Assembly (NCBI RefSeq): GCF_016900045.1 | Contig: NZ_JACSNP010000006.1 | Location: 62,001 to 126,000, forward strand | Source of the DNA: Fusobacterium mortiferum | GTDB taxonomy: Bacteria > Fusobacteriota > Fusobacteriia > Fusobacteriales > Fusobacteriaceae | Reading direction: 5' to 3' | Length of the DNA stretch: 64,000 bases | In this document: in pieces, positions 1 to 64,000 of the stretch | Numbering within the stretch: position 1 is the stretch's first letter | Layout: each line of letters opens with the position of its first letter | Translations under genes and position numbers: made by a program | Notes under the pieces: model-generated | Database searches by the model: none | The model's input: only the letters and a program-made list of their open reading frames with translations | Told to the model about the DNA's origin: nothing

Positions 1-46
1 TAAATATTATATATTTTTTTATTTATTAAAAAATTATTTAAAAAGT

Positions 47-124
47 AAAAGGATAGCAGATATTAAAAATTAAAGAGAGTATTTTAACTCAAATTAATTT
101 TTAATAAAGCTATCCTTTTTAGTT
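47..124 (+). terminator. long hairpin before lysA, probable terminator of an upstream gene
   Basis: Outer arms at 47-57 and 109-119 pair perfectly, inner arms at 62-73 and 94-105 pair perfectly, and a three-base GAG/CTC pairing lies inside. The downstream arm runs into a T-rich stretch at 115-124. This looks like a factor-independent terminator for a gene to the left of the window. A regulatory role in the lysA leader cannot be excluded; it is too small for a canonical lysine riboswitch. Confidence 0.55.
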
Positions 125-178
125 TATAAAAATAGTTGGTTAGATAGAATCAAATACATAAAAAACTTGGAGGAAAAT

Positions 179-1483
179 ATGAGATTTTTTGGAACAATGA
201 GAGATGAAAATGGAGTTTTATCAATAGGAGGAGTAAAAGTAACAGAGCTTGCACAAAGGTATGGAACTCCATTATATATAATGGATCAAGAATTGATTGA
301 AGAGAATATGAGAAAATACAAAAAGAACTTTAGAAGTGAAAAATTCAAGACACAGATAGTTTATGCTTCAAAGGCTTTTTTAGCAAAGGCAATGTGTCAA
401 TTAGTAGAAAAATATGATATGGATATAGATGCAGTATCAGGTGGAGAGCTATATACTATAAAGGCTAGTGGAATTGATATGCAAAGGGTACATATGCATG
501 GAAATAATAAATCTATAGATGAGTTAGAGATGTGTGTCGAGTATGGAATTGGAAGTATAATAATAGATAATGAATTAGAGATAGATAATCTATCTGAAGT
601 TTGTAAAAGAAAAGAAAAAAAGATAAAAGCTTTGTTGAGAATTAATATTGGGATAGATGCTCATACTCATGAGTATATAAAGACATCTAAACACTCATCA
701 AAGTTTGGAGAATCAATTTTTGATGAAAAAATAGTAGATATTGTTGAAAAAATAGTTAAAGATAAAAATATAGAATTTTTAGGATTTCACTGCCATATAG
801 GGTCACAAATATTTGATACAAAGGCTTTTTATGAAGGGATTGAAACAATGATATTAGAGACAAAGAGAATATCTAAGCTTTTAGGTGTGAAGATACCAGA
901 GATAAATTTAGGAGGAGGATTTGGAGTTTATTATACAGAGAATGATGTAGAGGTAGATATTGAAAACTTTATGAGAAGTATGATAGAACATTTGGAGGCG
1001 AGTTTAGAAAAGTATAATCTGGACATAGAAAAAGTTTCAATAGAACCAGGAAGAAGTATAGTTGGAAATGCTGGAAGTACATTATATACTGTTGGAGGAG
1101 TAAAGCAGACATATGGTGGAATAAAGTATATGTTTATAGATGGTGGAATGACAGATAATATAAGACCAGCTCTATATCAAGCCGAATATGAAGCAACTAT
1201 TGCTAATAGACTAGATGGAGAGGAAAAAGAGGTAGTAACAGTTGCTGGAAAGTGTTGTGAATCAGGGGATCTGATTATAAAAGAGAAAGCTCTACCTAAG
1301 GCAGAGAGAGGGGATTTACTATTAGTATCAACAACTGGAGCTTATGGATATTCAATGTCAAGTAATTACAATAAGATAGTGAGACCAGCAGTGGTATTTG
1401 TAAAAAATGGTAAATGCTCTTTAGCAATTAGAAGAGAAAGTTTTGAAGATTTAGTAAAAAATGATTTAGCTATAGAGTTGTAA
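179..1483 (+). CDS. lysA: diaminopimelate decarboxylase LysA
   Basis: Converts meso-diaminopimelate to L-lysine and CO2, the last step of lysine biosynthesis, in the cytoplasm with PLP. The 434-residue protein shows the fold-III PLP decarboxylase pattern: the Schiff-base lysine in YASKAF near the N-terminus, FHCHIGSQ in the barrel, the glycine-rich GGGFG phosphate loop, EPGR, and CCESGD near the C-terminus, which supplies the partner active-site cysteine. The ATG at 179 is preferred because TTGGAGGA at 167-174 is an ideal ribosome-binding site just upstream; a TTG at 167 would lie inside that site. dapF follows after a 180-base gap, so the two genes form a lysine/diaminopimelate neighbourhood but probably not one tight operon. 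Length is normal for the family. Confidence 0.95.
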   Translation: MRFFGTMRDENGVLSIGGVKVTELAQRYGTPLYIMDQELIEENMRKYKKNFRSEKFKTQIVYASKAFLAKAMCQLVEKYDMDIDAVSGGELYTIKASGIDMQRVHMHGNNKSIDELEMCVEYGIGSIIIDNELEIDNLSEVCKRKEKKIKALLRINIGIDAHTHEYIKTSKHSSKFGESIFDEKIVDIVEKIVKDKNIEFLGFHCHIGSQIFDTKAFYEGIETMILETKRISKLLGVKIPEINLGGGFGVYYTENDVEVDIENFMRSMIEHLEASLEKYNLDIEKVSIEPGRSIVGNAGSTLYTVGGVKQTYGGIKYMFIDGGMTDNIRPALYQAEYEATIANRLDGEEKEVVTVAGKCCESGDLIIKEKALPKAERGDLLLVSTTGAYGYSMSSNYNKIVRPAVVFVKNGKCSLAIRRESFEDLVKNDLAIEL

Positions 1484-1591
1484 TTCTATAATTATGAATA
1501 TTAAATATAATAAAAATCCTTTATTTAATAAATTTAATTGTAAAAAATATGAATGAAAAAATAAAAAAATTGAATAATAGTAAAAAAAGAG

Positions 1592-1630
1592 AAACTCTAT
1601 TAAAATATTATAGTAAGATTAATAGAGTTT
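1592..1630. repeat. 11-bp perfect inverted repeat between lysA and dapF
   Basis: Arms at 1592-1602 and 1620-1630 are perfectly complementary around a 17-base loop. No strong T tract follows on the plus strand, while a run of A precedes it (so T on the minus strand). It could be a weak lysA terminator or a leader structure before dapF, whose start lies 33 bases further on. Confidence 0.5.
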
Positions 1631-1663
1631 ATTAATTATGGAGAGAAGAGAGGGAAGGAAAAT

Positions 1664-2500
1664 ATGAGATTTTCAAAGTTACAAGCAGCAGGAAATGACT
1701 TCATTTTAATAAATGGTTTAGAGTATAGAGAGTTAGAGTTAAGTAGCACAGCTAAAAAAGTATGTGATAGACATTTTGGTATTGGTGCTGATGGAATGAT
1801 GACCTGTGAGGAAAGTAAGGTTGCAGATATAAAGATGAATTATTACAACTCTGACGGATCAAGAGGAGAGATGTGTGGAAATGGAATCAGATGTTTCTCA
1901 AAGTTTATCTATGATAATAGTATTGTAAAGAAAGAGCAATTCTCTGTTGAGACTGATGCTGGTATAAAGTATATAAATTTAACACTGGAAAATGGAAAGG
2001 TAAAATATATCTCTGTGGATATGGGAAAGGTAGATTTCAGACCAGAAGCAATACCTTGTAATATAGCAAAGGAGCATGTATTAGAGGAGAGAGTAGAAGT
2101 TGAAGGAAGAGAGCTCGAAATTTCATCTGTATTAATGGGAGTACCACATACTGTGATCTTAGTAGATGATTATAAGGGATATGATATAGATAAATTAGGA
2201 AAGATTATAGAGTATAGAACAGATATATTTCCTAAAAAAACAAATGTAAATTTTATTCAAGTAATAGATGATGAAAATATTATTATAAAAACATGGGAAA
2301 GAGGGGCTGGAAGAACATTAGGTTGTGGAACAGGATGTTGTTCAGCAGCAGCAATAGCTCATAGATTAGGAAAAATAAATGGAAATAGAGTAAAAATGAT
2401 AACAGAGGGTGGAGAGGTCTTTGTCGAGTTAGATAGTAACTATAATATTCTGATGAAGGGAAGTGCTGAAACCATCTGTACAGGAGAATTTTTATTATAG
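1664..2500 (+). CDS. dapF: diaminopimelate epimerase DapF
   Basis: Interconverts LL- and meso-diaminopimelate, supplying LysA and peptidoglycan synthesis. The 278-residue protein contains both catalytic cysteine motifs of this cofactor-independent epimerase: MCGNGIRC around residue 71 and the GCGTG motif after ERGAGRT in the C-terminal half. The N-terminal KLQAAGNDF is also typical of DapF. The ATG at 1664 is preceded by GGAAGG at a good distance. The carrier gene downstream begins nine bases after the stop, with its Shine-Dalgarno in the gap, so the two are probably co-transcribed. Confidence 0.95.
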   Translation: MRFSKLQAAGNDFILINGLEYRELELSSTAKKVCDRHFGIGADGMMTCEESKVADIKMNYYNSDGSRGEMCGNGIRCFSKFIYDNSIVKKEQFSVETDAGIKYINLTLENGKVKYISVDMGKVDFRPEAIPCNIAKEHVLEERVEVEGRELEISSVLMGVPHTVILVDDYKGYDIDKLGKIIEYRTDIFPKKTNVNFIQVIDDENIIIKTWERGAGRTLGCGTGCCSAAAIAHRLGKINGNRVKMITEGGEVFVELDSNYNILMKGSAETICTGEFLL

Positions 2501-2509
2501 GAGAGTATA

Positions 2510-3751
2510 ATGGATAAAAAAGAAGTTTGGAAAGCATATAGATTTTCAATAATTTTAATTGGAGCTATAATAGTTGGAAGTTTTATAGGAGTTAATTTTG
2601 GTGAAAAAGCAAAAGTTTTGAAACCATTGGGGGATTTATTTATAAATGGGATGTTTACAATAGTTGTACCATTAGTTTTTACAACAATAAGTAGTTCTAT
2701 CTCAAGTATGAGTGATATGAGAAGATTGAAAAGTATATTAAGTAACTTACTATTAGTATTCATTTCAACAGGATTTATTGCAGCTATAATTATTCTTATA
2801 GTAGTAAATATATTTCCGCCAGCTCAAGGAGTTAATCTGAATCTTTCTATAAATGAAACTTTAAAACCTTTTCAAACAGGAGATCAAATTGTAAAAGCTA
2901 TTACGGTTAGAGATTTTCCAGAATTAATATCAAGAGAAAATATGTTACCATTAATACTATTTTCTATTGTTTTTGGACTTTGTATAAATATGATAGGTGA
3001 GAAGGGAAAAATTATAGCTAATGGTCTAGAGGCTTTAGCAGAAGTATTTTTAAAGATGATAAATCTATTGATGTACTATGCTCCAATAGGACTAGGAGCT
3101 TATTTTGCAGCATTAGTAGGAGAGTATGGACAAGAATTAATAGGTTCATATACGAGAGCTATGATAATATATTACCCACTTTGCTTAGCTTATTTTCTGA
3201 TAATGTTTCCGATTTATGGATATATAGCAGCTGGAAAAGAGGGAGTAAAGAGTATGAAAAACTTAATCTCTCCAGCTATTACTTCTGTAGCTACTCAAAG
3301 TAGTATAGCTACCTTACCAGTAAACCTAGAGGCAGCTAGGAAGATAGGAGTACCTAAAGATATAAGAGAGATAGTTTTACCAATTGGAGCTACAGCTCAT
3401 ATGGATGGAACAGTATTTAGTTCAATATTAAAGATATCTTTTCTATTTGGAATTTTTAATATTCCATTTGAAGGAATAGGAACATATGTAAGTGCTTTAC
3501 TTCTTTCTATTTTAGGTGGAGTTGTTATGTCAGGAGTACCAGGTGGAGGACTAATAGGAGAGATGTTGATAGTTGCTATGTATGGGTTTCCACCAGAAGC
3601 TTTTCCAATAATAGCTACTATAGGTTATTTAGTAGATCCACCAGCTACGATGATAAATGCTACAGGAGATACAGTTGCAGCAATGTTAGTTACAAGAATA
3701 GTTGAAGGAAAAGATTGGTTAAAGAAAAATTTAGCTAAAAAAGAAGACTAA
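2510..3751 (+). CDS. sodium:dicarboxylate/amino-acid symporter (DAACS family)
   Basis: An inner-membrane secondary carrier of the GltP/DctA/GltPh family, 413 residues, with about eight membrane helices and two re-entrant hairpins. The serine-rich SSSISS segment, the TQSSIATLP hairpin 1, the HMDGT motif, and the VPGGG hairpin 2 are visible. In most characterised relatives the HMDGT position reads NMDGT, whose Asn takes part in sodium coordination; here it is His, so cation coupling may differ. Substrate is not predictable beyond acidic amino acids or C4-dicarboxylates. It sits nine bases after dapF and ends at a hairpin-plus-T-tract terminator. Confidence 0.88.
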   Translation: MDKKEVWKAYRFSIILIGAIIVGSFIGVNFGEKAKVLKPLGDLFINGMFTIVVPLVFTTISSSISSMSDMRRLKSILSNLLLVFISTGFIAAIIILIVVNIFPPAQGVNLNLSINETLKPFQTGDQIVKAITVRDFPELISRENMLPLILFSIVFGLCINMIGEKGKIIANGLEALAEVFLKMINLLMYYAPIGLGAYFAALVGEYGQELIGSYTRAMIIYYPLCLAYFLIMFPIYGYIAAGKEGVKSMKNLISPAITSVATQSSIATLPVNLEAARKIGVPKDIREIVLPIGATAHMDGTVFSSILKISFLFGIFNIPFEGIGTYVSALLLSILGGVVMSGVPGGGLIGEMLIVAMYGFPPEAFPIIATIGYLVDPPATMINATGDTVAAMLVTRIVEGKDWLKKNLAKKED

Positions 3752-3765
3752 ATAATAAAAAATAA

Positions 3766-3826
3766 AATAAAAAAAGAGATTATTACTAATATCATGATGA
3801 TATAAAAATAATTCTCTTTTTTTTTA
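3766..3826 (+). terminator. intrinsic terminator after dapF-symporter
   Basis: An A-rich arm ending in AGAGATTATT (to about 3784) pairs with AATAATTCTC near 3808-3816, followed directly by nine or more Ts. Confidence 0.8.
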
Positions 3827-3836
3827 TAAAAATTAC

Positions 3837-3865
3837 TTGCATAAATTAAAAGTTTATGATATATT
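3837..3865 (+). promoter_or_regulatory. sigma70-type promoter of sstT
   Basis: TTGCAT at 3837-3842 and TATATT at 3860-3865 are separated by exactly 17 bp, with TG just upstream of the -10. The start codon of sstT lies 56 bp downstream. Confidence 0.65.
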
Positions 3866-3920
3866 GTTTCTTATATAAGGACATATGTTTCTGAAATAAA
3901 GACAAAAGAGGAGAGGTTTT

Positions 3921-5171
3921 ATGATAAAATTATATGAAAAATGGATTAAAATTAGTTTAATAAAGAGAATACTGGTTGGTATGGTAATAGGAATATTTCT
4001 TGCTATAGTAGCTCCACAAAAAGCTAGTGGAATTGTAATATTTGGAGATTTATTTGTAAGTGCTTTAAAAGCTATTGCTCCAGTACTTGTTTTTTTCTTG
4101 GTTATAGCTGCTGTTGTTCAGCATAAGAAAGGACAAAAGACAAATATGCAATCAATAATAGTGTTATATTTACTAGGAACATTTTTAGCAGCTGTTGTAG
4201 CTGTTATAGGAAGTTTTATTTTTCCGGTAGATCTTATATTAAAAGCCAGTGAGAGTAGTATAGCTCCTCCTGGAAATATAGTTGGAGTACTAGAAGGATT
4301 ACTAATGAACTTAGTAGATAATCCAGTAAATGCTCTTATTAAAGGAAATTATATAGGAATTCTTTTCTGGAGTATTCTTTTTGGATTTTTCTTGAGAGAG
4401 GGAAATGAAAATACGAAGAGTGTTGTAATTGATATATCAGAGGTTATTTTAAAAGTTGTAAAAACTGTAATTGAGTGTGCTCCAATAGGTATTATGGGAC
4501 TTATATTTAATTCATTAAGTACTAATGGATTAGCTAGTTTATTGGCATATGGAAAGTTAATTTTATTATTACTTGGATGTATGGCTTTCGTAGCCTTTGT
4601 TGTAAATCCTCTTATAGTTTGGGTTATGATTAGACAAAATCCATATCCATTAACATTGAAATGTTTAAAATATAGTGGAGTTACAGCTTTTTTTACAAGA
4701 AGTTCTGCGGCTAATATACCAGTAAACATGAGTTTATGTGAAGAATTAGGTTTAGATAAAGATGTATATTCAGTTTCAATTCCTTTAGGAGCAACAATAA
4801 ATATGGCAGGAGCAGCTATTACAATATCGGTATTTGCTCTAAGTGCAGCTCATACTTTGGGAGTACAAGTGGATATATTTCCGGCAATATTATTAAGTAT
4901 ATTATCAGCTATAAGTGCTTGTGGAGCTTCTGGAGTAGCTGGAGGGTCATTACTTCTTATTCCATTAGCATGTAGTCTATTTGGTATCTCTAATGATATA
5001 GCAATGCAAGTTGTTGGAGTAGGATTTATAATAGGAGTTATTCAAGACTCTTGTGAAACTGCACTTAACTCATCTACAGATGTTTTATTTACAAGTATTG
5101 CAGAATATGCTAACTGGAGAAAAGAGGGAAGAAAGATATCATTTTCAAGGGTTGAAAATGTAGCTAAATAA
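3921..5171 (+). CDS. sstT: serine/threonine:sodium symporter SstT
   Basis: Imports serine and threonine with sodium across the inner membrane. The 416-residue protein has the SstT-type N-terminus ([15 protein letters not shown]), the hairpin [12 protein letters not shown], the sodium-site motif ATINMAG (in place of NMDGT of glutamate carriers), and the [17 protein letters not shown] hairpin 2. It is distinct from the DAACS gene just before it, sharing only the fold. It has its own promoter and terminator, so it is monocistronic. GAGGAGAGG supports the ATG at 3921. Confidence 0.93.
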
Positions 5172-5186
5172 AAGCTAATAAAATAA

Positions 5187-5235
5187 CAAAGAGGTTATTA
5201 TAAGTGGGAACTTGTAATAACCTCTTAATAATTTT
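5187..5235 (+). terminator. terminator after sstT
   Basis: Twelve-base perfect arms at 5189-5200 and 5215-5226, with a short internal pairing, then a mixed T/A-rich tail. Confidence 0.75.
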
Positions 5236-5254
5236 ATTTAAAGTTAAATTTAAC

Positions 5255-5283
5255 TTTACTTTATAAAATAAGTGTGATATATT
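5255..5283 (+). promoter_or_regulatory. promoter of the ATP-grasp/esterase operon
   Basis: TTTACT at 5255-5260, 17-bp spacer, TATATT at 5278-5283 preceded by TGA, an extended -10. It lies 46 bp before the first start codon. Confidence 0.65.
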
Positions 5284-5329
5284 GTATCTTAATAACTAAA
5301 TATTCATAAACATAATAGGGAGGGATTTT

Positions 5330-6520
5330 ATGAATTTTATTTTTATTTCACCAAATTTTCCAAAAAGTTATTGGAACTTTTGTAGAGGATTAAAAAATAA
5401 TGGAGTTAATACTTTAGGAATAGGAGATGCAGAATATGACTTTTTAAGTGATGAGTTAAAAAGTTCGTTGAATGAGTATTATAAAGTATCTTCATTAGAA
5501 AATTACGATGAGGTGTATAGAGCCTGTGCTTACTTTGCGTTTAAATATGGAAAGATAGATTGGTTAGAGTCAAATAACGAGTATTGGTTACTACGTGATG
5601 CACAACTACGTACAGACTTTAATATTACTTCAGGATTAAGAAATGATAAAATTGCTGGAATAAAATACAAGAGCAAAATGAAGGAATTTTATAAGAAGGC
5701 TGGAGTAAAAACAGCTAGATACCATTTAGTAACAACTTTTGAAGAGGGGAAAAAGTTTATAAAATCAGTGGGATTTCCAGTAGTTGTTAAGCCAGATAAT
5801 GGGGTAGGGGCAGCAGCTACTTATAAATTAAAAAATGAAGAAGAGATGAAATTTTTCTATGATAATTTAGGAGAAGAACAGTATATCATGGAAGAGTTTG
5901 TAAATGGTGAGTTACTCTCTTATGATGGAATAGCTGGAAGAGATAAAGAAATTATATTTGAAACAGCTCATGTATATCCAGTACCAATAATGGATATAGT
6001 AAATAATGGAATGGATGTAATGTATTACTCATATAGAGAGATTCCAGAAGATTTAAAAGAAGCTGGAAGAAAAGTTGTTCAAACTTTTGATACTAATAGT
6101 AGATTTTTCCATTGTGAATTTTTTAGGTTACTTGAAGATAAGCCAGGATTAGGGAAAAAAGGGGATATTATAGGTTTAGAAGTGAATATGCGTCCACCTG
6201 GAGGATATACACCAGATATGATGAACTATGCTAATGATATAGATGTATATCAAATTTGGGCAAATATGGTAACATATAATGAGGGGTATTTTGATAAAGA
6301 ATCAAGACCTTATTGTTGTGTATATGCAGCTAGAAGAGATGGTTACAATTATGCCCACAGTATAGATGTTGTATTGAGTAAATATGGACATAATATTGTA
6401 ATGAAAGAGAGAATGCCAGAGGTATTATCTGGAGCTATGGGAAATGATATGTTGACAGCTAGATTTCCAGAGCAAGATCAAGCAATAGAGTTTATTGATT
6501 TTTACTTAAAAAAAATGTAA
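5330..6520 (+). CDS. ATP-grasp ligase of unknown substrate
   Basis: The 396-residue protein has an ATP-grasp domain of the carboxylate-amine/thiol ligase superfamily. The N-terminal 110 residues form a pre-ATP-grasp domain beginning with FIFISPNFPKSYWNF. The central part carries VVKPDNGVGAAATYKL (nucleotide-binding loop), then YIMEEFVNGELLSYDG, and GLEVNMRPPGGYTPD supplies the metal-binding Glu/Asn. Such enzymes make an acyl-phosphate and join it to an amine or similar nucleophile; the substrates here cannot be named from sequence. It is the first gene of a three-gene operon with two esterases, 16 bases before the next start. GGGAGGG precedes the ATG. The family call is firm, the pathway unknown. 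Confidence 0.85.
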   Translation: MNFIFISPNFPKSYWNFCRGLKNNGVNTLGIGDAEYDFLSDELKSSLNEYYKVSSLENYDEVYRACAYFAFKYGKIDWLESNNEYWLLRDAQLRTDFNITSGLRNDKIAGIKYKSKMKEFYKKAGVKTARYHLVTTFEEGKKFIKSVGFPVVVKPDNGVGAAATYKLKNEEEMKFFYDNLGEEQYIMEEFVNGELLSYDGIAGRDKEIIFETAHVYPVPIMDIVNNGMDVMYYSYREIPEDLKEAGRKVVQTFDTNSRFFHCEFFRLLEDKPGLGKKGDIIGLEVNMRPPGGYTPDMMNYANDIDVYQIWANMVTYNEGYFDKESRPYCCVYAARRDGYNYAHSIDVVLSKYGHNIVMKERMPEVLSGAMGNDMLTARFPEQDQAIEFIDFYLKKM

Positions 6521-6536
6521 CATTAGGGGGAGTTTT

Positions 6537-7289
6537 ATGCATGTAAATCATTATAGACACTACAGTCACACCTTAGGAAGAGAGATGGAGTTTTTAGTAT
6601 ATGGTCATGGTGGAAGACCAATAGTTGTTTTTCCAGCTCAAGATGGAAGGTTTTATGATTTCTATAATTTTGGAATGGTAGATGCAGCAGCTGAATATAT
6701 AAACCAAGGGAAGATTATGCTGTTTTGTGTAGATAGTATAGATGGTGAGTCTTGGTCTAGATTAGGAGAAAACTATGAAAATAGAATAGCTCAACATGAT
6801 AGATGGTTCAAATATGTAATGGATGAGGCTATACCAAAATTTAGACAGATTTATGGAGATAGAACTGGAGATTATAACTGTCAATTTATGACTACTGGGT
6901 GTAGTATGGGAGCTTACCACGCTTTAAACTTTTTCTTGCGTCGTCCAGATGTTTTTAATGGAGTGATAGCTTTAAGTGGACTATACCATGCTGGATATTT
7001 CTTCCCAAACTATAATAATGGAACAATATATGAAAATTCTCCAAATGATTATATGAGAAATATGCCTTGGAATCATGAGGTTTTAGGAAAATATAGAAAT
7101 TCTGATATTATTCTATGTTGTGGTCAAGGAAGATGGGAAGAGGAGTGTATCAAGGATACTGCCGATCTAAAAGTAGAGTTTGATAGATTACAAGTTCCAG
7201 TATGGATAGATTTTTGGGGATATGATGTAGATCATGATTGGCCTTGGTGGAAAGTGCAATTCCCTTACTTTTTAAAATTTGTAGTATAG
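6537..7289 (+). CDS. esterase-family alpha/beta hydrolase (first of pair)
   Basis: A 250-residue cytoplasmic alpha/beta hydrolase of the esterase-D/enterochelin-esterase type. The nucleophile elbow is GCSMG with Ser near residue 123, and His near residue 233 in DVDHDW is a likely catalytic base. There is no signal peptide, so the substrate is intracellular. It is unusually rich in Trp, Tyr and His. It lies between the ATP-grasp gene and a second esterase, with GGGGG as ribosome-binding site. Its sequence differs substantially from the second esterase, so this is not a recent tandem duplication. Reaction and substrate are not known. Confidence 0.82.
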   Translation: MHVNHYRHYSHTLGREMEFLVYGHGGRPIVVFPAQDGRFYDFYNFGMVDAAAEYINQGKIMLFCVDSIDGESWSRLGENYENRIAQHDRWFKYVMDEAIPKFRQIYGDRTGDYNCQFMTTGCSMGAYHALNFFLRRPDVFNGVIALSGLYHAGYFFPNYNNGTIYENSPNDYMRNMPWNHEVLGKYRNSDIILCCGQGRWEEECIKDTADLKVEFDRLQVPVWIDFWGYDVDHDWPWWKVQFPYFLKFVV

Positions 7290-7298
7290 GAGTTAGTT

Positions 7299-8057
7299 AT
7301 GGTATTAAAAGAGAGAATATATATAGAACCGTTCAATCTTCATAGAATGCTTCACATATATTTACCAGATGACATTCAACCAAATGAAAAATTTCCGGTA
7401 ATATATATGTTTGATGGACATAATCTGTTCTACGATTCAGATGCTACATATGGAAAATCATGGGGGATAAAAGAGGTATTAGATAATCATAAACAAAGAG
7501 TTATAATTGTTGGATTGGAATGTAATCATGAAGGAAATATGAGGTTATGTGAATTTTCTCCGTATTCTTTTAATGATAAGATTTTTGGAGAGGTAACAGG
7601 ACTAGGAAAGATTACTATAGAGTGGATTTGTAATGTATTAAAGCCATATATAGATGAAAAATTTCCTACAAAACCGGAAAGAGAGTATACAGCTTTAGGT
7701 GGTAGTTCAATGGGAGGACTGATGTCTGTATATGGATTAGCGGCAAGATCAGATATATTCTCAATGGGAATATGTATATCTCCTTTTTATGATCATATTT
7801 TTAAAAAGTTAGTAGATGATATTTCAAAGTTTAAAATTCATAAGAAAACAAAGGCTTATATAAGTTGGGGAAATCATGAATTTCATACCAAAAAGCAATT
7901 AGCAGTAGGAACTGAAAAAAATATGATAGTTACAAGAATATTTTCTCAAAAAGGAGTAACAGTATTTCCACATATGATGGTTGATGGAGCTCATAATGAG
8001 GAGTCTTGGGAAAAAGAAACATTAACATGGTTATATGAGCTAGGATTGTATAAATAA
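7299..8057 (+). CDS. esterase-family alpha/beta hydrolase (second of pair)
   Basis: A 252-residue putative esterase of the same broad family. It has FPVIYMFDGHN in the N-terminal half, the nucleophile elbow GGSSMGG with Ser near residue 137, and a C-terminal DGAHNEESW whose His near residue 232 is the expected catalytic histidine. This is the classic pattern of the PF00756 esterases, including enterochelin esterase and antigen 85 relatives. No signal peptide. It starts nine bases after the first esterase, with GGAG in the gap, and ends at a strong terminator. Function within the cassette is unknown; hydrolysis of an ester or thioester formed downstream of the ATP-grasp ligase is one inference. 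Confidence 0.82.
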   Translation: MVLKERIYIEPFNLHRMLHIYLPDDIQPNEKFPVIYMFDGHNLFYDSDATYGKSWGIKEVLDNHKQRVIIVGLECNHEGNMRLCEFSPYSFNDKIFGEVTGLGKITIEWICNVLKPYIDEKFPTKPEREYTALGGSSMGGLMSVYGLAARSDIFSMGICISPFYDHIFKKLVDDISKFKIHKKTKAYISWGNHEFHTKKQLAVGTEKNMIVTRIFSQKGVTVFPHMMVDGAHNEESWEKETLTWLYELGLYK

Positions 8058-8089
8058 GCTAACAAAAAAGATGGAATAAGAAATTAAAA

Positions 8090-8150
8090 TAATTCAAGAA
8101 TGACTTATATTCAAAGAAAAGAGAATTTTGTCATTCTTGAATTTTATTTT
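8090..8150. terminator. bidirectional terminator between convergent genes
   Basis: Fourteen-base perfect arms at 8091-8104 and 8130-8143, with TTATTTTT after the right arm. It separates the plus-strand esterase operon from the minus-strand DUF554 gene. Confidence 0.85.
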
Positions 8151-8166
8151 TAGCTAATTTTCAAAT

Positions 8167-8847
8167 TTATATAAATCTTTTAATTAGAAAAAATAGAATA
8201 GGAACTAGTAAAGCTGGAAAAAGATTTAAAGTTTTTATATTTTTAATTTTTAATACTCCAAGTCCTGTTGCAACAATTAAAAAACCACCAACAATACAAA
8301 GCTCCACTATTAGTTCTTCACTAAAGAAATCTAGGCAAATATATTTAGTAAGGAAGTAGATACTTCCTTGCCAACAAAATAGAATAAGTGCTACAATAAT
8401 TAATCCTATTCCATAGGTAGAAGAGAATATTACAGAACCTACAAAGTCTAAAGAAGCATTAGTAAATAAAAATGTATAATCACTTTTTAAGGCTGCCATT
8501 ACAGATCCGACTATAGAAAGAGAGCCTATACAGAAAAGAAGAGCCGCTGTTACAATTCCCTCTCCAAGATTTCCCTTAGCATATTTTTTTATAAGAGTTT
8601 GTATTTTATCATCTAAATCAAATTTTGTTCCTATTACAGATCCAATAACTAAACTGACAATAAAAAGCACCGGATATCCACTTTTATTCATATTTGATAT
8701 GACTGAGCTAAATCCAATACCACAAGCAGCTAAACCACAAGCATTTAACATAGCTTCTTCATATTTTTGAGGGATCCCTTTTTTTATAAATCCCCCTATT
8801 AAGCAACCAGCTATTATAGCTAAAGTATTAACAATTGTTCCGAACAT
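8167..8847 (-). CDS. DUF554 family membrane protein (YdfK/YqgA-like)
   Basis: A 226-residue integral membrane protein with about seven hydrophobic helices. The N-terminus GTIVNTLAIIAGCLIGGFIKKGIP and the segment ACGIGFSSVI match the DUF554 family, possible transporters of unknown substrate. It is transcribed alone on the minus strand, with AAGGAG before the ATG at 8847. No function can be assigned with confidence. Confidence 0.85.
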   Translation of the reverse strand: MFGTIVNTLAIIAGCLIGGFIKKGIPQKYEEAMLNACGLAACGIGFSSVISNMNKSGYPVLFIVSLVIGSVIGTKFDLDDKIQTLIKKYAKGNLGEGIVTAALLFCIGSLSIVGSVMAALKSDYTFLFTNASLDFVGSVIFSSTYGIGLIIVALILFCWQGSIYFLTKYICLDFFSEELIVELCIVGGFLIVATGLGVLKIKNIKTLNLFPALLVPILFFLIKRFI

Positions 8848-8958
8848 ATTTTATAACTCCTTATATATTTGATAGTAAAAGTTTTAAAAAATCAGACATC
8901 TTATTATTTTAAATTTTTACATTATAAGTTATACTACAGAATAGAAAAAATTTCTAGA

Positions 8959-8999
8959 AATATTTTAGCTTTAAAGATAGCAAGCTAAATTAAAATATT
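8959..8999. repeat. AT-rich inverted repeat in the divergent spacer
   Basis: AATATTTTAGCTT near 8959-8971 is complementary to AAGCTAAATTAAAATATT near 8982-8999 apart from a short bulge. It lies between two divergent genes (starts at 8847 and 9076). It could be a hairpin or an operator; no strong promoter could be fixed nearby. Confidence 0.4.
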
Positions 9000-9075
9000 C
9001 TCAAAAGTTGTTTTTTATGGTATAAATTATATATTGATAATATTTAGATTTTATAGTCTTAGAAGGGAAAAATAG

Positions 9076-9855
9076 ATGAAAATTTCGATACTTGGAAGTG
9101 GAAGTGGAGGAAATGCCACATACATAGAGAGTGAAAATGGAAAAATTTTAATTGATGCAGGATTTAGTTGTAAAAAAATCGAGGAGAGATTAAATTCTAT
9201 TCAAAGAGAACTTTCGGATATAAATGGAATTTTAATTACCCATGAGCATATTGACCATATACAGGGAGCTGGAATTATATCAAGAAAATATAATATACCA
9301 ATCTATATTACTCAGGAGAGTTTTAAAGCTGGAGAGGCTAAGCTTGGAAAGATTTCCACCGAAAATTTAAAAATTATAGATAATAAGAAATTTATAATAA
9401 ATGATAGTTTGCTGATAAAGCCCTTTGATGTGATGCATGACGCTCAAAGAACAGTAGGTTATAGGATTGAGTCTCAAAATGGAAAAATAGCTGCTATATC
9501 TACAGATATAGGGTATGTAAATAATATAGTGAGAGAAAACTTTAAAGAGGCAGATATAATGGTAATAGAGAGTAATTATGATTATAATATGCTTATGAAT
9601 TGTAGTTATCCTTGGGATTTAAAGGCTAGAGTTAAAAGTAGAAATGGGCATTTATCAAATAATGAAGCAGCTAAATTTATTAAAGAGATGTATAATGAAA
9701 AATTGAAAAAGATATATTTAGCTCATATAAGTAAGGATAGTAATAATCCGGATATTGTAAGAGATACTGTAGCTCAGGAGTTAAGAGCTAATAGAATAAG
9801 AGTAGAGTACGAATTAGCTAGACAGGATATGGCTACTGAATTATTCGAATTATAG
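9076..9855 (+). CDS. MBL-fold metallo-hydrolase, WalJ/YycJ-like
   Basis: A 259-residue cytoplasmic metallo-beta-lactamase-fold protein. It opens with SILGSGSGGNATYIE, has the metal-binding THEHIDH at residues 55-61, a second metal ligand region in MHDAQRTVGY, an Asp in STDIGY, and LAHIS near the end. This is the pattern of WalJ/YycJ, a likely 5'-3' DNA exonuclease linked in Firmicutes to replication and cell-wall coordination; here no walRK genes are adjacent. AGAAGGG precedes the ATG. The next gene starts 11 bases downstream, so it heads a three-gene unit with the UDG-like gene and the folate gene. Confidence 0.85.
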   Translation: MKISILGSGSGGNATYIESENGKILIDAGFSCKKIEERLNSIQRELSDINGILITHEHIDHIQGAGIISRKYNIPIYITQESFKAGEAKLGKISTENLKIIDNKKFIINDSLLIKPFDVMHDAQRTVGYRIESQNGKIAAISTDIGYVNNIVRENFKEADIMVIESNYDYNMLMNCSYPWDLKARVKSRNGHLSNNEAAKFIKEMYNEKLKKIYLAHISKDSNNPDIVRDTVAQELRANRIRVEYELARQDMATELFEL

Positions 9856-9866
9856 GAGGTGCAAAG

Positions 9867-10457
9867 TTGGAAGAGATAGATAATTTTTGGGAAGAGATAA
9901 AATTTGAAGTAGGAATATTAGGAAAGACATATGGGGATACAGCAGAGAGAAAGGTACTTGTAGGAAGTGGAAATAGAGAGGGGAAGATACTTTTTATAGG
10001 AGATGACCCAGATTTATATCAAAATGAGGATTTAAAAGTTGCACCTAGTTCGAGTGGAGAGTTTTTAATAAAACTTTGTGATATTGAAGGTATAGAACCA
10101 GAGAATTACTATATTACTACTTTAGCTAAGAGAGATTGCAAGTTTTCAGAGTTTATGGATGAGGAGAAAGAGCAATTAAAGGAACTATTAAATATGCAAA
10201 TAGCCCTAATAAAACCGAAGATAATAGTTGCCTTAGGGGCTGAAGTTGCTGAAAACTTATTAGGTAGAGATGTAAAATTGGGAGAAGAGAGAGGAAAGAT
10301 TTTAGAATGGATTGGTGGAATAAAACTTTTCATTACATATGATGTGAATTTTGTAAAAAAATCTAGGAATGAAGATGGTAAAAAATCTAGGGCTGCTTTA
10401 GAGTTTTGGAATGATTTAAAAATTTTGAAACAAGAGTTGGATAAGATAGATGGATAA
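9867..10457 (+). CDS. uracil-DNA glycosylase superfamily protein, divergent motifs
   Basis: A 196-residue protein resembling family 4 and 5 uracil-DNA glycosylases: GKILFIGDDPDLYQ aligns with motif A (usually GEAPG), a segment NYYITTLAKRDCKFS matches the conserved strand after it, and PKIIVALGAEVAENLLG is the typical core strand. The usual GEAPG is GDDPD, and the C-terminal His-Pro-Ser/Ala motif is replaced by a TYDVN segment; the four-cysteine iron-sulphur pattern is not apparent. It may be an inactive or altered-specificity member. The TTG at 9867 is the start, since AGGAGGT at 9854-9860 sits six bases upstream. It overlaps the next gene by 8 bp. Confidence 0.7.
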   Translation: MEEIDNFWEEIKFEVGILGKTYGDTAERKVLVGSGNREGKILFIGDDPDLYQNEDLKVAPSSSGEFLIKLCDIEGIEPENYYITTLAKRDCKFSEFMDEEKEQLKELLNMQIALIKPKIIVALGAEVAENLLGRDVKLGEERGKILEWIGGIKLFITYDVNFVKKSRNEDGKKSRAALEFWNDLKILKQELDKIDG

Positions 10458-11001
10458 AAAGGCATTAAGAAAAAGTATAAAACAAATTAGAAATTCTCTT
10501 CCAGAGAGTGAAAGAAAATCTCAAAGTATATTAATATGTAAAAAGTTATTAGAATTAGATGAATATAAGAAAGCTAACAAAATTTTATCCTTTATGAATT
10601 TTGGAAGTGAAATTGAGATTGAAAATTTTAATCAAGAAGTTTTGAAAAATGGTAAAAAATTATATCTTCCAAGAGTAGAGAAGGACGGAACATTATCAGT
10701 GATAGAGCATGGAACTGGTTTTTCAATAGGAGTCTTTGGAATAAGAGAGCCTATAGGGGAGATATATATGGGTGAGTTAGATTTGATAGTAACCCCTGGA
10801 TTAGCTTTTGATAGAGATGGAAATAGGCTGGGATATGGAAAAGGGTATTATGACAAACTTTTTATACAGCATACTAATTCTGTAAAGATAGCTCCAATAT
10901 TTGATATTCAACTAGTTGAAAAAGTTCCGAGTGAAGAACATGATATGAAAGTAAATATATTAATTACTAAAAATGAGGTTTTAAAAGTTAAGAAGTATTG
11001 A
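10450..11001 (+). CDS. fthC: 5-formyltetrahydrofolate cyclo-ligase
   Basis: Converts 5-formyl-THF to 5,10-methenyl-THF using ATP, salvaging a storage/inhibitory folate in the cytoplasm. The 183-residue protein has the N-terminal KKALRKSIKQIRNSLPESER pattern, the PRVEKDGTLSV substrate region, and the signature GYGKGYYDKLF phosphate/Mg loop after TPGLAFDRDGNRLG. Length is normal. The start overlaps the end of the UDG-like gene by 8 bp, which suggests translational coupling. Confidence 0.93.
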   Translation: MDKKALRKSIKQIRNSLPESERKSQSILICKKLLELDEYKKANKILSFMNFGSEIEIENFNQEVLKNGKKLYLPRVEKDGTLSVIEHGTGFSIGVFGIREPIGEIYMGELDLIVTPGLAFDRDGNRLGYGKGYYDKLFIQHTNSVKIAPIFDIQLVEKVPSEEHDMKVNILITKNEVLKVKKY

Positions 11002-11026
11002 AAAAACTTAGTTAATATGTTAAAAT
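10998..11026 (+). promoter_or_regulatory. promoter of yebC
   Basis: TTGAAA at 10998-11003, 17-bp spacer, TAAAAT at 11021-11026 with TGT before it. It overlaps the stop codon of the folate gene. Confidence 0.65.
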
Positions 11027-11057
11027 CTAATATAAGAAAAAAATTAGGAGGTTTATT

Positions 11058-11807
11058 GTGGCAGGACATAGTAAATGGGCAAATATCCAACACAGAAAAG
11101 GAGCTCAAGATAAAAAAAGAGCAAAATTATTCACTAAATTTGGTAGAGAGTTAACAATCGCAGCTAAAGAAGGTGGAGGAGATCCTAGTTTCAACCCAAG
11201 ATTAAGACTTGCAATAGAGAAAGCAAAAGCTGGGAATATGCCTAAGGATATATTAGAAAGAGCAATCAAAAAAGGAACAGGAGAGCTTGAAGGAGTAGAC
11301 TTCATAGAGATGAGATATGAAGGATATGGGCCAGTAGGTACAGCTTTTATAGTTGACGTAGTAACAGATAATAAAAACAGATCAGCTTCTGAACTTAGAA
11401 TGACTTTCACAAGAAAAGGTGGAAACTTAGGTACAGATGGTGCTGTTGCATGGATGTTCAAAAAGCAAGGAGTAATTACAGTAAAATCTGAAGGAATAGA
11501 TGCAGATGAATTTATGATGGCAGCTTTAGAAGCTGGAGCAGAAGATGTTTCTGAAGAAAATGGAGTATTTGAAGTAATTACTGATTATACAGAGTTCCAA
11601 AATGTATTAGAAAGTTTAAAAGCAGCTGGATACAACTATGAAGAGGCAGAGATAGCTATGAATCCAGAAAATAAAGTAGAGATAACTGATTTAGATACAG
11701 CTAAAAAAGTAATGGCTCTTTATGATGCTTTAGATGATTTAGATGACGTTCAAGAGGTTTATGCAAACTTTGATATAGCTGATGATATATTAGCTCAATT
11801 AGATTAA
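11058..11807 (+). CDS. yebC: YebC/PmpR family protein
   Basis: A 249-residue cytoplasmic member of the YebC/PmpR/TACO1 family, which has been described both as a DNA-binding regulator and as a translation factor for difficult peptide stretches. The N-terminus AGHSKWANIQHRKGAQDKKR is diagnostic, followed by EGYGPVGTAFIVDVVTDN and the acidic C-terminal domain. It uses GTG at 11058, with AGGAGG upstream at a proper distance. It has its own promoter and terminator. Confidence 0.95.
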   Translation: MAGHSKWANIQHRKGAQDKKRAKLFTKFGRELTIAAKEGGGDPSFNPRLRLAIEKAKAGNMPKDILERAIKKGTGELEGVDFIEMRYEGYGPVGTAFIVDVVTDNKNRSASELRMTFTRKGGNLGTDGAVAWMFKKQGVITVKSEGIDADEFMMAALEAGAEDVSEENGVFEVITDYTEFQNVLESLKAAGYNYEEAEIAMNPENKVEITDLDTAKKVMALYDALDDLDDVQEVYANFDIADDILAQLD

Positions 11808-11820
11808 TTAATATTTTCAA

Positions 11821-11860
11821 GGGTATGAAATTGCTATTTGTAGTTTCATACTCTTTTTTT
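11821..11860 (+). terminator. terminator after yebC
   Basis: GGGTATGAAA at 11821-11830 pairs with TTTCATACTC at 11843-11852 (one G-T wobble), followed by seven Ts. Confidence 0.85.
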
Positions 11861-11861
11861 A

Positions 11862-11922
11862 ATATCAAGGTACCTTGACAAAGTAAAAATAAAATGCTAT
11901 TATAATATCAAGGTACCAAGAT
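11862..11922 (+). promoter_or_regulatory. promoter and twin operator of the MarR gene
   Basis: TTGACA at 11875-11880 and TATTAT at 11898-11903 are 17 bp apart, with TGC before the -10. ATATCAAGGTACC occurs twice, at 11862-11874 and 11905-11917. The first copy extends to a perfect 14-bp palindrome (11865-11878) that overlaps the -35; the second covers the region just after the -10. This layout predicts repression by a dimeric regulator, most simply the MarR protein encoded directly downstream. Confidence 0.7.
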
Positions 11923-11945
11923 AAATTTTGAAAAGAAGGTGTATT

Positions 11946-12557
11946 ATGGATAATATAAAAGGAATAACAAATTGTAGCCAATGTGGAAGAGGTTGTCATG
12001 TCTCTGCTTTAATGTGTGGAAGAGGTATCAGATTTTTCGAAATATTAAAATCTAGTGATACAGAGGAAAAAGAAGAGAAAAAAGGATGTTGTGGAAGTGG
12101 AGAGGGACATCATCATGGTCATCACCATGGACATGGGTGTGGATGTGGAAAGCATAGAGAGCACTTACCAATGGATGAATTATCAGAATTAATAAGAAAA
12201 TGTAACCACTATATAGTTCATCATAAGGGAAGAGGTCAAGGAAAAATTTTAAAAATTTTAGCAAAGCAAGGTGAGATATCACAAAAAGATCTACAAGATA
12301 TTTTAGAGATTCAATCTGGATCAATCAGTGAGTTATTGGCTAAATTAGAGGAAAAAGGTATGATAGTTAGAACAAAATCGGAAGAGGATAAAAGAAAAGC
12401 TATTATATCAATAACAGAATTAGGAAGAGAAAAAGTAGCTAACTGTGGATGTAAAAATAGAGCTGAAAGACTTTATGCTGGACTTTCAAAAGAGGAAAAA
12501 GAGGATTTAAAAAGATTATTAAATAAATTAGTAGAGAGTTGGAATAATCAAGATTAG
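11946..12557 (+). CDS. MarR-family regulator with N-terminal Cys/His-rich module
   Basis: A 203-residue protein with two parts. Residues 1-75 contain four spaced cysteines (near 10, 13, 17, 24), then CC at 48-49, a run of His and Gly (55-63), CGCG, and further His, a composition typical of metal chelation. Residues 80-200 form a MarR winged helix: ILKILAKQGEISQKDL, then the recognition region SGSISELLAKLEEKGMIVR, and the wing SEEDKRKAIISITELG. A CGC triplet recurs near residue 167. The ATG at 11946 is chosen for the AAGGTG upstream. It is transcribed alone, with no target gene adjacent. Metal sensing is inference; DNA binding is a firm family expectation. Confidence 0.82.
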   Translation: MDNIKGITNCSQCGRGCHVSALMCGRGIRFFEILKSSDTEEKEEKKGCCGSGEGHHHGHHHGHGCGCGKHREHLPMDELSELIRKCNHYIVHHKGRGQGKILKILAKQGEISQKDLQDILEIQSGSISELLAKLEEKGMIVRTKSEEDKRKAIISITELGREKVANCGCKNRAERLYAGLSKEEKEDLKRLLNKLVESWNNQD

Positions 12558-12569
12558 TATAAAATAAAA

Positions 12570-12651
12570 TTGTAAATACTTTCAGCTACCAATTATAATG
12601 TGAAATAATTTCTAATTTTTTTAATAAAGAGTAGCTGAGAGTTATTACAAT
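12570..12651 (-). terminator. hairpin terminator of the cupin regulator gene
   Basis: Arms at 12570-12588 and 12631-12651 pair over about 18 bases with mismatches; the CAGCTAC/GTAGCTG core is perfect. Read on the minus strand it is followed by TTTTATTTT. It may also stop transcripts of the MarR gene. Confidence 0.6.
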
Positions 12652-12655
12652 TACA

Positions 12656-13195
12656 TTAAAAAGATGGTGGAGTAGAAACCCAAAGGATCTGAGCAACTCC
12701 TTTTCCAGAATTAGAGAGATAGTGATTTTTTCCTGAATTATAATAAAAAGACTCACCTTTTTTAGCTTTAAAAATATTTTCTCCTAAATGAATATTAATC
12801 TCTCCTTCAAGTATATATCCAAACTCTTGACCATCATGGGCTATCTCTTCTTTATATCTTCCCCCCTCTTCTAAGGTAAGTAAAATAGGTTCCATCTGAT
12901 TTTTTTGAGCATTTGGAATAATCCATTCAACTTTATACTTCATTTTAGAGTCGATAACTTCAAAGGCATCATTAAGATTAAAAACAATTTTTTCATCAGT
13001 ATCATCACTAAAAAAATCCTTAAGATTTGTTCCTAATCCCTCTAAAATATCAGCTAAATTTGTAATAGATGGAGAAGTTAAATCTCTTTCTACTTGAGAA
13101 ATAAATCCTTTTGATAATTCACAACGACTCGCTAGTTCATCTTGAGTTAGATATTTTTCTTGTCTCAATCTTTTTATTTTTTTTCCTATATTCAT
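12656..13195 (-). CDS. XRE-family regulator with cupin domain (PuuR-like)
   Basis: A 179-residue cytoplasmic regulator. Residues 1-65 form a helix-turn-helix (RLRQEKYLTQDELASRCELSKG and ISQVERDLTSPSI). Residues 105-179 form a small cupin barrel (GQEFGYILEGEINIHLG, then GKNHYLSN). This architecture is that of PuuR and related polyamine-responsive repressors. It is divergent from speDE, whose control region lies between the two starts, so control of spermidine synthesis is a reasonable inference. The cupin could bind a polyamine or another small ligand. AAGGGAG precedes the ATG. Confidence 0.88.
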   Translation of the reverse strand: MNIGKKIKRLRQEKYLTQDELASRCELSKGFISQVERDLTSPSITNLADILEGLGTNLKDFFSDDTDEKIVFNLNDAFEVIDSKMKYKVEWIIPNAQKNQMEPILLTLEEGGRYKEEIAHDGQEFGYILEGEINIHLGENIFKAKKGESFYYNSGKNHYLSNSGKGVAQILWVSTPPSF

Positions 13196-13255
13196 ATTAA
13201 AATCTCCCTTTATATTGAGTAATTATAGTATATTCTATTTGATCTAAAAAATCAA

Positions 13256-13344
13256 TTGACAAATTCATAAAAAAATTATATTATATTTTTAGTTTAATAT
13301 ATTTAATTTTAAATATATTTTTTTGTTATAAAGTTAAATATATT
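13256..13344 (+). promoter_or_regulatory. speDE promoter with repeated operator-like elements
   Basis: TTGACA at 13256-13261 and TATTAT at 13279-13284 are 17 bp apart, a near-consensus promoter. Just downstream is a perfect inverted repeat (10-bp arms, 13296-13305 and 13310-13319, 4-bp loop). The right arm, TAAATATATT, recurs as a direct repeat at 13335-13344. The repeats lie at and after the expected start of transcription, a suitable place for the divergent cupin repressor. Confidence 0.6.
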
Positions 13345-13391
13345 AATTTCAAAATTTAATTTATAATTATACTGGTATATTGGAGGGAAAA

Positions 13392-13823
13392 TTGAAACTA
13401 GAAACACTTGGAAGACATATTTTAATTGAATTTTACAACTGTAATGAGGAGATAATGAAAAATCCTGAAATTATTGAAAAGAGAATGAATGAAGCAGCAA
13501 GGGTGGCTAATGCTACAATAGTCCAATCTGTATTTCATCATTTTAACCCGTATGGAGTATCTGGAGCAGTTATAATTTCAGAATCACATTTAGCTATACA
13601 CACTTGGCCTGAGTATGGATATGCTGCTGTTGATGTATTTACTTGTGGAGATAAGATAAATCCTTGGACAGCTTTTAAATTTTTAGAGGATGTATTTGAA
13701 GCTGATAGAAGTGAGTCAATTGAAGTTCCAAGAGGAATGGTTGAAAAGATTAGGAATTTTTCACATAGAGATTTAAGAAAGATAACTTTTAAGCCAGAGG
13801 TAGTAGAGGAGGAAGTATGTTAG
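13392..13823 (+). CDS. speD: S-adenosylmethionine decarboxylase proenzyme
   Basis: Makes decarboxylated AdoMet, the aminopropyl donor for spermidine. The 143-residue protein is the short prokaryotic class: it self-cleaves in SESHLAIHTW between Glu64 and Ser65, turning the serine into the pyruvoyl cofactor. His70 and Cys85 (DVFTCGD) match the catalytic residues of the Thermotoga enzyme with constant spacing. The start is taken as TTG at 13392, giving KLETLGRH at the N-terminus, with GGAGGG at 13382-13387; a TTG at 13380 would put the ribosome site inside the gene. It overlaps speE by 7 bp. Confidence 0.92.
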   Translation: MKLETLGRHILIEFYNCNEEIMKNPEIIEKRMNEAARVANATIVQSVFHHFNPYGVSGAVIISESHLAIHTWPEYGYAAVDVFTCGDKINPWTAFKFLEDVFEADRSESIEVPRGMVEKIRNFSHRDLRKITFKPEVVEEEVC

Positions 13824-14668
13824 ATTTATGGTATAGTGAAAATTGGTCAGATGAGACAAAATTTTCTATAAAGGTAAAAGAGCACATTTATTCAGAGCAA
13901 ACTCCTTTTCAAAAAATAGATTTCTTTGTATCTAATGAATATGGAAGATTTTTTACATTAGATGGACTTATTATGATAACGGAGAAAGATGAGTTTTCTT
14001 ATCATGAGATGATAACCCATGTGCCTATGTGCACTAATTTAAATATAAAAAATGTTTTGGTAATAGGTGGAGGAGATGGTGGAACAGTAAGAGAGCTCAC
14101 TAGATACTCTTCAATAGAGAGAATAGATATGGTAGAGATAGATGAAAGAGTAGTTAGACTTTCACAGAAATTCCTTCCTTTTACTGCAGATAAACTGACA
14201 GATGGGAGAGTAACACTTTATTTTGAAGATGGATTAAAATTTGTAAAAGAGTGTAAAGATAAAATATATGATTTGATATTAGTTGATTCGACTGATCCGA
14301 TTTCAGTTGGAGAGGGGCTTTTTAGTAAGGAATTTTATGAAGATTGCTTTAGAATCTTAAAAGAGGATGGAATCTTAGTAAATCAGCACGAATCACCTTA
14401 TTATGAGAAATATGCTACAGAGATGAAAAAAGCTCATGATAAAATAAAACATATTTTTCCGATAGCTAAGGTGTATCAATTTCATCAGCCAACTTATGCC
14501 TCTGGGCATTGGTTATTTGGTTTTGCTTCAAAGAAATATGATCCAATAAAGGATTGTAGCATTGAGAATTGGGATAAGTTGGGAATAGAAACAAAATACT
14601 ATAATACAGAAATACAAAGAGCTTGTTTTGTATTACCAAATTATGTAAAGAAAAAATTGGAAGAATAG
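13817..14668 (+). CDS. speE: spermidine synthase
   Basis: Transfers an aminopropyl group from decarboxylated AdoMet to putrescine. The 283-residue protein has LDLWYSENW at the N-terminus, the DGLIMITEKDEFSYHEM substrate segment, the Rossmann GGGDGG around residue 82, EIDERVV, and the DSTDP catalytic loop followed by GEGLFSKEFY. All expected motifs are present. GAGGAGG inside the end of speD serves as ribosome site; the 7-bp overlap indicates coupled translation with speD. Confidence 0.95.
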   Translation: MLDLWYSENWSDETKFSIKVKEHIYSEQTPFQKIDFFVSNEYGRFFTLDGLIMITEKDEFSYHEMITHVPMCTNLNIKNVLVIGGGDGGTVRELTRYSSIERIDMVEIDERVVRLSQKFLPFTADKLTDGRVTLYFEDGLKFVKECKDKIYDLILVDSTDPISVGEGLFSKEFYEDCFRILKEDGILVNQHESPYYEKYATEMKKAHDKIKHIFPIAKVYQFHQPTYASGHWLFGFASKKYDPIKDCSIENWDKLGIETKYYNTEIQRACFVLPNYVKKKLEE

Positions 14669-14675
14669 AAAAAGA

Positions 14676-14718
14676 AGGGGGAGTTTTGCAATTTAAGAAT
14701 TTGCACTCTCCCTTTCCT
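14676..14718 (+). terminator. terminator after speDE
   Basis: GGGGGAGTTTTGCAA (14677-14691) pairs with TTTGCACTCTCCC (14700-14712) with a small bulge; a short CTTTCCT tail follows. Confidence 0.7.
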
Positions 14719-14745
14719 AAATAAATTAATAGTTAGGTAGTTAAG

Positions 14746-14874
14746 CTATATCAAATTCAGATTTTTAAAAGCTTTCCATAATCCATCTTTTTCAACTGAA
14801 TCAGTTATATGAGTAGTCACTTCTTTTATTTCTGGGCCACCGTTACCCATAGCTACTCCGATTTTACAACATTT
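14746..14874 (-). pseudogene. C-terminal fragment of a Cof-type HAD phosphatase
   Basis: The minus strand encodes 42 residues ending in a TAG at 14746-14748. The stretch KIGVAMGNGGPEIKEVTTH followed by ITDSVEKDGLW is the usual tail of Cof-type HAD hydrolases (GVAMGNA..EVK..A..VT....DGV). No start codon, nor any of the preceding catalytic motifs, is present; upstream the frame meets the end of the panF-like gene. It is therefore a 5'-deleted remnant, left as non-coding sequence behind panF. An intact Cof gene lies 1.7 kb away on the same strand, but that one has a different tail. Confidence 0.7.
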
Positions 14875-14876
14875 AA

Positions 14877-16325
14877 TTAAAAATTAAAGAACAGATCAAT
14901 AGTTTCATCATCAGTAGTTTCACCAACATAGGAACCAATAATAAATACAATTGAACTAACAAATAGTACAGGAACAATATTATGCATTCCTAAGATTGAT
15001 ACTTTGCATACAGTTAGATATATAAATGTTATAAATCCAAATATCATAGAAGCTACAGCTCCAGTTGCGTTAGCTCTTTTCCAAAATAATCCAAAAACAA
15101 TTGGACAGAAAAAAGTTGCTTCTAATCCAGCAAAAGCAAAAAGATTAATCCATACTAATAGATCAGGAGGATTTAATGATAATAGAAAAACTATTATTCC
15201 AAAACCTAGAGAGGTCATAAGAGAGAGTTTTTTTATCTTCTCTACAGAAGCATTTCTATCTATATAGTGTAAATATAAATCTTTTACAATAGTGGCTGAA
15301 GACATAATAAGTAATGAATCAACAGTTGACATTATAGCAGCTAGTGGACCACCGATAAATATTCCAGCAAGAATAGGATGAAGATGTTTTAGAGCAAGGA
15401 TTGGAATTATTTTATCCCCAATCTCAATATTTGGCTCAATAGCTACTCCCATAACTCCAACTAAGTGCATTCCCAACATTAGTAAACCAACTACAGAGGT
15501 TCCAATAATCATAGCTCTATGAAGAGATCTACTATCTTTAAATCCCATACATCTTACAGCTGTAGAGGGATATCCTAGTAATCCAATACCAACTAAAACC
15601 CAAAAGGATAGAATAAAAGGCAGGGCAATATTTCCATTAGAAGTTGGAGTTAACATCTCTGGATTTGTTTTAGCAATGGTAAGCATAATATTTTCCATTC
15701 CCTTTCCATGTTTTAGAAGTGTGTAAAATAGAACTCCAGTAGCTAAAAGCATTACAACTCCTTGAATAGCATCTGTGATAACTACAGCTCTAAATCCTCC
15801 AAAAGATGTATAAGCAATTACAACTGATGAGAATATTATTAATCCTGTTAAATATGAAAAACCAGTTACTGTTTCAAAAAGTCTTGCTCCTCCAATAAAC
15901 TGTGCTACAATTGTTCCAATAAAAAATATTAGCATAGTAACAGAGGAAAGAATAACAACAATATCACTTTTATATCTTACTCTGAGTAAATCTATTATAG
16001 TGACTCCATTTATTCGTCTTGAGATAATAGCCAATTTTTTTCCGATAATTCCTAAGGTAAAGAAGGCTGTTGGAACCTGTATACAGGCAAGTAAAACCCA
16101 ACCAAGTCCTAATTTATAGGCAATACCAGGCCCACCTATAAATGAACTTGCTCCAACATATGAAGCTATAATGGTCATAGCTAAGACGAAGCCACCCATA
16201 TTTCTACTACCAATAAAGTATTCTTCAGAAAAATCTACCTCTTTACTATTTTTTATTTGATTGACTTTATAGGCAATTCCTAACATTGTTAAAAGATAAA
16301 GAATAATAGGGATAATTATTAACAT
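14877..16325 (-). CDS. panF: sodium/pantothenate symporter PanF
   Basis: Imports pantothenate with sodium across the inner membrane, feeding coenzyme A synthesis. The 482-residue protein is a sodium:solute symporter family member with 12-13 helices: EEYFIGSRNMGGFVLAMTIIASYVGASSFIGGPG at the N-terminal bundle region, the GPLAAIMSTVDSLLI signature, and a length almost equal to E. coli PanF. The ATG at 16325 follows GGAGGAGG; longer readings would include the ribosome site. It overlaps the small yhdT-like gene by 7 bp, the conserved yhdT-panF pair, which strengthens the substrate call. Confidence 0.88.
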   Translation of the reverse strand: MLIIIPIILYLLTMLGIAYKVNQIKNSKEVDFSEEYFIGSRNMGGFVLAMTIIASYVGASSFIGGPGIAYKLGLGWVLLACIQVPTAFFTLGIIGKKLAIISRRINGVTIIDLLRVRYKSDIVVILSSVTMLIFFIGTIVAQFIGGARLFETVTGFSYLTGLIIFSSVVIAYTSFGGFRAVVITDAIQGVVMLLATGVLFYTLLKHGKGMENIMLTIAKTNPEMLTPTSNGNIALPFILSFWVLVGIGLLGYPSTAVRCMGFKDSRSLHRAMIIGTSVVGLLMLGMHLVGVMGVAIEPNIEIGDKIIPILALKHLHPILAGIFIGGPLAAIMSTVDSLLIMSSATIVKDLYLHYIDRNASVEKIKKLSLMTSLGFGIIVFLLSLNPPDLLVWINLFAFAGLEATFFCPIVFGLFWKRANATGAVASMIFGFITFIYLTVCKVSILGMHNIVPVLFVSSIVFIIGSYVGETTDDETIDLFFNF

Positions 16326-16573
16326 TTTTCCTCCTCCTCTAAAGAAGTATTTTTGAAAAAGAAGGTAACTACAATGAAAACTAAGATGTTTATAACAATT
16401 AATCCCAATACACAGGAATAGAAAAACCACTCAGGTAATCCTAAGATATATTTAAAATTTTTAACATCTTCACTATCTGTGTGAAGATATGCAAAGTAGT
16501 ACCACCATCCAAAATAGAAGATATATAGTATTAAAGTAATAATTATTTCTTTATTTATCTGTTTTGCTCTCAA
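16319..16573 (-). CDS. yhdT: YhdT/DUF997 small membrane protein
   Basis: An 84-residue protein with two membrane helices: one in the first third (TLILYIFYFGWWYYFAYL) and one after GLPEWFFYSC. It resembles YhdT, which is encoded next to panF in many bacteria and has no defined function. The TTG at 16571-16573 is preferred: AGGTG sits six bases before it. A GTG at 16580-16582 directly after the previous stop is an alternative. It overlaps panF by 7 bp and follows the HAD gene without a gap, so the three are co-transcribed. Confidence 0.8.
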   Translation of the reverse strand: MRAKQINKEIIITLILYIFYFGWWYYFAYLHTDSEDVKNFKYILGLPEWFFYSCVLGLIVINILVFIVVTFFFKNTSLEEEEKC

Positions 16574-16582
16574 TATTATCAC

Positions 16583-17365
16583 CTATAAATTAAAGAAGTC
16601 TTTCAAATATACAGCTACACCATCCTCTTTATTAGAAAGTGTTGTTATAGAAAATTTTTCTTTTAGAATATCTTGAGCATTTTCCATTATTACAGGATGT
16701 CCTACAGTTTTAAGCATATCTAGGTCATTTTCTCCATCTCCAAATGCTATAAAATCATTAGGAGTTAGATTAAAAATTTTAGCAAGATTTTCTATTCCTG
16801 TCCCCTTTGTACAATTTTTAGGGGCAATATCTAAGCAGGTAGCTTGAGATAACATAATCTCTGCTAAATGAGAGAACTTCTCTTTTAAAATAGCTACAAG
16901 TTCAATTAATACCTCTGGATTTTGATTAGTTACAATTATTTTATTTAAAGATGGAATATCCTCTTCCCTATCTACCCCAATCTCTGTAAAAAGTGGTCTA
17001 CTAGTAAAATCCTCTACAGGCTCTTCATTACTATGGAAGAGAAATTCATTTTGAAAGGCACTATAAAAGAGGTTGTTTCTTCTAATTTCCTTTAAAATTT
17101 GAGTAACAACATCTTGAGGAATTCTTTCATCAAAGATACACTCTCCCTCTGGAGTATATATATTAGCTCCATTGTTACATATTAGATAGGGAGTGATACC
17201 AAGTTGTTTTAAAATATCTTGTACTCCCTGTTGTCCTCTTCCAGTAGCTATAGCAAAATTTACACCGTTATCGACTAATTTTTTAATAGTTTCAACAGTA
17301 TAGTCACTAACTACGTTACGAGAGTGTAATAATGTTCCATCTAAATCTGATACAACAAATTTCAT
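16583..17365 (-). CDS. Cof-type HAD-family phosphatase
   Basis: A 260-residue cytoplasmic phosphatase of HAD class IIB. Motif I is SDLDGTLL (nucleophile Asp near residue 7, acid/base Asp two later), motif II is AIATGRG, motif III uses Lys in the CTKGTGIENL region, and motif IV is AFGDGENDLDML. Typical substrates are sugar phosphates or phosphorylated cofactors; it cannot be narrowed. GAGGTGATTTACTA before the ATG supports the start. It heads the yhdT-panF transcription unit on the minus strand. Confidence 0.9.
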   Translation of the reverse strand: MKFVVSDLDGTLLHSRNVVSDYTVETIKKLVDNGVNFAIATGRGQQGVQDILKQLGITPYLICNNGANIYTPEGECIFDERIPQDVVTQILKEIRRNNLFYSAFQNEFLFHSNEEPVEDFTSRPLFTEIGVDREEDIPSLNKIIVTNQNPEVLIELVAILKEKFSHLAEIMLSQATCLDIAPKNCTKGTGIENLAKIFNLTPNDFIAFGDGENDLDMLKTVGHPVIMENAQDILKEKFSITTLSNKEDGVAVYLKDFFNL

Positions 17366-17460
17366 TTAGTAAATCACCTCATATAAAAAATATACTCTAT
17401 TTTACCTTAAATTTTAAAAATTAGAAAGAAAAAAATTAAAATAGATTTCAGATAAAATAA

Positions 17461-17510
17461 AAAAAGGAGTATTTTAGCAGACAGTTTTCTGGTGAAACAC
17501 TCCTTTTAAT
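17461..17510 (-). terminator. terminator of the minus-strand two-component/Spy-like unit
   Basis: AAAAGGAGT at 17462-17470 is complementary to ACTCCTTTT at 17499-17507, and read on the minus strand it ends in a long T tract. Confidence 0.8.
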
Positions 17511-17525
17511 ATATTATTAATAGTT

Positions 17526-17879
17526 TTATTGATTGCTTGAAACAGGTGCTTGAGCTTGCGTAGTAAAGCTATTTTCAAATCTCTCTCTCATATTTGTAGT
17601 TCTATTTTTAGCCTCTTGAGTAGCAATTTCAATATTTAATTTTTCTATTTTATTCCAATTAGGTTTATCATTCAATAACTCTTTTCTAATCTCAAGTTTT
17701 TTCTCTTCAATCATTATTTTAGCTCTTTCAAGTTCAGGGTTTGTTCTACAATTTCCCTCTCTCATTTTAAGCATGTGTGGTGGAACAGGAGTAGAATCAT
17801 CTTTTAAATCATGCATTCTAGCAAATCCAGTTGAGCTAATAGCTAATATCATCATTGTTCCAATTAATATCTTTTTCAT
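17526..17879 (-). CDS. small exported protein, Spy/CpxP-like
   Basis: A 117-residue protein with a clear signal peptide (MKKILIGTMMILAISSTGFA, cleavage likely after residue 20). The mature part is a charged helix pair rich in Glu, Lys and Arg; the segment ending KKLEIRKELLNDKPNW resembles periplasmic Spy/CpxP-type proteins, but the LTxxQ motif is not obvious. It is 63 bases downstream of a sensor kinase on the same strand, as cpxP or spy genes often neighbour their regulators. GGGAGTG precedes the ATG. Role as an envelope-stress chaperone or sensor inhibitor is inference. Confidence 0.6.
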   Translation of the reverse strand: MKKILIGTMMILAISSTGFARMHDLKDDSTPVPPHMLKMREGNCRTNPELERAKIMIEEKKLEIRKELLNDKPNWNKIEKLNIEIATQEAKNRTTNMRERFENSFTTQAQAPVSSNQ

Positions 17880-17942
17880 AATACATCACTCCCTAATATC
17901 TTATCTTTTTATTTGTCTAAATTATAAATTTATTTTATGTCC

Positions 17943-19265
17943 TCAATATGTCAAAATAAATTTGAAATGGTTTTCCTCTATCTCAATCGAATAGTTGAAA
18001 GAGTGTAAATCTAAAATTCTCTTAATTAGAGATAGACCGAGTCCACTCCCATCAATATTTAATTCTGTAGCGGAGGTACCTCTATAAAATGGTTGAAATA
18101 GTTTATCAACACTTACTTTTTCAGCTAAATACATTGAATTTTTAAAAACTATACCATTTCCTATGGAATAAACCTCAATGATAGAATCCTCTGGGGAGTA
18201 TTTGAGGGCATTATTAACCAAGTTATCTATAACAACTTTAAAAAGTTTTTTATTGATAAAAAGGGTAAAATCTTTCAATTTAATCTCCCACTCTATATTT
18301 TTTTGTAATTCTAAAAGTTCAAATTTTTCTATACTTTCATGTAGTAATGTGAGTACAGAATACTCCTCTTTTTCAATATTCTTTTCAAGAGAGGATAGTT
18401 TAGATATAAGGAGCAGATCACTTACTAAGCTACTCATCTCCTTACTTTCTTTTAAAATAACCTTGTAGTAATCTTTTTTTAATTTTTCATCATTAACAGT
18501 ACCGTTTAATAGAGCTTGAGCATGAGTATTGATAACTGTGATAGGGGTTTTTAATTCATGTGAAGCATTTGAAACAAAACTATTTAGATTTTCAATAGAC
18601 GAGGAGATACTATTAGACATGATATTTATATTTTTACCTAACTCATTTAACTCATCTGATGTATTTAAAACAACCTCTTCTGAAAAATCTAGGTTAGTAA
18701 TCTGCTTCGCTACTCTGTTGAGCTCAGATATATTTTTAGTAATTTTTTTAGTAAAAAATCGACAGATAAATATACTTAAAATCATAGTTAAAACTAAGGT
18801 TATCATATGAAGAGAGTAAACCTCGTGTCTATGGCTACTCATAACAGAAAGTGAGGTTGTAACAAAGAGAATATCTTCGTCGGATAGTTCCTCTCTATAT
18901 ATTAATAGCATTACCTTTGAAAAAGGAAGTTGTTTTATATGAAATCCATCTTCATCTTGGTAAAAATCCTCATTTTCTTTCTTAGTAGAATAGCTGTAAT
19001 AGTTATCCTCTGTTTCTTTAGAAACTACATATATATTTATTCCCTCTTTATTTCTTAGTTCAGAAGCATAGTCTTTAAAAATATACTCATCTACAGATAG
19101 TTTTTTAGCATTTTTTACTATCTCTAAAATCTCACTTTTTTTTCTATTGATATAGAAAGAGTCAGCTAAAAAAGTACTGAAGAGATAACTTACAGTTATA
19201 GTAAAAATAATTAAAAATATGGATAAAGAGAATATCTTTTGAAAAAGACTAATTTTTATTTTCAT
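17943..19265 (-). CDS. membrane sensor histidine kinase
   Basis: A 440-residue inner-membrane kinase. A helix near residues 10-33 and a second near 152-172 flank a periplasmic sensor domain of about 115 residues. A HAMP linker follows, then the phospho-acceptor in SNASHELKTP (His near residue 237), the N box NLVNNALKYS near 349-358, and the G box GSGLGL near 407-412. It overlaps its response regulator by 17 bp. ATG at 19265 is taken, with GGGGTA upstream; a TTG one codon earlier is possible. Probably senses envelope conditions, given the exported protein downstream. Confidence 0.93.
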   Translation of the reverse strand: MKIKISLFQKIFSLSIFLIIFTITVSYLFSTFLADSFYINRKKSEILEIVKNAKKLSVDEYIFKDYASELRNKEGINIYVVSKETEDNYYSYSTKKENEDFYQDEDGFHIKQLPFSKVMLLIYREELSDEDILFVTTSLSVMSSHRHEVYSLHMITLVLTMILSIFICRFFTKKITKNISELNRVAKQITNLDFSEEVVLNTSDELNELGKNINIMSNSISSSIENLNSFVSNASHELKTPITVINTHAQALLNGTVNDEKLKKDYYKVILKESKEMSSLVSDLLLISKLSSLEKNIEKEEYSVLTLLHESIEKFELLELQKNIEWEIKLKDFTLFINKKLFKVVIDNLVNNALKYSPEDSIIEVYSIGNGIVFKNSMYLAEKVSVDKLFQPFYRGTSATELNIDGSGLGLSLIKRILDLHSFNYSIEIEENHFKFILTY

Positions 19266-19914
19266 CAAAACTGTACCCCATTCCTCTTATAGTTTTTAAT
19301 AGAAAATTGTAGTCACCAAGTTTTTTACGTATTCTTTTTACAAGGGTATCCACTACTCTGTCATCTCCTTCAAAATCAAATCCCCAGATCTCATTTAAAA
19401 GGTAATCTCTAGAGAAAATAATCCCCTTATTTTTTATCATATATTCAAGAAACTGTATCTCTCTTCTAGTAAGCTCAATACTTTCACCGCTTATATTGAT
19501 CTCTCCCTTTTTTATATCTATTGATAGAGATTCAAATTTATATATATTGTTATCATCTAATTTTAGTAGTTTTTTAACCTTAAGTAAGAGAATTTTTAAA
19601 TTAAATGGTTTAGTTATATAGTCGTCAGCTCCAATACTAAGTCCAGTATATTCATCAGCATCAGAATCTCTAGCTGTCATCATAATAATAGGAACATTAG
19701 AGGTTTTACGAATTTCCTTACACACCTCCCAACCAAGTTTTTTTGGTAGGTTGATATCAAGTAAAATCAAGTCAGGTTTCTCTTCGTAAAATTTATCTAC
19801 TCCAATTTCTCCATCAAAAGCTTTTATAACTTCAAAATCTTCCTGTGAAAATGTATCATAAAGAACTTGAGTAAGCTCTTTTTCATCCTCTATAATTAAA
19901 ATTTTTCTTTTCAT
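19249..19914 (-). CDS. OmpR-family response regulator
   Basis: A 221-residue cytoplasmic regulator with a receiver domain (acidic pair IEDE near residues 9-11, phospho-acceptor Asp53 in LLDINLP, TARDSDADE, and Lys in ITKPFN) and a C-terminal winged helix (ELTRREIQFLEYM; DDRVVDTLVKRIRKKLG). It is cognate to the kinase that overlaps it. The gene order regulator, kinase, small exported protein resembles Cpx-type modules. Target genes cannot be read from the sequence, although the linked exported protein is an obvious candidate. Confidence 0.93.
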   Translation of the reverse strand: MKRKILIIEDEKELTQVLYDTFSQEDFEVIKAFDGEIGVDKFYEEKPDLILLDINLPKKLGWEVCKEIRKTSNVPIIMMTARDSDADEYTGLSIGADDYITKPFNLKILLLKVKKLLKLDDNNIYKFESLSIDIKKGEINISGESIELTRREIQFLEYMIKNKGIIFSRDYLLNEIWGFDFEGDDRVVDTLVKRIRKKLGDYNFLLKTIRGMGYSFDENKN

Positions 19915-19944
19915 ATCTCCAATCCTTTTTATAAATTTTTAGAA

Positions 19945-19990
19945 TAAAGGGAGAAAAACTTACCATTCATAGTAAACTCTTCTCCCTAAT
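19945..19990 (-). terminator. terminator of ppaC
   Basis: AAGGGAGAA near 19947-19955 is complementary to TTCTCCCT at 19980-19987, with additional inner pairing; on the minus strand it runs into TTTATTCT. Confidence 0.65.
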
Positions 19991-20009
19991 TTAAAAAATT
20001 TTAATCTAA

Positions 20010-20948
20010 TTAGTTTTGGCTAGCTGTAAGCATGAAAGGAACTACTTGTTTCTTTCTAGAAACTACTCCCTCTAACCAAGCAGTTTTATTTTCTAATTTT
20101 ACATTGAAAGCCTTTTCTACTAACTCTGGGCATTTTCCAATCGTTAATACATAAGAACCAGCTTTAATGATATCAGTTATAACAAGTACAAATAGATCAT
20201 AGTTTGCTTTTTCACTCATAGAGTTCATAGCAGCTTCTAATTCAGCTTGAGTATTTAAAAGTCCAGCTACATCAACAGTATTAACTTGAGCAACAGCTAC
20301 TTTTTTACCATTCATATCAAACTCTTTCATATCTATTGTGATAACTTCTTCTGGAGTTTTATCAGATAATGAAGTTCCTTCAATAAGAAGTTTCATTCCA
20401 TAATCTTCAAAATTTTCCTCTCCACAGATTTTAGAAAGCTCTTTTACAGCTTCAACATCTTCAGGTGTGCAAGTTGGAGATTTGAATAATAAAGTATCAG
20501 AGATGATAGCACTCATCATAAGTCCAGCTGCCATCTTAGATGGAGTAATTCCAGCTTGTTTGAATAATCTATATACTAAAGTACAAGTACATCCAACTGT
20601 ATCAGCAGTAATTTTTAAAGGCTCATCAGTAACTAAGCCAAATTTATGGTGATCAACAACTTCTATTATTTTAGCATTTTCAATTCCATCAGCTGTTTGT
20701 ATTTTTTCGTTGTGGTCAACTAAAATAACCTCTTTTTTACCATTTTCATCTGGATTTACATTTTCTATAAATAGAGGTGCTTCAGCTCCAAAGTGGTTTA
20801 GAGCAAATTGAGTTTCTCTACTTACATTTCCAAGTCTACAAGGTACAACATTAACACCTTGAACATTTTTTAACTCAGCGAAAGATATTGCTGAACATAT
20901 AGAATCAGTATCTGGATTTTTATGTCCAAAAACAAGAATTTTTTTCAT
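20010..20948 (-). CDS. ppaC: manganese-dependent inorganic pyrophosphatase
   Basis: Hydrolyses pyrophosphate to phosphate in the cytoplasm. The 312-residue protein is a family II (DHH) enzyme: GHKNPDTDSICSA near the N-terminus, VDHNE, the DHH motif in EVVDHHKFG, and the C-terminal DHHA2 domain ending SRKKQVVPFM, with the RKKQ substrate-binding motif. Length is standard. AAGGAGGAG precedes the ATG. It is monocistronic on the minus strand. Confidence 0.95.
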   Translation of the reverse strand: MKKILVFGHKNPDTDSICSAISFAELKNVQGVNVVPCRLGNVSRETQFALNHFGAEAPLFIENVNPDENGKKEVILVDHNEKIQTADGIENAKIIEVVDHHKFGLVTDEPLKITADTVGCTCTLVYRLFKQAGITPSKMAAGLMMSAIISDTLLFKSPTCTPEDVEAVKELSKICGEENFEDYGMKLLIEGTSLSDKTPEEVITIDMKEFDMNGKKVAVAQVNTVDVAGLLNTQAELEAAMNSMSEKANYDLFVLVITDIIKAGSYVLTIGKCPELVEKAFNVKLENKTAWLEGVVSRKKQVVPFMLTASQN

Positions 20949-21061
20949 AACTCCTCCTTAAAAATATATACTTACTTAAATATAATACCATTTTTTTTAA
21001 GATTTAGGAATAGGAAAAATAAAAAAAGCAAGGAAATAGAAGAGATGAATTGAAAAAAACT

Positions 21062-21091
21062 TAGACAAAATAAGAGAGAGTGTATTATAAT
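21062..21091 (+). promoter_or_regulatory. promoter of ligA
   Basis: TAGACA at 21062-21067 and TATAAT at 21086-21091 with an 18-bp spacer, 34 bp before the ligA start. Confidence 0.6.
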
Positions 21092-21124
21092 TTAATTGTA
21101 AAGTTAAATTGAGAGGAGAAAATT

Positions 21125-23137
21125 GTGAAAAAATATATAAAAGAGTTAAGAGAGAAGATAAAAAAGTACAGTGATTACTACTATACAAATAATGAAAGTC
21201 TTATATCTGATGTTGAATTTGATAAATTATTAGCAGAGTTAAAAGAGTTAGAGGAGAAATATCCTGAATATAGAGAGGAAAACTCACCGACAGAGGTGGT
21301 AGGAGCGACATCACTTAAAGAGACAAAGTTTCAAAAGGTGACACATAAAAAACCTATGTTAAGTCTGTCAAACTCATATAACGAAGGGGATATAGCAGAC
21401 TTTATAGAAAGAATAAAAAAGTTACTTCCTGAAGAAAAGGAGATAAACTATGCTTTAGAGTTAAAATTAGATGGATTGTCTTTGAGTATTCAATATGAAA
21501 ATGGAAAACTTGTAAGGGCAGTAACTAGAGGAGATGGAGTAGTAGGTGAGGATGTTACTGAAAATATTTTAGAGATCTCTTCTATTCCAAGGGAATTAAA
21601 GGAAAAGGTAAGTATAGAGATAAGAGGAGAGGTTGTACTACCATTATCTAAATTTGAGGAGTTAAACAGAAAGAGATTGGAGAATGGAGAAGAGGTTTTT
21701 GCTAATCCAAGAAATGCGGCTGCTGGAACTTTAAGACAGTTAGATTCAAGTATAATAAGAGAAAGAGGGCTAGATGCTTATTTCTATTTTTTAGTTGATG
21801 CACAAAATTATGGAGTAAAAACACATAGTGAGAGTATAAAGTATCTTTCAAAACTGGGAATAAAAACGACTGGAGTATGTGAGGTATTGAAAAACTCTTC
21901 AGAATTGATAGAGAGAATTGAGTATTGGGGAGCTAAAAGAGAAGAGCTAGACTATGAAACTGATGGAATGGTAATAAAGGTAAATAATATAGAGTTATGG
22001 GATATACTAGGAAATACTACTAAAAGTCCTAGATGGGCAATAGCTTTTAAATTTCCAGCTAAACAGGTGACTACTAAAATTTTAGGGGTAACTTGGCAGG
22101 TAGGAAGAACTGGAAAGGTAACACCAGTAGCTGAGTTAGAAGAGGTAGAACTATCAGGAAGTAAGGTAAAAAGAGCTAGTTTACATAATTATCAAGAGAT
22201 AGAGAGAAAAGATATAAGGGTAAGAGATAGTGTATTTATAGAAAAAGCAGCTGAGATAATTCCTCAGGTTGTAAAATCTGTAAAGGAGTTAAGAGATGGA
22301 AGTGAGATAATAATAACAGAACCTACTAATTGTCCAATATGCAATACAGTATTGGAAAGAGAAGAGGGGCAAGTGGATATAAAGTGTCCAAACATGGCTT
22401 GTCCAGGAAAAGTAGAGGGAGAGTTGATATATTTTGTTTCACGTGATGCTATGAATATAGCTGGTTTTGGTAGTAAGCTGGTAGAGAATATGCTAAGACT
22501 TGGATTTATAAAGAATATTGTAGATATCTATGAGTTAAAAAATCATAGAGAGGAGCTTGAGAAGCTTGATAAGATGGGGAAAAAGAGTGTAGATAATCTT
22601 CTGAATGCTATTGAGACTAGTAAAACTAGAGAGTATTCAAAAGTTTTATGTGCTTTAGGAATTCCATTTGTAGGGAAAACTTCAGCTAAACTTTTAGCAG
22701 AGGCAAGTGAAAATATTGATAATTTAATGAATATGAGTATTGAGGAGTTAATGGAGATAGAGGGAGTTGGAGATAAAATGGCTCAAGCTATCTATGAGTT
22801 TTTTAGAGATGAAGAGAAGAAAAAACTTATAGAGGGATTAAAAATAAATGGACTTACTTTTGCTCAAGAAAAGAAGGAGGAGTTACCTGAAGATGAGAAA
22901 GTGTTTACAGGAAAAACATTTTTATTTACAGGAACTTTGAAAAATTTCACAAGAAATGAGATAAAGGAAGAGATAGAAAAATTAGGTGGTAAAAATCTTT
23001 CTGCAGTAAGTAAAAATCTAGATTATCTAATAGTTGGAGAGAAAGCTGGAAGTAAATTAAAGAAAGCTCAAGAGATAGGAAGTATTAAGATAATTACTGA
23101 GAATGAGTTTATGGAAATTTGTAAAAAGAGGAGTTAA
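21125..23137 (+). CDS. ligA: NAD-dependent DNA ligase LigA
   Basis: Seals nicks in DNA during replication and repair using NAD. The 670-residue protein has the Ia domain at the N-terminus, the adenylation motif LKLDG (Lys114), EIRGEV, DGMVIKV, an OB fold, a four-cysteine zinc finger (CPIC and KCPNMACPG), helix-hairpin-helix repeats (IEGVGDKMA), and a C-terminal BRCT domain from about residue 590 (GKTFLFTGTL). It uses GTG at 21125, supported by GAGAGGAG upstream. It is complete and normal in length. Confidence 0.96.
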   Translation: MKKYIKELREKIKKYSDYYYTNNESLISDVEFDKLLAELKELEEKYPEYREENSPTEVVGATSLKETKFQKVTHKKPMLSLSNSYNEGDIADFIERIKKLLPEEKEINYALELKLDGLSLSIQYENGKLVRAVTRGDGVVGEDVTENILEISSIPRELKEKVSIEIRGEVVLPLSKFEELNRKRLENGEEVFANPRNAAAGTLRQLDSSIIRERGLDAYFYFLVDAQNYGVKTHSESIKYLSKLGIKTTGVCEVLKNSSELIERIEYWGAKREELDYETDGMVIKVNNIELWDILGNTTKSPRWAIAFKFPAKQVTTKILGVTWQVGRTGKVTPVAELEEVELSGSKVKRASLHNYQEIERKDIRVRDSVFIEKAAEIIPQVVKSVKELRDGSEIIITEPTNCPICNTVLEREEGQVDIKCPNMACPGKVEGELIYFVSRDAMNIAGFGSKLVENMLRLGFIKNIVDIYELKNHREELEKLDKMGKKSVDNLLNAIETSKTREYSKVLCALGIPFVGKTSAKLLAEASENIDNLMNMSIEELMEIEGVGDKMAQAIYEFFRDEEKKKLIEGLKINGLTFAQEKKEELPEDEKVFTGKTFLFTGTLKNFTRNEIKEEIEKLGGKNLSAVSKNLDYLIVGEKAGSKLKKAQEIGSIKIITENEFMEICKKRS

Positions 23138-23149
23138 AAATAGGTTTAT

Positions 23150-23178
23150 TTGACTAATATCTCATTTTGTGATAGCAT
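23150..23178 (+). promoter_or_regulatory. promoter of secA
   Basis: TTGACT at 23150-23155, 17-bp spacer, TAGCAT at 23173-23178 with TGA before it (extended -10). Confidence 0.55.
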
Positions 23179-23224
23179 ATAGTCTGAAGAAGTGTATTTA
23201 AAAAAATTGAAGAGAGGAACATCA

Positions 23225-25903
23225 ATGATAGGAAATATTTTAAAAAAGATCTTTGGAACAAAAAATGATAGAGAAGTAAAAAGAATTAGAAAGATAGTAG
23301 CTGCTATTAACTCATTAGAGCCAGATTTTGAAAAATTAACTGATGAGCAATTAAAAGAGAAAACAGCTATATTTAAAGAGAGATTAGCTAAGGGAGAAAC
23401 TTTAGATGATATTATGGTAGAAGCTTTTGCTACTGTAAGAGAGGCATCAAAGAGAATACTTGGTATGAGACACTACGATGTACAACTTATTGGTGGTATT
23501 GTACTTCATGAAGGAAAAATAACAGAGATGAAAACTGGAGAGGGAAAAACATTAGTTGCAACATGTCCAGTATATTTAAATGCTCTAGCTGGAAAGGGAG
23601 TACATGTAATTACTGTAAACGACTATCTAGCTGCCAGAGATAGAGATATAATGGGGAAATTATACTCTTTCTTAGGATTAACTTCAGGAGTAATTTTAAA
23701 TGGAGTTTCTGGAGAGGAGAGAAAAGCTGCGTATAGAGCTGATATAACTTATGGAACTAACTCTGAATTTGGATTTGATTATTTAAGAGATAACATGGTT
23801 AGCTCTTTAGAAGAAAAGGTTCAAAGAGAGTTAAACTTCTGTATAGTGGACGAGGTTGACTCAATTTTAATAGATGAGGCAAGAACACCTTTAATAATTT
23901 CAGGAGCTGCTGAGGATACAACAAAATGGTATCAAGTTTTCTATCAAGTAGTTTCTATGTTAAATAGAAGTTATGAGACAGAACAAGTAAAGGATCCTAG
24001 ACAAAAAAGTGAGTTACCAGCTGATAAGTTTGAAGATTATGAAGTTGACGAAAAGGCAAAAAATATAGTTTTAACAGAAAAAGGAATAGCAAAGGTAGAG
24101 AAATTCTTAAAGTTAGATAACCTATATTCACCTGAAAATGTAGAGTTAACTCACTATCTAAATCAAGCTTTAAAAGCTAAGGAGCTATTTAAAAGAGATA
24201 GAGATTATCTTGTAAGAGATGGACAAGTAATAATCATAGACGAATTTACAGGAAGAGCTATGGAAGGAAGAAGATATTCTGATGGACTTCATCAAGCTAT
24301 AGAAGCTAAAGAGGGAGTTCAAATAGCTGGAGAAAATCAAACTCTTGCAACAATAACTTTACAAAACTACTTCAGAATGTATAATAAACTTTCGGGAATG
24401 ACAGGTACAGCTGAAACTGAGGCTGCAGAGTTTGTACATACTTATGGTTTACAAATAGTTGTAATACCAACAAATAAACCAGTTCAAAGAGTGGATCATC
24501 CAGACTTAGTTTATAAGACTCGTAAAGAGAAGATAGAAGCAATAATTAAGAGAATAGAGGAACTTCATGCTAAAGGGCAACCAGTTCTTGTAGGAACGAT
24601 ATCAATTAAAAGTTCAGAGGAGCTATCAGAGCTATTAAAAGCTAGAAAGATAAAGCACAATGTATTAAATGCTAAGTATCACGCACAAGAGGCGGAAATA
24701 GTAGCTCAAGCTGGTAGATTTGGAGCAGTTACAATAGCTACAAATATGGCAGGAAGAGGAACAGATATCATGCTTGGAGGAAACCCAGAATTCTTAGCTA
24801 TGGCAGAGGTTGGAAGTAAAGATGCTGAAAACTATGAAGAGGTATTGAAAAAATATGAGGTTCAATGTAAGGCTGAGGGAGAAAAGGTAAAAGCTATAGG
24901 TGGATTATTCATATTAGGTACTGAAAGACATGAATCGAGAAGAATAGATAATCAGTTAAGAGGAAGAGCTGGAAGACAAGGGGACCCAGGAGAGTCAGAG
25001 TTCTATCTATCATTAGAAGATGATTTAATGAGATTATTCGGTTCAGATAGGGTAAAAGCAGTGATGGAGAAATTGGGATTACCAGAGGGAGAGCCAATAA
25101 CTCACTCAATGATAAATAAAGCTATTGCTAACGCTCAAACTAAAATTGAAGCGAGAAACTTCGGAATAAGAAAGAACTTACTAGAGTATGATGATGTTAT
25201 GAATAAACAAAGAACAGCTATATACGATAGTAGAAATGAAGCTATGGCTAAAGAGGATCTGAAAGATAGTATCATAAAAATGTTACATGAGGTTATATAT
25301 AGTCAAGTAGCAAGAAGATTTAATGGAGAGTATAAAGAGGACTGGGATATAAATGGTCTTGTAGAGTACTTAAGAGAAAATTATGGATATATAATTGAAG
25401 ATATGGAAGAATATAAATCTATGAGTATAGAGGATTATAGCAAGAAAATTTATGATAAAATCTGTGCTCAATATGATGAAAAAGAGGCTAAAGTAGGAAG
25501 AGAATTAATGAGAAGACTAGAGAAGTATATTCTATTTGAAGTTATTGATGCTAGATGGAGAGAGCACTTAAAAGCATTAGATGGTTTAAAAGAGGGAATA
25601 TACTTAAGAGCTTATGGACAAAAAAATCCAGTTGTTGAGTATAAATTAGTTTCTGGAGAGCTTTATGAGCAAATGGTAGAAACTATAAAAGAGCAAACGA
25701 CATCTTTCCTATTTAAAGTAATAATTAAAAATCCTGAAGATGAAGAGATGCCTGTGAGAAATGAGCAAGATGAGATAACAGGTTATGTTTCAGAGGGAGA
25801 AAATGGTATAGAGAAGGTAGAGGTTGAAGAGGAAATTACTCCAGACTCACCATGCCCATGTGGAAGTGGAAAAAAATATAAAAATTGTTGTGGAAGAGTA
25901 TAA
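23225..25903 (+). CDS. secA: preprotein translocase ATPase SecA
   Basis: The motor of Sec-dependent protein export, acting at SecYEG. The 892-residue protein contains Walker A in [11 protein letters not shown], Walker B in [26 protein letters not shown], the [19 protein letters not shown] motif VI, and the C-terminal zinc-binding [14 protein letters not shown] that binds SecB or the ribosome. ATG at 23225 ([11 protein letters not shown]) is preferred over an in-frame start 33 bases earlier, because GAGAGGAAC fits as the ribosome site. A lipoprotein gene follows after 11 bases, so the two are likely cotranscribed. Confidence 0.97.
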
Positions 25904-25914
25904 GGAGGCTAATG

Positions 25915-26655
25915 ATGAAAAGATTAGTGGTAGGACTTTTTGCAGTGGTAATGTTTATTTCATGTAGTTCATTGGAAAAGGGAACTTCATTAGAGCAAAA
26001 ATATTCAATTACTAAGGAATCAGCTAAAAATTGGGATAAAACAATAATTCAAGTAGTTAAAGGTGAATCTTTAATAGAGGATTGGTATGGGAATGAAAAT
26101 CCAATTATATATCTAAGAAAAACAGGAAAAATGAGTGAAAAGGATTTTAACTTCTTAACATCACTTGAGAAAAAAGATGCTACAGCTATTACAGATGAAG
26201 AGTATAATGACTTTGTAGACTTAGTAAAAAAATATAATAAAAAATTACCAAGAAAATTCTATCTTGCAGATGAAAACTTAAAAAATCCTAAAGGTTTAGT
26301 AGATAGAATGGTAAGAGAATCTTTTGTAAAAATGGATAACCCATCTACACATATAAAAAATGTAGTTGCAACTCAAGAAGAATGGGAGCAAATCGTAGTT
26401 TTCTCTCAACAAAATGATCTTTCAGAAAAAGATACTAAAAAATTAAGAAAAATGTTAAATAAATTTATAAAAAGAGATGAATTCTATGATGAAAGAGCTT
26501 GGTACAATAGAGAGATATCAGAGAGAGTTATTGAGATTACAAATATTGATGCAAAAGAGAATATAACATCATTGGAAAAGAACAATGTAAATGCTAAGGC
26601 ACTATACATTGCATATCCAGAGTATTTCTCAACTTTAGAAAAATGGGATGACTAA
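25915..26655 (+). CDS. putative lipoprotein of unknown function
   Basis: A 246-residue protein with a lipoprotein signal: basic start KRLVVGLF, hydrophobic core, then FISC with the acylated Cys near residue 17. The mature protein is strongly charged with Lys and Glu, and predicted mostly helical (EKKDATAITDEEYNDFVD). No family is recognised. It begins 11 bases after secA, and AAGGAGG at 25902-25908 favours the second of two adjacent ATGs, at 25915. Linkage to secA may only reflect local order. Confidence 0.75.
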   Translation: MKRLVVGLFAVVMFISCSSLEKGTSLEQKYSITKESAKNWDKTIIQVVKGESLIEDWYGNENPIIYLRKTGKMSEKDFNFLTSLEKKDATAITDEEYNDFVDLVKKYNKKLPRKFYLADENLKNPKGLVDRMVRESFVKMDNPSTHIKNVVATQEEWEQIVVFSQQNDLSEKDTKKLRKMLNKFIKRDEFYDERAWYNREISERVIEITNIDAKENITSLEKNNVNAKALYIAYPEYFSTLEKWDD

Positions 26656-26676
26656 GAGAAATAAAGTTTAGTTAAT

Positions 26677-26722
26677 GGAAGGGGGAGAAAAGTTTGTTTA
26701 TAAATTTTTCTCCCTTAAAATA
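26677..26722 (+). terminator. terminator after secA-lipoprotein
   Basis: GGGGGAGAAAAGTTT (26680-26694) pairs with AAATTTTTCTCCC (26702-26714) with one internal mismatch, followed by TT and an A-rich tail. Confidence 0.7.
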
Positions 26723-26746
26723 TTCTAAGTAGTTGAGAGGGAAAAA

Positions 26747-27577
26747 ATGGAAGTAGATATGCATATTCATACTCTAGAATCAGATGGGACATATACACCT
26801 GAAGAGATTATAGTGAGAGCTATAAAAAATAGAGTAGTAGCTTTGGCTATTACAGATCATGATACTGTTGCTGGGATAAAACAAGGAAAAGAGATAGTAA
26901 AGAAATATGGAGTAGAGTTTATAGAGGGAATAGAAGTATCTTGTAATGAAGAGGAGTTAGAGGTACATGTATTAGGGTACTACTTAAATCTTGATGATGA
27001 GAAGTTTCTAATGGAATTAGCTGAATTAGAAAAAGCTAGAGATGAAAGAAATAGAAGGATTATAGAGAAATTTGAAAAATTTGGTATAATAATAGATATA
27101 GAAGAGTTAAAAAGCTTCGCTCCTGGAAATATAATTAGTAGACTTCATTTTGCTAACTATCTATTAGAAAAAGGAGTTGTATCGACTAAAAATGAGGCTT
27201 TTGATAAGTATTTAGGTAGGAATGGAACTGCCTATGTTCCAAAGGAAAATTTTCCTCCAGAGAGAGCTGTGAAAATGATAAAAGATAATGGAGGATTTGT
27301 CTCTTTAGCTCATCCTAAATTAATCACTTTGAATGATGAAGTGTTAAATAAATTGATTTTAAAATTAAAAGAGTATGGCTTAGATGCTTTAGAAGCTCAG
27401 TATAGTTCTTTTTCAAAAATAGAGAAACAAAAGTATAAGAGGCTTGCTAAAAAATATGGGCTTCTAATAACTGGTGGTTCAGATTTTCATGGGGATAATA
27501 GAGAGGGAGTAGATTTGGGAGATGCTGGATTGGAGTACTCTCAGTTAGAAAGAATAAAAAAATATTTGAATAGATAG
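26747..27577 (+). CDS. PHP-domain phosphoesterase (RNase AM/TrpH-like)
   Basis: A 276-residue cytoplasmic PHP phosphoesterase. Metal ligands are visible in DMHIHTLESDGT at the N-terminus, AITDHDTV, IEVSCNE, HVLGYYL, LAHPK, and the final GGSDFHG. This layout matches the YciV/TrpH group, characterised as 3',5'-nucleotide bisphosphatase and 5'-3' exonuclease on RNA 5' ends (RNase AM). The length suits the family. It begins a likely operon with hldD (11-base gap) and uppP. Confidence 0.85.
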   Translation: MEVDMHIHTLESDGTYTPEEIIVRAIKNRVVALAITDHDTVAGIKQGKEIVKKYGVEFIEGIEVSCNEEELEVHVLGYYLNLDDEKFLMELAELEKARDERNRRIIEKFEKFGIIIDIEELKSFAPGNIISRLHFANYLLEKGVVSTKNEAFDKYLGRNGTAYVPKENFPPERAVKMIKDNGGFVSLAHPKLITLNDEVLNKLILKLKEYGLDALEAQYSSFSKIEKQKYKRLAKKYGLLITGGSDFHGDNREGVDLGDAGLEYSQLERIKKYLNR

Positions 27578-27588
27578 AGGAGGATAAT

Positions 27589-28587
27589 ATGATAATTGTA
27601 ACTGGTGCAGCAGGTATGATAGGTAGTGCAATGGTATGGAAATTAAATGAGATGGGAAGAAATGATATCATTGTTGTTGATAAATTAAGAACAGAGGAAA
27701 AATGGTTAAATTTAAGAAAGAGAGATTATGCAGATTGGGTAGATAGAGATGAGCTATTTAACTGGTTAGCTAATCCAGCTAATGCTGATAAGATAACAGG
27801 GGTAGTACATATGGGAGCTTGTTCAGCAACAACTGAGAGAGATGGAGATTTCCTAATGGAAAATAACTATGGATATAGTAAAAAACTTTGGGATTTCTGT
27901 GCAGCAAGACAGATACCATATGTTTATGCTTCATCAGCAGCTACTTATGGTGCTGGAGAGTTAGGGTATAATGATGATGTAACACCAGAGGAGTTAAAAA
28001 AATTACAACCTTTAAATAAATATGGATATTCAAAAAAGATATTTGATGACTGGGCTTTTAAACAAAGTATAGCTCCAAAACAATGGTGTGGTTTAAAATT
28101 CTTTAATGTGTATGGACCACAAGAGTATCACAAAGGAAGAATGGCTTCAATGGTATTCCATACATTCAATCAATATAGAGAAAATGGAGGAGTGAAGCTA
28201 TTTAAATCTCATAAAGAGGGATTTAAAGATGGAGAGCAATTAAGAGACTTTGTTTACTTAAAAGACGTAGTAGATGTAATGTATTTCTTATTAACTGAAA
28301 GGGTAGAATCAGGTGTATATAATATAGGTACTGGAGAGGCAAGAAGTTTCTTAGATTTATCTATGGCTACAATGAGAGCTGCTTCAAATAATCCAGAATT
28401 AAAAGTTGAAGATGTAGTAGAGTTTATTCCAATGCCAGAGGACTTAAGAGGAAGATATCAGTATTTTACACAGGCTTCTATGGAAAAATTAAAAAGAGCA
28501 GGATATACTAAGAAATTTACTTCACTAGAAGAGGGAGTAAAGGACTACGTTCAAAACTATTTAGCAAAAGAAGACTCATACTTATAG
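27589..28587 (+). CDS. hldD: ADP-L-glycero-D-manno-heptose-6-epimerase
   Basis: Produces the activated heptose for the lipopolysaccharide inner core, so the organism has an outer membrane with heptose-containing LPS. The 332-residue protein is an extended short-chain dehydrogenase: TGAAGMIGS nucleotide loop (the third residue is Ala instead of Gly in many homologues), HMGACSATTERDGD, ASSAATYG, the catalytic YGYSKK, NVYGPQEYHKG, and GEQLRDFVYLKDV. All HldD landmarks are present. GAGGAGG precedes the start. Other hld genes are not in the window. Confidence 0.95.
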   Translation: MIIVTGAAGMIGSAMVWKLNEMGRNDIIVVDKLRTEEKWLNLRKRDYADWVDRDELFNWLANPANADKITGVVHMGACSATTERDGDFLMENNYGYSKKLWDFCAARQIPYVYASSAATYGAGELGYNDDVTPEELKKLQPLNKYGYSKKIFDDWAFKQSIAPKQWCGLKFFNVYGPQEYHKGRMASMVFHTFNQYRENGGVKLFKSHKEGFKDGEQLRDFVYLKDVVDVMYFLLTERVESGVYNIGTGEARSFLDLSMATMRAASNNPELKVEDVVEFIPMPEDLRGRYQYFTQASMEKLKRAGYTKKFTSLEEGVKDYVQNYLAKEDSYL

Positions 28588-28599
28588 GGGGCTAGATAG

Positions 28600-29409
28600 A
28601 TGAATCCTTTTTTAATAGTTATAATACTAGGAATTGTAGAGGGAATGACAGAGTTTTTACCAGTTAGTAGTACTGGACATATGATCTTAGTTGAAAAATT
28701 TATAGGAAATGGAAATTTATCTAAAAATTTTATGGATAGTTTTCTTATAATTGTTCAATTAGGAGCTATTTTAGCAGTTGTTATATATTTTTGGAAAGAC
28801 TTGACTCCTTTTGTAGAAGATAAGAAGGCACTTGTTTCACGAATTAGGTTATGGGCAAAGGTTATAATAGGAGTTTTACCAGCTGCAATTGTAGGATTAT
28901 TATTAGATGATTACATATCAGCTTATTTTATGGATAATGTTTTTGTAGTTGCCACAACATTGATATTTTATGGAATTATTCTTATAGTTATAGAAAAATA
29001 TTATAAAACTAGTGGAAAAATTGATACTTTAGGAAAATTGAGTTATAAATTTGCTTTTATAATAGGTTTTTTCCAGTGCTTAGCAATGATACCTGGAACA
29101 TCGAGATCTGGGGCAACAATAATAGGAAGTTTACTTTTAGGATTATCTAGAGGAGTAGCTACAGAATTTTCATTTTTCTTAGCTATACCGACAATGTTTG
29201 GAGCGACACTATTAAAACTTATAAAGAATGGGTTAAATTTTACAGCTTTAGAGTGGCAATTGATAGGAGTTGGATCTTTAGTTTCCTTTGTTGTAGCTTA
29301 TCTTGTAATTAGATGGTTTATGGGATATATCAGAAAAAGAGATTTTATATTTTTTGGAGTATATAGAATTATCTTAGGAATTTTAGTATTATTAGTTTTG
29401 TTTTTATAA
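28600..29409 (+). CDS. uppP: undecaprenyl-diphosphatase UppP/BacA
   Basis: Dephosphorylates undecaprenyl pyrophosphate on the periplasmic side of the inner membrane, recycling the lipid carrier for peptidoglycan and LPS; overproduction gives bacitracin resistance in other bacteria. The 269-residue protein has about eight helices and both signatures: EGMTEFLPVSSTGHMIL near the N-terminus and PGTSRSGATI around residue 165. It lies 12 bases after hldD and closes the operon with a downstream hairpin. Confidence 0.95.
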   Translation: MNPFLIVIILGIVEGMTEFLPVSSTGHMILVEKFIGNGNLSKNFMDSFLIIVQLGAILAVVIYFWKDLTPFVEDKKALVSRIRLWAKVIIGVLPAAIVGLLLDDYISAYFMDNVFVVATTLIFYGIILIVIEKYYKTSGKIDTLGKLSYKFAFIIGFFQCLAMIPGTSRSGATIIGSLLLGLSRGVATEFSFFLAIPTMFGATLLKLIKNGLNFTALEWQLIGVGSLVSFVVAYLVIRWFMGYIRKRDFIFFGVYRIILGILVLLVLFL

Positions 29410-29417
29410 TCGAATCA

Positions 29418-29458
29418 AGAAAATGAAGGTGGGGCGAAAGAACGCTCCATTTTCAAAT
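29418..29458 (+). terminator. terminator after uppP
   Basis: A GAAAATG..TGGGGCG arm (29419-29436) pairs with CGCTCCATTTTC (29443-29454), with one wobble and a bulge; the tail is weak in T. Confidence 0.55.
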
Positions 29459-29482
29459 TAAAAATATATAAAAATAAATTAA

Positions 29483-29527
29483 AACATATGTAATTATTTT
29501 GAACTATTTTAATAGTTATGATATAAT
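29483..29527 (+). promoter_or_regulatory. promoter of the YcdX-like PHP gene
   Basis: TTGAAC at 29499-29504, 17-bp spacer, TATAAT at 29522-29527 with TGA before it. The spacer contains the inverted repeat AACTA..TAGTT (29502-29517). ACATATGTAATT, just upstream of the -35, recurs before the promoter at 30313. Confidence 0.7.
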
Positions 29528-29551
29528 ATTAAAGTTAAGAAAGGAGGAAAA

Positions 29552-30289
29552 ATGAGATACCTTATTGATTTACATATACATACAAATGTTAACCCACATG
29601 CTTACAGTACTCTAGAAGAGAACATAAGAAGTGCTCAAGAAAAGGGAATGAGGGTAATAGCTATTACTAATCATGGACCAGCACTACAAGATTCACCACA
29701 TTGGTGGAGTTTGGTAAATATGAGAGTTATACCTGAGTATGTAGGTGATTTGAGAGTTTTAAAGGGAGTAGAAACTAACATAATTGATGAAAATGGAAAT
29801 TTTGATATAAATCAAAGAATATATGATGTAATGGATATTATTCTATGTGGACTTCATACAGTTGAAGCCTATGGAGACCCTAGTGATATCATAAAAAATA
29901 CAAGAGCTGTAATTAATATGATCAGAAGTCAGAAAATAGATATCATGGTGCATTTAGGAAATCCACAATTTCCATTAGAGTATGAGTTAGTAGTACAAGA
30001 AGCTGTAAAGGCTGGAGTTGCTATCGAGATTAATAATTCTTCTTTAAAAAATTCAAGAAAAGGATCAAGACCAAATTGTAAAAAAATATTGGAGCTTTGT
30101 AAAAATTATGAAGCAATGGTTAGCTTGGGTACAGATTCACATATTTCGTATGATATAGGAGAATTTAAAGAAGCTCAATTATTAATAGAAGAGGTAGGTT
30201 ATCCAGTTGAGAGTATAATTAATTACTCTATGAAAAATTTAGATAAATTTTTAGAAAATAGAAGAAAAAAAAGAGTTATTAAAATTTAA
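29552..30289 (+). CDS. PHP-domain phosphatase, YcdX-like
   Basis: A 245-residue PHP phosphatase with trinuclear-zinc ligands in LIDLHIHTNVNPHAYST, ITNHGP, GVETNI, GLHTVE, MVHLGNP and LGTDSHISY. This pattern is that of YcdX rather than the TrpH-like gene 2 kb upstream. YcdX is needed for swarming in E. coli, but its physiological substrate is unsettled. AAGGAGG precedes the ATG. It has its own promoter, and the next gene also starts from its own promoter. Confidence 0.85.
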   Translation: MRYLIDLHIHTNVNPHAYSTLEENIRSAQEKGMRVIAITNHGPALQDSPHWWSLVNMRVIPEYVGDLRVLKGVETNIIDENGNFDINQRIYDVMDIILCGLHTVEAYGDPSDIIKNTRAVINMIRSQKIDIMVHLGNPQFPLEYELVVQEAVKAGVAIEINNSSLKNSRKGSRPNCKKILELCKNYEAMVSLGTDSHISYDIGEFKEAQLLIEEVGYPVESIINYSMKNLDKFLENRRKKRVIKI

Positions 30290-30295
30290 AAAATA

Positions 30296-30341
30296 CATAT
30301 GTAATTTATTTCTTTACTAATATAATAACACGTGTTATAAT
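30296..30341 (+). promoter_or_regulatory. promoter and palindrome of the nitronate monooxygenase-fabK operon
   Basis: TTTACT at 30313-30318, 17-bp spacer, TATAAT at 30336-30341. The perfect palindrome TAACACGTGTTA (30326-30337) fills the spacer and enters the -10, an ideal repressor position. ACATATGTAATT upstream is shared with the preceding PHP promoter. Confidence 0.65.
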
Positions 30342-30375
30342 TTACCTAGAGTTATTTTAGGAGGTAGATTTTAAT

Positions 30376-31314
30376 ATGGTTAAAATAGGAGATTTAGAGA
30401 TAAAAGTACCAATAATTCAAGGTGGAATGGCTATTAGAGTATCTATGGCAAAATTGGCAGCAGCTGTAGCCAATGAAGGTGGATTAGGAGTAATAGCAGG
30501 AACAACATTATCTACAGATGAATTAAAGGCTGAGATAAAAAAAGCAAGAGATATGATTACAAACCAAGGCGGAGCATTGGGAGTAAACGTAATGTATGCT
30601 GTTTCAAATTTTATGGATTTAGTAAAAGCTTCGATAGAAGCTGGGATAGATGTGATTATATTTGGTGCTGGATTTTCAAGAGATATATTTGAAGTTGTGA
30701 AAGGAACAGGAGTAAAAGTAATTCCAATAGTATCTACATTAAAACTTGCAAAGATTTCACAAAAACTTGGAGCTGATGCAATAGTTGTAGAGGGAGGAAA
30801 TGCCGGAGGACATCTAGGAACAGATTTAGACTCTTGGGATATAATGGAAGAGATTACTCAAAATATAGATATACCAGTATTTGGTGCAGGAGGGGTTATC
30901 ACTCCAGAAGATGCACAAAGAATGCTGTCATTAGGAGTTGACGGAGTACAGATGGGAAGTAGATTTGTTGCTTCTGAGGAATGTGAAGTCGATGATTTTT
31001 TCAAAAATATGTATGTAAATGCAAAAGAGGGTGATATTGTTGAAATGATGAGTTCAGCAGGATTACCAGCTAATGCTATTATGAGTCCCTTTGTTCAAAA
31101 AATCTTAGATGATAATCCAGATAGACCAACACATTGTGTAAAATGTTTAAAAAAATGTACATATAAGTTTTGTGTAAATGAAAGATTAGTAAGAGGTCAT
31201 GATGGAGACTATGAAGGTGGAATTTTCTTCGCAGGAAGAGATGCATGGAAGATCAATGAAATTCTTTCAGTACACGAGATATTTAATAGATTTAAAAAAG
31301 TATTTAAAGAATAA
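30376..31314 (+). CDS. nitronate monooxygenase family flavoprotein
   Basis: A 312-residue FMN-dependent TIM-barrel enzyme of the nitronate monooxygenase/2-nitropropane dioxygenase group: IQGGMAIRVS at the N-terminus, GVNVMY, VVEGGNAGGHLG, FGAGGV, GVQMGSRFVAS. It carries a cysteine cluster, HCVKCLKKCTYKFC, near residue 260, found in the clostridial type and absent from FabK. It oxidises nitronates or acts as a related flavin reductase; physiological role is uncertain. It lies 21 bases before fabK, so the two homologous flavoproteins form an operon. Confidence 0.85.
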   Translation: MVKIGDLEIKVPIIQGGMAIRVSMAKLAAAVANEGGLGVIAGTTLSTDELKAEIKKARDMITNQGGALGVNVMYAVSNFMDLVKASIEAGIDVIIFGAGFSRDIFEVVKGTGVKVIPIVSTLKLAKISQKLGADAIVVEGGNAGGHLGTDLDSWDIMEEITQNIDIPVFGAGGVITPEDAQRMLSLGVDGVQMGSRFVASEECEVDDFFKNMYVNAKEGDIVEMMSSAGLPANAIMSPFVQKILDDNPDRPTHCVKCLKKCTYKFCVNERLVRGHDGDYEGGIFFAGRDAWKINEILSVHEIFNRFKKVFKE

Positions 31315-31335
31315 GAATTGAACTTAGGAGGCTTT

Positions 31336-32289
31336 ATGGAAAATAACAAAATCTGTAAACTACTGGGAATAAAATACCCAATATTTCAAGGAGCTATGGC
31401 ATGGATAGCTAATGGTAACCTAGCAGGACATGTATCAAAGGATGGAGGATTAGGAATCATAGCTGGTGGAGGAATGCCAGTTGATGTTTTAAGACAAGAG
31501 ATAAGAAAAGTAAAATCAATAACTTCTAATCCATTTGGAGTAAATTTAATGCTTATGATGGCAGATGTCGAAAAGCAGATAGATGTGTGTATTGAAGAGG
31601 GAGTACCAGTAGTAACAACAGGAGCAGGGAACCCAGGACCTTATATGGAAAAATTAAAAGCAGCAGGAATAAAGGTTATCCCAGTAATTCCTTCTGTAGC
31701 ACTTGCTAAAAGAATGGAGAAAATAGGAGCAGACGCTATAATAGCTGAAGGAATGGAAGGTGGAGGACATATCGGAACTATCACTACTATGTCACTAGTT
31801 CCTCAAGTTGTAGAGGCTGTAAATATTCCAGTAATAGCAGCAGGAGGGATAGCTGGAGGAAAACAATTCTTAGCGGCACTTTCATTAGGAGCTGAAGGAA
31901 TTCAAGTTGGAACAAAATTCTTAGTAGCTAATGAGTGTACTGTACATGAAAATTATAAAAATGCAATATTAAAAGCTAAGGATAGATCAACAGTTTCAAC
32001 TGGAAATTATACTGGGCATCCTGTAAGAGTTATTGAAAATAAGTTTGCTAAACAAATATTAGAGATGGAAAAAGTAGGAGCTCCTAAAGAGGAGATTGAA
32101 CAATTAGGAACAGGAAAACTAAGACTTGCTGTTGTAGATGGAGATGTTGAGAACGGAAGTGTTATGGCAGGGCAAGTTGCAGCAATGGTAAATGAACCTA
32201 TGAGTACAAAAGAGATATTAGAAGGATTTATGAGAGAGCTAGAAGAAGAAAAAGTAAAACTAGCTGAAAGAATGAATTCTTGGAAGTAA
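31336..32289 (+). CDS. fabK: enoyl-ACP reductase II FabK
   Basis: Catalyses the last reduction of each fatty-acid elongation cycle using FMN and NAD(P)H, and is insensitive to triclosan. The 317-residue protein shows [72 protein letters not shown]: the FabK form. The C-terminal EILEGF..ELEEE also fits. ATG at 31336 has AGGAGG upstream; an earlier ATG at 31318 would put that site inside the gene. The rest of the fab cluster is not in this window. Confidence 0.92.
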
Positions 32290-32318
32290 TCTTTAATAGA
32301 AATTAAAATTTAAAAATA

Positions 32319-32395
32319 GAAAAGGAGAGAAATTCACTTTTATAATTATTGGATAAACAATAGTTATAAGAAGTAAGAGTATCTCCTTTTATTAT
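32319..32395 (+). terminator. long hairpin after fabK
   Basis: AAAAGGAGA at 32320-32328 pairs with TCTCCTTTT at 32382-32390, enclosing a second hairpin with TTATAATTATTG/CAATAGTTATAA arms. A T/A-rich tail follows. The branched form is longer than most terminators here. Confidence 0.65.
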
Positions 32396-32454
32396 TTATA
32401 TTAAAAAATTATTTTTCAATTTGATAAGATAGATTCTATTATAGCTAATTTCTG

Positions 32455-32483
32455 TTGAAATCAATTATTCTCTATGGTACAAT
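32455..32483 (+). promoter_or_regulatory. promoter of the membrane protein-maf-mreB unit
   Basis: TTGAAA at 32455-32460, 17-bp spacer, TACAAT at 32478-32483 with TGG before it. Confidence 0.65.
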
Positions 32484-32515
32484 ATGATGTATAGTAAAAA
32501 AATGAAGAGGGAGAA

Positions 32516-33136
32516 ATGAAGGATTTTTCTATTTTAATTCAATTGAGATTTATTTATGTTTATATGCTTATTTATACAATTATTGGTTATTTTTATGAAA
32601 GTTATCTAAAAAAAATTGGTTTATACTCATTTTTAGAAACATATTTTGGAGTAACTTTTTTTATTGTATTTTTATTAGCTATATTAAATATTTATTATTT
32701 TTTTATAAAATGTAATAGGAAAAAAATGGTATATAATATAAGGATTTTCTTTTTATATATTCTAATCATAAGTATTATATTTTTGTGTTTTATGTATAGT
32801 TTAGATATTCCTTTTAAAAAGCAGTTAGCTAATGATGAATTATTACAAAAAAGTATAGAATTAATTTTTTATAGAAAGAAATTTGGATTAATAACTACGT
32901 TTATTTTTGATTTATTAATATCAAAAGTTCAATTTTTATATCTATATATAACTTTTTACATTCTGGCTTTCCTCTCTTTTTTCTTTATAGGAGCAAAGAG
33001 TATTAGAAGAGTCATTACAAAAATAATAGTAATAAGAAAATTAAAAAAGAAGATGGAAGCTGATAGAAAGGCACTTCAAGAACAGATAAGGTTAATGGAG
33101 TTATTAGAAGAGAAAGAGAGATTAAAAGAAGAGTAA
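32516..33136 (+). CDS. hypothetical membrane protein with C-terminal coiled coil
   Basis: A 206-residue protein, not recognised as a named family. It has four hydrophobic segments at roughly residues 9-27, 43-64, 75-93 and 122-160, with long aromatic-rich loops. The last 40 residues (KLKKKMEADRKALQEQIRLM and on) form a charged amphipathic helix likely to coil and face the cytoplasm. It opens the operon with maf and mreB, 15 bases before maf. GAAGAGGGAG precedes the ATG. The link to mreB makes a cell-shape or envelope role possible, but only by position. Confidence 0.7.
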   Translation: MKDFSILIQLRFIYVYMLIYTIIGYFYESYLKKIGLYSFLETYFGVTFFIVFLLAILNIYYFFIKCNRKKMVYNIRIFFLYILIISIIFLCFMYSLDIPFKKQLANDELLQKSIELIFYRKKFGLITTFIFDLLISKVQFLYLYITFYILAFLSFFFIGAKSIRRVITKIIVIRKLKKKMEADRKALQEQIRLMELLEEKERLKEE

Positions 33137-33151
33137 AGGAGGACTAAAAAG

Positions 33152-33730
33152 ATGATATTGGCATCTAAATCTCCAAGAAGAAAAGAGATATTAGAAAATA
33201 TTGGATTTAATTTAGTGATAAAAAGCGAAGAAATAGAAGAGATAAGTGATAAGATAGAGGTAGTAGAGAAAATAAAGGATATAGCATATAAAAAAGTATA
33301 TGCAGTAGCAGAAAAATATTCATCAGAGTATGTAGTTGGGGCTGATACAATAGTTGAAGTAGATGGTGAAATTATAGGAAAACCTAAAAATGAGATAGAG
33401 GCAAAGAGAATATTAGAAAAACTATCGAATAGAAGCCACAATGTTATAACTGCTTTCTCATTTATAAATCTAGAAAAAAATATATCTATTATTGATGCTA
33501 AGATAACTAAGGTATATTTTAAAAAACTTTCTTCAGAGATGATAGATTGGTATATAGCAACTGGAGAGCCAATGGATAAAGCTGGTGCTTATGGAATACA
33601 AGATAAAGGTTCGATATTTGTAGAGAAGATAGAGGGAGACTTCTTTACAGTAATGGGATTTCCAATAGAGAGGTTTATGGAAAGGTTAGCAGAGATAGGA
33701 ATAAAATTAAAAGATATTGCAAAAATATAA
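33152..33730 (+). CDS. maf: Maf family nucleotide pyrophosphatase
   Basis: A 192-residue cytoplasmic Maf-type enzyme that hydrolyses non-canonical or excess nucleoside triphosphates (dTTP/UTP pyrophosphatase activity in YhdE-type members). The N-terminus ILASKSPRRKEIL, VVGADTIVEVDGEIIGKP and GAYGIQDKGSIFVEKIEG are the family signatures. It is 15 bases after a membrane-protein gene and 12 before mreB; the maf-mreB order is widely conserved and associates Maf with division and shape genes. AAAGGAGG precedes the ATG. Confidence 0.93.
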   Translation: MILASKSPRRKEILENIGFNLVIKSEEIEEISDKIEVVEKIKDIAYKKVYAVAEKYSSEYVVGADTIVEVDGEIIGKPKNEIEAKRILEKLSNRSHNVITAFSFINLEKNISIIDAKITKVYFKKLSSEMIDWYIATGEPMDKAGAYGIQDKGSIFVEKIEGDFFTVMGFPIERFMERLAEIGIKLKDIAKI

Positions 33731-33742
33731 TAGAGGTGAAAA

Positions 33743-34789
33743 ATGAAAAAGATACTTAACAGATTTTTAGGAATATTTTCAGAAGATTTAGGAATAGATT
33801 TAGGGACATCAAATACACTTATATGTGTAAAAAATAAAGGGGTAATACTGAATGAGCCTTCAGTAGTAGCTTTAAACATGAAGACAAAGGATGTTTTTGA
33901 AGTGGGAGAGAGAGCTAAATTGATGCTTGGAAGAACACCAGGAAATATCCAAACAATAAGACCTTTAAAAAATGGAGTTATAGCAGATTATGAAGTAACT
34001 GAAAGAATGATAAGAAATTTTTTAAAGAAGATAAATACAAAGAAGGGATTGTCAAGTCCTAGAGTTATAATCTGTGTACCAGCAGGGGTAACTCAAGTAG
34101 AAAAAAGAGCAGTTATAGATGTTACAAGAGAAGCTGGAGCTAGAGAGGCTTACTTAATAGAGGAACCAATGGCAGCAGCTATAGGAATAGGACTTAATAT
34201 ATTTGAACCTGAAGGAAACCTAATAATAGATATTGGAGGTGGAACTTCAGAGATAGCTGTAATATCATTAGGAGGAATAGTAAAAACTTCATCTTTTAGA
34301 GTAGCTGGAGATAGATTTGATACAACTATTATAGATTATGTAAGACAAAAACATAATCTTCTAATAGGAGAAAGAACAGCTGAAGAGATAAAGAAAAAGA
34401 TAGGTGCTGTAATAGAGTTAGAAGAGGAAGAGTGTATCGAAATAAGTGGAAGAAACGCTTTAAATGGACTTCCAAGAGATATAAAGATCTGTTCTTCAGA
34501 GATAGTAGAGGCTTTAGGAGATTTAGTTCAACAGATAATAGAAGAGGTGAAAGTTGTTCTAGAAAAAACTCCACCTGAATTATCATCAGATATCAAGAGA
34601 AAAGGAATATATATAACTGGAGGGGGAGCACTATTAAGAGGAATAGATAAGAAAATATCAGAAAATTTAAATCTAAATGTAACAGTTTCAGAAGATCCTT
34701 TAAATTCAGTTATAAATGGAATACAGGTTCTACTTAAGAATTTTGAAGTTTATAAGAAAGTATTAATCTCTCCAGAGAGTGATTATTAA
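33743..34789 (+). CDS. mreB: rod-shape-determining protein MreB
   Basis: A 348-residue actin homologue that polymerises below the inner membrane and organises lateral wall synthesis. It has the phosphate-1 loop DLGTSNTLI, VPAGVTQVEKRAV, EPMAAAIG, the phosphate-2 loop DIGGGTSEIAV, and the adenosine loop TGGGALLRG. The N-terminal RFLGIF before the actin fold may be a membrane-binding helix. mreC and mreD do not follow; instead an exported protein of unknown function comes 19 bases downstream. AGAGGTG precedes the ATG. Confidence 0.95.
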   Translation: MKKILNRFLGIFSEDLGIDLGTSNTLICVKNKGVILNEPSVVALNMKTKDVFEVGERAKLMLGRTPGNIQTIRPLKNGVIADYEVTERMIRNFLKKINTKKGLSSPRVIICVPAGVTQVEKRAVIDVTREAGAREAYLIEEPMAAAIGIGLNIFEPEGNLIIDIGGGTSEIAVISLGGIVKTSSFRVAGDRFDTTIIDYVRQKHNLLIGERTAEEIKKKIGAVIELEEEECIEISGRNALNGLPRDIKICSSEIVEALGDLVQQIIEEVKVVLEKTPPELSSDIKRKGIYITGGGALLRGIDKKISENLNLNVTVSEDPLNSVINGIQVLLKNFEVYKKVLISPESDY

Positions 34790-34808
34790 TTTTAGAAAGA
34801 GGGAATAT

Positions 34809-36425
34809 ATGAAAAAATTTATAATTTTATTTATGATAATTCATATTTTTTCATATGCTAACTATCTCATTAGTAATAGTGAGATAGTTCTTTTTTATGA
34901 TAAGAATTATAATAGTGTTCATTATATTAGAGGAGATATTTTCCAAGGAATAGATGTATCGAGAATAGAGGGAAAATTGATAATAGATGGAAAGAAAGTA
35001 ATAGCTATTAATCAGTATTTAGAAAGTGTAACTCAAGTTTATCAAACAAATATTTTGAAGTTAAACTATAATATTGAAGGAAAATATTTAAGTATTAAGA
35101 TAGTTCCATCGATGTTGGAAAAGGATAAATTGTATTTTATAGTTGAATTTGTGAATTTTATAAATAGTAACAAAAAAGTGGATTTTGCTTTTAAAATAGC
35201 TCCACAATATGATAATAAATATGTAGAGTATAATGAAAATAAAGATTCATATAGTTATGATAAATTTTATTTTAAATCTGAAAACTATAAAGGAAGTACT
35301 TATATAGCAAGAGATAGTGTTATGGAAGATCTAACTCTCGAAAAAGTTGATCAAAAAAGTAAAAAGTATCAAGATGATAATTTATACTATATAATTGAAG
35401 ATATTGATTATAAGAAGCCAATAGAGTTTGCCATAAAATTTTATAAAGATTTTGATAGAAAAGAGCTAAGAGAAGGAAGTGAAGTTCTAGCTCAAGAAAT
35501 TGAATATTGGGATAAAGTAAATAGTAGTATAAAATTTTTAGATAGGAGAAGAGGATTTTTTAATCAATTAAAAAATTTAGAGATTATGACTTCTAGAATA
35601 ATTATTCCGAATCAAATCTCTTATAATGTTAGTAAAGAAAGTCTAAATACAAAGGTAAAACTATATTATTTATCAAGTATATATGATAAAAATTTTAATC
35701 CAAATAAATTTTTAGAAGATTTATATAGTAAAAAAAGTGAAAACCAAGAGGTTGTTTATTATACATTTCTATTTAAATATTTAAATAGAAGTGGAAATTA
35801 CTTGGCTGAGAATATACTAAATGAGAAAGTTATGCCAGATATTTTAAAAATATTAGGATATTTAAAAGAGGATAATGAAGAGATACTTAATATCAGAGAT
35901 AATATTAATAACTACTATTGGTATTATGAGTTGATAAAAAGTATAGAGGATAGACCAGAGTTTGCTAATAATAGAGAGCTTATACTTGAAAAGAAGAAGG
36001 TACTGTTAGAATATATAAATAAATACTATGTAAGAGAAGATGGATTAAAGATAAGAAAAGATTCAGAAGATAGTTATTATAAAAATATAAAGTTTATAGA
36101 TTTTTTACCAAAAGATGAGCAATTAAAATTATTAAAAGCTGATTATAAAAAATATTACAATAGACTTTATGGTATTTTAAAAGGTAAAGATGAAAAAAGA
36201 ATAGATTTATCATATAATTTAAACTTTATAATTAAGCTGTACCAAAATGAAGAGAGAGAGTTAGCAGATATTCTTTTTGCAAACTTAGAGAATTATATAA
36301 AGAGAAATGAATATTATTTAATACCAGAGGTATATCCAGATAGAGCTAATCCAGCAGGAATATATGGAGAGTCATTGTATCTTTATTTTGTTGCTACAGA
36401 GTATAAGGAGAGATATGGAAATTAA
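34809..36425 (+). CDS. exported protein of unknown function after mreB
   Basis: A 538-residue protein with a signal peptide (KKFIILFMIIHIFSYA, cleavage around residue 18), so it is periplasmic or surface-bound. The N-terminal 230 residues look beta-rich, with many Tyr, Asp and Lys; the C-terminal 300 residues look helical, ending RANPAGIYGESLYLYF. An (alpha/alpha) toroid such as in glycosidases is imaginable but no catalytic motif was recognised. ATG at 34809 is chosen for GAAAGAGGG upstream. It lies in the mreB operon and overlaps scpB by 11 bp. Confidence 0.75.
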   Translation: MKKFIILFMIIHIFSYANYLISNSEIVLFYDKNYNSVHYIRGDIFQGIDVSRIEGKLIIDGKKVIAINQYLESVTQVYQTNILKLNYNIEGKYLSIKIVPSMLEKDKLYFIVEFVNFINSNKKVDFAFKIAPQYDNKYVEYNENKDSYSYDKFYFKSENYKGSTYIARDSVMEDLTLEKVDQKSKKYQDDNLYYIIEDIDYKKPIEFAIKFYKDFDRKELREGSEVLAQEIEYWDKVNSSIKFLDRRRGFFNQLKNLEIMTSRIIIPNQISYNVSKESLNTKVKLYYLSSIYDKNFNPNKFLEDLYSKKSENQEVVYYTFLFKYLNRSGNYLAENILNEKVMPDILKILGYLKEDNEEILNIRDNINNYYWYYELIKSIEDRPEFANNRELILEKKKVLLEYINKYYVREDGLKIRKDSEDSYYKNIKFIDFLPKDEQLKLLKADYKKYYNRLYGILKGKDEKRIDLSYNLNFIIKLYQNEERELADILFANLENYIKRNEYYLIPEVYPDRANPAGIYGESLYLYFVATEYKERYGN

Positions 36426-36942
36426 AAATAGGATAGAAGCAATTTTACTTTTAGGTGGAGATGAGATAAAGATAAGAGAACTTTGCAAATTTTTCTCTCT
36501 TTCACTTGAAGAGATGTTAGAAATTTTAGATGAGTTGAAAGAGGATAGGAGAGATACTGGAATAAATATAGAGATAAGTGGAGAGGTGGTAAGTCTAGCT
36601 ACCAATCCTATATGTGGTGAAGTTATAAATAGCTTTTTTGAACAGGAAACAAAGCCTAAAAAGCTTTCTGGAGCAGCGTTAGAAACACTTTCTATAATAG
36701 CTTATCGTCAGCCTATTACAAAGGGAGAGATAGAAGCTATAAGAGGGGTATCAGCAGATAGAATTATTCAGAATATGGAAGAGAAAAAATTTGTAAGAGT
36801 TTGTGGGAAAAAAGAAACAATAGGTAGACCAAATTTATATGAGGTAACAGATAAATTTTTAAGTTACATAGGAATAAAGAACATAGAGGAGCTACCTAAC
36901 TATTTTGAGGTAAAAGGAAGTTGTGAAGATGGAAGAGATTAG
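36415..36942 (+). CDS. scpB: segregation and condensation protein B
   Basis: A 175-residue subunit of the SMC-ScpAB condensin, needed for chromosome organisation. It has two winged-helix domains, and the GAALETLSIIAYRQPITKGE and IEAIRGVSADRII segments are diagnostic, followed by IGRPNLYEVTDKFL. ATG at 36415, inside the end of the preceding gene, has AAGGAG at 36405-36410. It overlaps the pseudouridine synthase gene by 14 bp. scpA is not in the window. Confidence 0.93.
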   Translation: MEIKNRIEAILLLGGDEIKIRELCKFFSLSLEEMLEILDELKEDRRDTGINIEISGEVVSLATNPICGEVINSFFEQETKPKKLSGAALETLSIIAYRQPITKGEIEAIRGVSADRIIQNMEEKKFVRVCGKKETIGRPNLYEVTDKFLSYIGIKNIEELPNYFEVKGSCEDGRD

Positions 36943-37639
36943 GATAAATAAGTACCTAGCTTCTTTAGGTGTAGGTTCAAGAAGAGAGATAGATAAACTT
37001 ATAGAAGAGGGTAAGATAAAGGTAAATGGAGTAGTAATCAGTGCTGGGGTAAAGGTAACTGATGAAGATACGATAGAGGTAAAAGGAAAAAAAATCTCAA
37101 AGGGATTGGAGAAAAAAGTTTATTATATGCTAAATAAGCCACTTGAAGTATTGAGTTCTGCAAAGGATGATAGAGGAAGAAAAACAGTGGTTGATTTAAT
37201 AAAATGTAAGGAGAGAATATTTCCTATAGGAAGGTTGGATTATAATACTACTGGATTGATTTTACTTACAAATGATGGTGAACTTTTCAATAGAGTAATA
37301 CATCCACGTTCTGAAGTATATAAGGAGTATTATGTTAAAGTACTTGGAGAGATAAAGGATAGCTCTATAAAAAAATTAGAAGATGGAGTAGAGTTAGAAG
37401 ATGGTGTTACTTTACCAGCCTATGTAAAACTTATTTCTAGAGAAAAAGGGAAAAGTGAGCTGTTAGTATCTATTAGAGAGGGAAGAAATAGACAGGTAAG
37501 AAGAATGCTAGAGGCAGTAAATACCCCAGTGCTTGTATTAAGACGTGAAAGAATAGGAAAGTTATCCCTAGGAAAATTAAGAGTTGGAGAGTATAGAGAG
37601 CTTACAGAGAGTGAGATAAAATACTTATACTCATTATAA
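36929..37639 (+). CDS. RNA pseudouridine synthase, RsuA/RluB family
   Basis: A 236-residue enzyme that isomerises uridine in rRNA. An S4 RNA-binding domain fills residues 1-60 (RINKYLASLGVGSRREIDKL). The catalytic motif is GRLDYNTTGLILLTNDG with the conserved Asp, followed by EGRNRQVRRMLEAV. The RluB-like position next to scpB is common in bacteria. ATG at 36929 gives better spacing from AAGGAAG than the GTG at 36923. It overlaps scpB by 14 bp and is the last gene of the unit beginning near 32.5 kb. Confidence 0.92.
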   Translation: MEEIRINKYLASLGVGSRREIDKLIEEGKIKVNGVVISAGVKVTDEDTIEVKGKKISKGLEKKVYYMLNKPLEVLSSAKDDRGRKTVVDLIKCKERIFPIGRLDYNTTGLILLTNDGELFNRVIHPRSEVYKEYYVKVLGEIKDSSIKKLEDGVELEDGVTLPAYVKLISREKGKSELLVSIREGRNRQVRRMLEAVNTPVLVLRRERIGKLSLGKLRVGEYRELTESEIKYLYSL

Positions 37640-37644
37640 AAATA

Positions 37645-37673
37645 TTAGTAAAAGTCAAAAAATATGATATAAT
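37645..37673 (+). promoter_or_regulatory. promoter of gatCAB
   Basis: TTAGTA at 37645-37650 (weak -35), 17-bp spacer, TATAAT at 37668-37673 with TGA before it. An extended -10 promoter, 34 bp before gatC. Confidence 0.55.
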
Positions 37674-37706
37674 TAGATGAAATATTGAATAGTAAGGAGG
37701 AAAAAG

Positions 37707-37997
37707 ATGGCATTAACAAGAGAAGAGGTTTTAAATGTAGCTAAACTTGCTAGATTAAAATTTCAACCTGAAGAGATTGAAAAATTCCAAGTGGAATTAA
37801 ATGATATTCTAGGGTATATAGATATGTTAAATGAAGTAGAAACTGATGAGGTATCAGCTTTATCACAAGTAAACTCTCATGTAAATAATTTAAGAGAAGA
37901 TGTGGTAAGAGAGTCATTAACTGTGGAAGAAGCATTAAGAAACGCTCCAGATGGAGAAGATGGTGCTATCATAGTTCCAAAAGTTGTAGGAGAATAG
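37707..37997 (+). CDS. gatC: Asp-tRNA(Asn)/Glu-tRNA(Gln) amidotransferase subunit C
   Basis: A 96-residue small subunit that wraps around GatA and stabilises it. It shows the normal LTREEVLNVAKLARLKF start and the RPD-like region replaced here by NNLREDVVRESL before the APDGEDGAIIVPKVV end. AAGGAGG precedes the ATG. First gene of gatCAB, 28 bases before gatA. Confidence 0.95.
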   Translation: MALTREEVLNVAKLARLKFQPEEIEKFQVELNDILGYIDMLNEVETDEVSALSQVNSHVNNLREDVVRESLTVEEALRNAPDGEDGAIIVPKVVGE

Positions 37998-38025
37998 AAA
38001 AAATATTAAGGAGGAATTTTTCTAT

Positions 38026-39483
38026 ATGAAAAACTTATATAAATTAACTGCCTCTGAAATAAGAGAAAAAATCTTAAATAAAGAGGTTAAAGTAGAAGAG
38101 TTAGTAAAAGAAACTTTTGAAAGAATAGAGAGTGTAGAAAAAAAAGTAGGAAGTTTTGTACATCTGAGAAAAGAGAAAGCTTTAGAAGAAGCTAGAGTTT
38201 TAGATGAGAAGATAGCTAGAGGGGAAAAAGTAGGAGCATTAGCTGGAGTTCCAGTAGCTATAAAGGATAATATGGTATCAAAGGGAGATATCACAACTGC
38301 TTGTTCTAAAATATTAGGAAACTATGAAGGAATTTATGATGCAACTGCTGTTAAAAAATTAAAAGATGCAGATGCTATAATTATTGGAATAACTAATATG
38401 GATGAGTTTGCAATGGGAAGTACAACTAAAACTTCAGTTCATCATCTAACTAAAAACCCTTGGGATAGCGAGAGAGTTCCAGGAGGAAGTAGTGGAGGAG
38501 CAGCAGCTTCAATTGGGGCTCAAGAGGTATATATCTCTCTTGGTTCAGATACAGGAGGAAGTATTAGACAGCCAGCTTCATTCTGTGGAATAGTAGGATT
38601 AAAGCCTACATATGGTAGAGTATCAAGATATGGACTTATAGCCTTTGCTTCATCTCTTGACCAAATAGGGCCAATGGCAAAATCAGTAGAAGATATAGCT
38701 CTAACTATGAATGTAATATCTGGAGCAGATGATTATGATGCAACTGTTGTAGATTGTGAAGTACCAGATTATACAGAGTTTTTAAATAAAGATATAAAAG
38801 GAATGAGAATTGGAGTACCTAAAGAGTATTTCATAGATGGTATAAATCCAGAAGTTAGAAAAGTTATGGATGAATCATTAGAGAAGTTCAGAGAGTTAGG
38901 TGCTGAGATAGTAGAGATATCTTTACCACATACAAAGTATGCTGTACCTACTTACTATGTAATAGCTCCAGCAGAAGCAAGTTCAAACCTTGCTAGATTT
39001 GATGGAGTAAGATATGGGTATAGAAGTGAAAATATTCAAAATATCAATGACCTATATGTAAACTCAAGAAGTGAAGGATTTGGAGATGAAGTAAAGAGAA
39101 GAATAATGATAGGAACTTATGTTTTAAGTGCAGGTTTCTATGATGCTTACTTCAAAAAAGCTCAAAAAGTAAGAGCGAAGATAAAAGAGGATTTTGATAG
39201 AGCTTTTGAAAGTGTGGATGTAATATTTACTCCAGTATCTCCAAGTACAGCATTTAGATTAGATGATAAAAAGACTCCAATAGAACTATATCTAGAGGAT
39301 ATATTTACAATTTCAGCTAACCTTGCTGGTATACCTGGAATCTCAATTCCAGCAGGAAAAGCTCAAGGATTACCAGTAGGAATACAACTACTTGGAAAAC
39401 CTTTTGGAGAGGGAGATTTAATTAAAGCTGGTTCAGCTTTTGAAAAAGTAAGAGGAGAATGGGAACTTCCTGAATTAGACTAG
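38026..39483 (+). CDS. gatA: Asp-tRNA(Asn)/Glu-tRNA(Gln) amidotransferase subunit A
   Basis: The 485-residue glutaminase subunit, releasing ammonia from glutamine for transamidation of Glu-tRNA(Gln) and/or Asp-tRNA(Asn). It has the amidase Ser-cisSer-Lys triad: Lys in VAIKDNMV, the cis-Ser in GGSSGGAAASIGA, and the nucleophile Ser in GSDTGGSIRQPASFCG. AAGGAGG precedes the start. Its presence implies that the organism may lack glutaminyl-tRNA synthetase, but that gene's absence cannot be judged here. Confidence 0.97.
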   Translation: MKNLYKLTASEIREKILNKEVKVEELVKETFERIESVEKKVGSFVHLRKEKALEEARVLDEKIARGEKVGALAGVPVAIKDNMVSKGDITTACSKILGNYEGIYDATAVKKLKDADAIIIGITNMDEFAMGSTTKTSVHHLTKNPWDSERVPGGSSGGAAASIGAQEVYISLGSDTGGSIRQPASFCGIVGLKPTYGRVSRYGLIAFASSLDQIGPMAKSVEDIALTMNVISGADDYDATVVDCEVPDYTEFLNKDIKGMRIGVPKEYFIDGINPEVRKVMDESLEKFRELGAEIVEISLPHTKYAVPTYYVIAPAEASSNLARFDGVRYGYRSENIQNINDLYVNSRSEGFGDEVKRRIMIGTYVLSAGFYDAYFKKAQKVRAKIKEDFDRAFESVDVIFTPVSPSTAFRLDDKKTPIELYLEDIFTISANLAGIPGISIPAGKAQGLPVGIQLLGKPFGEGDLIKAGSAFEKVRGEWELPELD

Positions 39484-39501
39484 GAGAAAAGGAGAAAAGA
39501 T

Positions 39502-40944
39502 ATGAGAGAATGGGAATCAGTAATTGGGCTTGAGGTCCACCTACAATTAAAAACTGGAACAAAGGTTTGGTGTGGTTGTAGTGCAGACTATGATAATGCT
39601 GAAGCAAATACACATACTTGTCCTATCTGTTTAGGACACCCAGGAGCACTACCAAAATTAAATAAAAAAGTAGTAGAGTATGCAGTAAAAGCTGGACTTG
39701 CTCTTAACTGTAAAATAAATAATGAAAGTAGCTTTGATAGAAAAAACTATTTCTATCCAGATACTCCAAAGAACTATCAAATTACTCAATTTGATAACTC
39801 TTATGCTGGAAAAGGGCACCTAGAGTTTAAATTAAACTCTGGAAGAATGGTAAAAGTAGGAATTACAAAACTACAAATAGAGGAAGATGCTGCTAAATCA
39901 ATACATGCTGAGCATGAGTCACTTATAAATTTCAACAGAGCATCTATTCCATTAATAGAGATAATATCAGAGCCTGATATGAGAAGTTCTGAAGAGGCTT
40001 ATGAATACCTGAATACTTTAAAAAGTGTAATTAAATACACTGGTATTAGTGATGTATCAATGGAATTAGGGTCTTTAAGATGTGATGCTAATATTTCTGT
40101 GATGGAGAAGGGGTCAAAAGTATACGGAACAAGAGTGGAAGTAAAAAACCTAAACTCATTTAAAGCTGTAGCTAGAGCGATTGATTATGAGATAAGTAGA
40201 CAGATAGAAACTATTGAAAATGGTGGAAAAATAGACCAAGAAACAAGACTTTGGGACGAAGAAACTCAAACTACTAGAGTTATGAGAAGTAAAGAGGAAG
40301 CTATGGACTATAGATATTTCCCAGAGCCAGACCTATTAAAGCTTGTAATTACAGATGAAGAGATAGAGGCTATTAGACAAACTATGCCAGAATCAAAAAT
40401 TGAAAAGCTTACTAGATTTGTAAGTGAATATAGCTTACCAGAGTATGATGCTAATATATTGTGTGAAGATATAGAGTTGGCAGATTATTTTGAAAAGGTA
40501 GCTAAAACTTCAGGAAATGGTAAGCTAAGTGCCAACTGGATAATGACAGATGTCATGAGAGTATTGAAAGATAAAAATATTACTATTGAAGAGTTTTCAA
40601 TATCAGCTGAACACTTAGGAGAGATAATATCACTTATAGAAAAAGGAACTATCTCAACTAAGATAGCTAAAGAACTATTTGAGATAAAACTCTCTGATGA
40701 TAGAACTCCTGAAGAGATTGTAAAAGAGAAAGGAATGGTACAAGTAGCTGATACTGGAGCTATAGAAGCTATGGTTGATGAGGTAATAGCTAATAATCCT
40801 AAGATGGTAGAGGATTATAGAAATTCTGATGAAGGTAGAAAACCAAGAGTTATAAAAGGACTTATTGGACAGGTGATGAAGCTTTCTAAAGGAAAAGCTA
40901 ATCCTACCTTAGTTACTGAAATAATGACAAATAAGTTATCTTAA
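39502..40944 (+). CDS. gatB: Asp-tRNA(Asn)/Glu-tRNA(Gln) amidotransferase subunit B
   Basis: The 480-residue kinase/transamidase subunit. It contains SVIGLEVHLQLKT at the start, the zinc ligands in CGCSAD and CPICLGHPG, DRKNYFYPDTPKNYQI, the TRVEVKNLNSFK motif, and the C-terminal helical tail domain that reads tRNA. AGGAGAAAAGGAG supports the ATG at 39502, 18 bases after gatA. The operon ends at a hairpin near 40970. Confidence 0.97.
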   Translation: MREWESVIGLEVHLQLKTGTKVWCGCSADYDNAEANTHTCPICLGHPGALPKLNKKVVEYAVKAGLALNCKINNESSFDRKNYFYPDTPKNYQITQFDNSYAGKGHLEFKLNSGRMVKVGITKLQIEEDAAKSIHAEHESLINFNRASIPLIEIISEPDMRSSEEAYEYLNTLKSVIKYTGISDVSMELGSLRCDANISVMEKGSKVYGTRVEVKNLNSFKAVARAIDYEISRQIETIENGGKIDQETRLWDEETQTTRVMRSKEEAMDYRYFPEPDLLKLVITDEEIEAIRQTMPESKIEKLTRFVSEYSLPEYDANILCEDIELADYFEKVAKTSGNGKLSANWIMTDVMRVLKDKNITIEEFSISAEHLGEIISLIEKGTISTKIAKELFEIKLSDDRTPEEIVKEKGMVQVADTGAIEAMVDEVIANNPKMVEDYRNSDEGRKPRVIKGLIGQVMKLSKGKANPTLVTEIMTNKLS

Positions 40945-40969
40945 TTGAAATAAAAAATTTTTTATGGTA

Positions 40970-41010
40970 AGGGTTGTTGTATTTAAAAAGTTACGACAGC
41001 CTTTTATTTT
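40970..41010 (+). terminator. terminator after gatCAB
   Basis: GGTTGTTGTA at 40972-40981 pairs with TACGACAGCC at 40992-41001 (two G-T wobbles), followed by TTTTATTTT. Confidence 0.75.
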
Positions 41011-41061
41011 AATTGATAAATTATAAAAAAATAATAAAAAAAATAGTTTTTTTTGATAAAA

Positions 41062-41113
41062 TATAGTAAAATAATCGTATAAGTTTTTTTATAGTTCAAA
41101 GTGTATAAAAAAA
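41062..41113 (+). promoter_or_regulatory. leader element A, upstream of the flavodoxin gene
   Basis: This 52-bp stretch aligns without gaps to 43813-43864 with 46 identities. It contains a -10-like TAAAAT at 41067-41072 and an inverted repeat: TTTTTTTATA at 41084-41093 and TATAAAAAAA at 41104-41113 around a ten-base loop. The repeat lies where transcription should start or in the 5' leader. Confidence 0.65.
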
Positions 41114-41150
41114 TTGAGAATTAAATAAATAGAGAAGGGGTAAAATGTAA

Positions 41151-41774
41151 ATGAAAAAAATTTTAAAGTTTTTACTAATGTTTGTGGTGATTATAGGGAT
41201 AAAAAGTCCTATTTTTGCTGAAGAGAAACCTCTGGTAGTTTATTTTAGCTACTATGAAAATTCAGAATTACCACAAGGAGTGGATGTTTCAGCTTCGGCT
41301 AGTATTCAGGTATGGAATGATAAAAATACGGGGAATACTGGATTTCTTGCAAATATGATTGCTGAGAAAGTAGATGGTCATCTTCAACCAATCCTTGTAG
41401 CTAATAAATATCCAGTTGATTATAGGGAAGCAACTCATAGAGGAAGAACAGAGCAAATGAGAAAAATTCGTCCTAGACTTGTAAATGAGATTGAAAATTT
41501 TAGCCATTATGATACTATTTATTTAGGATTTCCAATTTGGTGGCGTACAATGCCAATGGCTGTTTTTGTTTTTTTTGATAGTTATAATTTTTCTGGAAAA
41601 ACAATAGTTCCTTTTATGACTAATGGTGGATTAGGACATTTAGATATTGTGGCTACGATAAAATCTCTTGAGCCAGAAGCAAAAGTATTTGATGGGATAA
41701 ATATTAGTGGAAGAGAGGTAACTACTGCAGAAGAGGCAGTTACCCAAATGATTAAAGAGGTTATGGGAAAATAA
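41151..41774 (+). CDS. exported flavodoxin-family protein
   Basis: A 207-residue protein with a signal peptide (hydrophobic LKFLLMFVVIIGI, cleavage after IFAE-like site near residue 24) followed by a flavodoxin-like fold: LVVYFSYYENSELPQ, the aromatic FMN-edge segment GFPIWWRTMPMAVFVFFDSY, and VPFMTNGGLGHLD. It is closest to the long flavodoxins often annotated flavodoxin_4. Export of a flavodoxin suggests a periplasmic or membrane-associated electron carrier or quinone reductase; the acceptor is unknown. An ATG-stop dipeptide (ATGTAA) precedes the start. Single gene with its own terminator. Confidence 0.78.
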   Translation: MKKILKFLLMFVVIIGIKSPIFAEEKPLVVYFSYYENSELPQGVDVSASASIQVWNDKNTGNTGFLANMIAEKVDGHLQPILVANKYPVDYREATHRGRTEQMRKIRPRLVNEIENFSHYDTIYLGFPIWWRTMPMAVFVFFDSYNFSGKTIVPFMTNGGLGHLDIVATIKSLEPEAKVFDGINISGREVTTAEEAVTQMIKEVMGK

Positions 41775-41907
41775 TATGTAATTTTCAGCTCAGTTAAAAG
41801 AAAACTAAGAATTGTTCCGTATTTTAAGAAATAGATTAGTTAGAGATTTTAAATCTAAAAATTTTTTGAGTTAATATCTAAATAAGTTATCATATATGAG
41901 TTGGAAA

Positions 41908-41960
41908 AATAAAAACTAGTAGGAAGTAGCTTTATAACTACTTTTTACTAGTTTTTTATT
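41908..41960 (+). terminator. terminator downstream of the flavodoxin gene
   Basis: AAAAACTAGTA at 41911-41921 pairs with TACTAGTTTTT at 41946-41956, with GAAGTAG/CTACTTTT inner pairing, then TTTATTTT. It is 130 bases past the stop; nothing coding was seen between 41775 and 41907. Confidence 0.8.
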
Positions 41961-42042
41961 TTATTTAAGTCAAACTACTATAATAAGTATATTAGGTTCT
42001 TTGTCAAATGGTGTTGGTAAAAAATAAATAAATTTTATATGG

Positions 42043-42063
42043 CTCCAGTGGGTTACACTGGAG
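42043..42063 (-). terminator. hairpin directly after the transposase stop
   Basis: CTCCAGTG at 42043-42050 and CACTGGAG at 42056-42063 are perfect 8-base arms lying just behind the TAA of the transposase remnant on the minus strand. Confidence 0.55.
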
Positions 42064-42556
42064 TTATTTAGTTACCAATAATTTATTAGCTATTAAAATT
42101 CTTGCTCTGAAGTGATAAAAACTTTTATAACCATAAGCACTTCTTTTTAATGTCTTTATTTTTCTATTGATTCCTTCTATTAATCCATTATTATAGTTAT
42201 AATTTAAACTATTTTCAATATACTCTAAATATTTTTTAAATGTTTTTAATGAAGTTTTCATCAAAACATAAAGCTTCTGGTAAAAAATATTTGCTAGGTA
42301 AATGCTCTTTGAAAAAAGAGTTAATAATTCGATTGACTGTATTAGAGGAAACGTTAAAATTAGAAGCAATATCTTTTTCAGAAATATTTTTCTGTAATTC
42401 AAGAGTAATAGCTAATTTAATATCATTAGAAATACAGCAAAATTTATTAACAAAAGTAGTTTCTGCGATGAAAGACTTAGAGCAATTTTTACGAAGTAAA
42501 GAAATATTTTTATCTTTAATATTTAAAAGATTTATGATAGAATGTATTTGAGACAA
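42064..42556 (-). pseudogene. ISL3-family transposase remnant
   Basis: The minus strand encodes the N-terminal part (from TTG at 42556; a Cys-rich start, then an HTH region NISEKDIASNFNVSSNTVNR, ending LPEALCFDEN at 42236) and, in another frame, a C-terminal part ending GLIEGINRKIKTLKR..AYGYKSFYHFR.. and TAA at 42064. In ISL3 transposases some 250 residues of DDE catalytic domain separate these parts; here they meet at about 42250 with a frame change. This is an internal deletion plus frameshift. AAGGAGG precedes the TTG start. Confidence 0.75.
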
Positions 42557-42620
42557 GTAAATGACCTCCTTAGATTAGTGTGTGGTAACTTTAATTTTAG
42601 TAGAAAAATTTACTTGTCTC
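42550..42620 (-). repeat. inverted repeat that can mask the transposase start codon
   Basis: GAGACAAGTAAAT at 42550-42562 and its exact complement at 42608-42620 (13 bp). On the minus-strand transcript the second arm contains the TTG start of the transposase, so pairing would hide it. Confidence 0.6.
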
Positions 42621-42785
42621 ACTATTTTTTTTGGTAAAAAGTAAAAAAGGTGTTAATACCTAAATATCTATAGGTACCAACACCAAAAATTATACACCCA
42701 TTATTTTTTTATAAAACTTGATTACTGTTAATATAAAAATTAAATACTTATTTTAAAATATTATAGTAATTGATTAACTTTGGAT

Positions 42786-42832
42786 AAAAAAAGGTTATTA
42801 TAAACTAATAAAAAATATTAATTTATAATAAG
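42786..42832 (-). terminator. terminator of nagB
   Basis: TTATTATAAA at 42794-42803 and TTTATAATAA at 42821-42830 are perfect arms; on the minus strand they are followed by CCTTTTTTT. The rest of 42700-42785 is AT-rich without visible features. Confidence 0.7.
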
Positions 42833-42870
42833 CAAAAATTTAGGAAAAAGTTCTTTTATTTTTTTAATAA

Positions 42871-43689
42871 TTATTTATAAAGTTGATTAATTAATTTTAT
42901 AGAATTTAAATTATTCTTTTCAATATCTTTAAAATATCTATATGTAGAAACTTTAAGCTCTCCACAAGCACTTTCATCAGCAACAATAATCCCTTTTTTA
43001 TGAAGTTGTAAAGCTGATACGGTACACATATGATTTACTCCTTCTTCAATAGCTTTATGTAGTGCTAAAGCTTTATTAGCTGAGTCAACCATTATTAATA
43101 CTTCTTCAGAATCAAGTACAGTTTGAACACCAACTGTTAGAGCTTCTTTAGGAACTTTATTAATATCATTTTCAAAAAATCTAGAGTTTGCAATAATTGT
43201 TTCAGTTGTTAATTCCTTAACTCTTGTTCTTGAGCTTAAAGATGATCCAGGCTCATTAAAAGCTAAATGACCATCCGATCCTATACCACCAACAAAAAGT
43301 TTTATACCACCAAATTTTTTTATTTTATCTTCATAATTTTTACATTCTTCGACTAAGTCTTCAGCTAATCCATTGAGAATATTTATATTTTCCTTTTTTA
43401 TATCTACATGATTAAAAAAGTTTTCAAACATATATGTATAATAACTTTGTGAATCATTTTCTCCTAACCCAACGTATTCATCCATATTAAATGTAATTAC
43501 ATTTTTAAAAGATAGAACTCCATCTTTATAAAATTGAATTAATCTTTTATACATATCTGTTGGCGTACTTCCAGTAGGTAAACCTAGAACAAATGGTTTT
43601 TCTTCAGTAGGTTCAAATTCTAATATTTTTTTTGCAACATAATAAGCTGCCCAATCTCCAATTTTTCCTTCAGGAATAATAACTCTCAT
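42871..43689 (-). CDS. nagB: glucosamine-6-phosphate deaminase
   Basis: Converts glucosamine-6-phosphate to fructose-6-phosphate and ammonia, feeding amino sugars into glycolysis. The 272-residue protein has [13 protein letters not shown] near residue 39, the catalytic [32 protein letters not shown] (Asp, His and Glu of the active site), and [19 protein letters not shown]. The length is normal for the hexameric type. AGGAGG precedes the ATG at 43689. It is transcribed away from the mannitol operon. Confidence 0.95.
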
Positions 43690-43812
43690 AGATACCTCCT
43701 AGATAAATTTGAATTATAATATATTGATATATTACAATTTATGAAACAAAAATTCAAAGTTAAAATATTTCAAATTTAATTGAAATAAATAATTTGATTT
43801 TTTTTATAAAAG

Positions 43813-43865
43813 TATAGTAAAATAATTGTAAATGTTTTTTTATAGTTCGAAATATATAAAAAAAC
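43813..43865 (+). promoter_or_regulatory. leader element B, upstream of the mannitol region
   Basis: Second copy of the element at 41062. The inverted repeat is perfect here: arms 43834-43844 and 43855-43865 (11 bp) around GTTCGAAATA. TAAAAT at 43818-43823 is a possible -10, and TTGATT at 43794-43799 a -35 with 18-bp spacing. Confidence 0.65.
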
Positions 43866-43894
43866 AAACTTAAAAAATGTTGTGGTGAGTATAA

Positions 43895-45544
43895 GTGAAT
43901 TTAAAAATATATAAATTAACAAATTTTTTCCAAAATATTATAGTAAAAAATATGTTTTTTTTCATATCTTTGGGAATATTTAAAATTTTAAGTTTAAAAT
44001 GGAATATATGTTCAGATATAATAGATATTTTAATGAAGTATATTATACCAGTTGCGATAGCTTACACAACGGGGAACATAATTGAAAAAAAATATGGAGC
44101 AATAGCTTCTGTGTTAGCAACAACAATATTTTTAGTACAAAATGATTCGAGTGATATTTTAACAATAATTTTTCTTTCAAGTATTTCTAGTGGAATTATA
44201 AAAAGTATGAAGAAAAAAATTTTTTTAAAATATTTTTCGGAATTTGAAATGATAATATTTAATATATTTCTTCCTTTAGTAATAGTTTTAAGTAGTTTTA
44301 TATTAGGTGATATCTATAGAATTTTTAATATATATCTTCAGATATTTTTTAAAACTCTTTTAAAATTTAGTGAAAAAATCGTATTTATTTTTTTTATAAC
44401 TCCAATAATAGAAATATCAAAAGTATTTTTTTTGAATAATTTAGTTAATCATGGTTTTTTATTTTTTTTAGGATATGAAGAATTAATAATTAAAGGGAAA
44501 TCAATATTTTTTTTATTAGAAACAAATCCGGGTCCAGGGTTAGGAGTTTTATTAGCATACTTTATTACAAAAAAAGAAAGAAAGGGGATTTTAAGTAGTA
44601 TAGTTTTAGAATTTATAGGTGGTATTCATGAATTTTATTTTCCGTATGTATTAAAAAATATCAAGTTACTTATTCCTTTAATAATTAGTGCACTTATAAG
44701 TAATTTAATTTTTTATTTCTTTGATGTAGCTTTATATACTCTACCATCACCAGGAAGTTTTTTAGTTATTTTACTTTTTGCTAAGTCAAAAATTTCAATT
44801 TTAATACTAGGAATTTTACTGTCTACCTTTATATCGTTTATTATCTCACTTTATATTTTAAAAGATGAATTTCAAGAGGAAGAAAAAATAAATTTAAATA
44901 AAACAATTTGGAATAGAGAAGTAAAGAAAATAGGAGTTATATGCACAGGTGGTATGGGAACAAGTGTGATAGGTAAAAATTATTTACTACTAGAGATAAA
45001 AAAGCAAGATTTAAAAATAGAGGTTGAAAATTATAATTTATTAGATTTGGATAATAATGTAGATATTATACTAACACATAAAAATTTAGAAAAAAAAGTA
45101 CGGGAATTATATCCAGAAAAAAAAGTTGTTATAGTTGAAAATTATCTAGATAAAAATTTTTATAAATCTATTTTGGAGGACTATGTAAGGTATTATAAGG
45201 ATTATTCTATGGAAAATAAGAAGATTCAAGTGGAATTGAATCAAAAAAGATTAAATATATCAGATGAGGAGCTGGAGAAATTCTTTATATTACGAAAAAG
45301 AATAGGAGTAATAGAGAATGAAAGTGAAGAAAATAAAATAACAATAAAACATTATCCTTATGGTGTAAAACATAAAGGAGAAGAGGTTGTAGTTTTGGTA
45401 ATATTGTCCCTTATAAAAGAAAAAAGAGATAAAATAAAAGAGATTTTAACAAATTTAGAAGAAAGAGTTATAGAAGATATAGAGTTGAGTGATACAGAAG
45501 AGGAGATTATTCAACTATTTAAATTAGAAAGTTTGGAGGATTAA
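43895..45544 (+). CDS. degenerate mannitol-type PTS permease paralogue, putative sensor
   Basis: A 549-residue membrane protein clearly homologous to the MtlA encoded 4 kb downstream, but decayed. The EIIC part keeps NHGFLFFLGYEEL, ETNPGPGLGVLLAY (211-217 core) and GGIHEFYFPYV (242-246 core). The N-terminal PNIGAFIAWG motif of MtlA is lost. The EIIB part keeps a Cys (350) in VICTGGMGTS. The C-terminal part resembles the end of EIIA but lacks the segment with the phospho-His (IPHG). It cannot complete the usual phosphotransfer alone. It is first in an operon with mtlR, three bases before it, which suggests a regulatory or sensing role. GTG start with GGTGAG upstream. Confidence 0.75.
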   Translation: MNLKIYKLTNFFQNIIVKNMFFFISLGIFKILSLKWNICSDIIDILMKYIIPVAIAYTTGNIIEKKYGAIASVLATTIFLVQNDSSDILTIIFLSSISSGIIKSMKKKIFLKYFSEFEMIIFNIFLPLVIVLSSFILGDIYRIFNIYLQIFFKTLLKFSEKIVFIFFITPIIEISKVFFLNNLVNHGFLFFLGYEELIIKGKSIFFLLETNPGPGLGVLLAYFITKKERKGILSSIVLEFIGGIHEFYFPYVLKNIKLLIPLIISALISNLIFYFFDVALYTLPSPGSFLVILLFAKSKISILILGILLSTFISFIISLYILKDEFQEEEKINLNKTIWNREVKKIGVICTGGMGTSVIGKNYLLLEIKKQDLKIEVENYNLLDLDNNVDIILTHKNLEKKVRELYPEKKVVIVENYLDKNFYKSILEDYVRYYKDYSMENKKIQVELNQKRLNISDEELEKFFILRKRIGVIENESEENKITIKHYPYGVKHKGEEVVVLVILSLIKEKRDKIKEILTNLEERVIEDIELSDTEEEIIQLFKLESLED

Positions 45545-45546
45545 AA

Positions 45547-47646
45547 GTGTTAAATAAAAGATGTATAGAAATTATAGAGTATCTTAGAATGAACGATTAT
45601 TCTTTTCTTTTAAAGGAGTTAGCCGAAAAGTTTGGTGTAAGTGAAAGAAGTATTAGATATGATATAGAAAATATAAATTACTATTTGAACAAATTTAATT
45701 TAAAAGAGATAGAAAAATCGTCTAAAGGGTTATACTCTCTAAAAGAAGAAGATAAAAAAATAAAAGAGCTATTAGAAAGTATGTCACAAAGATTTTATGT
45801 ATTTACTGGAGAAGAGAGAAGGGAGTATGTAGAGGAGAAATTTTTATTTTTTAAAGAGAATAGATTGATAGATTTTGTTGAAACATTAGATGTTAGTTTA
45901 AGTACAGTAAAGATTGATTTGAGAGAGGTTAAGATATTTTTTATAGAAAATGGATTAAACTTAAATTTTTATTCAAAACAGGGAATTAGATTGGAAGGTA
46001 ACGAGGAAAAATTAAGAATGTTGCAATTAAAATTTCTAAATAAATATTTAGAGATAAATAGTGAGGATATTTTAGTTGCTAAAAAACAAGATTCAAAAAA
46101 TTATCTTAATAATATTATTTTCTCTGATTTAAAAGATATTTATCAAGATATCAATTTAAAAAATATATATAGATTTGTTAAAAGAGTTGAAAAAAAATTA
46201 AATACAATAATATCAGATGAAGCTTTTATAATTTTGAGACTTTATTTAATGATTATGTTAAATAGAATAACTCAAGGAGAAAAGCTATCTCCAAGAGAGA
46301 TGAATAAAAAGTTCCTTATGAATACTAAAGAGTTTGAGATAATAAGTAAGGAGTTAGAGTTTTTAGAAGAGATACTTGAATTAAAAATAGAAGAAAATGA
46401 GATTTTATTATTAACAGAGTTATTTTTAGGAGCTCACTCTTATAATTTTAATTCATCTTTTTTTGAGAATTGGATAGAATTAGAGATTTTAGTAAATAAA
46501 TTGATAAAAGAGATAAGTGAAGTAATAAATATAAATTTAACACAGGATAAAGCTTTAATAGATGGACTTTTAAATCATTTAAAACCAGCTTATTATAGAA
46601 TTAGAAATAATATAAGTTTTGAGAATAAAGTTTACAAAGAGATTGAAGATTTATATGGAGAGTTATATCAGAAGGTAGAGAAAGTAAGTAGAAAGTATTT
46701 AGAAAAATATATAAATAAGGAAATTCCAGAAGAGGAGATTGCTTATTTAACTATTCATTTTAAAACAGCTATTGATAGAAAAGTAAACTCTCAAAGAAAA
46801 ACTAAAAATATAATTATTGTCTGTGGATTAGGTTATGGAAGTTCAAAATTATTGGCACAAAAATTATTAGAGAAATATGATGTAAATATTATAGATACTC
46901 TACCATATCATAAATTTTTGGAAATAGAATATTATGAAGATGTTGATTTTATAATAACCACATTGGAGATAGAGGAAAAGTTAGAATATAGTTTTCCTAT
47001 AATAAAGGTACATCCAATTTTAACAAAAGAGGACAAAATGTTGTTAGAAAGATATGGATTAAGTGAAAATCAAAGAAAGATATCATTAAATCAATTGCTA
47101 AATATAATAAGAGAAGAAACTGATATCTTTAATGAGAAAGAGTTGGTAAAAAAATTAAAGAATATTTTAAAATATAAATATATAGATGACTTAGAAAAAG
47201 ATAAAATTTATAATTTATCTGAATTATTGCCTCTAGATAATATAAAAAAGGTAGATAAAGTTAAGGATTGGAGAGAGGCAATAAGAATTTCTGGTTCATC
47301 ATTAAAAAATGCTGGTTTTATAAAGGAAGAGTATATAGAAGAGATGATAAAAAATGTAGAGCAAAATGGTAGCTATATGGTAGTAAATGATATAGTAGCT
47401 CTTCCACATGCAAGAACAGAAAATTTAGTAAATAAAACTGGAATGAGTTTATTAGTGATAAAAAATAAAGTTATTTTTCCGGATAATAAAAAAGTGAAGT
47501 TAGTATTAAGTTTTTCGAGCTTTGATCAGAAAGAACATATAGATGCATTAACTAAATTTGTAACTTTACTTGAAAATAAAGAGTTTATAAGAAATGTAGA
47601 AAAGTTAGATGAGATTAAAATAAAAGAGATAATAGATAAATATTAA
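45547..47646 (+). CDS. mtlR: mannitol operon activator MtlR (BglG-type with PTS domains)
   Basis: A 699-residue transcriptional regulator controlled by PTS phosphorylation. Order: DeoR-like helix-turn-helix (LAEKFGVSERSIRYDI, 25-40), a second HTH near 112-128 (VETLDVSLSTVKIDLREV), two PRD domains with candidate His at about 344 and 404, an EIIB-like domain with Cys426 (IIIVCGLGYGSSK), and an EIIA-like domain with His621 (IVALPHARTEN). This is the MtlR architecture of Firmicutes and relatives. It uses GTG at 45547, with GGAGG upstream. It most likely activates mtlA and mtlD, whose promoter lies 170 bp downstream of its end. Confidence 0.9.
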   Translation: MLNKRCIEIIEYLRMNDYSFLLKELAEKFGVSERSIRYDIENINYYLNKFNLKEIEKSSKGLYSLKEEDKKIKELLESMSQRFYVFTGEERREYVEEKFLFFKENRLIDFVETLDVSLSTVKIDLREVKIFFIENGLNLNFYSKQGIRLEGNEEKLRMLQLKFLNKYLEINSEDILVAKKQDSKNYLNNIIFSDLKDIYQDINLKNIYRFVKRVEKKLNTIISDEAFIILRLYLMIMLNRITQGEKLSPREMNKKFLMNTKEFEIISKELEFLEEILELKIEENEILLLTELFLGAHSYNFNSSFFENWIELEILVNKLIKEISEVININLTQDKALIDGLLNHLKPAYYRIRNNISFENKVYKEIEDLYGELYQKVEKVSRKYLEKYINKEIPEEEIAYLTIHFKTAIDRKVNSQRKTKNIIIVCGLGYGSSKLLAQKLLEKYDVNIIDTLPYHKFLEIEYYEDVDFIITTLEIEEKLEYSFPIIKVHPILTKEDKMLLERYGLSENQRKISLNQLLNIIREETDIFNEKELVKKLKNILKYKYIDDLEKDKIYNLSELLPLDNIKKVDKVKDWREAIRISGSSLKNAGFIKEEYIEEMIKNVEQNGSYMVVNDIVALPHARTENLVNKTGMSLLVIKNKVIFPDNKKVKLVLSFSSFDQKEHIDALTKFVTLLENKEFIRNVEKLDEIKIKEIIDKY

Positions 47647-47653
47647 GAAAAAA

Positions 47654-47691
47654 AGAGGACTGTTGATAAATTGTAACAGTCTTTTTTTTTC
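47654..47691 (+). terminator. terminator after mtlR
   Basis: GACTGTT at 47658-47664 pairs with AACAGTC at 47675-47681, followed by ten Ts. Confidence 0.85.
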
Positions 47692-47765
47692 AAAAAAATT
47701 AGAAAAAAAATATTTCTTAACTTTTTGAAAAACCAATCATCACTTTTTATTGAAATGTTTGATAT

Positions 47766-47794
47766 TTGAATTATATGTTTTGAAAATATATAAT
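47766..47794 (+). promoter_or_regulatory. promoter of mtlAD
   Basis: TTGAAT at 47766-47771, 17-bp spacer, TATAAT at 47789-47794. The 70 bp of AT-rich sequence upstream to the terminator would hold the MtlR-binding site, but no repeat could be fixed there. Confidence 0.7.
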
Positions 47795-47823
47795 AAACAT
47801 ATAAAAAGTATGGAGGTTTGAAA

Positions 47824-49686
47824 ATGGATAATAAAAAAGATTTAAAAATTATCGTTCAAAGTTTTGGTAGATTTTTAAGTGGAATGGTAATGCCAAATAT
47901 AGGTGCTTTTATTGCATGGGGAATAGCAACGGCATTATTTATACCAACAGGATGGATACCTAATGAAAAATTAGGAGAACTAATATCTCCAATGTTGACA
48001 TATCTTTTACCACTATTAATAGGATACAGTGGTGGAAAATTAGTAGCAGGAGAACGTGGTGGAGTAATAGGAGCCATTACAACAGCAGGGGTTATTGTAG
48101 GGACAACAATTCCAATGTTTATAGGGGCTATGATAGCTGGACCATTTGGAGGATATGTAATAAAGAAGTTTGATAAGTTAATAAGTGGAAGAGTAAAATC
48201 AGGATTTGAGATGTTAGTTAATAACTTCTCTATAGGGATAATTGGAATAATATTAGCAATTTTCTTTTTTAAAGCAGTTGGACCACTTGTTGAGATAGCA
48301 AATACAGTTTTAGGAAATGGAGTTAATAAGTTAGTAAGTTTAGGATTATTACCTTTAACATCTATTTTAGTAGAGCCAGCAAAAATTTTATTTTTAAATA
48401 ATGCAATAAATCATGGAGTTTTTTCTCCATTAGGAATACAACAAGTTTCAGAGACAGGAAAATCTTTATTCTTTTTAATTGAAGCAAATCCAGGACCAGG
48501 ATTGGGAATATTACTAGCATATATGTTCTTTGGTAAGGGGTCATCTAAGGAATCAGCTTCAGGAGCAGCCATAATTCATTTCTTTGGTGGAATACATGAG
48601 ATTTACTTCCCATATATTTTAATGAAACCTTTATTAATAGTAGCTGTTATTTTAGGAGGAATGTCAGGAGTTCTCGTTAATGTTCTTTTAAATTCAGGAT
48701 TAATAGCTCCACCATCACCAGGAAGTATTTTTGCAATAATGGCTTTAGCACCAAAAGGTGGATTATTAAAAGTTTTAGCAAGCATATTAGTAGCTACAGT
48801 TGTAACATTTATAGTAGCTTCGATCATTATAAAAAGTTCTAAAGATGATTTAGATTTAGAGGAAGCAAAGCAAAAAGTACAAGGAATGAAAAAGCCACAA
48901 TCTTTAAACCATGACTTAGGAAATCAAAAAATATCTACAATAGTTGTTGCTTGTGATGCTGGAATGGGATCAAGTGCTATGGGAGCTAGTGTACTAAGAA
49001 AAAAAGTAAAAGAAGCAAACTTAGATATAGAAGTAACAAATCGTTCAATATCAAACTTAACTGAAGATATAGATATTGTTATAACTCATAAAGATTTGAC
49101 ACCAAGAGCTAAAAAGATGGTTTCAAGACCAATTCATCTATCATTAAATAACTTTATGGATTCAGCTTTCTATGATAGCTTAGTAAATACATTAAAATCA
49201 AACGGTAATAAAGATAAAAAAGAAACGACAGAAAAAGTAGGAGAGGAGAAGAAAAATAAAGGTTTTGTACTAGATAAGAGTGCAATAATTTTAAACAAAA
49301 AGTCAGTAACTAAAGAGGAAGCTTTAAAAGAAGTTGGAGATTATATGAGTAAGTTAGGTTATGTAGGACCAAACTATAAAAACTATATCTTAGAAAGAGA
49401 GAAGGAATCAACTACCTATATAGGAAACTATGTAGCTATTCCTCATGGAACAGTAGAAGGAAAAAAAGAGATTTTAAATACAGGAATAGTAATTTTTCAA
49501 TATCCAAATGGAATTGATTTTGGAAATGGAAATATAGCTTATTTCTTAATCGGAATTGCAGCTAAAAATAATGAGCATATAGAGATTGTATCAAATATTT
49601 CAGATGTAATAGAGGAAGAAGAAGAAGTATTAAAACTAAAAGATGAACAAAATCTTGAAAAATTATATGAAATTTTTTCTTTTTAA
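47824..49686 (+). CDS. mtlA: mannitol-specific PTS transporter EIICBA
   Basis: Takes up mannitol and releases mannitol-1-phosphate inside. The 620-residue protein has the EIIC membrane domain (MVMPNIGAFIAWGIATALF; NPGPGLGILLAY; GGIHEIYFPY), the EIIB domain with phospho-Cys377 in VACDAGMGSSAMG, a charged linker near 460-480, and the EIIA domain with phospho-His541 in YVAIPHGTVEGK. All three domains are in one chain as in E. coli MtlA. ATG at 47824 has TGGAGG at 47811-47816; the TTG at 47818 lies too close. mtlD follows after 13 bases. Confidence 0.95.
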   Translation: MDNKKDLKIIVQSFGRFLSGMVMPNIGAFIAWGIATALFIPTGWIPNEKLGELISPMLTYLLPLLIGYSGGKLVAGERGGVIGAITTAGVIVGTTIPMFIGAMIAGPFGGYVIKKFDKLISGRVKSGFEMLVNNFSIGIIGIILAIFFFKAVGPLVEIANTVLGNGVNKLVSLGLLPLTSILVEPAKILFLNNAINHGVFSPLGIQQVSETGKSLFFLIEANPGPGLGILLAYMFFGKGSSKESASGAAIIHFFGGIHEIYFPYILMKPLLIVAVILGGMSGVLVNVLLNSGLIAPPSPGSIFAIMALAPKGGLLKVLASILVATVVTFIVASIIIKSSKDDLDLEEAKQKVQGMKKPQSLNHDLGNQKISTIVVACDAGMGSSAMGASVLRKKVKEANLDIEVTNRSISNLTEDIDIVITHKDLTPRAKKMVSRPIHLSLNNFMDSAFYDSLVNTLKSNGNKDKKETTEKVGEEKKNKGFVLDKSAIILNKKSVTKEEALKEVGDYMSKLGYVGPNYKNYILEREKESTTYIGNYVAIPHGTVEGKKEILNTGIVIFQYPNGIDFGNGNIAYFLIGIAAKNNEHIEIVSNISDVIEEEEEVLKLKDEQNLEKLYEIFSF

Positions 49687-49699
49687 GGAGGAGTAGAGA

Positions 49700-50857
49700 A
49701 TGAAAAAAGCTATACAATTTGGAGCAGGTAATATAGGGAGAGGATTTATTGGAGCAATTTTATCAGAGAATGGATATGAGGTTTGTTTTGCTGATATTAA
49801 TGAGATAATGATATCCGAGTTAAATAACAAGCAAGAGTATGTAGTAGAAGTTGTAGGTCAAAATTGTAATGAGATTACTATAAAAAATGTTTGTGGTGTT
49901 CTATCTAACAAAGATGAGATACTTGAAAAAATAAAAGAAGCTGAAATAGTAACAACAGCCGTAGGACCTGGAGTTCTAAAAATAATAGCTAAATCTTTAG
50001 CTCAAGGAATTGAGAAAAGAATGAATGAAGGAATAAAAGAATATTTAAATATCATAGCTTGTGAGAATATGATAAAAGGATCAACTGTATTAAAAGAAGA
50101 GGTTATGAAATATTTGTCAGAAGATGGTAAAAAATATATAGATTTATATGTAGGATTTCCAGATTCTGCAGTAGATAGAATAGTTCCTCCAGTAGAGAAA
50201 TGTAAAGATATTTTAAAAGTTAGAGTTGAAGAGTTTAATGAATGGATTGTTGATAAAACTCAATTTAAAGGAGAAGTTCCAGTAATAAATGGAATGATTC
50301 TAACAGATAATTTAATGGCTTTTGTTGAAAGAAAATTATTTACTTTAAATACAGGCCATGCAATTACAGCTTATTTAGGAGTATTAAAAGGATATAAAAC
50401 TATAAAGGAAAGTATTGAAGATATAGAAATAAGAAAAATTGTACTAGAAGCTATGCAAGAGAGTGGAGAAGTTTTAATTAATAGATATAGCTTTGATAGA
50501 AAAAAACATGAAAAATATATTCAAAAAATATTATCAAGATTTGAAAATCCATATTTAATTGATGAAGTTGTAAGAGTAGGAAGAGAGCCATTAAGAAAAT
50601 TAAGTTATAATGACAGATTAATAAAGCCATTAAGGGGAACTTTAGAATATAATACAAAAAATGAAAATTTATTATTAGGTATAGCGGCCGCATTGAGTTA
50701 TAGAAATAGTGAAGATATACAAGCTGTAGAATTAGAAAAAAGATTACAAAGTGAAGATATAAAAAGTGTTTTTGAAGATATAACAGGATTAAATAACAAT
50801 GAAATAGAAGAAAAAGTTATTAAAAATTATTTGGAAATAAGAGAGCTGATTAAGTAA
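49700..50857 (+). CDS. mtlD: mannitol-1-phosphate 5-dehydrogenase
   Basis: Oxidises mannitol-1-phosphate to fructose-6-phosphate with NAD. The 385-residue protein has AIQFGAGNIGRGFIG at the N-terminus, the TAVGPGVLKIIAKSLA region, CENMIKGSTVLKEEV, FPDSAVDRIVPP, and the catalytic Lys/Asn/His region around LNTGHAITAYLGVLKGYKT. Length and motifs match MtlD. AAGGAGGAG precedes the ATG. It closes the mannitol operon. Confidence 0.96.
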   Translation: MKKAIQFGAGNIGRGFIGAILSENGYEVCFADINEIMISELNNKQEYVVEVVGQNCNEITIKNVCGVLSNKDEILEKIKEAEIVTTAVGPGVLKIIAKSLAQGIEKRMNEGIKEYLNIIACENMIKGSTVLKEEVMKYLSEDGKKYIDLYVGFPDSAVDRIVPPVEKCKDILKVRVEEFNEWIVDKTQFKGEVPVINGMILTDNLMAFVERKLFTLNTGHAITAYLGVLKGYKTIKESIEDIEIRKIVLEAMQESGEVLINRYSFDRKKHEKYIQKILSRFENPYLIDEVVRVGREPLRKLSYNDRLIKPLRGTLEYNTKNENLLLGIAAALSYRNSEDIQAVELEKRLQSEDIKSVFEDITGLNNNEIEEKVIKNYLEIRELIK

Positions 50858-50888
50858 ATTAATTAGATAGAAGGGTATTAGAACAAAT

Positions 50889-50926
50889 TAAAAAGGACCG
50901 AAACTCACCTCGGTTCTTTTTAATTT
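50889..50926 (+). terminator. terminator after mtlAD
   Basis: AAAGGACCGA at 50892-50901 pairs with TCGGTTCTTT at 50910-50919 (one wobble), followed by TTTTAATTTT. Confidence 0.85.
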
Positions 50927-51185
50927 TAGAAATAAGTGATGGAAATATGAAATAAAAAAGTTATAAACATAAAAAAACTACAACTAAATAACATAAAAAT
51001 AACAATACTTAAGTATATACTTAAATCATAAGTAATTAATAAGAGTGCTAATCCTTATAATTATCTTAGCCAAAATTTAAAAGATGATAACATAGGTATT
51101 CTCCCAAAACACACACTATTTTATCATCTTTGAATGTAAATAACTGGGAACAGTTTATTATAAAAGGATACTAGGGGGTATTTTT
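50927..51185 (+). promoter_or_regulatory. porin leader region with palindrome and hairpin
   Basis: The gap before the porin is 328 bases including the mtl terminator and holds no gene. TTAAGTATATACTTAA at 51009-51024 is a perfect 16-bp palindrome. AAAGATGATA (51080-51089) pairs with TATCATCTTT (51122-51131) around a 32-base loop and is not followed by a T tract. Possible -10 boxes are TATAAT at 51056-51061 or TATTAT at 51156-51161, but no -35 is convincing. GGGGG precedes the start codon. A long, structured 5' leader seems likely. Confidence 0.5.
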
Positions 51186-52295
51186 ATGAAAAAATCAATG
51201 TTATTAGTAGGTGCATTTTTAGCAGTTGCTGCTATGGCACAAGCAAAAGAAGTTGTACCAGCTCCAGTTGTAGTTGAGGAAGCTCCAGTACAAATCGTAG
51301 AAAAGGAAGTTATTGTCTACAGAGACAAAGAAGAAGGATTTAGACCAAATGGTTACGTAGATCTACAATACAGATACTATGGAGATACAGAAGGAAATGG
51401 AACTAACTACTCTTCTACAAATAAAGATGGATGGAATACAAATAATAACTATTCAAGAATTCAATTATTAGGAAATATTAATATGACTGAAAACCAATCT
51501 TTAGAATACAGAGTAAGAGCTTATAATTCTTTAGATGAACATGGAGATCAAGGAGATAGTACATATAAAAATAGAACAGAAACAAGATTAAGATATTTCT
51601 ATGATCATGGAGTATTAGGAGACTCTAAAGTAGATTTAACTTCAAGAATTAACTATAAAAATTATGCAGATTCAGATAATCAAAACGTGGAGTATCAAGC
51701 AAGATTTGATTTTGCTGACTATATGTTTAATAACGATGTTGTAAAAACTGATTACTTTATTGTAGCTCCAAAAGTAGGGTATACATGGGCAGATGATAAT
51801 AGTTCAGATTACTCAAATCAAGTAGGAATGGACTTATATACATATCATACATTACCATGGGGATTCTCAACAGAATTTAACTTATACTTTACAGAAAATT
51901 TCTATGGACAAGATCAAGCATTTAATAATGGACAAGATATGAAGGATAAAAACTTCACAGTTGATATGGAATTCTATATCTACAATACAACTAACCTTTA
52001 TACAAATGGAAACTTCTCATTAGATCTTGGATTTGAAGGAGGATATGATCCATATACATGGTCTCAAGAGAAGAAATTTGGAACTGCTGATGAAGGAAAA
52101 TTAGGGACAGATGATGCAAGATATTCATTATATGCTTTACCATATTTACAAGCTAACTACGCTGTAACTGAGAATATGACTGTATATGCAGCAGCTGGAG
52201 CAGAGTATAGAGATTGGGCTGTAGAAAATGAGCATTCAGCAAAAGATTGGAGATGGCAACCAACAGTTTGGGCTGGATTTGTAACAACTTTCTAA
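51186..52295 (+). CDS. FomA-type major outer-membrane porin
   Basis: A 369-residue beta-barrel porin. A signal peptide (KKSMLLVGAFLAVAAMAQA) is followed by a Pro/Val/Glu-rich linker ending VIVYRDKEE, then GFRPNGYVDLQYRYYG and repeated amphipathic strands rich in Tyr and Asp, closing with VWAGFVTTF, whose C-terminal Phe is the outer-membrane assembly signal. The KEV.PAP..VV..E and RPNG.VD.QYR patterns are those of fusobacterial FomA. It forms a non-specific diffusion pore in characterised homologues. Codon use favours strong expression. Single gene, with a terminator behind it. Confidence 0.88.
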   Translation: MKKSMLLVGAFLAVAAMAQAKEVVPAPVVVEEAPVQIVEKEVIVYRDKEEGFRPNGYVDLQYRYYGDTEGNGTNYSSTNKDGWNTNNNYSRIQLLGNINMTENQSLEYRVRAYNSLDEHGDQGDSTYKNRTETRLRYFYDHGVLGDSKVDLTSRINYKNYADSDNQNVEYQARFDFADYMFNNDVVKTDYFIVAPKVGYTWADDNSSDYSNQVGMDLYTYHTLPWGFSTEFNLYFTENFYGQDQAFNNGQDMKDKNFTVDMEFYIYNTTNLYTNGNFSLDLGFEGGYDPYTWSQEKKFGTADEGKLGTDDARYSLYALPYLQANYAVTENMTVYAAAGAEYRDWAVENEHSAKDWRWQPTVWAGFVTTF

Positions 52296-52323
52296 TCTAG
52301 AATATTATAAAAAATATAGATTT

Positions 52324-52362
52324 TTAGGAACCTCAATAGATTTTGTTGGGGTTCTTTTTTTA
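52324..52362 (+). terminator. terminator after the porin gene
   Basis: AGGAACCTCAA at 52326-52336 pairs with TTGGGGTTCT at 52346-52355 (one wobble), followed by TTTTTTTA. Confidence 0.85.
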
Positions 52363-52408
52363 TTACTATAAAAAAAGAAATATTTATTTATAAAATATTA
52401 AGAAATAC

Positions 52409-52437
52409 TAGACAACGTAGTTGGAATAAAATATAAT
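52409..52437 (+). promoter_or_regulatory. promoter of the second two-component system
   Basis: TAGACA at 52409-52414, 17-bp spacer, TATAAT at 52432-52437, 84 bp before the response-regulator start. Confidence 0.65.
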
Positions 52438-52520
52438 AAAGGTATCAATAAAGATTCATAATTTATTCACATTCATCATATATACTTACTCAGTAAATGG
52501 ATGAATGGGGGGAGGCTAAA

Positions 52521-53177
52521 ATGAAAAAAATATTAATTGTTGATGATGAAGAGCAGATAAGAAATATATTGAGAATGTATTTAGTAAGAGAAGGTTATGA
52601 AATAAGTGAAGCAGAGGATGGAGAGAAGGGATTAAAGCTTTTTTATGAAAAACCTTTTGATTTAGTCATATTAGATGTAATGTTACCTAAAAAAGATGGT
52701 TGGAGTATCTTAAGAGAGATAAAAAAATATACAGAAACTCCAGTGATAATGTTAACAGCTAGAGATGATAGTGAAGATGAAGTATTTGGTTTTGAAATGG
52801 GAGCAGATGATTATATTACTAAACCATTTAATAACAAAGTTTTGCTGGCAAGAGTTAAGTCACTTTTGAGAAAAAGTAACAATAGTGTAGAATCTATAAT
52901 AGAGATAGGAGATTTAGTAATAAATGATACCTCTCATAGTGTAATTGATTCAAAAGGAGAGATAGAGTTAGCTCCTAAAGAGTATGATTTATTAGTATAT
53001 CTTGTAAAAAATAATAAAATAGCTTTAAGTAGAGAAAAGCTTTTGAATGAGGTATGGGGCTATGATTTTTTAGGAGATGATAGAACTATAGATACTCATA
53101 TAAAAAACCTTAGAAAGAAAATAGGAAAAGGAGCTATAAAAACAATAAGGGGAATAGGGTATAAATTAGATTTATAG
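52521..53177 (+). CDS. OmpR-family response regulator
   Basis: A 218-residue regulator: receiver domain with ILIVDDEEQ, phospho-acceptor Asp52 in LDVMLPKKDG, TARDDSEDE and ITKPFN, then a winged helix (ELAPKEYDLLVYLV; DDRTIDTHIKNLRKKIG). ATG at 52521 is chosen, since GGGGGGAGG lies just upstream and the earlier in-frame ATG at 52497 would contain it. The kinase gene follows 12 bases later. It is located between the porin and an efflux operon, either of which may be a target. Confidence 0.93.
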   Translation: MKKILIVDDEEQIRNILRMYLVREGYEISEAEDGEKGLKLFYEKPFDLVILDVMLPKKDGWSILREIKKYTETPVIMLTARDDSEDEVFGFEMGADDYITKPFNNKVLLARVKSLLRKSNNSVESIIEIGDLVINDTSHSVIDSKGEIELAPKEYDLLVYLVKNNKIALSREKLLNEVWGYDFLGDDRTIDTHIKNLRKKIGKGAIKTIRGIGYKLDL

Positions 53178-53189
53178 TGGGGATAATAT

Positions 53190-54593
53190 ATGAAGAGAAA
53201 AAAGATTTTTTATAAAATATTTCTCTATTTTTGTTTAGCAGCATATTTACCATTAGCATTAATTTATGCTTTTAACTTTTTTTATGTGGATAAGTATATA
53301 TTTGAAGATAAAAAAAATAGCTTAATAAAGATAGCTGAAAATGTAGATATTGACCATTTAAAGAAAGTAAAAAAAGAGGATATAAAGTATGGTGAAAATA
53401 AATTAGATATATATTTGAGATATGTTGATTTAAATGAAAAGAGTGGAAATACAGATTTTTTTAAGTTTTTTAATAGAACAGAGATGAAGGTTGACATAAA
53501 AAAGCTGAAATTAAACGATTATGATATAAAAACAGTGAAATTATCAGCCTTAACAAATCATTTCTTTTTAATAAAGAAAATTTCAGATCATGAGATAATA
53601 GTAGCCATAGGTGAAATTATTTCCTCTAAAGTAGCCACAGCAATAATTGTTGGTCTCTATAAAAGATATTCTCTTTTAATCATTCCGATGTTGTTAGTAG
53701 TATCATATATTATTTCAAAGAAAGTTTCAGACCCTATTGAAATATTAGAAAAAGTTTCAACTCAGATATCTAATTCAGATTTTACAGAAGTCGTAGAGAT
53801 AAAATCCAAAAATGAATTGGAAAGTTTGGGAAATAATATAAATAAAATGGCTAGAAAATTAAAGCAAAATATAGAAGAATTAAATTTATTAAATGATAAA
53901 TTAAAAGTGGAGTTAAAAGAAAAAGAGAGAATTTTAGAAACAGAGAAAATGTTTATGAGAGCGATTGGACATGAATTAAAAACACCAGTTGCAATAATAA
54001 ATGGATATATAGAAGCTCTACAAGATGGAATGATAGATAAAAATGAAAAGAAAAACACATATGATATTATATATAACGAAGCCATGTCTATAAATAAGTT
54101 GGTAAAAGATATAAATAGCTGTTTGAAGTATGAATTTAGAGATCTAGAGCCAAGTTTTGAAAAAGTTAATTTAAAAGAGATAATAGAACTTGGTTTAAAT
54201 AAGTACTCATTGGATATTGAGCAAAAAAAGATAAACTTAAAAGTAGAATTAGATGATTTAGAGATAGTAACAGATATAAAAATATTTAATATTATTTTAA
54301 ATAATTTAATTACCAATGCTTTAACATATGTAAATGAAGAGAGAGAAATTGGGATATTATTAAAAGGAAACACTCTAATAATTGAAAATAGTGCAGAGAA
54401 TATTTTAGATGAGATGATAGAGAAGATATTTAATCCTTTTTATAAAATAGATAGTTCTAGAAGTAGAAAATATGGAGGAACTGGATTAGGGCTCTCTATA
54501 GTAAAAAATTTGTTAGAGATTTTAAAGTTAGGATATAGTTTTACTTATGATAAAGAAAGAGGTGTTGTAAAATTTACAATAGATTTTTTGTAA
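53190..54593 (+). CDS. membrane sensor histidine kinase
   Basis: A 467-residue kinase with membrane helices near residues 10-33 and 150-178 around a charged periplasmic domain of about 115 residues. A HAMP-like linker follows, then a coiled region, His261 in AIGHELKTP, N box NNLITNALTY, and G box GGTGLGLSIVKNLL. It pairs with the response regulator 12 bases upstream. The sensed signal is unknown; Lys/Asp-rich periplasmic segment shows no recognised domain. Confidence 0.93.
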   Translation: MKRKKIFYKIFLYFCLAAYLPLALIYAFNFFYVDKYIFEDKKNSLIKIAENVDIDHLKKVKKEDIKYGENKLDIYLRYVDLNEKSGNTDFFKFFNRTEMKVDIKKLKLNDYDIKTVKLSALTNHFFLIKKISDHEIIVAIGEIISSKVATAIIVGLYKRYSLLIIPMLLVVSYIISKKVSDPIEILEKVSTQISNSDFTEVVEIKSKNELESLGNNINKMARKLKQNIEELNLLNDKLKVELKEKERILETEKMFMRAIGHELKTPVAIINGYIEALQDGMIDKNEKKNTYDIIYNEAMSINKLVKDINSCLKYEFRDLEPSFEKVNLKEIIELGLNKYSLDIEQKKINLKVELDDLEIVTDIKIFNIILNNLITNALTYVNEEREIGILLKGNTLIIENSAENILDEMIEKIFNPFYKIDSSRSRKYGGTGLGLSIVKNLLEILKLGYSFTYDKERGVVKFTIDFL

Positions 54594-54601
54594 AAAGTAT
54601 T

Positions 54602-54632
54602 GACTCTCAAGTCACTTTATAGTTTATAATAA
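54602..54632 (+). promoter_or_regulatory. promoter and short inverted repeat of the efflux operon
   Basis: TTGACT at 54602-54607 with TTTATA at 54625-54630 (17-bp spacer) or TATAAT at 54627-54632 (19-bp). TGACT..AGTCA at 54603-54616 is a small inverted repeat across the -35, a possible TetR operator. Confidence 0.5.
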
Positions 54633-54652
54633 TTTAATTAAGGTATTAAAAT

Positions 54653-55291
54653 ATGGAGTTGATTAAAATGGAAAAAAAGGAGTTAATTGTTTTTTCTGTG
54701 AAAAATCTTATTCTTGAAAAAGGGTATAGTAATATTTCAGTAGAGGATATTACAAAAAATTTAGGAATTGCTAAAGGAAGTTTTTATACATATTTTAAAA
54801 GTAAGCATTGTGTGATAGATTATATATTGTTAGAGCAATTAACCAAAATTGAGGAAAAAATAAAATATTTTTTTGAAGAAAATATGCAATTAGAAGATTG
54901 TATAAAAAAATTAGTAAGTGCCAGAATTATATTAGAAGATGATGATATGATAAAAAGAAACTTAGTGATAGTAAGCCTTTTTAGAAATTTAGATTCATTA
55001 GATAAGGAAACATTGGGCCTTTTAAGAGAAATAGAAGAAAAAAATATAGAGGTAATAAGTCAAGTAATAAAAAAATATAGAGTAGATATAAATGATAAAG
55101 AGTTAAGAATATACTCAAAAATGTTAAATGATATGATAAATAGCTATAAAAATTTTAATTTATTTATTTCGGAAAAAACAAGAGCTTTCATAACAACTAC
55201 AAATGAATTGAGAGAGAAGTATAAAGAGAAGAATTTTCAGATTAATATAGAAATATTGATAGAAAGTATTTTAAAAATTTTAACATATTAG
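54653..55291 (+). CDS. TetR/AcrR-family repressor
   Basis: A 212-residue regulator. The HTH is near residues 22-50: SNISVEDITKNLGIAKGSFYTYFKSK. The C-terminal domain is helical and specific to its own ligand. It begins the operon with tolC-like, MFP and RND genes (10 bases before the first), as AcrR-type repressors commonly do, so local autoregulation and drug- or metabolite-responsive derepression are likely. An internal ATG at 54668 with GGAG nine bases upstream is an equally good start. Confidence 0.9.
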   Translation: MELIKMEKKELIVFSVKNLILEKGYSNISVEDITKNLGIAKGSFYTYFKSKHCVIDYILLEQLTKIEEKIKYFFEENMQLEDCIKKLVSARIILEDDDMIKRNLVIVSLFRNLDSLDKETLGLLREIEEKNIEVISQVIKKYRVDINDKELRIYSKMLNDMINSYKNFNLFISEKTRAFITTTNELREKYKEKNFQINIEILIESILKILTY

Positions 55292-55301
55292 GAGGTAAAT
55301 T

Positions 55302-56603
55302 ATGAAAAAGATTTGGGGATTACTTTTGGTATTAAGTAGTTCTGTTTTTGCAAGAGAGCTGACTCTTGATCAAGCTATTCAAATGGCTTTAGATAATAGT
55401 AAAGAGATCAAAATATCTCAAAAAGATGTAGAAACAGCAAAATTAAATGTAGGGATAGCATTTAAGAATGCTCTTCCAAGTGTAATATACACTGGTTCAT
55501 ACACTAGAAGTGAGTATGACAGAAAGATAACAGTAGAAGAGAGACCAAGTCAAAGATTAGACAGTGGAAAAAAGAGAGAAACTGATGCAAAAGGTGGATA
55601 TTTACAAAAAATAACTATATCTCAGCCTATTTTTCAAGGGGGAGCAATTCTAGGTGGAATTCAATATGCTAATGCTTATAAAAATATTGCAGATCTTTTG
55701 TATTTAGGATCTCAAAGAGATATTAGATTAGAAACAATTCAAGTTTATTCAGATATAGTTAGAAATGAAAAGGATTTAGAGGCTTTAATATCTTCAAGAG
55801 AGGAATTAAAAGCAACTTATGATAAACAAAAGGCTCAATTAGATTTAAGATTGATAACAAAAGCAGATATGTTAAAGACAGAATACTCTATATTAGAAGT
55901 AGAATCACAAATTATAGGGACACAAAATCAGATAGCAGTTCAGAAAGAAAATCTAAAATTAAAACTTGGTTTACCAAGAACAGAGGATTTAACAGTTGTA
56001 GAGTTTGATGTACCTATGTATTTAAGTAGAAACATAGATTTTAAAGCAGACTTAAATCAAGCTCTTATAGAGAGTATAGATGCAATGATTGCTAGTAAGT
56101 ATGTAGATATGGCAGATGCTCAAAGAAAAGTAGCAAGAGCAGATATGTTACCACAAGTAAGTGCTTTTGCTAGTTACGGAGTAGAGTCAGATAGAAGAAA
56201 ATACAATGCTACTATGGATGATGCTGAATGGAGAGGAGGAGTTCAAATAACTTGGAATGTATTTGAATTTGGGAAAAACTATGATAGCTATAGAGTAGCA
56301 GCTATTTCAAAAGAGCAAGAGGAGTTAAGAGAAAAAATTTCTAAAGATACTATTGATATTAATGTAACAGATGCTTACTTAGAATTGATTAAATTAGAAA
56401 AAGAGAGAGATTCTAAAGGAAGAGCTTTAGAGGCAGCTATAGAAAACTATAAGATAGATAAGGAAAAATATGCTGCTGGCTTAATTTCAACTATTGATTT
56501 TTTAGCCTCTGAGACACAGGTTAGAGAAGCTAAAGTAGGTTATAACCAAGTAGTTATTGATTATCTATATGCTTTTGAAAAATATAGATCAATGTTAATT
56601 TAA
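55302..56603 (+). CDS. TolC-family outer-membrane efflux protein
   Basis: A 433-residue outer-membrane channel of the TolC family. Signal peptide (KKIWGLLLVLSSSVFA), then RELTLDQAIQMALDNSKEIK, two long-helix halves (around residues 150-220 and 340-400), with the barrel strands in VSAFASYGVES and in GGVQITWNVFEFG. It provides the exit duct for the RND pump encoded behind it. AGGAGG precedes the ATG. The C-terminus lacks the long extension of E. coli TolC, as usual in fusobacterial and Bacteroides relatives. Confidence 0.92.
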   Translation: MKKIWGLLLVLSSSVFARELTLDQAIQMALDNSKEIKISQKDVETAKLNVGIAFKNALPSVIYTGSYTRSEYDRKITVEERPSQRLDSGKKRETDAKGGYLQKITISQPIFQGGAILGGIQYANAYKNIADLLYLGSQRDIRLETIQVYSDIVRNEKDLEALISSREELKATYDKQKAQLDLRLITKADMLKTEYSILEVESQIIGTQNQIAVQKENLKLKLGLPRTEDLTVVEFDVPMYLSRNIDFKADLNQALIESIDAMIASKYVDMADAQRKVARADMLPQVSAFASYGVESDRRKYNATMDDAEWRGGVQITWNVFEFGKNYDSYRVAAISKEQEELREKISKDTIDINVTDAYLELIKLEKERDSKGRALEAAIENYKIDKEKYAAGLISTIDFLASETQVREAKVGYNQVVIDYLYAFEKYRSMLI

Positions 56604-56632
56604 AAATAAAATATATTATCAGGAGGAAAAAG

Positions 56633-57706
56633 ATGAAAAAAGCTAAATATTTAGTATTTGTATTAATGCTAATACTAGTAGGTTGTGGGAAAGAGAAAGA
56701 AGAACAAGTAATAGAAAAACCTGTTAAATATGTTGTAACTGAGGGAGTAGCAGTAAGAACAATGAATCAGGTTTTTAGAACTGATGCTGTTCTTGAGCCA
56801 AAGGAGAAAGTTAACCATCAAACTGAAAAAGGTGGAACAATCGAGAAAATATTAAAGAAAAACGGAGATAAAGTAAAAAAAGGTGAATTAGTGATGGTAC
56901 TTTCAGATAGTACAACAGAGTCAGCTTATTTTACAGCAAAGGCTAATTATGCTTCAAGTAAAGCGGCAATGGAGATAGCTAAAAACAATTATGAAAAATT
57001 TAAAAAATTATATAATGAAGAATTGGTTTCATATCTTGAATATGTAAATTATGAAAATAATTATATTAGTGCTAGAGGAGCTTATGAATCAGCAAAAGCT
57101 AGTTATGAATCGGCAAAATCTGATTATGATAAGTTATCTAGAAAAGCAGAGATTTCTGGAGTTGTAGGAAATCTTTTCGGAAAAGTAGGAAATAAAGTTT
57201 CAGCAACAGATACTTTATTTACAGTGATAGATGATAGCTCAATGGAAGCTTATATAGGATTCCCAGCAGAATGGTTAAATCAAATAAAATTAGGTGAAGA
57301 GGTTCAAGTAGAAGTTCCAGATATTAATAAAACTTTAGTTGGAAAAATTATAGAGATAAACCCAATAGCTGAAAATGATACTAAAAAATTTAAGATAAAA
57401 GTAGCTATTAACAATAATGATAAAGTTGTGAAGGATGGAATGTATTCATTTATAACTGTTCCAGCAGGAAAAATAGAATCGTTATCAGTTAGTGATGAAG
57501 CTATATTTGTAAGAAATTTACTTTCATATGTGTATAAAGTAGAGAACGGAGTAGCTAAAAGAATAGAAGTAAGTACAGGAGCTACAAATTTACCATATAC
57601 ACAAATATCTTCTAAAGATATAAAAGAGGGAGATAAAATAGTTGTAAAAGGTATATTTGGTCTTGAAGAGGGAGACAAAGTAGAAGAAAGTACAACAAAT
57701 AAGTAA
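56633..57706 (+). CDS. RND efflux periplasmic adaptor (membrane fusion protein)
   Basis: A 357-residue lipoprotein adaptor. The lipobox LVGC places the acylated Cys near residue 18. The biotinyl-lipoyl-like domain is at TEKGGTIEKILKKNGDKVKK, followed by a helical hairpin (about 90-155, with repeated SAKASYESAKSDY), the second lipoyl half, and a beta-barrel (IGFPAEWLNQIKLGEEVQVE). It bridges the inner-membrane pump and the TolC-like channel. AGGAGG precedes the ATG. The next gene starts 23 bases downstream. Confidence 0.92.
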   Translation: MKKAKYLVFVLMLILVGCGKEKEEQVIEKPVKYVVTEGVAVRTMNQVFRTDAVLEPKEKVNHQTEKGGTIEKILKKNGDKVKKGELVMVLSDSTTESAYFTAKANYASSKAAMEIAKNNYEKFKKLYNEELVSYLEYVNYENNYISARGAYESAKASYESAKSDYDKLSRKAEISGVVGNLFGKVGNKVSATDTLFTVIDDSSMEAYIGFPAEWLNQIKLGEEVQVEVPDINKTLVGKIIEINPIAENDTKKFKIKVAINNNDKVVKDGMYSFITVPAGKIESLSVSDEAIFVRNLLSYVYKVENGVAKRIEVSTGATNLPYTQISSKDIKEGDKIVVKGIFGLEEGDKVEESTTNK

Positions 57707-57729
57707 AATAAATAATGAGGTGAAAATAG

Positions 57730-60700
57730 ATGACACTAGCAGGTTTGTCAATACGTAGACCAGTAGCTACTACAATGGTTATGATTTCTATAATGTTTAT
57801 AGGGCTTATGGCAATGTTTTCAATGAAATCAGAACTTTTACCTAATATGGAAATTCCGGTTGTAACAATAAGTACAACTTGGAGTGGAGCGGTAGCAGAA
57901 GATGTAGAAACACAAATTACTAAAAAAATAGAAGAGATACTACCAAACGTAGAGGGAATAGATAAAATTTCATCAACTTCAACTTTTGAAAAATCAACAA
58001 TTGTAGTTGAATTTAACTTTGGTATAGATGCAGATGAAAAGACAACAGAGATTCAAAGAGAACTATCTAAAATAACAAATGATCTACCAGATGATGCTGG
58101 AACACCAGTAGCTAAAAAAGTAGAAGCTGGAGCTGGAAACTTAACGATGATTCTTATGTTCTCAGCAGAAAATAGAAGTGAGTTAAGTACATTTATTGAA
58201 GAGTATCTAACTCCTAAATTAGAAAGTTTAACAGGAATAGGACAAGTATTAGTATTTGGTAACCCAGACAAGCAATTGCAAATTCAATTTGACAGCGATA
58301 AATTAGCAGCATATAATTTAACGCCAGTAGAGTTATATAATTTAATCTCTATATCTAGTAAAAATTTACCATTAGGTACAGTGCAAACTGGAAATAAAAA
58401 TATAATTGCCAGATTTATGGGAGAATTAAACTATATTGATGAGTATAAAAATATGGTAATCCAAAGTAATGGAAATACTTTAAAGTTATCAGATGTAGCA
58501 GATATAGTTTTAACAACTGAAGATTTCTCAGATAAAGGATTCCTATCAGGAAAAGAAGCTATACCAGTAGCTATAGAAAAATCAGCTGATGGAAGTACTA
58601 TCGAATTAAATAAAGCAGCTACGAAAGCGATAGAAAGCTTAAAGTCAGTAATGCCTCCAGGGACAGAATATAAGGTATTAATGGATTCTTCTGAAGACAT
58701 TGAAAGCTCAATTTCTAGTGTGAGTAGTGGAGCTGTACAAGGACTTGTACTAGCAACAATAGTACTACTTCTTTTCTTAAAAAATATAAGAGCAACATTC
58801 CTAGTTTCGGCAGCTTTACCAGTTGCAATAATCTTTACGTTTGCCTTTTTAGCACTAAATGGAACTTCTCTTAACTTAATCTCACTAATGGGATTATCAA
58901 TAGGGGTAGGAATGCTTACAGATAACTCGGTTGTTGTTGTGGATAATATATATCGTCATATGACTGAATTACATTCTCCAGTGATGGAGGCTTCAGAGAA
59001 TGGAGCAACAGAGGTTACTTTATCAGTTATAGCCTCATCTCTTACAACAATGGTAGTATTTATTCCAATACTATTTATACCAGGGATTGCTAGAGAGATA
59101 TTTAGAGATCTATCTTATTCAATAATATATTCAAATATTGCTGCATTATTGGTATCATTAACATTAATTCCTATGCTAGCAAGTAGATTTTTAAGTAATA
59201 AGATAAATATAACAGCTGAAGGAAAGATATTTGGAGCTGTAAAAAATAACTATATGAAGCTTATTAAATGGGCTCTTAAAAATAGATTAAAAACAGTTGC
59301 AATATCTATTATTCTATTTGTAGTATCTTTAATGGTAGGACCTAGATTCTTAAAAATGGAATTCTTCCCAAAACAAGATAAAGGTAGATACTCAATTGCT
59401 GTTGAGTTAGGAAAAGGACTAGACTTAGATAAATCAATAGCTATAGCTAATCAAATAGAGGATATAGTAAAGAATGAGCCAAATACAAAATTCTATTTTA
59501 CAGTTGCACAAAATGATCAACTTTCAGTAAACGTAGATATTGGAAAAAAAGATACAAGAGATATATCAGTTTTTGATATCATAAATAAAGTTAGACCTCT
59601 TGCTGAAAAGATACCAGATACAAGGGTAAGTGTTTCAGAAGAGTTTTCAATGAGAACACCATCTAGAGATGTAGAGTTTAGTATTGTTGGTACTAATCTT
59701 GATGAATTAAAGGTTGTTGGAAAAAATATAATAGATAAATTAAAACAATATCCAGGAGCTGTTGATATAAAATCAACTTTAGACCCAGGTAACGTAGAGG
59801 CTAGAATTGTATTAAACAGAGATAAAATTAGAAGTTATGGACTAGATCCAATAAGTGTAGGACAAATTTTAAGTTATTCTATATTAGGTGGAGATAGAAG
59901 TAATACAGTAACAGTAAAAACAGGATCTGAAGAGATAGATGTTATGGTAAGACTTCCGAAAGAGAAAAGAAGAGATATAAATGATATTAAAAATATAAAT
60001 ATCAAAGTTGGAGATAATAAATTTATTAAAGTCTCAGATATAGTTGATATAGTTTATGCTGAAGGTTCTTCTGAAATAAATAAAACTGATAGAATATATA
60101 GTGTTACAGTATCAGCAAATGATGGTGGAGTAGGAACAAGAGCAATTCAAGATCAAATGGTAAAAGCATTCAATGAATCAAATCCTCCAGCTTCAGTTTC
60201 ATACAGATGGGGTGGAGATTCAGAAAATTTAAGTGACTCAGTAAGTCAATTAGGAATGGCTTTAGGAATTTCAATCTTCCTAATCTATGCGTTACTAGCG
60301 GCTCAATTTGAAAACTTCCTATTACCATTTATAATAATTGGTTCAATACCACTAGCATTAATCGGTATTATTTGGGGATTAATAGTATTTGGACAAGCTG
60401 TTAACGTAATGGTTATGATAGGAATGATACTTCTAGCAGGAGTCGTTGTTAACAATGCTATTGTTTTAATCGACTTTATACAACTTACAATAGAGAGAGG
60501 AAGCAATAGAACAGAAGCTGTTTTAGAATCATGTAGAACAAGACTTAGACCAATACTTATGACAACAATGACAACAGTTTTAGGAATGTTACCACTTTCT
60601 TTAGGAATAGGAGAAGGATCAGAGGTATACAGAGGAATGGCTATTACTGTAATGTGTGGACTTACATTCTCAACTTTACTTACACTAGTTGTTATACCAA

Positions 60701-60780
60701 TATTATTTACACTAGTAGAGGATTTCATTGAAAAGGTTGCAAATTTTTTAAAGAAACTTTTTAATAAAAAGGCAGAATAG
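57730..60780 (+). CDS. RND-family efflux transporter (HAE1-like)
   Basis: The 1016-residue inner-membrane pump. Its twelve helices and two large periplasmic loops are visible: LSIRRPVATTMVMISIMFIG at the N-terminus, GLSIGVGMLTDNSVVVVDN in TM4, and GMILLAGVVVNNAIVLID in TM10. AcrB uses two Asp in TM4 and a Lys in TM10 for proton relay; here TM4 has Asp-Asn and TM10 has Val-Asn-Asn, a pattern seen in Gram-positive SwrC-type pumps. Energy coupling is probably still proton- or sodium-driven. AGGTG precedes the ATG. Confidence 0.93.
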   Translation: MTLAGLSIRRPVATTMVMISIMFIGLMAMFSMKSELLPNMEIPVVTISTTWSGAVAEDVETQITKKIEEILPNVEGIDKISSTSTFEKSTIVVEFNFGIDADEKTTEIQRELSKITNDLPDDAGTPVAKKVEAGAGNLTMILMFSAENRSELSTFIEEYLTPKLESLTGIGQVLVFGNPDKQLQIQFDSDKLAAYNLTPVELYNLISISSKNLPLGTVQTGNKNIIARFMGELNYIDEYKNMVIQSNGNTLKLSDVADIVLTTEDFSDKGFLSGKEAIPVAIEKSADGSTIELNKAATKAIESLKSVMPPGTEYKVLMDSSEDIESSISSVSSGAVQGLVLATIVLLLFLKNIRATFLVSAALPVAIIFTFAFLALNGTSLNLISLMGLSIGVGMLTDNSVVVVDNIYRHMTELHSPVMEASENGATEVTLSVIASSLTTMVVFIPILFIPGIAREIFRDLSYSIIYSNIAALLVSLTLIPMLASRFLSNKINITAEGKIFGAVKNNYMKLIKWALKNRLKTVAISIILFVVSLMVGPRFLKMEFFPKQDKGRYSIAVELGKGLDLDKSIAIANQIEDIVKNEPNTKFYFTVAQNDQLSVNVDIGKKDTRDISVFDIINKVRPLAEKIPDTRVSVSEEFSMRTPSRDVEFSIVGTNLDELKVVGKNIIDKLKQYPGAVDIKSTLDPGNVEARIVLNRDKIRSYGLDPISVGQILSYSILGGDRSNTVTVKTGSEEIDVMVRLPKEKRRDINDIKNINIKVGDNKFIKVSDIVDIVYAEGSSEINKTDRIYSVTVSANDGGVGTRAIQDQMVKAFNESNPPASVSYRWGGDSENLSDSVSQLGMALGISIFLIYALLAAQFENFLLPFIIIGSIPLALIGIIWGLIVFGQAVNVMVMIGMILLAGVVVNNAIVLIDFIQLTIERGSNRTEAVLESCRTRLRPILMTTMTTVLGMLPLSLGIGEGSEVYRGMAITVMCGLTFSTLLTLVVIPILFTLVEDFIEKVANFLKKLFNKKAE

Positions 60781-60793
60781 TGGGGGATAACAT

Positions 60794-61177
60794 ATGAAAA
60801 AATTTGAAAATTTTAAATTAATGATGATCTATATTAACGAGTCACATAAATCAATGTTAGAAGAATTTTTTGATGATATACACTTTCATTTCTACACTGT
60901 ACAAAGAAAGGTAGAAAGTGTTTGGAGTGAAAAGTTAAAACATAAGAATACTCAAATTTGGCCAGGAACAGATTGTATATTTTTATTGAGTCTTCCAGAA
61001 GAAAAAGTAGAGGATATGTTAAAAAAGTTAAAAACATTTAGAGTATCATTACCTTATGAAATTGTTATGGGAATAGGAGTAATTCCTATGGAAAGAACTA
61101 TTCCAGACATTTCAAAAGAAAATGATGTTGATATTGATGAAGCTTTACTTGAAAAATTAAAAAATAAAAAGAAATAG
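60794..61177 (+). CDS. PG0541-family transporter-associated protein
   Basis: A 127-residue cytoplasmic protein closely following the RND pump (13 bases). It resembles the PG0541 family, which is recurrently found with RND transporters in Bacteroidetes and Fusobacteria and which has a PII-like ferredoxin fold in related small regulators. FYTVQRKVESVW, WPGTDCIFLLSLPEEKVEDM and LPYEIVMGIGVIPMERTIP are visible features. It may sense a metabolite and modulate the pump; that is inference. GTGGGGG precedes the ATG. Confidence 0.75.
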   Translation: MKKFENFKLMMIYINESHKSMLEEFFDDIHFHFYTVQRKVESVWSEKLKHKNTQIWPGTDCIFLLSLPEEKVEDMLKKLKTFRVSLPYEIVMGIGVIPMERTIPDISKENDVDIDEALLEKLKNKKK

Positions 61178-61230
61178 TAGTTAAATGAAAAAATCTCTCT
61201 TATTCTTAGTTAAAAGCTAGGATTAAAAAG

Positions 61231-61524
61231 ATTGGAAGAGAAAAGTTTAAATATGTTCCTATGAATTCAAAAGAGTTTAAGGAATATTTGGAAAATTTAC
61301 ATATTCCAGAAACAACAGATGGGGATTTTAGTAAGTCACCAGTTCCGTTTTGTAGCAATGATATGATAACTAATGAAGCAGGAATAGCAGAGGGATAAAT
61401 GGGAATAGTAACCCATGATGTAGAACTATTAACTGGGATAAAACCAAAAGAGGTAACAGATTTGATTGATGAGTATAGCTACGTTTGGAAAAATAAAGTT
61501 AAATATTGGAGAGATTTATTTTAA
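61231..61524 (+). pseudogene. decayed C-terminal part of an NmrA/NAD(P)H-binding oxidoreductase
   Basis: Plus-strand reading from 61231 gives GREKFKYVPMNSKEFKEYL, then NLHIPETTDGDFSKSP and further to a TAA at 61396, after which the same frame continues GIVTHDVELLTGIKPKEVTD and ends KYWRDLF with TAA at 61522. This is the usual end of NmrA-like atypical short-chain reductases (LTGxKPxxVxDLI). The N-terminal Rossmann domain is missing and an in-frame stop interrupts the rest, so it is a remnant following the efflux operon. Confidence 0.65.
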
Positions 61525-61542
61525 TATATTGATTATAGAATA

Positions 61543-61576
61543 CAAAAAGCTAAGGATTTTCTCCTTAGCTTTTTAT
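61543..61576. terminator. bidirectional terminator
   Basis: AAAAAGCTAAGGA at 61544-61556 and TCCTTAGCTTTTT at 61562-61574 are perfect 13-base arms with A and T tracts at both sides; they separate the remnant and the minus-strand DUF1275 gene. Confidence 0.9.
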
Positions 61577-61582
61577 CTGTAA

Positions 61583-62272
61583 TTATTGAAAATGGTAGTG
61601 TGCATCAGTAAGATGTAAAACATGCCTATATCTATGTCTTAAAGAGAAATAAATACAAGCAACAGTGATGTAACCAAAACCTGCTATAACAAAAGCTCTA
61701 TCTTTTAATAAAAAGTAAGATTCTATTCCAAAAAAACTTCCAAGTAAAAACATTGAAATACTTGTAAGACAGAAATAAATCTTCCATTTATCCTCTTTTT
61801 TTCCTTTCAAATAATGACCTAAATATACTCCAGCATCTGTAATAATTCCACTGACATGGCTAGTTCTAACAACAACTCCTTTGTATGAAATAAAGAGGCC
61901 ATTTTGTACTCCCAACATAAATGGAAGATAGTAGAAAAACAACCAAGTATCTTTAACTGTAAGGTAGAGTAGTAGAAGTCCAAGACCAAGTATAAGCATA
62001 GAAAAACCATATCTTCTTCTTAAATTAAACTCTCTTCCATCAACTAAGAAACCTGAAATAGTAGAACCTATAACAAAGGCAATTATGATAGATAAAATTT
62101 TAAAAACTTCTAAAAAATGAGCTTCCCCGATATTGATAGCTATTTTAGAAACATGACCAGTAAAATGAGAAACTGTATAGGAATATTTTGCAATACTTAC
62201 AGTATTAATAAATCCCCCCAAAAAACATAGCATACACATCCAATTCAATAAAAGTCCATGTAAAACTTTCAA
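61583..62272 (-). CDS. DUF1275 (YoaK) family membrane protein
   Basis: A 229-residue protein with about six membrane helices. It has the family hallmarks: an N-terminal GGFINTVSIAKYSYTVSHFTGHVSKIA region and the central GVVVRTSHVSGIITDAGVYLG. DUF1275 proteins are widespread membrane proteins of unknown function, sometimes compared to transporters. It stands alone on the minus strand between the decayed oxidoreductase and the helicase gene. The last residues are His-rich (HRYRHVLHLTDAHYHFQ). Confidence 0.85.
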   Translation of the reverse strand: MKVLHGLLLNWMCMLCFLGGFINTVSIAKYSYTVSHFTGHVSKIAINIGEAHFLEVFKILSIIIAFVIGSTISGFLVDGREFNLRRRYGFSMLILGLGLLLLYLTVKDTWLFFYYLPFMLGVQNGLFISYKGVVVRTSHVSGIITDAGVYLGHYLKGKKEDKWKIYFCLTSISMFLLGSFFGIESYFLLKDRAFVIAGFGYITVACIYFSLRHRYRHVLHLTDAHYHFQ

Positions 62273-62404
62273 TTTTTCACCCCAAATAAATTAATCACAT
62301 AAGATGATGATACCCCTTTTTAAAGAAAAATTCAAGAGGAATTTGATTAAGAATATTAAAAAATAGAAAAATTTTTCTATATATAGAACGAATAGAAATT
62401 TAGG

Positions 62405-62433
62405 TTAGTAAATGCATAGATATATGGTATAAT
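62405..62433 (+). promoter_or_regulatory. promoter of the helicase gene
   Basis: TTAGTA at 62405-62410 (weak -35), 17-bp spacer, TATAAT at 62428-62433 preceded by TGG, the same form as the gatC promoter. Confidence 0.55.
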
Positions 62434-62466
62434 TAAATTTGAATAGAGTGGTAGGAGGAAGAGAGA

Positions 62467-64000
62467 ATGGAGTTAAATGAGAAACAGTATGAAGCAGTAG
62501 TAACTACAGAGGGACCAGTACTATTAATATCTGGACCGGGCTCTGGAAAGACTAGAACGTTGGTAGAGAGAGCTATACATCTTTTAGTAGAGAAAAAAGT
62601 TAAGCCAGAGAATATATTTCTTTCAACTTTTACTGAAAAATCAGCTAGAGAGTTACTTGTAAGGATATCTGAGAGAATAAAAGAGAAAAATGAGAAAATA
62701 AATATAAATGAAATGTATATAGGAACTCTTCATTCTATCTTTTTAAGACTTATAGATGAGAATATAGAGTACTCTTTCTTTAGAGATGGATATAGGGTGT
62801 TAGATGATATTGACCAACATTTCTTTATATATAGTAGAATAAAAAGATTTAGTGAGATAGAGGGATATAGAGAGTTTTTTAGGGATATACCGGGGATAAA
62901 TAGTTGGGAAAGAAGTAAAAAGATATTGGAGTGGTTAAATAAGATAAACGAAGAGGGAAAAAGATTAGATAATATTAGAACAGAGAATAGGAAAATACTA
63001 TTTCTAAAAGAGGCTCATAGGGTATATCACGAGATGTTAGTAGAGGAAAATATGATGGATTTTACTACTATACAGAGAGAGCTTTATAGGATTTTACATA
63101 TAGAAGAGGTAACAAAAAAACTACAAGAGAAGATAGAGTATATAATGATAGATGAGTATCAAGATACAAATAGTATTCAAGAGAAAATCATATTTTTATT
63201 GGGAGAAAAGAGAGAGAATATCTGTGTAGTTGGTGATGATGACCAAGGAATATATAGATTTAGAGGAGCTACTGTAAGAAATATCTTAAGATTTCCAGAG
63301 AGATTTAAAAAAGGAAGATGTAAGAAAATTAATTTAGATATAAATTACCGTTCTCATAGAGATATCATTAGATTTTGTAATAAATGGATAAATCTAATAA
63401 ATTGGCGGGAGTTTAGGTATGAAAAGGAGATAGTACCTCCAGAAGATAAAGAGTTTCCAAATTCTAGTGGAGTAATAAGGATAGGTGGAGATTCTGAAAG
63501 ACAGTGGAAAGAGAATATATATAGATTTATAAAGAAGTTACACACAACTAAGAAGATAGCAGATTATAGTCAGATAGCTTTTCTATTTAGAAGTGTACAA
63601 AGTCCCAATGTAAAGGAATTAAAAAAATATCTTGAAGAGAGTGGAATACCTGTATATTCACCTCGCTCTAAGGATTTTTTTGAAAGGAAAGAGATAAAGC
63701 TTGTCATAGGGGCACTTCTTGTTTATTTTCCTCACTGTAAGTACTTGGTACTAGATGAGGTACAAAATAGAGGGCAATCAGTATTCTATTACTATAAGGA
63801 TTGCTTAGCTTTACTAAAAAGAGAGGTACAAAATGACGAGGAGCTATATAGCTGGCTAGTAGAGAGAAGAAAAGAAAATGATAGTGAGGATATAGGGATA
63901 ATACCAAGTTTAAGAAAGATATTTTTCTCACTTTTACAGTTTAAAACTTTTAAGAACTTTATAAAATTAGAGAGTGAAAGTGTAAAAGAGGGAAGAGAAA
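62467..64000 (+). CDS. UvrD/Rep-family ATP-dependent DNA helicase (3' end beyond the window)
   Basis: An open reading of 511 codons without stop to the right edge. The Q motif LNEKQYEAV, Walker A SGPGSGKTRTLV, motif Ia STFTEKSARELL, motif Ib GTLHS, motif II MIDEYQDTN, motif III GDDDQGIYRFRGA, and motif IV NYRSHRDII are all present in order. It is a superfamily 1A 3'-5' helicase. Whether it is PcrA/UvrD or a shorter Rep-like member cannot be decided without its C-terminus. Motif II has Tyr instead of Phe in DEFQDTN, which is tolerated. GGAGGAAGAGAG precedes the ATG. Confidence 0.92.
   Translation, partial: MELNEKQYEAVVTTEGPVLLISGPGSGKTRTLVERAIHLLVEKKVKPENIFLSTFTEKSARELLVRISERIKEKNEKININEMYIGTLHSIFLRLIDENIEYSFFRDGYRVLDDIDQHFFIYSRIKRFSEIEGYREFFRDIPGINSWERSKKILEWLNKINEEGKRLDNIRTENRKILFLKEAHRVYHEMLVEENMMDFTTIQRELYRILHIEEVTKKLQEKIEYIMIDEYQDTNSIQEKIIFLLGEKRENICVVGDDDQGIYRFRGATVRNILRFPERFKKGRCKKINLDINYRSHRDIIRFCNKWINLINWREFRYEKEIVPPEDKEFPNSSGVIRIGGDSERQWKENIYRFIKKLHTTKKIADYSQIAFLFRSVQSPNVKELKKYLEESGIPVYSPRSKDFFERKEIKLVIGALLVYFPHCKYLVLDEVQNRGQSVFYYYKDCLALLKREVQNDEELYSWLVERRKENDSEDIGIIPSLRKIFFSLLQFKTFKNFIKLESESVKEGRE

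Follow-up and report, generated by a model that had tools for sequence, protein, structure and literature searches.

A mannitol permease paralogue coupled to mtlR in Fusobacterium mortiferum: a candidate sensor permease

In Fusobacterium mortiferum, a gene resembling the mannitol permease gene mtlA lies directly ahead of the regulator gene mtlR, and a canonical mtlA lies further downstream. This arrangement raises the question of what the additional MtlA-like protein, here termed P, does at a locus that already has a mannitol transporter. The question was addressed in a window of 64,000 nucleotides, which is the whole stretch of DNA that was analysed and to which all positions refer.

The paralogue and its locus

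P is an open reading frame of 549 amino acids with a GTG start and the sequence GGTGAG 5 nucleotides upstream. It is 28% identical to the window's MtlA over 484 aligned residues. The motifs of the EIIC substrate core (NNLVNHG, ETNPGPGLG, GGIHE, and PSPGS) are present, as is the EIIB phospho-cysteine Cys350, although the loop that carries it is altered in the window's clade of P (CTGGMGTS instead of CDAGMGSS). Three segments of MtlA are missing, namely MPNIGAFIAWG, the IPTGWxPNE loop, and PMFxGAMIAGP. In the EIIA region, the IPHG phospho-histidine segment is deleted and the flanking piece HYPYGV remains, which means that the domain is deleted in part and not absent as a whole. This motif comparison confirms a preliminary description of the locus, in which the substrate core and Cys350 were said to be kept and the EIIA phospho-histidine segment and the N-terminal EIIC motif to be lost. 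The same description placed P three bases before mtlR; the immediate upstream position holds, and the gap between the P stop codon and the GTG of mtlR is 2 nucleotides. Its term “degenerate” does not suit the family, since most orthologues of P are full EIICBA proteins.

Pfam recognises the EIIB domain as the sole domain of P. Moreover, P fails the curated cut-offs of the MtlA models TIGR00851 and NF011663 (144.8 versus 468.4 and 194.3 versus 589), while the window's MtlA scores above both. The best full-length structural match is nevertheless E. coli MtlA (9a2w), and the EIIB domain matches 1vkr/1vrv. An AlphaFold model (mean pLDDT 69, pTM 0.47) supports the EIIC and EIIB folds and does not resolve the EIIA remnant (residues 440-522). 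P thus shares domain order and fold with E. coli MtlA (EIICBA-Mtl), and differs from it in having neither the EIIA histidine nor the N-terminal EIIC motifs.

Table 1. Features of the mtl locus, with positions in the window.
Feature	Position	Strand	Basis or remarks
Second nagB copy, divergent from P, same accessory block	42871..43689	-	Neighbourhood comparison
ISL3 transposase remnant	42064-42556		
TTTC-N10-GAAA dyad, candidate MtlR operator, upstream of P-mtlR	43768..43785	+	Dyad scan
P, MtlA paralogue coupled to mtlR	43895..45544	+	EIIC, EIIB (Cys350), and EIIA remnant without phospho-His; 12 orthologues
mtlR, PRD-type activator	45547..47646	+	HTH, two PRDs, EIIB-like (Cys426) and EIIA-like (His621) domains
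Intrinsic-terminator-like hairpin and T run, after mtlR	47658..47690	+	Fold z -4.8
Two TTTC-N10-GAAA dyads, upstream of mtlA	47688-47705, 47713-47730	+	25 bp apart
Promoter-like TTGAAT-17-TATAAT, ahead of mtlA	47766-47794		
mtlA, canonical mannitol EIICBA	47824..49686	+	Domain/model matches and motifs
mtlD, mannitol-1-phosphate 5-dehydrogenase	49700..50857	+	Domain/model matches

The regulator has the full set of features of an MtlR-type PRD activator, with the HTH, the PRDs, the EIIB-like cysteine, and the EIIA-like histidine all present. Its two target residues are kept in 13 of 13 sequences, including the LAHG variant of genome G055, in which the histidine is still there. Between P-mtlR and mtlA, the terminator and promoter of the preliminary description are found as a hairpin with a T run and a promoter-like element (Table 1). 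The hairpin with its T run is unique within the window, and a simple terminator scanner did not list it.

In a second genome of this species, the match to the window stops at position 41868 and resumes at 50995, and the mtl genes in between find no match. The contigs of that genome end there at repeat, IS-like sequence, and neither P nor MtlA was found in it. The block nagB-P-mtlR-mtlA-mtlD (within 41869-50994) is therefore accessory in the species. A nagB gene also adjoins the locus in three other genomes with P (G076, G017, and G062), and glmS occupies that place in seven other P genomes. Genes of glucosamine-6-phosphate enzymes are recurrent neighbours of the mannitol genes.

Conservation of P with mtlR and a shared dyad

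Orthologues were sought in 61 genomes of the family. P is present in 12 genomes (G000, which is the window's, G076, G017, G062, G025, G012, G034, G023, G077, G028, G016, and G022), at 32-50% identity to the window's P and with no frameshift or internal stop in any of them. In all 12, mtlR is the next gene, near or overlapping, and P without mtlR was never seen among the genomes examined. By comparison, the position of mtlA-mtlD varies: the pair follows mtlR in some P genomes and lies across a glmS gene in three (G034, G023, and G077), G062 has it in divergent orientation, and G022 and G016 carry it on separate contigs. Since mtlR always adjoins P while mtlA-mtlD moves, the conserved unit is P plus mtlR. 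A true mtlA exists besides P in the window and in most P-carrying relatives, and the fusobacterial relatives inspected have no additional catabolic gene next to P-mtlR. P is dispensable, as two genomes, G069 and G055, have mtlR without it; mtlR is there presumably under the control of MtlA. G069 stands next to G000 and G076 in the MtlR tree, which indicates that P was lost in G069.

The TM1 and PMFxGAM motifs are missing from every P with a readable N-terminus and present in 14 of 14 fusobacterial MtlA proteins compared. On this comparison, their loss is an ancestral mark of P. The EIIB cysteine and the NPGPGxG and GG(I/V)HE motifs are kept in all 12 orthologues. The EIIA histidine is kept in nine and lost in three related ones, by deletion of the segment in G076 and G000 and by PK in place of PH in G017; G062 has this histidine and lacks the second EIIA histidine. 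In addition, the YPYG motif of the EIIA remnant has Tyr directly after its proline in all P, where MtlA has N, D, or E, and thus even the EIIA remnant is not free to drift. Mean identity of P to MtlA within EIIC is 23% for the N-terminal half and 41% for the C-terminal half. The N-terminal half has therefore diverged most, while selection kept the substrate core and EIIB.

The preliminary description proposed conservation and selection in relatives as a check, and both are borne out by the open frames and by dN/dS. Among three close species, dN/dS is 0.12-0.13 for P, 0.04-0.12 for MtlA, and 0.03-0.04 for MtlR, which makes P the least constrained of the three, yet constrained. For the pair G000 and G076 they are about 0.35, 0.18, and 0.11, respectively, and with dS near or above 1 these figures are only indicative.

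A TTTC-N10-GAAA dyad occurs upstream of P and of mtlA in 21 of 25 regions. Dinucleotide shuffles of these regions contain it in 0.7 regions on average (maximum 3), and among the remaining spacings between 6 and 15 none exceeds 3 regions. None of the 63 further intergenic regions at these loci contains the dyad, and it is also absent from the regions upstream of mtlR genes that lack P (G069 and G019). The tandem of two dyads 25 bp apart, found ahead of mtlA in the window, occurs once in the whole genome. The common dyad suggests that P-mtlR and mtlA belong to one regulon, and MtlR would be the protein that binds it. In the four nagB-linked genomes, the dyad is preceded at a distance of exactly 14 bp by a TCAA(A/G)GTT box (in the window, within 43690-43894). 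Read on the nagB strand, this box is similar to a GTTTGnACwTTGAA box that other genomes carry close to the mtlA promoter.

A sensor reading and its alternatives

Two known systems bear on the function of P. In B. subtilis, SacX is an EIIA-less permease paralogue encoded in one bicistronic operon with the PRD regulator SacY, which it controls; SacX does not support growth and is phosphorylated by the EIIAs of other systems (PMC6148471). In the mannitol system of the same species, MtlA and MtlF phosphorylate the EIIB- and EIIA-like domains of MtlR and so hold the regulator inactive as long as mannitol is absent (PMC3217849); to be active, MtlR reportedly has to make contact at the membrane with MtlA's EIIB domain (PMC8560693).

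P is probably a sensor permease of the SacX/SacY kind and the dedicated regulatory partner of MtlR. This reading draws on the invariable adjacency to mtlR, the purifying selection, the shared dyad, and the retention of the core and the EIIB cysteine. It also draws on MtlR, which keeps the cysteine and histidine sites that MtlA and MtlF target in B. subtilis (PMC3217849). The earlier proposal of a sensor that passes its phosphorylation state to MtlR is accordingly retained as the best-supported reading, resting on the bicistronic unit together with these features. Its further suggestion of a wholly new control arrangement does not stand, because SacX-SacY (PMC6148471) and the control of MtlR by MtlA in B. 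subtilis (PMC3217849, PMC8560693) precede it.

The likeness to SacX and SacY lies in the bicistronic arrangement with a PRD regulator, in the presence of a true permease besides P, and, only in the window's clade, in the combination of a kept EIIB cysteine with no EIIA of its own. However, SacX belongs to the beta-glucoside family and P to the mannitol family. P matches mannitol-family models and structures without homology to SacX, and therefore could resemble SacX in function only. SacY, moreover, is an RNA-binding antiterminator, whereas MtlR is a DNA-binding activator with EIIB- and EIIA-like domains of its own. The MtlA-MtlR system of B. subtilis has the same type of regulator and the same phosphorylation logic, but there the transporter itself acts on MtlR, while here a separate paralogue is tied to mtlR besides MtlA.

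In the proposed mechanism, the conserved EIIC core of P would bind mannitol, and the phosphorylation state of Cys350 would convey this to the co-transcribed MtlR. When mannitol is absent, the EIIB domain of P would be phosphorylated, and the EIIB- and EIIA-like domains of MtlR would in turn be phosphorylated and the regulator inactive. When mannitol is present, the phosphoryl group would drain to the substrate, and dephosphorylated EIIB would stop phosphorylating MtlR, bind it at the membrane, or both. Active MtlR would then promote transcription of mtlA-mtlD and of its own P-mtlR operon via the dyads. For the P of the window's lineage, which has lost its own EIIA, the phosphoryl donor would have to be a foreign EIIA, and the EIIA of MtlA is the simplest candidate. 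Bulk transport by P would be weak or absent.

The main rival explanation casts P as an additional, accessory permease that is controlled by MtlR and borrows the EIIA of MtlA; its substrate would be mannitol, taken up with a different affinity, or some other polyol. Most orthologues are complete EIICBA proteins with histidine and cysteine intact and could therefore transport, and this speaks against the sensor reading. The altered EIIB loop in the window's clade and the dispensability of P also count against that reading. The substrate core and the EIIB cysteine are kept in all orthologues, the use of foreign EIIAs by EIIA-less permeases is common (PMC6148471), and some relatives in Bacillota point to transport (see below). 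Against this, the conserved partner of P is a regulator and not a dehydrogenase, the fusobacterial P-mtlR loci inspected have no catabolic gene, and N-terminal EIIC motifs that are invariant in the fusobacterial MtlA proteins are lost in all readable P. We consider an accessory permease conceivable but unlikely.

Alternatively, P might be a decaying duplicate of mtlA heading for loss. Its rapid divergence (the nearest orthologue is 50% identical, versus 80% for MtlA), the EIIA deletion, and the loss in G069 would fit, but the frames are open in all 12 orthologues, the cysteine and binding core are invariant, and dN/dS is low (about 0.12) in the close species, if higher between G000 and G076. 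Furthermore, forcing P together with fusobacterial MtlA is rejected (p-AU 0.0006), so that a recent duplication of the local or of a fusobacterial mtlA is rejected as its source, with the caution that branches are long. Decay is largely refuted on these grounds and very improbable. About as improbable is a non-transporting subunit that forms a heterodimer with MtlA and tunes its activity, in which case adjacency to mtlR would reflect co-regulation only. The N-terminal half of EIIC carries dimer contacts in other EIIC proteins and is the most diverged part of P, which favours such a role; the conserved neighbour of P, however, is mtlR and not mtlA.

Relatives in Bacillota and wider occurrence

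A tree of EIIC plus EIIB places all P in one clade with mtlR-adjacent MtlA-like proteins of Lachnospiraceae, other Eubacteriales, and Paenibacillaceae (100/99). Fusibacter-type paralogues branch next (90/71), and a fuller quick tree also groups P with these relatives. In the MtlR tree, unlike the P tree, fusobacterial MtlR stands apart from that of Bacillota. Because the two trees disagree, one common source of the mtlR-paralogue pair for Fusobacteria and Bacillota was not accepted; given also the long branches, repeated specialisation (convergence) or long-branch attraction is an alternative to common descent.

The Lachnospiraceae type is like P in lying upstream of mtlR, lacking EIIA, and having lost the TM1 motif, while the Paenibacillus and Fusibacter paralogues differ from P in lying downstream of mtlR. 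No MtlA-family permease other than the related mtlR-adjacent EIICBA was found in Paenibacillus, which suggests that this protein transports there. The Lachnospiraceae and Fusibacter relatives adjoin 1-phosphofructokinase-like and Zn-type dehydrogenase genes instead of mtlD, hinting at another polyol in those loci.

P may, tentatively, represent a widespread class of MtlA-derived sensors whose genes adjoin mtlR in Fusobacteria as well as several Bacillota, and in which the sugar-binding half was kept and the other half rebuilt for signalling. Having no EIIA of its own in the window's lineage, such a sensor would depend for phosphorylation on a foreign EIIA; the simplest source would be the true transporter, whose genes it helps to activate. 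A sensor permease beside a PRD regulator is known from SacX; what appears new is a mannitol-family version with MtlR, conserved through the family and perhaps beyond, which was not found in the open literature searched. The gradation of natural forms between complete EIICBA and EIIA-less protein may illustrate how a PTS permease becomes a dedicated sensor. In addition, the two-gene unit of P and MtlR with its predicted operator offers a test bed for how PRD activators read the state of a permease. For annotation, it means that adjacency to mtlR is no proof that an MtlA-like gene encodes the transporter.

Several further arrangements around mtlR were observed in Bacillota. An EIIA-less second MtlA-like gene lies directly upstream of mtlR in loci of Eubacteriales, Paenibacillaceae, and Lachnospiraceae (L120:9521-11047, L128:9446-10774, L133:9401-10816, and L138:9422-10864), and the L133 locus ends with 1-phosphofructokinase-like and Zn-dehydrogenase genes. 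In eight Clostridia (L069, L072, L073, L083, L089, L091, L093, and L115) the gene order is EIICB, mtlR, EIICBA, so that the regulator is flanked by two MtlA-family proteins. Finally, in Thermohalobacter (L067), nearly identical MtlA copies flank mtlR (4143-5555 and 7914-9806), one with EIIA and one without; their branch lengths are near 0, perhaps due to recent duplication or conversion.
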